This document shows, one piece after another, positions 1 to 27,586 of a stretch of 27,586 nucleotides of DNA. Within the stretch, counting starts at the first letter, position 1. Each line of letters starts with the position of its first letter. The position numbers and the translations under genes are program-made. The DNA is from a virus: positions 1 to 27,586 of IMG/VR virus record IMGVR_UViG_3300018080_000506. One strand, written 5' to 3'. Under the pieces are notes generated by a model, which worked only from the letters and a program-made list of their open reading frames with translations, searched no databases and was not told the DNA's origin.

Positions 1-174
1 GCCTCAAACAGCAGATATGGTTCAACTGACAATCTGTTTAATTATACTGATACGGAAAAGGAGGTGTTAAACAAGATCGGAGAAAATGAACTGACGTATT
101 TTGGCAATTATTTTGATTGCGAACCTATGGGCAGTCAAGTTACAAACCTAAAAATTGTTAAAGAGGAGAAATAA
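1..174 (+). CDS. C-terminal end of an unidentified upstream gene (partial)
   Basis: The first frame is open from base 1 and stops with TAA at 172-174, giving the last 57 residues of a protein that begins outside the window. The fragment is polar and ends in a charged tail (KIVKEEK). No motif is recognised. A ribosome binding site (AAGAGGAGAA, about 160-170) lies in its last codons, and the next gene starts 3 nt after the stop, so the two are probably co-transcribed and translationally coupled. Confidence 0.75.
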   Translation, partial: ASNSRYGSTDNLFNYTDTEKEVLNKIGENELTYFGNYFDCEPMGSQVTNLKIVKEEK

Positions 175-177
175 GTA

Positions 178-960
178 ATGTCAATTTATGATGATTATGA
201 TGAACTCGAAGATGCCGAAGATGATGGCGACTTTGACGATGATGAATGGGAAGAGGATGACGAGGAGATGGTATTAGTCGTTACATTTAACGGCTCATAT
301 AAAAAATACCACTACTACACTGATGATGATACTCTCAGTAAAGGTGATAAACTTCGTATCCGACAGTATCAGAACAGAGAAACCACTGTAACTGTTGTGG
401 GGTATAGTTCAACTGATGCACATGCCTCCAGAAAAATTAATATCATCGAAAAAATTAAACCCGGAAGAACAAATAAATTTAAGGAAGGAAATACAAACAC
501 CATGAAAAAGAAAACTACAAAAGTTGTCCAGAGCGCAAAGGGAGCCATTACAGAAGCCAAAGATGTTGCAATCAAATTTCAGAAAGGCAGTGCCGTTATC
601 GTTGCTGTTAAAACTGCTATCAATGAATCAGAACTGGTACCTGAAAAAGTCAAAGAACTTGTAACTGCCGGTAACAAAATTTCTGATCTGATCATTGGCT
701 TGACTCTCCAGGTCGTTGCTGAAACCTTTACAGATTCCGAAATCATTCAGGAAGCGGCACAGACTGCCAATTTTACTGGTGCTGTCAATGCGTCTGCCGA
801 TTTCACTATGCTCCAGGACATGATTGAAGGTGTTGTCGGTTCTGCTGTCCAGAAAATCAATCCCAAAGCTGATGATAAAAGCGATGTTGATGAAAATGTT
901 GGTTCTGATATCCCTGCCGGTGCAGAAACTTCTGGCGGTAACGCTAAAGCAGAAAAATAA
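178..960 (+). CDS. acidic two-part phage protein, function unknown
   Basis: 260 aa. Residues 1-30 are almost all Asp/Glu. Residues about 32-92 look like a small beta-domain (YHYYTDDDTLSKGDKLRI, then TVTVVGYSSTDAHAS) of a type seen in hypothetical phage proteins. Residues 109-225 are helical and alanine/valine rich, and the C-terminus is acidic and Ala/Gly-rich. An AAGGAAGG stretch at 481-488 precedes an in-frame ATG at 502 (Met109), so a separate C-terminal product of about 151 aa is possible. Codon choice is less AT-biased than in the small genes downstream, which suggests strong expression. The gene is closed by a terminator. No enzymatic motif is visible and the function is unknown. Confidence 0.85.
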   Translation: MSIYDDYDELEDAEDDGDFDDDEWEEDDEEMVLVVTFNGSYKKYHYYTDDDTLSKGDKLRIRQYQNRETTVTVVGYSSTDAHASRKINIIEKIKPGRTNKFKEGNTNTMKKKTTKVVQSAKGAITEAKDVAIKFQKGSAVIVAVKTAINESELVPEKVKELVTAGNKISDLIIGLTLQVVAETFTDSEIIQEAAQTANFTGAVNASADFTMLQDMIEGVVGSAVQKINPKADDKSDVDENVGSDIPAGAETSGGNAKAEK

Positions 961-991
961 ACCAACTTCACTATTATATTAATTTGAATAC

Positions 992-1033
992 TTAAAAATA
1001 GGATTCTCTTTAATCTGGGGATCCTATTTTTAA
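992..1033 (+). terminator. intrinsic terminator after the acidic protein gene
   Basis: A perfect inverted repeat pairs 992-1004 (TTAAAAATAGGAT) with 1021-1033. It extends inward through 1005-1008/1017-1020 with G-U pairs, leaving a loop of about 8 nt. The 5' arm carries an A-run and the 3' arm ends in five T residues, so it can work in both directions. It lies 31 nt after the stop of the 178-960 gene and directly abuts the ribosome binding site of the next gene, so it probably limits read-through. Confidence 0.8.
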
Positions 1034-1043
1034 AGGAGAAAGC

Positions 1044-1454
1044 ATGACAACCACTATTTTGAATAACAACAAAACAACTTCTTTTGGTGTAAGTGATGAG
1101 CAAATTGTCTTGGATTTTAATTCAGAAATGTTGACCGTGAAAAAAATGTCTGAAAAATACGGTATCAAACAGGACATTTTAAAAACTCGCATTGCAAAAC
1201 TGCAAAGAGCTGGAATCATTGGAAGAAAAAACAAAGTCGGAAAGATTGTTGCTCCTCCCAGAAAATTCAAATACAAGTATGATAAAAAAAACAAAGTCGG
1301 AAGTAAAATCTACGAACATGAGAAAAAATCCAACTCTAAAAAACCATCTCTCAGCGATATGCTTGGAGATATTGATAGTAAAGTTGAAAAAACCAGCATA
1401 TCAACTCTCCACAAAGAAATGCTTGTGGAAATCCTTCATAAACTCATAGTGTAA
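1044..1454 (+). CDS. small helix-turn-helix DNA-binding protein
   Basis: 136 aa, with an AAAGGAG site (1032-1038) ahead of the ATG. Residues about 18-60 have the pattern of a helix-turn-helix or winged-helix unit (LTVKKMSEKYGIKQDILKTR, followed by IAKLQRAGIIGRK), with a lysine-rich stretch after it (residues 60-100). This is most likely a DNA-binding regulator. The HTH call is from pattern only. It is followed after 13 nt by a second DNA-binding protein gene, so the pair probably forms one unit downstream of the 992-1033 terminator. Confidence 0.75.
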   Translation: MTTTILNNNKTTSFGVSDEQIVLDFNSEMLTVKKMSEKYGIKQDILKTRIAKLQRAGIIGRKNKVGKIVAPPRKFKYKYDKKNKVGSKIYEHEKKSNSKKPSLSDMLGDIDSKVEKTSISTLHKEMLVEILHKLIV

Positions 1455-1467
1455 AGAGAGGACACAA

Positions 1468-1974
1468 ATGTTAAAAATCAAAAATGCCAGAGTAGCAAAA
1501 GCGATCAAATTGATAAATCTGTCCATCATTGAATTCATTGTATCCAGAAAGGGCAAAACAACTATCACAGAACTGGAAGAATTCATAAACATCAAAGAAC
1601 TCAGCACCGATCTTGTTGCCAATCTGCTGAAAATTCTTGTCAAAGAAAACAATCTGAAAATTGACGGAGATAAGCTGATTGGCAGTGTTGCGAACCTTAA
1701 AAAGATCATGAGGGATGAACAGATATCATTGCCTTCCTGTTTCGGTCATCCTTGGAGTGAAGATGATTATATTGAACTTTCACGGTTGCAGATGGATGGG
1801 ATACCAGTTCATAACATTGCCGCAAAAATGAAACGAACGGAACAATCTGTCCGTATGCAATCGTCTTCATTACGGAAAGCGTACAAACTGATCCCGATTG
1901 TGAAAAATAACCCAATCGTGCTTGACTTTGTGAAGACTACATCCTTTCCAAACGTCAACATCAAAAAGAATTAG
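1468..1974 (+). CDS. Myb/SANT-like DNA-binding protein
   Basis: 168 aa. Residues 94-137 form a Myb/SANT-like unit beginning HPWSEDDYIELSRLQMDG and continuing with NIAAKMKRTEQSVRMQSSSL, the arrangement seen in many phage regulators. The N-terminal 75 residues look winged-helix-like (FIVSRKGKTTITELEEFI). The ribosome binding site is GAGAGG just upstream. It lies in tandem with another predicted DNA-binding protein. The likely role is transcription regulation of phage genes; the target is unknown. Confidence 0.75.
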   Translation: MLKIKNARVAKAIKLINLSIIEFIVSRKGKTTITELEEFINIKELSTDLVANLLKILVKENNLKIDGDKLIGSVANLKKIMRDEQISLPSCFGHPWSEDDYIELSRLQMDGIPVHNIAAKMKRTEQSVRMQSSSLRKAYKLIPIVKNNPIVLDFVKTTSFPNVNIKKN

Positions 1975-1982
1975 AGGTAACA

Positions 1983-2177
1983 ATGATCGCACCAAAAGAA
2001 AAACCAGTTATTGAAGGTGAAATGGATGGAAACGCTTTCTTTATTATCGGCACAATCAAAAAAGCATTAAAAAGAGCCGGCGCTGATGATGAATACATTG
2101 AAAAGTATGCTACGGAAGCAACTTCTGGAGATTATGATCATCTGTTGCAAGTATCAATGGAATATGCAGAATTTTAA
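1983..2177 (+). CDS. conserved small phage protein (MDGNAF...SGDYDHLL family)
   Basis: 64 aa. The motifs MDGNAFFIIGTIKKALKRAG and EATSGDYDHLL match a small protein I recognise as very common in phages and prophages of many hosts, with no assigned function. It is one intact alpha-helical domain without cysteines or membrane segments. AGAGGTAAC lies just ahead of the ATG, which is 8 nt after the preceding stop. Family recognition is fairly secure; the function is unknown. Confidence 0.8.
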   Translation: MIAPKEKPVIEGEMDGNAFFIIGTIKKALKRAGADDEYIEKYATEATSGDYDHLLQVSMEYAEF

Positions 2178-2195
2178 AACAGGAGTATTAGAATA

Positions 2196-2636
2196 ATGGA
2201 TAAATGTTGCGAACTATTATTTCAAATGATGAAAGATTTGGTAAAGAATGCGGAAGATGTTGTCTGGCTCACAGATATTGAAACGGTGTTTGATCGACTT
2301 GTAGACATCTATCAAACATGCGGCGGAGATATGAATATTCTCCACAAAGAATTCCCTGATTATCCTATATGCGATCCAGCAAACACAGAAACTTTGATTT
2401 TTGATGAAGTCATATCAATTGATCCTGGCGACACGGTTCTATGCGATTGGTGCAACAAAGATTGGACTGCAATAGATATAAGCGGTGGTTTTATGTTTGA
2501 AAGCAAAGCAACCTGTCCAGAATGTGCGCCAAGTATGGAAAAGAAAATTGCTCAGTACAATGAAACGCATTTAATCAAAAGCAGATGTCCGGCAGATATG
2601 TCTTTTGCTGACTGGATTCGTGACGTAATCAGATGA
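2196..2636 (+). CDS. zinc-ribbon protein, function unknown
   Basis: 146 aa. Two CxxC pairs (C83/C86 in LCDWC and C107/C110 in TCPEC) form a probable zinc ribbon. The C-terminal motif CPADMSFADWIRDVIR resembles tails of other hypothetical phage proteins. The N-terminus is helical. The ribosome binding site is AGGAG (about 2181-2185). The zinc ribbon suggests nucleic-acid or protein contact, but no enzyme motif is seen. Confidence 0.75.
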   Translation: MDKCCELLFQMMKDLVKNAEDVVWLTDIETVFDRLVDIYQTCGGDMNILHKEFPDYPICDPANTETLIFDEVISIDPGDTVLCDWCNKDWTAIDISGGFMFESKATCPECAPSMEKKIAQYNETHLIKSRCPADMSFADWIRDVIR

Positions 2637-2789
2637 TTGGTCCGCCTGAACCAATTCATGAAAAATCAGGGCTTTGAAGCGTGAAACAGAAGGAGATTAT
2701 TGCTAAATCAGTTTGAAGTTTGCCATGAGGCATTCTGGAGTAGGGCTTAGAATACATGCTGTTCACCTGTAAGCGCCAAGGGAGAAAAA
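2637..2789 (+). other. intergenic leader with possible 16-codon peptide and small hairpins
   Basis: This is 153 nt without a normal gene. A hairpin ATTGGT/ACCAAT (2636-2655) overlaps the upstream stop. AAGGAG (2690-2695) is ideally placed before a TTG at 2700 that opens a 16-codon frame ending in TAG at 2748-2750. That frame is in phase with the downstream gene at 2790. Small hairpins follow (TGCC-ATGA-GGCA; ATTCT/AGAAT). It could be a translated leader, a decayed gene start, or a structured 5' leader. No tRNA fold could be made. Confidence 0.3.
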
Positions 2790-3017
2790 ATGACAAAATT
2801 TAATTATGACCTTTATAATCATTTTAGAAAAAACCCAATCCCAATTAACTGGGCAAAAAGAATTGATAAGTTTGTGCCAAGCAAAGGCATTGTTACAAAG
2901 CACGATTGGGATATGTGGAGAAAACTTGAAGCAAGAAGATCACAAAATGCCGCATATAATGCTTGCAGAAATACAAACGAACAATTAGGTGGTCTTTGGG
3001 CGAAACTTTATCATTGA
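2790..3017 (+). CDS. small hypothetical phage protein
   Basis: 75 aa, basic and tryptophan-containing, with no cysteines or membrane segment. AAGGGAG lies about 8 nt before the ATG, which supports this start. No family is recognised. It follows the 153-nt leader and is followed by another non-coding stretch, so it may be a single-gene transcript. Confidence 0.65.
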   Translation: MTKFNYDLYNHFRKNPIPINWAKRIDKFVPSKGIVTKHDWDMWRKLEARRSQNAAYNACRNTNEQLGGLWAKLYH

Positions 3018-3184
3018 AAAACGCTCTTTTAAGCGTGTTTAAAGTTTTATGCATGTACGTGTATCAGTTTTGTTTAAAACGAGCTTATTTCTGAGTAGGA
3101 TTCAACATGAATAAACAATTAATCAACAAATGAAAGCAGTATTTGAATGTAATTTTTACAAACACATAACAAAGGGAGAACCGA
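3018..3184 (+). other. non-coding gap with weak terminator-like hairpin
   Basis: This is 167 nt without a supported gene. ACGCT (3021-3025) pairs with AGCGT (3032-3036) around CTTTTA, flanked by AAA and TTT, a weak terminator-like hairpin just after the stop codon. A longer imperfect repeat relates AAGCGTGTTTAAA (about 3031) to TTTAAAACGAGCTT (about 3073). AAAGGGAG before 3185 is the next ribosome binding site. No consensus promoter was found. Confidence 0.35.
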
Positions 3185-4150
3185 ATGGAATTTAAAGATT
3201 TCAAAACAGCAATCAGCGAAAGACTTGCCGAAATGACCAAAGAAAAAACATTGTATGTTACCGATGTTTCAAAAGATTTAATGTGGGAAAGATATCTGGA
3301 AAGTTTTCCAGAAGGAACAAATCCCATTTTTATTGAACGTACCGAACATGACTGCAACTGCTGTAAACAATTCATCAGAGATTGTGGTAACGTTGTTGCC
3401 ATAAACAAAGATCTTGAATTTGAATCAATCTGGGATATTAATATCGGCGGACATTATCAGGCCGTTGCAGATGAGATGGCGCTTTTGGTAAAATTTGCAG
3501 GAATTAAAGATAAATACTTGCATTATCAGAAACGACTTGGAACAGACTTTAATCACAGAGAATTTGAAGATGGGAAAATAGTTAAATTTGAACATTTTCA
3601 TTTCCTTCTGCCGTTTAAGTTTGTCAATCGTGACGATCTTGAAAGCACACTGTCGATGTATCGTGCAAATGTTCATGTTTTTAAAAGAGGTCTGGAAGAA
3701 ATCACAAAAGAAGCATTGCAAATTGTTCTGGAACTCATTGATCAAGATTCACTTTACAGGGGACAGGAGCACAGAGTTGCCGTTCAATCTTTCATCAAAC
3801 TGAAAGAAAAAGGTTATCTTAATCTTGCTACTCTCGGTGCTGTTGATAGATTCTGCTGGAAATATGCAACAAAACCAGGTGCACGTATTAGAAATACTGC
3901 TATCGGTACTTTGCTGATTGATATCTCAGAGGGCATGGATTTGACTCAGGCTGTCAAACGCTTTGAATCAAAGGTTGCTCCTGAAAATTACAAACGTCCA
4001 ACTGCCTTGATCACAGAGTCCATGATCAAAAAAGCTCAGAAGAAAATTGAGTCTCTTGGGTATACGAATTCTTTGCCCAGAAGAAATGCCGTGATGGATG
4101 ACCTGACCATTAACAATGTTTTGTTTGCTGATCGTGATACCAAAACATAA
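3185..4150 (+). CDS. conserved phage protein, possibly missing its usual C-terminal half
   Basis: 321 aa. It contains a Cys-rich patch (C57, C59, C60, C67; EHDCNCCKQFIRDC), a central helical region with LYRGQEHRVAV, and the C-terminal signature VAPENYKRPTALITESMI followed by DDLTINNVLFADR. From memory this is a widespread phage protein without a proven role, and relatives continue well past the NNVLFADR motif into a second domain. Here the protein ends six residues or fewer after that motif. A promoter and a new gene follow at once. The truncation is an inference from recalled relatives. The open reading frame is intact and has ordinary codon use, so the gene is probably expressed. Confidence 0.8.
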   Translation: MEFKDFKTAISERLAEMTKEKTLYVTDVSKDLMWERYLESFPEGTNPIFIERTEHDCNCCKQFIRDCGNVVAINKDLEFESIWDINIGGHYQAVADEMALLVKFAGIKDKYLHYQKRLGTDFNHREFEDGKIVKFEHFHFLLPFKFVNRDDLESTLSMYRANVHVFKRGLEEITKEALQIVLELIDQDSLYRGQEHRVAVQSFIKLKEKGYLNLATLGAVDRFCWKYATKPGARIRNTAIGTLLIDISEGMDLTQAVKRFESKVAPENYKRPTALITESMIKKAQKKIESLGYTNSLPRRNAVMDDLTINNVLFADRDTKT

Positions 4151-4192
4151 ATAAACATTTTTGTTGATTTTTTAATCTAAAGTGTTTATTAT
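4150..4192 (+). promoter_or_regulatory. sigma70-type promoter flanked by an 8-bp dyad
   Basis: TTGATT (4164-4169) and TATTAT (4187-4192) are separated by exactly 17 bp. The perfect inverted repeat AATAAACA (4150-4157) / TGTTTATT (4183-4190) encloses the promoter and overlaps the -10 box. The first gene downstream encodes a ribbon-helix-helix protein, so the dyad is a natural candidate for an autoregulatory operator. Confidence 0.7.
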
Positions 4193-4231
4193 TATTTAAA
4201 GTACAAATTTACTACAAACAAGGAGTTGAAA

Positions 4232-4405
4232 ATGGCCGCAACAAGATTGAGTTTTAGTTACCCAGAAAAAATGAAAAAAAGATTGATAGTTTTGGCAAAA
4301 AAGGACAGCAGAAGCTTGTCTTCATATGTTCAAAGCATTTTGGCAAAACATATTGAAGATGTAAAGACGAAAAGAAAAAAGAAAACCAAAAAAGTCAAGA
4401 AATAA
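4232..4405 (+). CDS. ribbon-helix-helix (CopG/Arc-like) DNA-binding protein
   Basis: 57 aa. Residues 4-9 (TRLSFS) form the predicted beta-strand, residues about 11-23 helix A, and 28-43 helix B (LSSYVQSILAKHI). A lysine-rich tail follows. This is the pattern of ribbon-helix-helix repressors, which bind DNA as dimers through the paired strands. AAGGAG is placed 7 nt before the ATG. It is the first gene after the 4164-4192 promoter, whose dyad may be its operator. It probably represses or tunes the following coiled-coil and helicase genes. Confidence 0.8.
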   Translation: MAATRLSFSYPEKMKKRLIVLAKKDSRSLSSYVQSILAKHIEDVKTKRKKKTKKVKK

Positions 4406-4432
4406 AACAAAAACTTTAATTGGAGAAAAACA

Positions 4433-4792
4433 ATGGCAGATATTATTACATTAAAAGGCAAGAAAGCATTACTTTTGGCAGAAGCTTGTAAACTCAGCAA
4501 AGAGCAAAAGAAAATCAAAGCTCGCTTGGAAAAAATTAAAAAAAAGCTTGATTTGGAAAAGGGTTCTTACATGAACAAGGCAAACGACTCTGTGAATGTT
4601 TCTGAAACTGCCAAAATGTCCCCGATTGATCCCAAAAAAGTATTCATGTATATGAAGAAAAACAAACTTCGTGCCGAGTACTGGAAATGTGTGAAGGTTG
4701 CGTTAAAAGAACTCAGATTGCAGGTTCCGGAAAAAGTTGTTGACAAATGGGAACGAAAGATCAGTACAACCAAACGCTGGACTTTTAAATAG
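4433..4792 (+). CDS. coiled-coil phage protein, function unknown
   Basis: 119 aa. Residues 8-45 are a highly charged helix likely to be a coiled coil (LSKEQKKIKARLEKIKKKLD), followed by a basic C-terminal domain ending TTKRWTFK. The layout (MADIITLKGKKALLLAEA start, then SETAKMSPIDPKKVF) matches a small conserved protein I recall from other phages; its role is not known. GGAG precedes the ATG by 9 nt. It sits between the ribbon-helix-helix gene and the SF2 helicase in one probable operon. Confidence 0.75.
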   Translation: MADIITLKGKKALLLAEACKLSKEQKKIKARLEKIKKKLDLEKGSYMNKANDSVNVSETAKMSPIDPKKVFMYMKKNKLRAEYWKCVKVALKELRLQVPEKVVDKWERKISTTKRWTFK

Positions 4793-4819
4793 CAATACTT
4801 GTCTTGTAAAGAGGATAAA

Positions 4820-6157
4820 ATGACTGTTAAATTATACATAAAAGATGGAGCTTACTGGTATAACTTACCACGATCAGCACGAAAAAAAGTTAAAAAAGAT
4901 CTCACGTTTGATAATCCAGAATATGAAAATGCTAAAAAACAAGGCAAGTATATTGATCCTGATTTTCCAGATAAAATATTTCTCTTTCAAAATGAAGAAA
5001 AAAACTTCTGGACGCCTAAAGGTTATATCTATTATCTGAAAAGATTTTTAGAGAAAAAAGGTATCAAGCTTTTGGTAAAAGATAATTCTTCCAGATTTCA
5101 CAAACTTGATATCGAATTCAATGGGACCTTTCGTGATTACCAGGAAGAACTTATTGAAAAGGCAACTAAATATCCAGTTGGAATGGTTGAAGCACTTACT
5201 GGAGCAGGAAAAACAATCACTGCTTTTGGAATAATCAACAAAATCAAACAGCCTGTTTTGATTCTTGTTCATTCAAAAGAATTGTTGGATCAATGGCAGG
5301 AAGGCATTAAAAAGTTCTTTAATTATGATTGTGGGATTATGGGCGGTGGTAAAGTAGATATCAAAGATATCACCGTTGCCATTATCAATACCGCAGAAAA
5401 ACACGTTGATGATTTATCAAACAAATTTGGAATGTTAATCTGCGATGAAGGTCATCGTGCCGCAGGGAAAAGATTCAGAGATGTGATTAGTAAAGTGGAA
5501 GCAAAATTTCACTATCTGTTGTCAGCCACCCCGTTCAGGAGAGATGGACTGACTCTTATGCTTTATGCATTATTTGGTCCTAAAACAAAAGCTGATGTTA
5601 ATCGTTTAAGAAAAAAGGGATATGTTCTTGTCCCTGACATTATTCGAGTAAGATCAAACTTTAGACATCTATTTATAAACTACTCAAAAATGATCTCTGC
5701 AATGTGTTCTGATGACGATAGAAACAAACGTATAGCGTACTATGCAAACAACGATTTTAAGAAGTATAAGCAAGCACAAATCATCGTATCAGATAGAAAA
5801 AATCATTTAGAGAACATACAACAGCATTTAAAGATAAATTCTGAAATTCTGACAGGCTCAACCTCGAAAAAAGAAAGAAAAAGAATCTCGGATCTTGTAA
5901 AATCTGGCGGTGTCGATTGTTTGTTATCCACTTCTCAATTAATATCTGAGGGATATGATTCTCCAAACTTATCAGCAATAGTTCTTGGCACTCCGATAAG
6001 AGATAAGAAAAAACTTATTCAGGTTATAGGCAGATGCTTGCGTCCATCAGATGGAGCAAATCCAAGAGTTTATGATGTGAGAGATCCGGAAGTAAATGTC
6101 TTGAAATATTCTGGATACGCAAGAGATAAAATATATAAATCGGAATGGGGGAAATAA
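4820..6157 (+). CDS. SF2 DEAD/DEAH-box helicase (UvsW/XPB-like)
   Basis: 445 aa, an ATP-dependent nucleic acid helicase/translocase. The motifs are in order: a Q-like FRDYQ segment, Walker A TGAGKT with K131, motif II DEGH (209-212, a DEAH variant), motif III SAT (235-237), and motif VI QVIGRCLRP (401-409) in the second RecA-like domain. About 95 N-terminal residues precede the helicase core. Phage proteins of this kind (T4 UvsW) remodel replication forks and R-loops, which is the likely role here. I chose the ATG at 4820 because GAGG lies 6 nt upstream; a TTG at 4799 has no good site. The stop overlaps the next start (TAATG). Confidence 0.9.
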   Translation: MTVKLYIKDGAYWYNLPRSARKKVKKDLTFDNPEYENAKKQGKYIDPDFPDKIFLFQNEEKNFWTPKGYIYYLKRFLEKKGIKLLVKDNSSRFHKLDIEFNGTFRDYQEELIEKATKYPVGMVEALTGAGKTITAFGIINKIKQPVLILVHSKELLDQWQEGIKKFFNYDCGIMGGGKVDIKDITVAIINTAEKHVDDLSNKFGMLICDEGHRAAGKRFRDVISKVEAKFHYLLSATPFRRDGLTLMLYALFGPKTKADVNRLRKKGYVLVPDIIRVRSNFRHLFINYSKMISAMCSDDDRNKRIAYYANNDFKKYKQAQIIVSDRKNHLENIQQHLKINSEILTGSTSKKERKRISDLVKSGGVDCLLSTSQLISEGYDSPNLSAIVLGTPIRDKKKLIQVIGRCLRPSDGANPRVYDVRDPEVNVLKYSGYARDKIYKSEWGK

Positions 6158-6375
6158 TGGGCGAAGTATCGAACGACATTTTAAACGGAATCATGTGTCA
6201 AGATTGTGGTGTCTGGATGGATGATATGTTTTTGTACGATGAAACAGGTGAAACAACAGGAATCAACGATACAATGTGGGAAAATCCTCCAGGACATCCA
6301 AGAACATGTGCAGATTGTTTAAAAGATGTAGAAAACCTGAAAAAAGAAGACGATTTAAGAAACGAGGAGTATTAA
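6157..6375 (+). CDS. small zinc-finger protein
   Basis: 72 aa. C14/C17 (CQDC) and C51/C54 (CADC) make a probable four-cysteine zinc site around an acidic middle. The start at 6157 is preferred over the in-frame ATG at 6145 because it overlaps the helicase stop as TAATG and has GGGGG 6 nt upstream. The function is unknown. Confidence 0.7.
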   Translation: MGEVSNDILNGIMCQDCGVWMDDMFLYDETGETTGINDTMWENPPGHPRTCADCLKDVENLKKEDDLRNEEY

Positions 6376-6376
6376 A

Positions 6377-6598
6377 ATGTTCATAGGCACAGCATACTTT
6401 GCCAGTAAAATTGAAGCAATACGATGTTTTGAAAAAGACGGCATTAGTAGAAAAAGAGTTGAACAATATATCGAGGAAAAAATCATTCGAATCGGTGTCC
6501 CAAAAGTTAAAAGTGAATTTGATCTTTGCCTTGATGAAGATGGAAGATATTGGACAAAGAAAGTGGTAAAAAAGGGAAATGTAAATGAATCCATTTGA
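6377..6598 (+). CDS. small conserved phage protein (GTAYFASK-type)
   Basis: 73 aa. The N-terminus FIGTAYFASKIEAIRCF, followed by KRVEQYIEEKIIRIGVPKV, matches a small alpha/beta protein I recall from many phage early regions, with no assigned function. CGAGGAG lies 6 nt before the ATG. Its end overlaps the start of the tiny membrane protein gene at 6585. Confidence 0.7.
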   Translation: MFIGTAYFASKIEAIRCFEKDGISRKRVEQYIEEKIIRIGVPKVKSEFDLCLDEDGRYWTKKVVKKGNVNESI

Positions 6599-6686
6599 AA
6601 CGTTTGAAAAATACAAAATTGATATACTTCTGTTACTTGTTTTGCTGTCTGTTTGCTACGGCCTGTATACTTATTTCAAGTTTTAA
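6585..6686 (+). CDS. 33-aa single-pass membrane peptide
   Basis: 33 aa, with a predicted membrane helix at residues 13-31 (DILLLLVLLSVCYGLYTYF). It overlaps the previous gene by 14 nt in another frame, and AAAGGGAAA is placed before the ATG. The long hydrophobic run argues against chance. The role is unknown. It is one of four tiny membrane proteins in the window. Confidence 0.55.
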   Translation: MNPFETFEKYKIDILLLLVLLSVCYGLYTYFKF

Positions 6687-6748
6687 CGTTTTATTAATAC
6701 TGTGACATGCTTTTTACATAAAACACGCTTAAATGAGAGATTTTGAAT

Positions 6749-7021
6749 ATGACAAAAATAAACAAAAATACAAATATAGAGTCTTTAAAAGAATTCTGTC
6801 TCGGTGAAGAAACAATTAATATTTTTCCTCTTGAAATTCCAAAAGAAGGAACTAAAGTTGATGATTTTTATAATTTCCATATTCATAAAGTAAACCCTTC
6901 TACCATGTTCAACGTTGAATGCAAATCTGATATAAAATGTCCAATCTGTGAAATACTAAAACCCAAAACTAAATGGCAGAAAATAAAAGAAAGGATATTT
7001 AAATTATGGGATCTCAAATAA
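6749..7021 (+). CDS. mini-protein resembling the zinc subdomain of the gp32-like SSB
   Basis: 90 aa. H46-x11-C58-x5-C64-x2-C67 (ending KCPICEILK) parallels H92-x11-C104-x8-C113-x2-C116 (ending PCPICEFLK) in the single-strand binding protein at 26680. Nearby segments also match: NIFPLEIP against DIIPFEAG, and FHIHKVN against LFVHTNI. It lacks the rest of the SSB fold and the acidic tail. It may be a zinc-binding fragment that contacts SSB partners, or a decaying duplicate. The ATG at 6749 has GAGAGA upstream; a TTG at 6743 is possible. Similarity was judged by eye. Confidence 0.65.
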   Translation: MTKINKNTNIESLKEFCLGEETINIFPLEIPKEGTKVDDFYNFHIHKVNPSTMFNVECKSDIKCPICEILKPKTKWQKIKERIFKLWDLK

Positions 7022-7152
7022 TTCCGTTCATCTTTGCAATTGGATCTATAATTGCTATTCCAGCAATTGTCTACTTATGTGGAATAACTGTTACATGTAT
7101 TCTGATCGACAAAGAAGACAAAACAAGCCCTAAATGCTGGAAGGATTTATAA
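7006..7152 (+). CDS. 48-aa membrane protein
   Basis: 48 aa. Residues 5-34 are hydrophobic (IIPFIFAIGSIIAIPAIVYL onward), followed by a charged tail with a cysteine. It overlaps the previous gene by 16 nt and its stop overlaps the next start (TAATG), typical of this region. AAAGGA lies about 12 nt upstream. The function is unknown. Confidence 0.6.
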   Translation: MGSQIIPFIFAIGSIIAIPAIVYLCGITVTCILIDKEDKTSPKCWKDL

Positions 7153-7406
7153 TGGCACAAAAAATAGGCGAAGGTCCAATTGGATTTGTAAGGGATATTG
7201 AGATAAATCTTGATGTGCCAAAGATGATTACAGTCATGTCAGTGAGTGAAGAACACACGGAACATATACGAGCGTTACAACTTTTCTCAAATTTAATGGA
7301 TGCCGTTGTGATCAGAGCAATAGAACTTGAAGATGTTCAATTGCTGGAACTTATGGCAAAAATGAAACTGATAACTAAAAGAGAAGAGGATCCAGATAAT
7401 GTGTAA
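7152..7406 (+). CDS. small hypothetical protein
   Basis: 84 aa, acidic, mixed alpha/beta, without cysteines. The start at 7152 is preferred to the in-frame ATG at 7134 because of GGAAGGA at 7139-7145 and the TAATG overlap with the membrane protein gene. No family is recognised. It overlaps the next gene by 8 nt, so it belongs to a coupled run. Confidence 0.65.
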   Translation: MAQKIGEGPIGFVRDIEINLDVPKMITVMSVSEEHTEHIRALQLFSNLMDAVVIRAIELEDVQLLELMAKMKLITKREEDPDNV

Positions 7407-7593
7407 AGATAAAATAAGCTGTTGTGATAATTGTGAGGATGGAATATTAGAAGGAATATGTCTCACATGTTACGGCTCAGGAGAAGGTATGACAGACGGA
7501 TCAACTTGTTTCGCTTGCAAAGGCAGTGGAAACGAAATGAATTACTGTGATTGTGAGCGTGGCGATCAGAGATTATCAATGGAGATATTTTAA
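7399..7593 (+). CDS. DnaJ-type cysteine-rich zinc protein
   Basis: 64 aa with eight cysteines: C9xxC12, C21xxC24 within CLTCYGSGEG, C37xxC40 within CFACKGSGN, and C50xC52. The CxxCxGxG repeats match the zinc-binding region of DnaJ and similar stand-alone mini-proteins. There is no J-domain. It probably acts as a small protein-binding zinc module; the partner is unknown. Confidence 0.7.
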   Translation: MCKDKISCCDNCEDGILEGICLTCYGSGEGMTDGSTCFACKGSGNEMNYCDCERGDQRLSMEIF

Positions 7594-7908
7594 ATGGACT
7601 TAGCCAAAAGATCCACTGGACAATTCTCTACCGACAAAGATTACACAGCTTTAAGAGAGCCTAAAAATATAGAGGAAGTAGAAGAACTGATAAAAAAGGC
7701 AATGAGTATTAACCGTATAGCTGAAATACACATAGGCAATCATCTATCTGTTCCTGAATGGCACGCTAAGTTCTTAGAATACCTGGCTCTGCTTGCTCTA
7801 AAATACAGACCTTGGCAATTTCACTGGATCAGTCAAGAAGATGGACAGGTTGATGTGAAATGGGTTGAAGTACATGAATGGTTATATAAATACAAGGAGA
7901 GTGAATAA
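7594..7908 (+). CDS. small hypothetical protein
   Basis: 104 aa, aromatic-rich in its C-terminal half (several Trp and Tyr), with no cysteine motif or membrane helix. Its ATG follows the previous stop directly, and GGAGA lies 8 nt upstream. Its stop overlaps the next start (TAATG). No family is recognised. Confidence 0.65.
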   Translation: MDLAKRSTGQFSTDKDYTALREPKNIEEVEELIKKAMSINRIAEIHIGNHLSVPEWHAKFLEYLALLALKYRPWQFHWISQEDGQVDVKWVEVHEWLYKYKESE

Positions 7909-8492
7909 TGCCTACTTTTTGTGATTGCGAAACATGCAGAACTTTGAAGAAAAAACTTAAACATCCGCTTTGTCCTTATTGCAAAGAGTGGCATGATTAC
8001 AGAATTGCTTGTCCTGAATATACAAAGCATGTAGAAGGGGAGAAAGGATACAGTGAAGGTGGCATTGTTCCTAAGAGTACTAACCCAGATAAAATGCTTA
8101 AACTGATTCAAAAAACACACTCCACTGGTGATCATATGATCAGGAAAGATGAACTTGCAAAAGCATCTGAAAATCTTGAAAGGACAATCAAGAAGAAACA
8201 ATATGAAAAAGTAAAAGAGGACAGCACTCTCAAGGATAGATGTGAATACTACATAGAACTTGAAGGCGGTAAATACACTGTTTACCAAGAAAAGGGCGGA
8301 GCATTAAAAGCCTTGAGATATGGTGAACCTTGGCAAGACTTGTGCGGAAACAATCTTGTGTTCTATCTGATGGTAGAATTGATTGAAGCAAAGGAAAAAA
8401 TCAATAATGCCTTAAAAGAATATGACTCCTATTGCGCTGTTAATGGTGACAATGTTGCAATGATTGTGAAAGATATATTGGAGGAGGATTAA
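7908..8492 (+). CDS. cysteine-rich zinc-binding protein
   Basis: 194 aa. The N-terminal 35 residues hold C5, C7, C10, C22, C25 and C35 with His residues (CDCETC, CPYCKEWH), one or two zinc sites. A charged helical linker (60-105) leads to a C-terminal alpha/beta region. The role is unknown. The start is fixed by the TAATG overlap and AAGGAGAG upstream. Confidence 0.65.
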   Translation: MPTFCDCETCRTLKKKLKHPLCPYCKEWHDYRIACPEYTKHVEGEKGYSEGGIVPKSTNPDKMLKLIQKTHSTGDHMIRKDELAKASENLERTIKKKQYEKVKEDSTLKDRCEYYIELEGGKYTVYQEKGGALKALRYGEPWQDLCGNNLVFYLMVELIEAKEKINNALKEYDSYCAVNGDNVAMIVKDILEED

Positions 8493-8497
8493 TCAAT

Positions 8498-8860
8498 ATG
8501 AAATATCCTAAAACAAATGATCAAAAATATTTCATGGGAAAACCTTGTCTGTTCACTGGAGAGTACTGCCGAGTTTATAAAAAGAAACGAATCAGTAATA
8601 ATCCCAATGGGTTTGGCGGTGAACCAGAAGAAGTAATAAACACGCCAATAAAATGGGAAGTTCAAAAACACAAAGAAATGTGTGGATGGATTGTAGGGTT
8701 CGGTTTCTGTTTTAATGGTACAATTGTGAAAGAAGGAGAGGGTGATTTCTCTTTCTCATATTTTCGTGCCAAAAAACGTGTAAATTATGTTCGTGTCAGA
8801 GTTACTCCTCAGGGAAAAGAATTGAAAATACCACTATCATATATCAAAGGAATTAAATAA
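8498..8860 (+). CDS. small hypothetical protein
   Basis: 120 aa, basic and beta-rich, with several Gly/Phe segments (GWIVGFGFCFNGTIV). It has a strong upstream GGAGGAGG. No recognised domain. It may be a small beta-barrel-like protein, but that is only an impression from the alternating hydrophobic pattern. Its stop overlaps the next gene. Confidence 0.6.
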   Translation: MKYPKTNDQKYFMGKPCLFTGEYCRVYKKKRISNNPNGFGGEPEEVINTPIKWEVQKHKEMCGWIVGFGFCFNGTIVKEGEGDFSFSYFRAKKRVNYVRVRVTPQGKELKIPLSYIKGIK

Positions 8861-9102
8861 TGAATCTGGGATCATGTAAAAAATGTGGTATGGTAGTTGA
8901 TCTTGATAAGGTCGAGTTTATTGAAATGGAAGTTCCAGACGATCCCGAGGATGAAAAACTAAGGGATGAGGATGGATATCTTCCTTATGAAGTTGAAACC
9001 CATTACAATGAAGATTTGGTCTGGTCTGGTCGTGCTGGCGATCCTCTCGAAACATGGCAATGTCGGATATGTAAAGAGTTCAACGGGAAGGGTGAGGAAT
9101 GA
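8860..9102 (+). CDS. small zinc-ribbon protein
   Basis: 80 aa. C6/C9 (CKKC) and C68/C71 (CRIC) form a probable zinc ribbon split by an acidic insert. The start overlaps the previous stop (TAATG) and the end overlaps the next start. The function is unknown. Confidence 0.65.
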   Translation: MNLGSCKKCGMVVDLDKVEFIEMEVPDDPEDEKLRDEDGYLPYEVETHYNEDLVWSGRAGDPLETWQCRICKEFNGKGEE

Positions 9103-9380
9103 TGAAATTGCACTGTTTTACCTGCAAAAAACCTGTGACTGATGAATTTCCTGATAATATGATTATTTTCAGAGGAACAGCAGAATGCCCTGAATGTGCA
9201 ATGAAGGCTCCTGAAAAGGAAACTGATGCAAAGAATACAGAAGTTATCAGAGCCCAAAACGAACTGACTGATTTTATAAAAAAAGCTCAAGGTAAATATC
9301 AACTATCAAGAGAGCAGGTTAGATATCTTTTGACTGATAAATTAAATGATATGTCCAAAACAGATATGTGGTGGGACTGA
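9099..9380 (+). CDS. small zinc-ribbon protein
   Basis: 93 aa. The N-terminal C6/C9 (CFTC) and C29/C32 (CPEC) pairs form a compact zinc ribbon, followed by a helical C-terminal half. GGGTGAGG precedes a double ATG (9099 and 9102); either could be used. It overlaps both neighbours by a few bases. Confidence 0.65.
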   Translation: MMKLHCFTCKKPVTDEFPDNMIIFRGTAECPECAMKAPEKETDAKNTEVIRAQNELTDFIKKAQGKYQLSREQVRYLLTDKLNDMSKTDMWWD

Positions 9381-9799
9381 TGAGAAAAATCAAAAAGAAA
9401 TTCAAAGGAATAAAAAGCAGAAAGAAGGTAAAGTCAGGGGATAAACTAAAACATAAACCAGATTATGAAGGAATTGTAATCAAACCAAAGCTCAAACACA
9501 TTCCCTTGAAAAAATTGAAACCAATTAAGATCAAACCAAAACTTGGTCGTTGGTGTGAATACTACTCTGGACGATTACCGTATCCATCAGAATGTAGTTT
9601 CAACAAATCAATGCCTGTTTCTCGTTTATTCAACTCAGGCAAAATTACTATCATGCATGATCGGTCAAATTGTGTGAAGTGCAAAAGAGCACCACAGTTT
9701 ATTCCCTGGAAACATGGTGATTGGGATAAGATCAAAGAAGCGATAGAAAAAGGTGAAGATCTTACAGATATGGATCCACCGATGGATAAAAGGAAATAA
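9380..9799 (+). CDS. lysine/proline-rich basic protein with C-terminal cysteines
   Basis: 139 aa. The first 55 residues are very basic with repeated K-P and K-x-K units (KPKLKHIPLKKLKPIKIKPK). The C-terminal half has four cysteines (RWCEYY, PSECSF, NCVKC), probably one zinc site. The basic arm suggests nucleic acid binding. The ATG at 9380 overlaps the preceding TGA; an in-frame GTG at 9368 is a weaker choice. Confidence 0.65.
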   Translation: MRKIKKKFKGIKSRKKVKSGDKLKHKPDYEGIVIKPKLKHIPLKKLKPIKIKPKLGRWCEYYSGRLPYPSECSFNKSMPVSRLFNSGKITIMHDRSNCVKCKRAPQFIPWKHGDWDKIKEAIEKGEDLTDMDPPMDKRK

Positions 9800-9800
9800 A

Positions 9801-10094
9801 ATGGAAATTTTATATAAATTAAAAAATGGACATATATCAATCTCTTATGAAGCATTTGAGGAAGTAGCAAGCAGAATTGGTAAGTTTTCTGTGAATCAAA
9901 TAATTTCATCTGACCTGCCAATGAATTTACTTTTTGAAATAGCAAGTGGTGGATGGACAGATACTTGCCAAACAGAATTAATAATGGATCATCTTGCAAT
10001 AAAATATGTGGGAATGACTTTTCCATGTTTCGGTGATCCTGATGAATTGCAAAAAGAATTTATATCAAGATTAAAAAAATTAAAGGGAGAATAA
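9801..10094 (+). CDS. small hypothetical protein
   Basis: 97 aa with no cysteine cluster or membrane helix. The ATG at 9801 is supported by AAAGGAAA directly upstream; a longer in-frame start at 9753 lies inside the preceding gene and lacks such a site. No family is recognised. Confidence 0.65.
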   Translation: MEILYKLKNGHISISYEAFEEVASRIGKFSVNQIISSDLPMNLLFEIASGGWTDTCQTELIMDHLAIKYVGMTFPCFGDPDELQKEFISRLKKLKGE

Positions 10095-10098
10095 GATT

Positions 10099-10413
10099 AT
10101 GAAAGAGGCAAAAGCTAATGAAATTCAAAAATGCGCTTTATGTGATTTGGGCGTTATGAACAGTCATGTACCTGTGTTCTACACTGTGAAAGTAGATAGA
10201 ATGTGTATTGATATGCAAGCTGTTAAAGAACAGCAAGCTCTTTCAGTATTGGTTGGCAATGAAGAAATTGCATCGGTTATGGGACCAAACAGAAGCATAG
10301 CTAAAAGAATAGCTGATGGAAAAGAAGTTTGGGTTTGTCAAAATTGTGCCTTATCTCTTGATTTGTGTGTTGGCGAAATGTCTGAAAGGTTTGGTGATAC
10401 TGATGATAATTAA
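10099..10413 (+). CDS. small zinc protein (CALC...CQNC family)
   Basis: 104 aa. C12/C15 and C80/C83 frame a domain with VPVFYTVKVDRMCIDMQAVK and VMGPNRSIAKRI. This arrangement matches a small hypothetical phage zinc protein I recall, of unknown role. GGGAG lies about 10 nt before the ATG. Confidence 0.7.
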   Translation: MKEAKANEIQKCALCDLGVMNSHVPVFYTVKVDRMCIDMQAVKEQQALSVLVGNEEIASVMGPNRSIAKRIADGKEVWVCQNCALSLDLCVGEMSERFGDTDDN

Positions 10414-10681
10414 AAAACTGTTCGAATCAATTAAGGAAAACAACAGTCAGGAAGAAGTGAATGAACAAGTGCAGGATTTGAAGTGTGAATACGTCTGGGA
10501 CTGGGAAGATGAATTTGAAAGCTTGGACGAAGCCTATGAAGAACAGGGCAGAAATGGAGCAGAGCATCAAGTCATCGGACATTTGATAAATTGTGCAATT
10601 CATGGATATCCAATAATGAATGACGACCACAACAAATTGTTTGAAATGATTGCAGAGCATTACGACCTGGAAACAAAATAA
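10403..10681 (+). CDS. small acidic hypothetical protein
   Basis: 92 aa, strongly acidic in the middle (WEDEFESLDEAYEEQG), then HLINCAIHGYPIMNDDHNKL. The ATG at 10403 overlaps the previous gene by 11 nt. A longer frame back to 10316 lies wholly inside that gene and is unlikely. No family is recognised. Confidence 0.6.
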   Translation: MIIKKLFESIKENNSQEEVNEQVQDLKCEYVWDWEDEFESLDEAYEEQGRNGAEHQVIGHLINCAIHGYPIMNDDHNKLFEMIAEHYDLETK

Positions 10682-10692
10682 AGGAAAGTCAA

Positions 10693-10923
10693 ATGATCAA
10701 AATAATCATAGAATTAATGGCCACAGTAGTATTCTTTATGTTCATATTTCCTAAAATTTTGTACTGGATTTGGCCAGAAGAAAAGAAGATCAAAGGCAGA
10801 GATTCATTCAGTAATGGTTATTTTATATTTGGCGATGAAAGAGATCTTCAACGACCAGATTACGACTCATATGAAGATTATAATTCCGAAGATTGTTATT
10901 ATGAAAATGGACCAGACTGGTAA
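10693..10923 (+). CDS. small membrane-anchored acidic protein
   Basis: 76 aa. One N-terminal membrane helix (residues about 3-25, IIIELMATVVFFMFIFPKIL) is followed by an acidic, tyrosine-rich tail likely to face the cytoplasm or be surface exposed. AAAGGAAAG lies just upstream of the ATG. The function is unknown. Confidence 0.65.
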   Translation: MIKIIIELMATVVFFMFIFPKILYWIWPEEKKIKGRDSFSNGYFIFGDERDLQRPDYDSYEDYNSEDCYYENGPDW

Positions 10924-10933
10924 AGGATAAATT

Positions 10934-11074
10934 ATGGGACTAAAAGATTTGATCTATTTTGGAGGATTGTTTCTTATTGGAATATCAATTGGATCATTTC
11001 ATGAACAATTTGAATATTTCATATTCATTGTCGGATTTGGAGCTATAATGTATTATTTTGTAAACAAAGGATAA
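10934..11074 (+). CDS. 46-aa two-helix membrane protein
   Basis: 46 aa with two hydrophobic segments (YFGGLFLIGISIGSF and YFIFIVGFGAIMYYF) separated by a short charged turn, so a helical hairpin is likely. AAAGGATAA lies before the ATG. It follows another membrane protein gene by 10 nt, and the two may work together at the envelope. No family is recognised. Confidence 0.6.
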   Translation: MGLKDLIYFGGLFLIGISIGSFHEQFEYFIFIVGFGAIMYYFVNKG

Positions 11075-11082
11075 GAAAATAA

Positions 11083-11271
11083 ATGAGTCTTTCTAAGGAA
11101 TATCACGCTGAAACTGGATTACATTCACATTACTTTTCAAAACAGGGTTCTCATAAAAAAGGAAAGAAAGGTTTAGTTTATACAAGAAAATATGTTTGGT
11201 GGTTAGAAAACAAAGTAGGCAAACTTCGAGAAGCTTTAGATTACACAGGAGTTCCATTCGATGTAAAATAA
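11083..11271 (+). CDS. small basic hypothetical protein
   Basis: 62 aa, rich in Lys/His/Tyr/Trp (KKGKKGLVYTRKYVWWLENK). AAAGGA is 11 nt upstream, a slightly long spacing. No motif. It is followed by the G-rich hairpin element. Confidence 0.55.
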   Translation: MSLSKEYHAETGLHSHYFSKQGSHKKGKKGLVYTRKYVWWLENKVGKLREALDYTGVPFDVK

Positions 11272-11280
11272 ATTAATCTT

Positions 11281-11348
11281 GGGAGGGAGTTAACACATAG
11301 GGTGGGCCAGAAAAGTTTAATATAGTTTCTTTTTTGGCGCTCCCTCCC
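11281..11348 (+). promoter_or_regulatory. G-rich hairpin element with G-quadruplex potential
   Basis: GGGAGGGAG (11281-11289) and CTCCCTCCC (11340-11348) are perfect complements. An inner 10-bp stem pairs GCCAGAAAAG (11306-11315) with CTTTTTTGGC (11329-11338), with one G-U. The 5' side also has four G3 runs (11281, 11285, 11300, 11304) with loops of 1, 12 and 1 nt, a possible G-quadruplex that would compete with the outer stem. The element ends about 12 nt before the ribosome binding site of the 11370 gene. A leader switch or the edge of an inserted cassette are both possible. Confidence 0.65.
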
Positions 11349-11369
11349 TTAAACTTATAAGGAAATAAA

Positions 11370-11639
11370 ATGGCAAGTAGAAAAATATTTCTTAAAACAG
11401 GACAACGATTTGGTAGACTTATAGTCCTCAAAGAAACTGACCCATATATCTGTGTAAAATTAGGAACAAAATGCAGACAATACAAATGCAAATGTATTTG
11501 TGGAAATACTGTAAATGTCCGTCTTTATGCTTTAATGACTGGAAAAACAAAATCTTGTGGTTGTTTACGCAAAGAATATAAAGGGAAAAAACATGTCAAC
11601 AAGACAGTTAAGGAAAAAGTTAAAGAAACCTGCCATTAA
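11370..11639 (+). CDS. AP2/HNH-associated zinc DNA-binding protein
   Basis: 89 aa. The pattern GQRFGRLIVLKE, CKCICGNTVNVRL, then GKTKSCGCL (C40, C42, C44, C63, C65) is the DNA-recognition segment normally found in phage homing endonucleases and related orphan genes. The HNH catalytic part is absent, so it is either a stand-alone DNA binder or the remnant of a mobile endonuclease. It is preceded by the G-rich hairpin and overlaps the next gene by 47 nt, an unusually long overlap here, which suggests later insertion. AAGGA supports the start. Confidence 0.75.
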   Translation: MASRKIFLKTGQRFGRLIVLKETDPYICVKLGTKCRQYKCKCICGNTVNVRLYALMTGKTKSCGCLRKEYKGKKHVNKTVKEKVKETCH

Positions 11640-11808
11640 CCTCGCATACAATACTGTTATGAAAACTAAACAGGATATGAAATCAAAAGCTCACGAATTT
11701 GTATGTCATGGATTCATATCAGAGGTTGAGTATAAAAAGGTTATTGAAAGAATTAATACTTATTACAAACCTTTATTGAATGGGTTTAGAAAGGAAATGG
11801 ACAAATAA
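11593..11808 (+). CDS. small basic hypothetical protein
   Basis: 71 aa, helical and basic. AAAGGG at 11580-11585 supports the ATG at 11593, inside the end of the AP2-like gene. The in-frame ATG at 11557 would add 12 residues with a poorer site. No family is recognised. Confidence 0.55.
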   Translation: MSTRQLRKKLKKPAINLAYNTVMKTKQDMKSKAHEFVCHGFISEVEYKKVIERINTYYKPLLNGFRKEMDK

Positions 11809-11810
11809 TT

Positions 11811-12026
11811 ATGATGGAAAAAGATTACGAAAACTTACACATTAAAAAGGTAAAAACATCTGCTGTAGGTGGAACATCATGTCTTGATGGTATTCGAGAT
11901 TCAATTATGTTGAGCATGAAGGAAAAAAGGGATGTGGAATATTTTCATGGCAGTAGAAAGTATGAAATCGGTTATGAAGAACTGATTGAAGTAATTCGAC
12001 ATGGAGGTAAAAAGTGCAAAAAGTAA
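11811..12026 (+). CDS. small hypothetical protein
   Basis: 71 aa, mixed charge, with no motif. Two adjacent ATG codons (11811, 11814) are possible and the upstream site is weak. The end overlaps the next gene by 13 nt and contains that gene's ribosome binding site. Confidence 0.55.
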   Translation: MMEKDYENLHIKKVKTSAVGGTSCLDGIRDSIMLSMKEKRDVEYFHGSRKYEIGYEELIEVIRHGGKKCKK

Positions 12027-12277
12027 GGTGGAGCCGAGAGAACGAAAAGGAAACAGCTTACAAAAGAAGATACCCAGATTCACATTACCATAACATAGTA
12101 ACAAAGAAGGCAAAGTTCTTTGGAGCTTTGATGTATGCTGTTCTTGTTGCAGGCGGTGCTCCAAGCTGTTTCACTTATATGAAACTGAGAAACAGACCAT
12201 TAGAGGAAGTATTGGATTCACTTCTTCCTAATCACGTTCACTTTAAAGTTTGGCATGAAAGGAAAAATAATGGCTGA
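12014..12277 (+). CDS. small hypothetical protein, GTG start
   Basis: 87 aa. GTG at 12014 is placed 5 nt after GGAGGT (12003-12008), one of the best sites in this region, which decides the start. The protein is basic at its N-terminus, with a hydrophobic stretch (FFGALMYAVLVAGGAP, about 35-50) that could be a buried or membrane helix. No family is recognised. Confidence 0.6.
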   Translation: MQKVRWSRENEKETAYKRRYPDSHYHNIVTKKAKFFGALMYAVLVAGGAPSCFTYMKLRNRPLEEVLDSLLPNHVHFKVWHERKNNG

Positions 12278-12521
12278 ATTTACCATATCTGAAATAAGCA
12301 AAACTCCTTCTTTGCATAAAAAATTCACCACTGTAATAGAATCTCCAACTGAAATAAATAAAGAAATCATGGGAGCAAAAGTGTTTGAATTTTATATAAA
12401 CACAGGAAAAGAGGACGCTTATTGCAATGAAAGGGAAGAAATATATATTGAATTCTCAACCGGAAAAGAAATGAGAATTTTTATCAATGATGAAGGACAC
12501 TTGCAAGTTTATACCGATTAA
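12270..12521 (+). CDS. small acidic hypothetical protein
   Basis: 83 aa, beta-rich (KVFEFYINTG, REEIYIEFSTGKEMRIFIND). The ATG at 12270 overlaps the preceding stop region and has AAAGGA 6 nt upstream; the in-frame ATG at 12255 is less likely. No family is recognised. Confidence 0.6.
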   Translation: MAEFTISEISKTPSLHKKFTTVIESPTEINKEIMGAKVFEFYINTGKEDAYCNEREEIYIEFSTGKEMRIFINDEGHLQVYTD

Positions 12522-12532
12522 AGGAGAATATA

Positions 12533-12802
12533 ATGGATCTGCATTCATTTGATAAGGCAAGAGATATTAGACGTATGGTTAAACTTAATCAGGATCGTCT
12601 TGCTAAATTGGAAAAAGTTAAAGAAATACAAATTGTTCAAGAATCCAGGCATACTTTCTGTGTTCATGATATGAAAAGGGAAATCACTGAACATGAATGT
12701 TGTGAAGATATTGATGCCATTCAGAATAGATTCATTATGGAGCTAAGAACGGCTATTGAAAAATACAATATCAGATTGGAAATGCAATTCGAAAATATTT
12801 AA
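12533..12802 (+). CDS. small helical hypothetical protein
   Basis: 89 aa, mostly amphipathic helix, with His/Cys residues in the middle (HTFCVHDM, EHECCEDID) that might bind metal. AAAGGAG is 7 nt before the ATG. Its stop is 9 nt before the primase start, so the genes are probably cotranscribed. Confidence 0.6.
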   Translation: MDLHSFDKARDIRRMVKLNQDRLAKLEKVKEIQIVQESRHTFCVHDMKREITEHECCEDIDAIQNRFIMELRTAIEKYNIRLEMQFENI

Positions 12803-12811
12803 AGGATTATT

Positions 12812-13744
12812 TTGAGAAGACAAAGAGATAAACAAAAAAGAATCCAATTTGATCAAATCGACATCAGAGAAGTTTTGGATGATTTAAATATATATTACAC
12901 TGAATCTGGAAAAAACGTATCTGATGGTTGGATTGGTGTATCGTGTCCTTTTTGTGACGATGATTCAAATCATCTTGGAATTAATCTTGGTGGTAAAAGT
13001 GTTTCTTGTTTCAAATGCGGAACAACTGGAACAATAATTAAATACTTATCTGAGGAAATTGGTTCATACAGCAAAGCTATGAGCATTCTTGGGGATTCTG
13101 TTCCAAGAGAGATGAAAATATTTTCTGAAAAAGAACAGGAAAGAGCTATCAGTGTAAGCTTGCCTGCCGAAGCAACCAGAAAAATAAACAAATATCATGC
13201 TCAATATTTGAATAGTAGAAAATATAGTTGGAAATATTTAACTAAAAAATATGATCTGCATTTTACTGGACCAGTTGGTGATTGGAAAAACAGAATCATA
13301 GTGCCGATTAAAAACAGAGGAAAACTGGTAACGTTCACAAGTGTCAGCATTGAGGAAGATTCAAATTTAAGATACAGACATTTGCCAGATGAAAAATCAA
13401 TAATATCAATAAAACATTCTTTGTATGGATTGGAACACGCAAGAAGAAATCCTATTTGTTGTTTGGTAGAAGGATTGTTTGATAAATATAGAATTGGCGA
13501 TGGTTGTCTGTGTTCGTTTGGAACAAATATTACAGCGGAACAAAAGCACTTGCTTACCAGATTTACTAAAGTTCTGATTTGTTTTGATGGTGATCTGGCT
13601 GGAAGAGTTGCCGCTGAAAAAATAGCCAATGATATTAGTGTTTTCATTGATGTTGAGATACTTTATATACCAGAAGGCTCTGATCCAGATAAACTTGAAA
13701 AGGATGATATTAGGTTCATAAGAAATAAAATGGGAAGGGATTAA
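12812..13744 (+). CDS. dnaG: DnaG-type DNA primase, TTG start
   Basis: 310 aa; makes RNA primers for the phage fork. The N-terminal zinc site is C45xxC48, H54, C66xxC69 (CHC2 type). A TOPRIM core follows, with E220 in VEGLFDK and D259/D261 in CFDGDLAGR, the metal-binding acidic residues. There is no clear C-terminal helicase-interaction domain, so it is shorter than bacterial DnaG (about 600 aa) and close to compact phage primases. TTG at 12812 is chosen because AAAGGA lies 5 nt upstream and no ATG exists before the zinc motif. The weak start may keep the level low. Confidence 0.92.
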   Translation: MRRQRDKQKRIQFDQIDIREVLDDLNIYYTESGKNVSDGWIGVSCPFCDDDSNHLGINLGGKSVSCFKCGTTGTIIKYLSEEIGSYSKAMSILGDSVPREMKIFSEKEQERAISVSLPAEATRKINKYHAQYLNSRKYSWKYLTKKYDLHFTGPVGDWKNRIIVPIKNRGKLVTFTSVSIEEDSNLRYRHLPDEKSIISIKHSLYGLEHARRNPICCLVEGLFDKYRIGDGCLCSFGTNITAEQKHLLTRFTKVLICFDGDLAGRVAAEKIANDISVFIDVEILYIPEGSDPDKLEKDDIRFIRNKMGRD

Positions 13745-13745
13745 T

Positions 13746-13934
13746 ATGAAACCAAAAAGATTCGAACTATCTATAAAAATAGGAACAAATGGCACTTATA
13801 ATTTTTATAAAAAATATACCACAAAAGCATCAGCAAATCGTGCCTTTAAAAATATAAAAGGAAAATGTAAGTCAAAACATGTCTGTGGCAAAGTAATAGA
13901 TAAAAAAATTAATGCAACCTATTTGTTTATGTAG
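13746..13934 (+). CDS. small basic hypothetical protein
   Basis: 62 aa, very basic (pI clearly high), with KASANRAFKNIKGKCKSKHV. Its ATG is 1 nt after the primase stop, and GGGAAGG in the end of the primase serves as its ribosome binding site. It may be a primase or nucleic acid partner by position; no motif supports that. Confidence 0.6.
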   Translation: MKPKRFELSIKIGTNGTYNFYKKYTTKASANRAFKNIKGKCKSKHVCGKVIDKKINATYLFM

Positions 13935-13959
13935 TTGATATTATTGGCTATAATAACGA

Positions 13960-13988
13960 TTGACAGTATTATAAAAATTTAGTATATT
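13960..13988 (+). promoter_or_regulatory. consensus sigma70 promoter for the initiation genes
   Basis: TTGACA (13960-13965), a 17-bp spacer and TATATT (13983-13988). Transcription should start near 13994-13997, exactly where the structured leader begins. A small dyad TATTAT/ATAATA (13939-13955) lies just upstream and could be an operator. The same boxes and spacing recur at 18087 and 24554. Confidence 0.8.
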
Positions 13989-13992
13989 TGAA

Positions 13993-14171
13993 TTTCATCA
14001 TATTTTTGCTTCGATGTAAGCTGGTTACTTACTGAGCGTTTGATGAAACAAGGGACACATTTGACAGGGTATACGAAAGACTCTTTTATTAATGGTCTTG
14101 ATTGCCCCATGAATTTCCTAACCAGTTATTCACCCTGTCAAGATCGGGACCATTTATAAAGGAGTTTTTTT
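13993..14171 (+). ncRNA. structured leader RNA with pseudoknot and loop-loop complementarity
   Basis: About 178 nt without a gene, starting at the predicted transcription start and ending at the next ATG. Helix P1 is 13993-14000/14041-14048 (8 bp), enclosing hairpin GTAAG(14016-14020)/CTTAC(14028-14032) with loop CTGGTTA. Helix P2 is 14061-14070/14132-14141 (10 bp, TTGACAGGGT with its perfect complement). The terminator helix is 14075-14102/14143-14170. P2 interlocks with the terminator helix as a pseudoknot. The whole CTGGTTA loop is complementary to TAACCAG (14119-14125) in the terminator loop. No known riboswitch class is recognised. Upstream of replication-initiation genes, it is likely an attenuator or antitermination RNA. 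Confidence 0.7.
14075..14171 (+). terminator. attenuator-type terminator containing the next gene's ribosome binding site
   Basis: Bases 14081-14102 pair with 14143-14164: 21 of 22 positions, three G-U pairs and one T-T mismatch at 14090/14155. Pairing continues for six positions (14075-14080 with 14165-14170) through an A-rich/T-run extension. A seven-T tract (14165-14171) directly follows the core stem, and the ATG is at 14172. The 3' arm ends with AAAGGAG (14158-14164), so the helix would both stop transcription and hide the ribosome binding site. Confidence 0.75.
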
Positions 14172-14486
14172 ATGCCAAAATTTATAGAATATCTAACTGA
14201 ACTAAATATCCCTTCTTACAAAATCTGTATGCAATGTACAGACTCTACAATTGATGGAATTATTCTTTCGTGTCTACTTAAACAAATGATTATAAAACAA
14301 GAAGCTGATGGAGTAATTGTACACGATAAAATAATAACTAAAAATTACATAAATCAAAGTGAACTACGATTATTTCAAGAAAATCCTCCTTTGTATATAA
14401 AAACAACAATAATAGCACCAGGAATATGTCAATACACAATTGACATGGACTATCTACTTACTAAATTTAAAAAGAGCATAATCTGA
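14172..14486 (+). CDS. small protein under leader control, function unknown
   Basis: 104 aa, mixed alpha/beta with four cysteines not in CxxC pairs. It is the first gene after the attenuator-like leader, its AAAGGAG lies inside the terminator helix, and its stop overlaps the start of the replisome organizer gene. It could be a regulator or partner of the initiator. No family is recognised. Codon use is strongly AT-biased. Confidence 0.65.
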   Translation: MPKFIEYLTELNIPSYKICMQCTDSTIDGIILSCLLKQMIIKQEADGVIVHDKIITKNYINQSELRLFQENPPLYIKTTIIAPGICQYTIDMDYLLTKFKKSII

Positions 14487-15895
14487 TGCTTATATCAAAA
14501 AAGTTTGCAAGCGGTTTTCAGTCAAGTGAAAATTGTGTTAAAATAAGTCAATCATTTATGATTATGGCTTTAGGAGATATAAAATTTGCATCATACCTAA
14601 GTCAAATATTCTACTGGCACATTCCTTCAAAAGATAATAACAAATACAAATTAAGAGTAAAAATTGATGATGAGTTTTGGCTTGCAAAAGCAGACAAAGA
14701 TTGGTTCAATGAATGTTTTATATCTTTTGATGAAGCAAGAAATGCAAAAAAGATGGCAATAAAACTTGGACTAATAAAAACAATAACAAGAAAATACAAA
14801 GGAAATCCAACAACACACACCACATTAACAGATAAATTTGAAAACGTATTAGAAAAATGTTCTGATTACCTTCTTGATTATGAGTTCCCTGATTCAAAAA
14901 AAGACCTAATTAAAATTGCAAAAAGTCTAAATATCTATAAAAAACAGTTATGTGTTAAAAGCAAAGTTCGTTCTGTGCAAAAAACACATAACGAACTGAG
15001 TAAAAAACACAAAACATTAACAGATACTACTATTACAGATACTACTAAAAAAAGAATTATAAATAATTCTAACGACCCTAAAGGGCCGATAAATAAAAAA
15101 AGCAAGACTTTGATCAAATCAAGAAAATTGACCAAGATTGTTAAAAAGAAAAAGACCGTTGATTCAAAAGAAAACGTTGATATACCAAAACCAAAATATA
15201 AACATTCAATAACTGACCTTAGAAATTATAATGAATTGCTTAGTTATGGAATTACAAAACATAAAAGTCCTAAAGCTAAAAATAATTCCCTTGATAAACT
15301 TCATGCCTTGTTTTCTTCTCAATGTAAAGCACCTTACAAAATAATTGATATTCCCAAAAAATATGATGACTTTGAATGGGATTTAGATACTCTGATTGAG
15401 GTCTTTGAATATCATATGAAACAAGCAGATAAATATGGTAAGAAAAAGATAAGATCTATTGGATCATTTATTTTTCAAGAAGGATTTAATGGGGGCAAAT
15501 CTTGGTCCCCATTATTATTTTGGCATCAGAAAATGAATAGATCGGCTGAGGGTGAATTGACTCAAGAAGGTAAACGTTTCTTGTCTTCACTCAAACGAGC
15601 AGATGTGCATGGCATTGATGACATTGATTCAAGCATACTCAACAGAGTTGCAAAAGCAACTGAGCAAGTTTCCCAAAAATATGTATTTGTCGAAGGCGGA
15701 GAAAGAACAATGTCCTATCCGTTTGGCATCATTGATGTAGTGTCCAAATACATAAAAGAAAAAATGGACAAAAATTATAAATTCAAATTGGTTTATATTA
15801 CAAAAAATGGATTTATTGCTGATGAATTTCTACCTATGGCTAAAGATCGGAATATACTGAAACTGAAAAACAACAATCGGAGCGTACTCGTATGA
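14486..15895 (+). CDS. probable replisome organizer / helicase loader
   Basis: 469 aa. Residues about 10-110 look like the winged-helix DNA-binding domain of phage initiator proteins (FASYLSQIFYWH, RVKIDDEFWLAKADKDWFNE, EARNAKKMAIKLGLIKTI). Residues about 150-245 are a lysine/serine/threonine-rich linker, and a C-terminal domain (265-469) follows. It lies directly upstream of, and overlaps by 4 nt (ATGA), the DnaB-type helicase gene, the usual place of a helicase loader. The expected job is to recognise the origin and deliver the helicase. Repeats inside the linker-coding DNA could be that origin, as in lambda O. The call rests on pattern and context. Confidence 0.65.
   Translation: MLISKKFASGFQSSENCVKISQSFMIMALGDIKFASYLSQIFYWHIPSKDNNKYKLRVKIDDEFWLAKADKDWFNECFISFDEARNAKKMAIKLGLIKTITRKYKGNPTTHTTLTDKFENVLEKCSDYLLDYEFPDSKKDLIKIAKSLNIYKKQLCVKSKVRSVQKTHNELSKKHKTLTDTTITDTTKKRIINNSNDPKGPINKKSKTLIKSRKLTKIVKKKKTVDSKENVDIPKPKYKHSITDLRNYNELLSYGITKHKSPKAKNNSLDKLHALFSSQCKAPYKIIDIPKKYDDFEWDLDTLIEVFEYHMKQADKYGKKKIRSIGSFIFQEGFNGGKSWSPLLFWHQKMNRSAEGELTQEGKRFLSSLKRADVHGIDDIDSSILNRVAKATEQVSQKYVFVEGGERTMSYPFGIIDVVSKYIKEKMDKNYKFKLVYITKNGFIADEFLPMAKDRNILKLKNNNRSVLV
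15016..15118 (+). other. repeat cluster inside the initiator gene; origin candidate
   Basis: Within the AT-rich linker-coding DNA, ATTAACAGATACTACT (15016-15031) is followed at once by ATTACAGATACTACT (15032-15046). A perfect 8-bp inverted repeat AGAATTAT-AA-ATAATTCT lies at 15053-15070, CCCTAAAGGG at 15076-15085, and the palindrome TTTGATCAAA at 15109-15118. A related ACATTAACAGATA lies near 14822. Low-complexity coding could explain part of this. Confidence 0.35.
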
Positions 15896-17409
15896 TCCAG
15901 AGCAGGAACGTATCTGTAACAGAAGAAAAACGCATTTGTACTGGTCTAATAACGTCCAGTGATTTCTTAAAACGAATCATGCCCGTATTTCAACTTGATT
16001 ATTTTGTAAATTCATATTTGAAAAAAGTTGCTTTGTGGTGCACAACGTTTTATGAAGCTCATGAAAGGGCACCTTTCAAACATATTCAGGACATTTACGA
16101 ATCAGAAGCACCAACTTTAAAAGATTCTGAGTCTGAGTTAATTGGTGACTTATTGAGAATGTTATCTGACCAGTATGATCAAGATTCGATCAATGTTGAT
16201 TATCTGGCATCTTCTGCAATTGATTACTTTCGAAAAAGAGAATTAGAAATAATGGTAAACAATATTTCTGTTCTCAAAGAAAAAGGTGATTATGATGAGG
16301 CAGAGGAAGAAATAACAAAGTTCAACAAGGTAACTCTTGATCTTGATTCTGGCTCTTTGATAAACATTGGCGACATTGATCAGGTCACAGAGATATACAA
16401 ACAAAGAGATGAGGAAGACAAGAACTTCTATAATCTTCCCGGAGATCTTGGCAGATACTTAGGAAATTACAAACGTGGCGATGTTGTGGGGTATTACGCT
16501 CCTGCTAAACGTGGTAAAAGTTGGACTCTTGTAGATCATTTCAAACAAGGTGTATTGCAGAAAAAGAAAACATTGTTTTGGTCTATCGAAATGACAAAGA
16601 CAGAAATTCTCCCACGTATCATGAAATCTTTTGAACCTATGGTCACTGAGGCTGGCGAGTATACATACCCAGTTTTTGATTGCGTAAAGAATCAGACAGG
16701 CGAATGCGGTGATCGTGCTTCATCTGTAATAGTTTTAGATGGAGAAGAATTCATTTCAGATCCAACACATAAACCATGTACTATGTGTCAAAGCGGAAGA
16801 GGTCCACATGAATTTGATATGACCGTGTATGTAGATACCATATACAGACAAGCTGACGATATCTTCACAGTAAGCAGAATGATTGAGGGTTCAAAGAGAT
16901 CACCAGGATATAAAGCAATGTTCAATAAGTACGGTAGATTGTCTGTTCATAAAAAATACACTTTAACCTATGACAAGATGATGCGAGATATTGAGGTATT
17001 GAATGCAATAGATGGATTCATACCAGATATTTTCATAATTGATTACGTTGATATTTTGGATATCGGTTCAAGATTCGATGATTATAGGGCAGTTGATGAG
17101 GCATGGAAGTTAATGGCAAAAATGGCTGGTGAATTTAACGTGCTTGTGATAACTGCAACGCAGGCGAATAAAGAAGGACATAAAGCTGGTGTATTAGATT
17201 CAACTCATCAAGCTGGATTTTATGGCAAGAATCAGCATGTCAATATGATGGTTGGTTTAAATCAATCTCCGAGCGAGAAAGAAATGGGTATTATCAAATA
17301 TGGAATCACTGAGGCACGTTCTCAGCATTTCATTCCAGGAAAAACCTGTACAGTGCTACAAGACGTTAAAGCGGGTCAGTCATACCTTGATTCATATTAT
17401 GATTTTTAA
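15892..17409 (+). CDS. dnaB: DnaB-type replicative DNA helicase with zinc insert
   Basis: 505 aa. Helical N-terminal domain (1-150); RecA-like ATPase with Walker A APAKRGKS (GKS 208-210) and Walker B IIDYVD (D384, D387); then a conserved ITATQANKEG segment matching the sensor region. Residues about 260-305 insert C264, C272, C296 and C299, a probable zinc site absent from standard DnaB. It unwinds the fork 5' to 3' as a hexamer. It overlaps the loader gene by 4 nt, and the primase is encoded upstream. The zinc insert may contact the primase or loader. Confidence 0.9.
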   Translation: MIQSRNVSVTEEKRICTGLITSSDFLKRIMPVFQLDYFVNSYLKKVALWCTTFYEAHERAPFKHIQDIYESEAPTLKDSESELIGDLLRMLSDQYDQDSINVDYLASSAIDYFRKRELEIMVNNISVLKEKGDYDEAEEEITKFNKVTLDLDSGSLINIGDIDQVTEIYKQRDEEDKNFYNLPGDLGRYLGNYKRGDVVGYYAPAKRGKSWTLVDHFKQGVLQKKKTLFWSIEMTKTEILPRIMKSFEPMVTEAGEYTYPVFDCVKNQTGECGDRASSVIVLDGEEFISDPTHKPCTMCQSGRGPHEFDMTVYVDTIYRQADDIFTVSRMIEGSKRSPGYKAMFNKYGRLSVHKKYTLTYDKMMRDIEVLNAIDGFIPDIFIIDYVDILDIGSRFDDYRAVDEAWKLMAKMAGEFNVLVITATQANKEGHKAGVLDSTHQAGFYGKNQHVNMMVGLNQSPSEKEMGIIKYGITEARSQHFIPGKTCTVLQDVKAGQSYLDSYYDF

Positions 17410-17425
17410 TTAAAAAGGAGAGATT

Positions 17426-17713
17426 ATGGACAGAGATGAATATGTAAGAGGCAGGAACGTATTGAAAAGAAAGCATGACGAAGAACTTTACGAACATGCC
17501 AAAAAGTTCGTACTTGAAAATGCAGAGTATGCAGTTGGTGATTTTGTCACAGATCATATTGGGACAATTTTGGTTGAACATATCACTATTGCTTATGGAT
17601 TCAATAAAGAATATCCGGAAGCAGTTTACAAGGGAACAGCATACACGAAAGCTGGCAAGCCGTTTAAGAATGGTCAGACAAAAAGTGTATGGGCGTCAAA
17701 TATACGCAAATGA
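17426..17713 (+). CDS. small conserved phage protein, function unknown
   Basis: 95 aa. A helical N-terminus (RNVLKRKHDEELYEHAKKFV) is followed by a beta-rich domain (YAVGDFVTDHIGTILVEHIT, YKGTAYTKAGKPFKNGQT) similar to small hypothetical phage proteins I recall. AAAGGAGAG precedes the ATG. The role is unknown. Confidence 0.7.
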   Translation: MDRDEYVRGRNVLKRKHDEELYEHAKKFVLENAEYAVGDFVTDHIGTILVEHITIAYGFNKEYPEAVYKGTAYTKAGKPFKNGQTKSVWASNIRK

Positions 17714-17784
17714 TTTTGATTGATTTAAGAGCTTTTCTCGCTCAAAGACACATAGAGCTATGTAAAATAAACAAAAGTGCTTGA
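17710..17784 (+). CDS. possible 24-aa coupled peptide
   Basis: An ATG at 17710 overlaps the previous TGA (ATGA) and opens 24 codons (MILIDLRAFLAQRHIELCKI...), ending at TGA 17782-17784. Only the coupling supports it; it has no motif. The rest of the gap to 17861 has short hairpins (GAGC/GCTC near 17729; TGCTTGA/TCAAGTA near 17780-17805; TCTTG/CAAGA near 17816) and no other gene. Confidence 0.25.
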   Translation: MILIDLRAFLAQRHIELCKINKSA

Positions 17785-17861
17785 AACAGAGAAGGAATCA
17801 AGTACGTTTTAAGATTCTTGTATCTTCAAGATCAGTAATCTAAAAAAGAGAGAATAAAACA

Positions 17862-18062
17862 ATGTATGGTCAATGTCCTATATGTGGTCAGAAGTTCGGG
17901 TATGACGGTTTTGAAGATTTTCCATTATGTGAGCATATGTCCAAAAAACAAGCTCAATTAATGCGTGATAAACCAGTGATCACAAAAATTATGCCAGGCG
18001 GAAGGGGATCAGGAAAAAAAGCTTTCCCTTTAACTATTCAGAAATTAAGGGAAAAAGAATAA
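17862..18062 (+). CDS. small zinc-finger protein
   Basis: 66 aa. C5/C8 (CPICGQKFGY) with C23 and H25 (CEH) form a likely CCCH zinc finger. A basic, glycine-rich tail follows (GGRGSGKK). It is the last gene before the 18087 promoter, so it closes the helicase operon. The function is unknown. Confidence 0.65.
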   Translation: MYGQCPICGQKFGYDGFEDFPLCEHMSKKQAQLMRDKPVITKIMPGGRGSGKKAFPLTIQKLREKE

Positions 18063-18083
18063 TATTAATTTTTTATTAATATT
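18061..18083 (+). terminator. AT-rich perfect hairpin between operons
   Basis: AATATTAAT (18061-18069), a TTTTT loop and ATTAATATT (18075-18083) form a 9-bp perfect hairpin at the stop codon of the preceding gene, followed by TTATTG. The stem has no G-C pairs, so termination would be weak. It ends 3 nt before the -35 box at 18087, so an operator role is equally possible. Confidence 0.4.
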
Positions 18084-18086
18084 TTA

Positions 18087-18115
18087 TTGACATATCATTA
18101 TTTAATCATTATATT
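18087..18115 (+). promoter_or_regulatory. consensus sigma70 promoter
   Basis: TTGACA (18087-18092), a 17-bp spacer and TATATT (18110-18115), identical in boxes and spacing to the promoters at 13960 and 24554. TGTTTACAA follows the -10 box and also occurs downstream of the 24554 promoter. The transcript would begin near 18122 and have a leader of about 65 nt with ACTTG repeats before the strong AAGGAGAAG site of the 18186 gene. Confidence 0.8.
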
Positions 18116-18185
18116 GTTTACAACTTGTACTTGAGTAACTTGATTAAATTTTTTTATTAATGCATTAAGAAGGAGAAGAAAGAAA

Positions 18186-18719
18186 ATGGCCAAAAAATTC
18201 CCAACAAACGAATTCAAAGCTGCCGTAAAAGCACTGAACAAGGTTTTGAAAGAAGCCGAAAAAACGCCCATCAAATTTGTAGGCGTTAAAAGAGAAGAAA
18301 TTGTTGAAAATTTCACCAACGTTATCATTGACTACCGTGAACAGGACATCGTTGAACAGCTTCCGGATGAAGCAATCAATTTCTACAACAATCACATTGC
18401 TTCCACCGAAGAAGATGATTCTGCCGATGAAAAGAAAGATGCCAAAAAAGGTAAAAAGAGCGGCAAAAAAGCTGATAAAAAGGCTGATAAAAAAGAGAAA
18501 AAAGCCAAAAAAGCCAAAAAACCTGCCGGTCCCAAAGTCGGATATGAAATCATTCGGGCAATCGTTGACAACGACAATTCCCTCGACCGTGAAAAAGTTC
18601 TGGACGAAGTTGTCAAAGTCTTCCCTGATCGTGAAAAAAGCGGCATGAAAACAACTGTAAATCATGTTGTCGGTGTTATGACAAATTATTTCAAATATGT
18701 GAAATCCCTGGAAAAATAA
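18186..18719 (+). CDS. abundant basic DNA-binding-like phage protein
   Basis: 177 aa. A helical N-terminal domain (1-80) is followed by a low-complexity linker with many Lys/Ala repeats (KKGKKSGKKADKK type, residues 85-118) and a C-terminal domain (120-177, VGYEIIRAIVDNDNSLDREK) that could be a winged helix. Codon choice (GCC, GTT, CGT, CCC) is markedly less AT-rich than in its neighbours, and it has its own consensus promoter and AAGGAG, so strong expression is expected. A nucleoid-like or template-organising role is plausible but not proven. Confidence 0.75.
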   Translation: MAKKFPTNEFKAAVKALNKVLKEAEKTPIKFVGVKREEIVENFTNVIIDYREQDIVEQLPDEAINFYNNHIASTEEDDSADEKKDAKKGKKSGKKADKKADKKEKKAKKAKKPAGPKVGYEIIRAIVDNDNSLDREKVLDEVVKVFPDREKSGMKTTVNHVVGVMTNYFKYVKSLEK

Positions 18720-18725
18720 TTTCCC

Positions 18726-19832
18726 ATGTCTGATAATATAATTTCTCATAATTATATTAAAAAAACTTCCCTTGTTAAGTTAGATAAATTAGCAAGGGAA
18801 GTTTCGTATGATTATGACATAGAATTTGACGGCAAAAACACTTTCAGCATTGATAATATTCCTGAGTTTCCCAAAGACTTTAAAGTTGGATTGATAGTCG
18901 GTGCATCTGGTAGTGGCAAAAGTCTGATATTAAAGAAATTCTTTGGAAGACCAAAAATATTAAAATGGAATAGAGAAAAATCAATTGTTTCTCATTTCAA
19001 ATCCAAAAAGATAGCTGAAAAAAAGCTATTCGCAGTTGGTTTAAATTCAATTAAAACTTGGTTAAGACCCTATCACGTTTTATCTAACGGCGAAAAATTC
19101 AGGGCATCTCTTGCAAGACAATTAAAATCAAATATGGTAGTTGATGAATTCACATCTGTTATTGACAGAACAGTGGCAAAATCAGCCTGCAATTCCATGA
19201 GTAAGTACATAAAAAAGAACAAGCTAAGTGGAATAGTTTTTGCTACTTGTCATTATGATATTATTGAATGGATACAACCGACCTGGGTATATGATGTGAG
19301 TACAAATGAATTGTATTCTGGGAGGTGGCTTCAACGACCTGAAATTGAAATCCGAATATATGAGGGAGATCACTCCTCGTGGAAGATTTTTAGAGAGCAT
19401 CATTATTTAAGTGGTGAAATACTAAAATCTTCCAAAGTATTTCTTGCCTTTTTTAACGACATTTTGGTCGGGTTAATTGCTGTCTGTACTTTACCATCTG
19501 GCACTGTAAAACATGCTTGGAGAGAACACAGAATCGTGATTTTACCTGACTATCAAGGTTTTGGCATAGGCATACGACTGTCAGAAAAGATTGCGGAACT
19601 TTATGTAAGCAAAGGTCACAGATATTTTGCCAAAACATCTCACAGAAAGCTTGGCGTATATAGAAATCAATCTGATAAATGGCTGGCAACAAGCAGTAAC
19701 GGTTCCACAAACTCAGCACCAAATAAATTCTTTAAGCACTGGAAAACTTCTAACGGTAGATTGTGCTTTTCGCATGAATTCATTTATAAAAAGGTAATAA
19801 AAAATGATAGTAAACAGAAAACTTTTTTGTGA
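18726..19832 (+). CDS. ABC-type ATPase fused to GNAT acetyltransferase domain
   Basis: 368 aa. N-terminal ABC ATPase: Walker A GASGSGKS (59-66, K65), signature LSNGE (119-123), Walker B VVDE (D140, E141), D-loop SVIDR and H-loop H176. Only about 55 residues separate Walker A from the signature, so the helical subdomain is reduced. Residues about 195-340 form a GNAT-like domain with the acetyl-CoA loop YQGFGIG (276-282). This matches the protein class 'ABC ATPase fused to predicted acetyltransferase' (COG2401-type). There are no membrane segments, so it is not a transporter. A nucleic-acid-modifying role is possible. Paired hairpins lie in its first 27 codons, and its ribosome binding site is weak. 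Confidence 0.8.
   Translation: MSDNIISHNYIKKTSLVKLDKLAREVSYDYDIEFDGKNTFSIDNIPEFPKDFKVGLIVGASGSGKSLILKKFFGRPKILKWNREKSIVSHFKSKKIAEKKLFAVGLNSIKTWLRPYHVLSNGEKFRASLARQLKSNMVVDEFTSVIDRTVAKSACNSMSKYIKKNKLSGIVFATCHYDIIEWIQPTWVYDVSTNELYSGRWLQRPEIEIRIYEGDHSSWKIFREHHYLSGEILKSSKVFLAFFNDILVGLIAVCTLPSGTVKHAWREHRIVILPDYQGFGIGIRLSEKIAELYVSKGHRYFAKTSHRKLGVYRNQSDKWLATSSNGSTNSAPNKFFKHWKTSNGRLCFSHEFIYKKVIKNDSKQKTFL
18734..18804 (+). repeat. two consecutive perfect hairpins in the 5' end of the ABC-GNAT gene
   Basis: Hairpin 1: TAATATAATT (18734-18743) / AATTATATTA (18750-18759), 10 bp, 6-nt loop. Hairpin 2: 18763-18778 / 18789-18804, 16 bp with one G-U, 10-nt loop; core AAACTTCCCTTG with its exact complement. 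On the minus strand hairpin 2 is followed by seven T, a textbook intrinsic terminator. On the plus strand it has only a short T tail, so it may instead control translation or be an RNase III site. Confidence 0.75.
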
Positions 19833-20820
19833 AATACTGGACGCAATTAAATTTGGACTATCCAAAAGTAAATCTTTGGAAAGTATGTTGTATTTTCAAT
19901 TCACTGGAAAATATTTAATTGCATACAACAATCAAATCTTGGCAAAACATAAATTCGAATCAGATTTTACTGGTTTTGTTCATGCCAATAATCTCATCAG
20001 AACGATGAACAAGATCACTGATAAAGAGGTTTCTATTGCGGTTGAAAATGAAAACTTCATAATCAAATCATCAAAGGTAAAATTAAAACTGGCTTTGCTC
20101 AATGATGAAGAAATCAAAGAAAGAACAGATATCATTATTGCAGAAGTAAAAAAATGCGAATGGATAAAGGTGCCGGAAAACTTTCTTGAATGTCTGAAAC
20201 TTTGCCATTTTGCTATATCCAAAAATGAATCTCAAAATACGTTGCAATATGCATACATCAATAAAGACCAAATGTTTGCATCTGATAACAATCGTATTGC
20301 TCTAACACCATTGTCAAAGAAAATGAAAACGATGCTGATCAAACATGATGTTATTTCCGTTCTGTCTGACCTTGATGTCAAACAATACGGCATCACAAAA
20401 TCTCATCTTCATTTTAAAAACGATGATGATAAATTCACACTATCCATAAGAAGGGTTGTTGGAAAATACCCTGACTTTTCTGAGATTCTTGAAGATGCTA
20501 AAAAAGGAACTGAGATCACTTTATCTTCCGGCATATCAGACAATCTGGAAATATCAGAAATATTCAGCACTGAGTTTGATTCTTCCGTAACAATAAAAAT
20601 CAAGAAAGGTGCTTGTTTCATCTCTGCAAATTCTGACGCAGGCAAAATGAATACAAAAACAAAGATTGATTACAAAGGCGAAGATCTTGAATTTCATATC
20701 AATCCTACGTTTTTGAATGAGATGTTAAGTTATTCATCAACAATAATTCATGGAGAAGGAAAAGTAAGTCTGCAAAGCAAGAATTTATTGCTTATAACGG
20801 CACTGATGGAAAAAGACTAA
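19804..20820 (+). CDS. dnaN: DNA polymerase sliding clamp (beta-clamp-like)
   Basis: 338 aa, close to the 365 aa of bacterial DnaN. Family landmarks in order: the ASDNNRIAL segment corresponding to the TDGHRLA region, GKYPDFSEIL corresponding to GKFPDY, and a C-terminal domain with INPTFLNEML corresponding to FNPKYLLD. Three repeated clamp subdomains are expected, encircling DNA as a dimer and tethering the polymerase encoded 9 nt downstream. The clamp-loader ATPase is at 24890. It overlaps the ABC-GNAT gene by 29 nt. Confidence 0.85.
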   Translation: MIVNRKLFCEILDAIKFGLSKSKSLESMLYFQFTGKYLIAYNNQILAKHKFESDFTGFVHANNLIRTMNKITDKEVSIAVENENFIIKSSKVKLKLALLNDEEIKERTDIIIAEVKKCEWIKVPENFLECLKLCHFAISKNESQNTLQYAYINKDQMFASDNNRIALTPLSKKMKTMLIKHDVISVLSDLDVKQYGITKSHLHFKNDDDKFTLSIRRVVGKYPDFSEILEDAKKGTEITLSSGISDNLEISEIFSTEFDSSVTIKIKKGACFISANSDAGKMNTKTKIDYKGEDLEFHINPTFLNEMLSYSSTIIHGEGKVSLQSKNLLLITALMEKD

Positions 20821-20829
20821 GGAGAAAAG

Positions 20830-23505
20830 ATGGGCTTTTTTACATCCACAGAAATAAGTCGAAAAACTGAGGTAAAAGTTGATCCTGATCAACTTGAAGC
20901 AGATTGCTTAAAATGCCAATTATATAAACGTTGTGACTCTCCCAAGATAAAAGTTTCTGGGGAGGGTCGCAAAGAAATATTAATCATCAATAGTTTTCCT
21001 ACTCCGGAAGAAGATGAATATAATGCAACCATCATTGGAGAAGCTGGAAAAATTCTACAAAAAGCCTTAGCCAGTATTAATGTCTCACTCAGTCGAGATT
21101 GCTGGAAAATGCATTCGGTAAGTTGCAAACCTCCCATGGGTAGAATCCCATCCCATAAAGAAATAAAATGCTGTCATCCAAATGTGGAAAAAGCAATTAG
21201 AACTCTGAAACCAAAATTAGTTCTGCTTTTGGGTCCTATTGCAATCACATCTTTGTTTGGAGAAAACTTTTCAAATCGTAAAATTGATAGATGGCGATCA
21301 TACGAAATACCAGATTCAAAATCCAATTGTTTTGTAATGTGTTTACATGCTCCCTATCAGCTTTTACGTGAGCAAAAGAATAAAAATCTTCATTCTGTCT
21401 TTGAGCGAGACATAAAAAGAGTATCGCACTGTCTAAAACGTTCGTTTGAGCCGAAAATAAACTATGAGAAATATGTTACTATACTTCGAGAGTTTAAAGC
21501 TGTTAAAAGCTTCTTAAAACGAATTCTAAGAAGAAAGCAAAAAATTGCATTTGATTATGAAACGACTGGCTTAAAACCATTTCGTGCAGGACATAAAATA
21601 GTAACAATTGGTGTTGCTGTTGACGCAAAAAAAGCGTATGCATTTCCTTTTGATTACAAATCATATTGGACAAAAAAAGAATTAAGAACTATAAAAAGAT
21701 TGTGGGCAAAGATTCTGCTTGATGAAGAAATCAAAAAGATGGCTCATAATCATAAGTTTGAAGATATGTGGTCAACTGTTCGTGGTGGTGCAAGACCAGT
21801 AAATTGGCACTGGGACACAATGATGGCAGAACACATCATAGATAACCGCAGAGCATCAACCGGGTTAAAGTTTCAAACATTTGTCAGATACGGTGTTAGA
21901 CCTTATGACGAGGTAATAAAACCATTTCTTAAATCAAAAGATGGCGAATTCAATACAGTTGAAAAGGCTCCATTCAAAGAACTGCTGATCTATAATGGTC
22001 TTGACTGTATTTTTCTTTGGATGCTTTATAAGGATCAAACCGCATATCTGCCTCGTATGAAGCGAATGTTTAAAGCATACAAATTCTTTATGAAAGGTAC
22101 TCATACAATGAGTGGAATTCAGTTAAATGGAATCCACACTAATATGAAATACTTCGATGAAACTGATAAAAAATTGGAAATCAGAATCAAGAAGTTAAAG
22201 AAATATCTTTCTAATGGTCGTGAAGCAAAAAAATTCAAAAAGAAATTCCATAGAGAGTTGAACATTGGCTCTAATCAAGATCTTGGTAAATTATTTTATG
22301 AAGTACTTGGCAAAGAACCTGTTTTAACTGAAAATGGAAATTATAAAACAGATAAGCCCACTTTAGAAAGATTGAATCTTCCATTTGTAGATAAGCTGAC
22401 AGACATGAAACGTCTTGAAAAAGCAAAAGGAACTTATCTGGCTCAGTTTGCAAGAGAGACTTATAAAGGAACAATAAATCCATTCTTTGATCTTCATATT
22501 CCAGTAAGTTATCGTGGAAGTAGTTCAAAACCAAACTTTCAGAATCTTCCAAAACGAGATCCAGAAATTGGCAACTTGGTAAGAATGGGTATTATACCAA
22601 GACCGAACTCTGTAATAAGTGAAATTGACTTTTCTGGTGCAGAGGTTATAACTTCTGCCACATATCATCATGATCCACAATTCATTCATGATATTACCGA
22701 AGGTGATATGCATAGAGATTTGGCAATAGATCTGTTTATGTTGCCATACAAACTTATGGACAAGACAAGGTCCGAATACAATGCAGATCAAATAAAATGC
22801 ATCAAAAAGATTCGATTCTTTGCCAAAAATGGCTGGACATTTGCTCAGTTCTACGGTGATTGGTTCGGATCATGCGCTCTAACTCTTTGGGAGTCAGTAG
22901 TTGAAGCTGGTTTAAAACTTCCAAACGGTCAGACTGTCAGAGAATGGCTTGAAGAAAAAGGCATTTATGAATTGGGCGAAGTAATAGATGGACAGCCCAC
23001 AGAAGGCAGTTTTATGGAACACTGCAAAAATGTCGAAGAACAAATGTGGAATGAAAGATTCCCATTATACACTCAGTGGAAGAAAGATATTGTAGAATTC
23101 TATCAGATGCATGGATTTATCGAAACTCATCTTGGGTTTAGATTTCAGGGATATATGGATAGAAAACAATGCACAAACTTCCCAATTCAGGGAACATCAT
23201 TTCATTTGCTTGTATTCACTTTAATTGAAGTTGAAAAATTCATTAAAAAGCATAATCTCAAAACAAAACTGATTGGTCAGATTCATGATAGTTGTATTGC
23301 TGATGTTCCATTAGATGAAATAGTTTTCTATCATGAAGGTGTTAGAAAAATTGTTGCTGATTTAAAGAAAACATTTAAATGGCTCACAATACCCATGGAA
23401 ATTGAAATCGAACTGTCTAAACCAAAAGAAGACGGTGGAAATTTCTCAGCTATGGTTGAATATACAATGGACGAAATAAAAGAAATGTATCAGGAGGCCG
23501 CATGA
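20830..23505 (+). CDS. polA: family A DNA polymerase with N-terminal UDG-like domain and 3'-5' exonuclease
   Basis: 891 aa. Residues 20-190 resemble family 4 uracil-DNA glycosylases: C26/C29, C99 in SCKPPMGRIP and C114/C115 could hold a 4Fe-4S cluster, and HAPYQLL (H173) matches the HPSxLL motif. The GEAPG motif is replaced by NSFPTPEED, so glycosylase activity is doubtful. The exonuclease has DYETTG (D242, E244), N307/D312 and Y388xxxD392 (DEDDy). The polymerase has motif A D600 (DFSGAE), motif B R662xxxK666 with Y675 one residue further out than usual, and motif C HDS (819-821). SPO1-type phage polymerases share this layout. It lies directly after the clamp gene. Confidence 0.93.
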   Translation: MGFFTSTEISRKTEVKVDPDQLEADCLKCQLYKRCDSPKIKVSGEGRKEILIINSFPTPEEDEYNATIIGEAGKILQKALASINVSLSRDCWKMHSVSCKPPMGRIPSHKEIKCCHPNVEKAIRTLKPKLVLLLGPIAITSLFGENFSNRKIDRWRSYEIPDSKSNCFVMCLHAPYQLLREQKNKNLHSVFERDIKRVSHCLKRSFEPKINYEKYVTILREFKAVKSFLKRILRRKQKIAFDYETTGLKPFRAGHKIVTIGVAVDAKKAYAFPFDYKSYWTKKELRTIKRLWAKILLDEEIKKMAHNHKFEDMWSTVRGGARPVNWHWDTMMAEHIIDNRRASTGLKFQTFVRYGVRPYDEVIKPFLKSKDGEFNTVEKAPFKELLIYNGLDCIFLWMLYKDQTAYLPRMKRMFKAYKFFMKGTHTMSGIQLNGIHTNMKYFDETDKKLEIRIKKLKKYLSNGREAKKFKKKFHRELNIGSNQDLGKLFYEVLGKEPVLTENGNYKTDKPTLERLNLPFVDKLTDMKRLEKAKGTYLAQFARETYKGTINPFFDLHIPVSYRGSSSKPNFQNLPKRDPEIGNLVRMGIIPRPNSVISEIDFSGAEVITSATYHHDPQFIHDITEGDMHRDLAIDLFMLPYKLMDKTRSEYNADQIKCIKKIRFFAKNGWTFAQFYGDWFGSCALTLWESVVEAGLKLPNGQTVREWLEEKGIYELGEVIDGQPTEGSFMEHCKNVEEQMWNERFPLYTQWKKDIVEFYQMHGFIETHLGFRFQGYMDRKQCTNFPIQGTSFHLLVFTLIEVEKFIKKHNLKTKLIGQIHDSCIADVPLDEIVFYHEGVRKIVADLKKTFKWLTIPMEIEIELSKPKEDGGNFSAMVEYTMDEIKEMYQEAA

Positions 23506-23753
23506 CAAAAGAAAACAAGACATTAAAAGAAAAAATGGATGACTTAAACGCAGACCATAAAAAAGCAAAGTCTGTAGCAGTCAAAGAAATTGGAAATGCT
23601 TTGAAAAAGGCAATGGATCAATTTAAAGAAGATACTGGCGGAATTATTATAACTGGGGTATCAATAGATTTTCAAAGACATTATCGTGCAGGTTCTTGTG
23701 ATGTGAGTATTATAACTGACATTAAATTGGAAACAAATGCGGAGATAGAATAA
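23502..23753 (+). CDS. small hypothetical protein
   Basis: 83 aa. A charged N-terminal helix is followed by a short beta region (GGIIITGVSIDFQRHYRAGS). It overlaps the polymerase stop (ATGA), and AGGAGG lies 7 nt upstream, so its translation is coupled to the polymerase. No family is recognised. Confidence 0.65.
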   Translation: MTKENKTLKEKMDDLNADHKKAKSVAVKEIGNALKKAMDQFKEDTGGIIITGVSIDFQRHYRAGSCDVSIITDIKLETNAEIE

Positions 23754-23754
23754 A

Positions 23755-23892
23755 ATGAAATCAAATTCACCTATTGATTGGCATGGAGTTGGTGTATATG
23801 CCATGATGATTTTTGTACTTGGTTTGGCATTCATTGGACTATGTTTACCTGTATTGAAAAGTTTAGCCATTATTAAATGGCTGATTAACTAA
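23755..23892 (+). CDS. 45-aa membrane protein
   Basis: 45 aa with a central hydrophobic helix (VYAMMIFVLGLAFIGLCLPV, residues about 14-33). GGAGA is 9 nt before the ATG, and the next gene follows after 9 nt. The function is unknown. Confidence 0.6.
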   Translation: MKSNSPIDWHGVGVYAMMIFVLGLAFIGLCLPVLKSLAIIKWLIN

Positions 23893-23901
23893 GGAGATAA
23901 T

Positions 23902-24138
23902 ATGGAAATGCCAGACAAAGTAGACATACTATTTTGGATAGTAATAGGTATTATTTTTATAATACTTGCTGGAGTATCTATTCGAGGATGCAAGATGGGT
24001 ACTGATCCTACAGACTATGAATCTATCTGTATTGAAGGTCACGTTTATCATACAGTGAACTTTGGTCAAAAAATGGCTGTTGCTATTAAATTGGATGATG
24101 ATGGGAGACCTATCAAATGCCAACAATTGAACCAATGA
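23902..24138 (+). CDS. small membrane-anchored protein
   Basis: 78 aa. The N-terminal membrane helix (residues 8-27, FWIVIGIIFIILAGVSIRG) ends at a cysteine, but the preceding residues (IRG) do not fit a lipobox well. The remaining 50 residues are soluble. AAGGAGATA is upstream. The function is unknown. Confidence 0.65.
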   Translation: MEMPDKVDILFWIVIGIIFIILAGVSIRGCKMGTDPTDYESICIEGHVYHTVNFGQKMAVAIKLDDDGRPIKCQQLNQ

Positions 24139-24254
24139 TCGGTCCTGACATACCTGATTTGCCTTGCATTTATCATGACGAATGTGAGGATTATCTTGAT
24201 ACTGAATATTGTCCTTGCGACGATTATACCTGGAGAAAAGATGAAGATAAATAA
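24117..24254 (+). CDS. 45-aa cysteine/acidic small protein
   Basis: 45 aa, very acidic, with four cysteines (LPCIYHDEC, YCPCDDY), a possible zinc site. It overlaps the previous gene by 22 nt and the next by 14 nt; GGGAG is about 9 nt upstream. The cysteine pattern and coupling support it, but it is short. Confidence 0.5.
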   Translation: MPTIEPMIGPDIPDLPCIYHDECEDYLDTEYCPCDDYTWRKDEDK

Positions 24255-24525
24255 AAATAAAATACCTCTGATAATAGATCCATTAGGAAAGGCATGGAGA
24301 CAGCCAGATTCAAAAGATTTCTTGATTGACGATGATTCGGTTATTATGACTGCGGAAGCATGTAATAAGCTTGCAGAATATAGTACCTCACGCCCTTCTG
24401 GTGTTTATGCAGGTAAGATGTGGAAGCGTGTAACAAACAGAGGAGAGAAGATTCTGTGTTGGTATGGTTATCATGAAAGTCCTGATCTTTGTTCCATTAA
24501 TGAAAGAACCATATTATTTGCATAA
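24241..24525 (+). CDS. small conserved phage protein (DPLGKAWRQPD family)
   Basis: 94 aa. The motifs IPLIIDPLGKAWRQPDS, LAEYSTSRPSGVYAGKMWKR and LCWYGYHESPDLCS match a small protein I recall as frequent in phage replication regions; its function is unknown. The ATG at 24241 is supported by GGAGAAAAG; an upstream in-frame ATG at 24175 is inside the previous gene and unlikely. It is the last gene before a new promoter. Confidence 0.75.
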   Translation: MKINKNKIPLIIDPLGKAWRQPDSKDFLIDDDSVIMTAEACNKLAEYSTSRPSGVYAGKMWKRVTNRGEKILCWYGYHESPDLCSINERTILFA

Positions 24526-24538
24526 AGAGCATTAAGAA

Positions 24539-24582
24539 ATTAATAATATGTTCTTGACATATTAATAATAAAAACATATATT
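24539..24582 (+). promoter_or_regulatory. consensus sigma70 promoter with operator-like repeats
   Basis: TTGACA (24554-24559), a 17-bp spacer and TATATT (24577-24582). AATATG (24545-24550) and CATATT (24558-24563) form a dyad over the -35 box. ATTAATAAT occurs twice in direct orientation (24539-24547 and 24561-24569). A ribbon-helix-helix gene is first downstream, which suggests autoregulation. Its leader is about 40 nt. Confidence 0.8.
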
Positions 24583-24629
24583 AATTACTACAATATGTTT
24601 ACAAAAAATTATGAAAAAGAGGTAAGAAA

Positions 24630-24878
24630 ATGGCCAGTAAAACAATATCAATAACCATTCCTGAAAAACTGGAAGAAGATCTGCAAAATCAAGCTGATAA
24701 AATAGGAATTTCACGATCTCGTTTTATTGGCAATTTATTGCTTGAATGGCAGAAAAATCAATCCAAGAACCCAAACGATTGTGTTAATCAAAATAATAAC
24801 TGGTGCAGTCATTTTGATTGGGCATGTAATGCTCCACAATCTGAGGCAGAAACTTGCAGTGAATATTCAAAAAAGTAA
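24630..24878 (+). CDS. ribbon-helix-helix protein with cysteine-rich tail
   Basis: 82 aa. The beta-strand KTISITIP (4-11), helix A (12-24) and helix B (SRSRFIGNLLLEWQKN, 28-43) are typical of CopG-family repressors. Unlike the 4232 protein, it has a tail with C51, C59, C66 and C76 plus H61 that could bind metal or an Fe-S cluster, making it a possible sensing regulator. It directly follows the 24554 promoter and its dyad, and precedes the clamp loader. AAGAGG is 9 nt upstream. Confidence 0.8.
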   Translation: MASKTISITIPEKLEEDLQNQADKIGISRSRFIGNLLLEWQKNQSKNPNDCVNQNNNWCSHFDWACNAPQSEAETCSEYSKK

Positions 24879-24889
24879 AGAGGTAAATC

Positions 24890-25825
24890 TTGTCACTTCA
24901 AACAGAGTATCGCCCAAATTCATTTAAAACATTCGTTGGTAATGAAGACATTGTAAAAAGTCTAAAACCAATACTGAAAAGAAAAAATCCTCCTGCGGCA
25001 TTTTTATTCACTGGTCAAGGAGGTACTGGCAAGACAACACTTGGAAGAATTGTTGCAAGAGGTCTTGGATGTAAAAAATCAAATTTCAAAGAATTGAATT
25101 CAGCAGATGATAGAGGTATTGATGGAATCCGAAATCTTCTGAACAGTATAAAATATTCTGCTCTCGGTGGAGGAAAGAAAGTATTTCTCCTTGATGAGGC
25201 ACACATGCTTACAAAACCATCTCAGGAAGCTTTGTTAAAAGCTCTTGAAGAACCACCTGAACATGTACATTTCATTGTATGCACTACAAATCCTGAAACA
25301 CTAAAACAAACATTTAAAAGACGTTGCCATGCTTATGAGCTTGATGCATTAAAAGATTCTGAAATGCAGGCATTAATGAGAAGGATTCTCAAGAAAGAGA
25401 AACGAGAAAAAATATCAATGGCTGTTAGAGATAAAATCGTTGAACTTTCTGATGGTTCAGCAGGTCAGGCTTTAAAACTTCTTGATCAAGTCATTGATAT
25501 GGATGATACTGATCGTGCAATAAGTACACTTCAATCTGCCGGAACATCTGAATCTGAGGTTATTGATATTTGCAGAACTCTTTGCCATTACAATATGCCT
25601 TCAAAAACAAAATGGTCTAAAATTAAAAAAATGCTCAAAGAATACAAAGGAGATGGGGAATCAGCAAGAAGACCCATTCTTGGGTATTTAAACTCTGTTT
25701 TGTTGAATAACGGCGGAGATGAAGTCTGGACTATGATGCAACCATTCAGAAAAAACTTTTTTGATGACGGAAAAGCTGGATTATCATGTGCCTGTTATGA
25801 AGCAATTTTTGATGGTCCTGAATAA
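24890..25825 (+). CDS. dnaX: clamp-loader AAA+ ATPase (DnaX-like), TTG start
   Basis: 311 aa. Walker A GQGGTGKT (42-49, K48), Walker B LLDEAH (D102, E103), sensor 1 CTTN, and KRRC in place of the usual SRC arginine-finger motif, followed by a C-terminal collar-like domain. It loads the clamp (19804) onto primed DNA for the polymerase. No zinc module is seen between the Walker motifs, unlike bacterial DnaX. TTG at 24890 is the best start: AAAGAGGT lies 5 nt upstream and the first residues (LQTEYRPNSFKTFVGNE) match the family start. It shares the unusual TTG start with the primase. Confidence 0.9.
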   Translation: MSLQTEYRPNSFKTFVGNEDIVKSLKPILKRKNPPAAFLFTGQGGTGKTTLGRIVARGLGCKKSNFKELNSADDRGIDGIRNLLNSIKYSALGGGKKVFLLDEAHMLTKPSQEALLKALEEPPEHVHFIVCTTNPETLKQTFKRRCHAYELDALKDSEMQALMRRILKKEKREKISMAVRDKIVELSDGSAGQALKLLDQVIDMDDTDRAISTLQSAGTSESEVIDICRTLCHYNMPSKTKWSKIKKMLKEYKGDGESARRPILGYLNSVLLNNGGDEVWTMMQPFRKNFFDDGKAGLSCACYEAIFDGPE

Positions 25826-26124
25826 TGAGAAATGTGGAATTAAATAATCTGCCGGTCAACTACAATGACTTGGATTGGTATCAGCGCAAAATTGTGCGTG
25901 AAAAGTATATCGAAAAGCAAAATAAAAAATGTAGTCATTGTGGAGAATCTTTATATAAAAATCCATGCTCAAGTGTGAGATGTCTGAAAATAGATATAAA
26001 TTTATTTCCAAAAAACTTTTTTAAAAGTTTCATTCATCTGCATCATAATCATACAACAGGCATGACCATAGGAGCAGTTCATTGTTATTGTAATGCAGTC
26101 TTATGGCAACATCATAACGAGTAA
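25825..26124 (+). CDS. HNH endonuclease (phage recombination-nuclease type)
   Basis: 99 aa. C36/C39 (CSHC) and a late C87/C89 pair frame a His-Me finger with HLHHNHTTG (H71-H76), then GAVHCYCNAVLW (N90). These small HNH nucleases are common next to phage replication genes and may resolve or nick branched DNA; the exact substrate is unknown. The start overlaps the clamp-loader stop (TAATG). Confidence 0.8.
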   Translation: MRNVELNNLPVNYNDLDWYQRKIVREKYIEKQNKKCSHCGESLYKNPCSSVRCLKIDINLFPKNFFKSFIHLHHNHTTGMTIGAVHCYCNAVLWQHHNE

Positions 26125-26136
26125 TTGGGAGCAATT

Positions 26137-26643
26137 ATGTCTAAAAAGAAAAACAAGGCAAATAAATTAGGAGATGATATCTCCAAAGATTTATTGATAA
26201 ACGATAATGATCTTGATGCCGAATGGTCAGAACAAGGATCAAGATTCTTTTATTATGCAGAAGCACATGCCGAAGCATTGCATACCAAAGACATTAAAAA
26301 ATCAAAAATGGATTATGTATATGCCACTATGTATTCGAGCATTAAAAAAGATTGGGAAAAAATCTTTGATACAAAACCAACCGAGCCAGCAATCAAAGAG
26401 CATATTTATTCGACTGATAAATATAAAAAGGCTGAACGTGCTTTTATTAACGCCACAAAAGATGCAAATCTGATGTTGGCCGCAAAACAGGCATTTGAGC
26501 ATAGAAAGAAAGCACTGGAAAATAAAGTGTCTTTACGAATTGGTGGATTTTATTCAGAACCAAGAAATAAAGTAAAAGACATTCAGACTTTGCAGATGCG
26601 AAAAGATCAGAAAACTGGTCTTAAAAAAGGACAAAGGCCATAG
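26137..26643 (+). CDS. UvsY-like recombination mediator candidate
   Basis: 168 aa, helical and highly charged. The EWSEQGSRFFYYAEAHAEAL region, then AFEHRKKALENKVSLRIGG, fits the general layout of phage UvsY-type recombination/replication mediators. The gene lies directly before the gp32-like SSB gene, as expected for an SSB partner. The ATG at 26137 has GGGAG 4-5 nt upstream; the ATG at 26125 is less likely. The call rests on pattern and context, so moderate confidence. Confidence 0.55.
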   Translation: MSKKKNKANKLGDDISKDLLINDNDLDAEWSEQGSRFFYYAEAHAEALHTKDIKKSKMDYVYATMYSSIKKDWEKIFDTKPTEPAIKEHIYSTDKYKKAERAFINATKDANLMLAAKQAFEHRKKALENKVSLRIGGFYSEPRNKVKDIQTLQMRKDQKTGLKKGQRP

Positions 26644-26679
26644 AGCCGTTTAATCCGTTAAAGTAAGGAGAAAGTTGTT

Positions 26680-27586
26680 ATGGGTTTTCGTGACAGAATG
26701 CGAAAAAAGAAAAAGAAAGGCGGAGGGCTTCAAAGGAGGCACAACGCTGGTACTAAAGCTACTAAAGGTAGATATCCAACTATCTTTAACAATGAAGCTG
26801 TGCCAGATGGGATTGAATTTTGGAAATGTACCGAAGCAGATCATTTGGTTGATATTATCCCATTTGAAGCTGGTCCGGACATGCCGTTCGATGATAAGTT
26901 AAAACCTATTTCAAGTGAAGGCGACTTGGATTATGTTTTAGATCTATTTGTTCATACGAACATTGGAAACATGAACAATCCTTATGTTTGTCCCTATGAA
27001 AACTTTGGAAAACCCTGCCCAATTTGTGAATTTCTCAAAGCAAATCGAATTCACAAAGACATTTGGAAAAAGCTGATTGCCAAACACAGAGTTGTTTATT
27101 TTCTCTGGGTGCATGATAGCAGAAAAGAAGAAAAGAAAGGCGTCCAGATATTTGAAGCTTCTCATTTCTTCATGGAGCAAAAAATTGCTTCAATTGCAAA
27201 ATCTCCCAAAGGTGGAGGGTATACAAATTTTTCATGTCCTGACAATGGAAAGTCCCTTGCGTGGACTCGTGAAGGTGCAGGAATGGAAAATACCCAATAT
27301 CTTGGACATCGTTTCATTGATAGAGAATCACCTATCCCTGATAAAATTGTCGATTCAACATTTCCGCTGGACAGCATCGTTAACATGCATCCAGAATATG
27401 ACGTTATTAAAAAAGCATTTTTGGAAACTCTCAAAAAGCTGAAACTTGACGTTGATGGCGATGGCGATGAAGAAATTGAAGATGATGTGCCGTTTGATGA
27501 TGATTCAATGGGCGACATTGATGATTCCAAATTCGGTGAAAAGAAAGAGGGCGGCAAGAAGAAAAAGAAGAAGAAAAAGAAGAAAA
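26680..27586 (+). CDS. ssb: gp32-like single-stranded DNA-binding protein (3' end cut by window)
   Basis: 302 codons to the window edge with no stop. A basic N-terminus (FRDRMRKKKKKGGG) may act in cooperative binding. The zinc subdomain is H92-x11-C104-x8-C113-x2-C116 (ending PCPICEFLK), matching the H-C-C-C site of T4 gp32. An OB-fold core extends to about residue 245, then an acidic tail (GDGDEEIEDDVPFDDD) for protein contacts, and unexpectedly a poly-lysine run to the edge. It coats single-stranded DNA at the fork. AAGGAG supports the ATG. Codon use suggests high expression. Confidence 0.85.
   Translation, partial: MGFRDRMRKKKKKGGGLQRRHNAGTKATKGRYPTIFNNEAVPDGIEFWKCTEADHLVDIIPFEAGPDMPFDDKLKPISSEGDLDYVLDLFVHTNIGNMNNPYVCPYENFGKPCPICEFLKANRIHKDIWKKLIAKHRVVYFLWVHDSRKEEKKGVQIFEASHFFMEQKIASIAKSPKGGGYTNFSCPDNGKSLAWTREGAGMENTQYLGHRFIDRESPIPDKIVDSTFPLDSIVNMHPEYDVIKKAFLETLKKLKLDVDGDGDEEIEDDVPFDDDSMGDIDDSKFGEKKEGGKKKKKKKKKK

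Follow-up and report, generated by a model that had tools for sequence, protein, structure and literature searches.

What does a structured RNA leader do directly in front of the replication-initiation genes of an uncultured phage? The question is raised by a 27.6-kb IMG/VR phage fragment (IMGVR_UViG_3300018080_000506; 27,586 nucleotides, this whole stretch being called the window), for which an original prediction, made from the letters alone, had described an interlocking pseudoknot with loop-loop complementarity at 13993-14154. We read the leader as a cis-acting attenuator of the replication-initiation operon, a reading to which we give a probability of roughly one half, and the leader is probably a member of an unrecognised class of RNA switches for starting phage DNA replication. 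Its structure is well supported; that it switches, and what triggers it, we infer.

Architecture of the leader and its genomic setting

The genes around the leader all lie on the + strand, in the order DnaG-like primase (12812-13744), 62-aa ORF, leader, 104-aa ORF (14172-14486), 469-aa ORF (14486-15895) and DnaB-like helicase (15892-17409), with a clamp-like protein, a family A polymerase and a clamp loader farther downstream. The 104-aa ORF, the first gene under the leader, has no Pfam or PHROG match; small winged-helix-like proteins encoded at the corresponding position in two other phage loci, L005 and L009, can be aligned with it at 25-28% identity. Two further genes of the window were noted for their domains: the family A DNA polymerase (20830-23505) bears an N-terminal uracil-DNA-glycosylase-like domain, and a single ORF at 18726-19832 combines weak ATPase-type matches with a GNAT acetyltransferase domain (phrog_11143).

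The leader is about 175 nt long and spans the interval from a promoter to the ATG at 14172, all of its elements being on the + strand. The promoter, of sigma70 type (TTGACA-17 nt-TATATT, 13960-13988), has 11 of 12 consensus bases, and its position predicts an RNA start at about 13993-13996, where the original prediction had its interval begin. The 5' domain (13993-14048) consists of an outer stem, P0, formed by TTTCATCA (13993-14000) and TGATGAAA (14041-14048), which encloses the hairpin P1 (GTAAG 14016-14020, CTTAC 14028-14032). The complete 7-nt loop of P1, CUGGUUA (14021-14027, CTGGTTA in the DNA), complements UAACCAG at 14119-14125; this loop-loop contact, K, can be extended to 9 pairs, one of them G-U. 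Downstream of the 5' domain lies the 5' strand of a second helix, S1 (14061-14070, UUGACAGGGU), whose exact complement (14132-14141, ACCCUGUCAA) gives a perfect 10-bp helix, TTGACAGGGT/ACCCTGTCAA. The arrangement of S1 is found once in the window and in 0 of 100 shuffles. All of the pairings first described, including the 10 bp of S1 and the extension of K to 9 pairs, are thus present at their described positions.

The 3' strands of both K and S1 lie in the loop of a 28-bp hairpin, S2 (5' arm 14075-14103, 3' arm 14142-14170), with that of S1 adjoining the 3' arm. The 3' arm contains the Shine-Dalgarno sequence AAAGGAG (14158-14164), and S2 ends in a tract of seven U (14165-14171) directly before the ATG. 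By this layout S2 is both terminator-like and a blocker of the ribosome site, and S1 and K link its loop with the RNA upstream. The terminator helix of the original prediction, AATGGTC/GACCATT, is real; it is only the upper part of the 28-bp stem, which does not end at 14154, and its overlap with the Shine-Dalgarno sequence and start codon was therefore missed. S2 scores 49; in 12 dinucleotide-shuffled versions of the whole window the highest scores are 26.5-33.5. The minimum free energy (MFE) of the originally described segment alone is modest (z = -1.45), which leaves the decision to S2 as a whole and to comparison with relatives.

Compensatory change in close relatives

Four close relatives of the leader were compared. 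In L002 (78% identical), L012 and L016 it occupies the corresponding position behind the primase gene; L015 is incomplete, holding only the 5' two thirds. The pairs of K are CUGGUUA/UAACCAG in the window, UUGAUAA/UUAUCAG in L002, UUGAUUA/UAAUCAA in L012 and UUGGUUA/UAACCAG in L015; L016 has only 5 of 7 pairs, and its P1/K segment overlaps itself and is to be disregarded. The S1 5' strands across the subfamily are UUGACAGGGU, UUGACAGG, GAAUGAUUA and UUGAAAGGG, each with a matching partner. Changes on both sides affect 9 of 13 pairs of P0 and P1 (five sequences including the window), 2 of 7 pairs of K and 6 of 11 columns of S1 (four complete members); a count without L015 likewise shows compensatory change. 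Paired cells amount to 94.8%, against 25.8-46.6% with the partners slid, in a covariation drawn from four to five sequences whose helices were cut and aligned to the structure by hand, which inflates the paired percentage. To judge from these sequences, it is well supported that P0, P1, K and S1 are kept in the relatives by compensatory change, and the interlocking structure first described is in this respect real.

In the subfamily S1 and K vary, but the 12 upper pairs of S2 hardly change, so that this part of S2 is either under an extra constraint or simply well preserved. The same contrast speaks for a rival more exotic than RNase III cleavage (below), in which the terminated leader would act in trans, like the CI RNA of P4 or IsrK: its S1 or K strands would pair with leaders still being transcribed from phages of its own type and would set their termination. 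The outcome would be superinfection immunity or copy control, with specificity set by rapid compensatory change in S1 and K. In P4, RNA-directed premature termination keeps the phage's own replication genes off, and one promoter gives both a short and a read-through form of IsrK (PMC4825925). The pairings of the leader are also met in cis, however, which suffices, and free cis helices drift alike; we therefore hold action in trans to be improbable and keep to the cis-acting attenuator.

The remnant in L015 (6404-6566) retains the 5' domain, the kissing loop and the S1 5' strand and has lost the 3' strands of S1 and S2; the sequence 3' of it resembles the region of the window's 469-aa ORF. In the window, L002, L012 and L016 the leader and the first codons that follow are alike (MPKF, MPQF, MSKF and MFID, respectively) and the genes after them differ, as if genes had been exchanged just 3' of the leader. 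A DNA pattern scan for more members of the subfamily returned, beyond the known ones, two chance matches within coding sequence, and a second BLAST match in the contig of L034 was likewise rejected as chance, lying in a polymerase-like gene.

A wider class of hairpins after the primase gene

With the primase as anchor gene, more than 70 further phage loci were retrieved by primase alignments and searched for hairpins using Watson-Crick pairs only, in a strand-neutral manner. The 113 kb that lie less than 1.5 kb past the primase hold 20 strong hairpins and the remaining 582 kb hold 2, which makes them about fifty-fold denser after the primase; one of the two outliers is the L007 member, 1.8 kb from its primase. 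We count 29 loci in the class, 22 by stem score and 7 added on inspection, and in most of them the hairpin lies no more than 1.5 kb past the primase gene. About two dozen further uncultured phages have this design at the equivalent position, in unrelated sequence. The suggestion of a new phage riboregulator has to be widened from one phage to a recurring class. Replication initiation PHROGs are matched by the next or second gene in L003, L009, L012, L036 and L047. A covariance-model search, proposed with the original prediction as a check, was made with a model of four subfamily members, which finds L003, L007 and L009 (E 4e-4 to 1e-2 in 669 kb) independently of the way in which they were first found; three member-bearing contigs searched with the model gave only one + sense copy at E <0.01. 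Among annotated phage records there is no DNA-level relative of the leader, and ten such records with distant primases hold no comparable hairpin.

The loops of these hairpins are also tied to upstream sequence. When each S2 loop is set against its own 130 upstream bases, the best helix beats those of loop shuffles (Fisher p 3e-15, first 22 loci), and in 14 of the 29 loci the locus's own upstream sequence beats that of every other locus, compared with 3 of 29 in a control with downstream sequence. The helices reach 14 bp in L032, L029 and L048 and 11 bp in L055 and L152; among the 29 loci, L054, L143 and L111 lack this signal. These results bear on whether S2 is an ordinary operon-end terminator whose loop complementarity arose by chance, as the T-runs of most members and the modest MFE z-score of the originally described segment would allow. 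Against this, S1 exceeds shuffled and mismatched controls, the helices show compensatory changes and a promoter precedes S2, and we regard such a coincidence as very unlikely.

The S2 stem spans 13-39 positions with a median of 28, and lies between 23 and 31 in 22 of 29 loci, under a score threshold that favours long stems; its sequences are unrelated between subgroups. This constancy of span despite unrelated sequences, together with a U tract that is not universal among members, is what speaks for the main rival to the attenuator, in which S2 is a candidate substrate of host RNase III. Cutting of the 28-bp stem would free or destroy the ribosome site, so that expression of the replication genes would be tied to host RNase III activity, with S1 and K gating the cut. 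For RNase III a duplex of at least about 22 nt is needed as target, and transcripts of lambda, T7 and T3 are among its substrates (PMC5371410); the median S2 duplex, at 28 bp, exceeds this, and cutting by the enzyme would account for so long a stem. However, most members also bear rightly placed terminator U tracts, and the preference of the threshold for long stems weakens the argument from length. We see RNase III cleavage as possible but rather unlikely, and attenuation as the better reading.

An intrinsic terminator, that is a stem followed by a U tract, is found in the window (U7), and a T-run of at least 4 stands at the end of S2 in 21 of 29 loci. In the other 8 of 29 it is absent, and termination is thus not a function shared everywhere. 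S2 is, in addition, far longer than a terminator needs, and more constant in length. The members lacking T-runs and the constant long stem argue that attenuation is not the whole story.

The non-Watson-Crick cells of S2 indicate in which form the element acts: G-U outnumbers A-C by 59 to 7 (p 7e-10 for the first 48:5), and this excess means that selection acts on the + strand in single-stranded form, for which RNA is the natural reading. Promoters on the + strand immediately 5' of the element outscore shuffles in 8 of 29 loci at p<=0.03, and on the minus strand of the 29 loci there is no promoter signal, the scores being as in shuffles (mean p 0.60). The G-U bias also weighs on the proposal that the element belongs, as RNA or as DNA, to a replication origin, which its transcript might for example open or prime, gene control then being secondary. 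This would suit the adjoining primase, initiator and helicase genes, the long hairpin and the members without U tracts. Opposed to it are the selection on a single strand of + sense, the Shine-Dalgarno sequence and U tract that fall exactly in the hairpin, and L015, where the loss of the S1 and S2 3' strands argues against an indispensable origin, although this is one locus and perhaps an assembly fault. The GC skew of the window has no lasting sign change at the element. A role as an origin part is, in our estimate, quite unlikely.

Several members have further features of note. Upstream of the primase gene, L042 carries two type II hammerhead ribozymes (275-345 and 1749-1814; Rfam RF02276). 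L143 has, besides its hairpin after the gene, a second near-perfect 27-bp hairpin inside the primase coding sequence (4739-4836). In L025, L028, L029, L032, L033 and L042 a short arginine-rich motif (for example GSGKISRR or RISRR) lies near the start of the gene that follows the element, possibly an RNA-binding stretch for autoregulation. In L005, UUUGGUGAACG (3174-3184) pairs with UGUUCGCCAAA in the S2 loop, a pairing that resembles the rUUGGCG loop motif of the Inc RNA of IncI plasmids, possibly by coincidence.

Folding order and a proposed mechanism

The order in which the helices can form was followed by folding growing prefixes of the transcript, a calculation that ignores pseudoknots and from which the rows for L012 and L009, whose S1 coordinates were out of register, were left out. 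In the window, S1 is part of the MFE structure from 14141 to 14162 and is overtaken by S2 at about 14163, as the original prediction had anticipated in having the 10-bp helix form first. The takeover falls where the U tract begins, which places the decision at the termination point; the same balance at the U tract is seen in L032 and L033, and S2 wins earlier than this in L002, L016, L028 and L029. The 3' strand of S1 is always transcribed ahead of the 3' arm of S2.

The idea that S1 makes a full S2 sterically impossible proved too strong. In a rod model with S1 formed, the basal S2 pairs that must open number 2 in the window, 4 in L012 and 8 in L016, so that within the subfamily only 2-8 pairs are affected, and most other loci require no basal opening. 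The basal pairs hold the U tract and, past these, the Shine-Dalgarno sequence. Since S1 and nearly all of S2 are able to coexist in this model, their exclusion rests on kinetics and topology.

Building on what is observed here, namely the parts and their order, their conservation by compensatory change, their recurrence before replication genes and their action as + strand RNA, we propose the following course for the attenuator. RNA polymerase would initiate at the promoter at 13960-13988, and the 5' hairpin would fold first. The single strand at 14061-14070 would then pair with the newly transcribed section of the S2 loop, forming S1 with the assistance of K. As the S1/K fold would be complete before the 3' arm of S2 is made, the long hairpin would be held off while the polymerase crosses the U tract, giving read-through and leaving the Shine-Dalgarno sequence free; S1 may in this manner act as an antiterminator, as first suggested. 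Should S1/K be slow, displaced or competed away, S2 would zip through the Shine-Dalgarno sequence and U tract, and transcription would stop just before the ATG; an S2 formed after read-through would shut off translation. S1/K and S2 would thus be alternatives, with control in the direction given.

Comparison with known systems

The expectation that the leader would fall into no known RNA class agrees with Rfam 15, in which no family reaches its gathering score and there is no credible match to the leader at E<=10. A permissive scan of the leader gave sub-threshold matches to unrelated families only, the relatives' leaders have no Rfam match, and a literature search found no description of this leader class.

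The closest likeness is to plasmid leaders. As in the IncI-alpha, IncB and IncL/M rep leaders, in which a pseudoknot switch controls repZ or repA, the phage element is the leader of a replication gene, and the loop of a hairpin finds its partner far downstream, in overlap with the control of translation start; here the upstream loop of K pairs near the rep start, with compensatory changes. Unlike these, the phage leader has no leader peptide, a consistent short ORF led by a Shine-Dalgarno sequence being absent from the leaders, and no antisense promoter signal, and its target lies in the terminator loop. With the pT181 repC attenuator it shares a terminator directly ahead of the replication gene and an upstream competing helix; in the phage this helix pairs with the terminator loop rather than an arm. 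The plasmid analogy of the original prediction holds for the replication-gene setting and fails for pT181-type countertranscripts, for which the 29 loci have no promoter signal. The leader works like plasmid rep leaders, without two tested defining features, the antisense promoter and the leader peptide.

Phage systems offer partial parallels. P4 immunity (CI RNA, seqA/seqC) and IsrK likewise place replication genes behind RNA-controlled termination, and their short and read-through forms are a candidate likeness; the present leader differs in having no Rfam match and in being a single leader element, for which action in trans is only a candidate. The lambda N and cIII leaders, targets of RNase III, also have a long duplex beside the start of an early gene, but lack the pseudoknot, kissing contact and U tract of the present leader, in which an RNase III site is putative. 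In T4, the leader of gene 32, a replication gene, also contains a pseudoknot; the present element has another topology, is much larger and has no known protein ligand. The put RNA of HK022, a phage RNA opposing termination, modifies polymerase for distant terminators, whereas here the terminator belongs to the same structure. We see in it a variation on this known kind of leader, a proposed attenuator whose terminator loop takes part in a pseudoknot.

Implications for phage replication control

To our knowledge, RNA switches before replication initiators are textbook in plasmids but seldom figure in accounts of large virulent phages. In the present set, many uncultured phages that are only distantly related share one architecture ahead of their initiator genes, and the sequence of the element is almost free to change, so that sequence searches and Rfam miss the class. 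That these leaders form a widespread undescribed class of phage RNA, in which a hairpin of about 28 bp under the control of a loop-upstream pseudoknot acts in trans between leaders of the same type and gives RNA-coded specificity of copy control or superinfection immunity, as in plasmids, is a speculative extension that we consider improbable. The leader of the window makes it possible to test a pseudoknot set in a terminator loop, and, if the attenuator reading is confirmed, these phages would time or dose the initiation of their replication with RNA.
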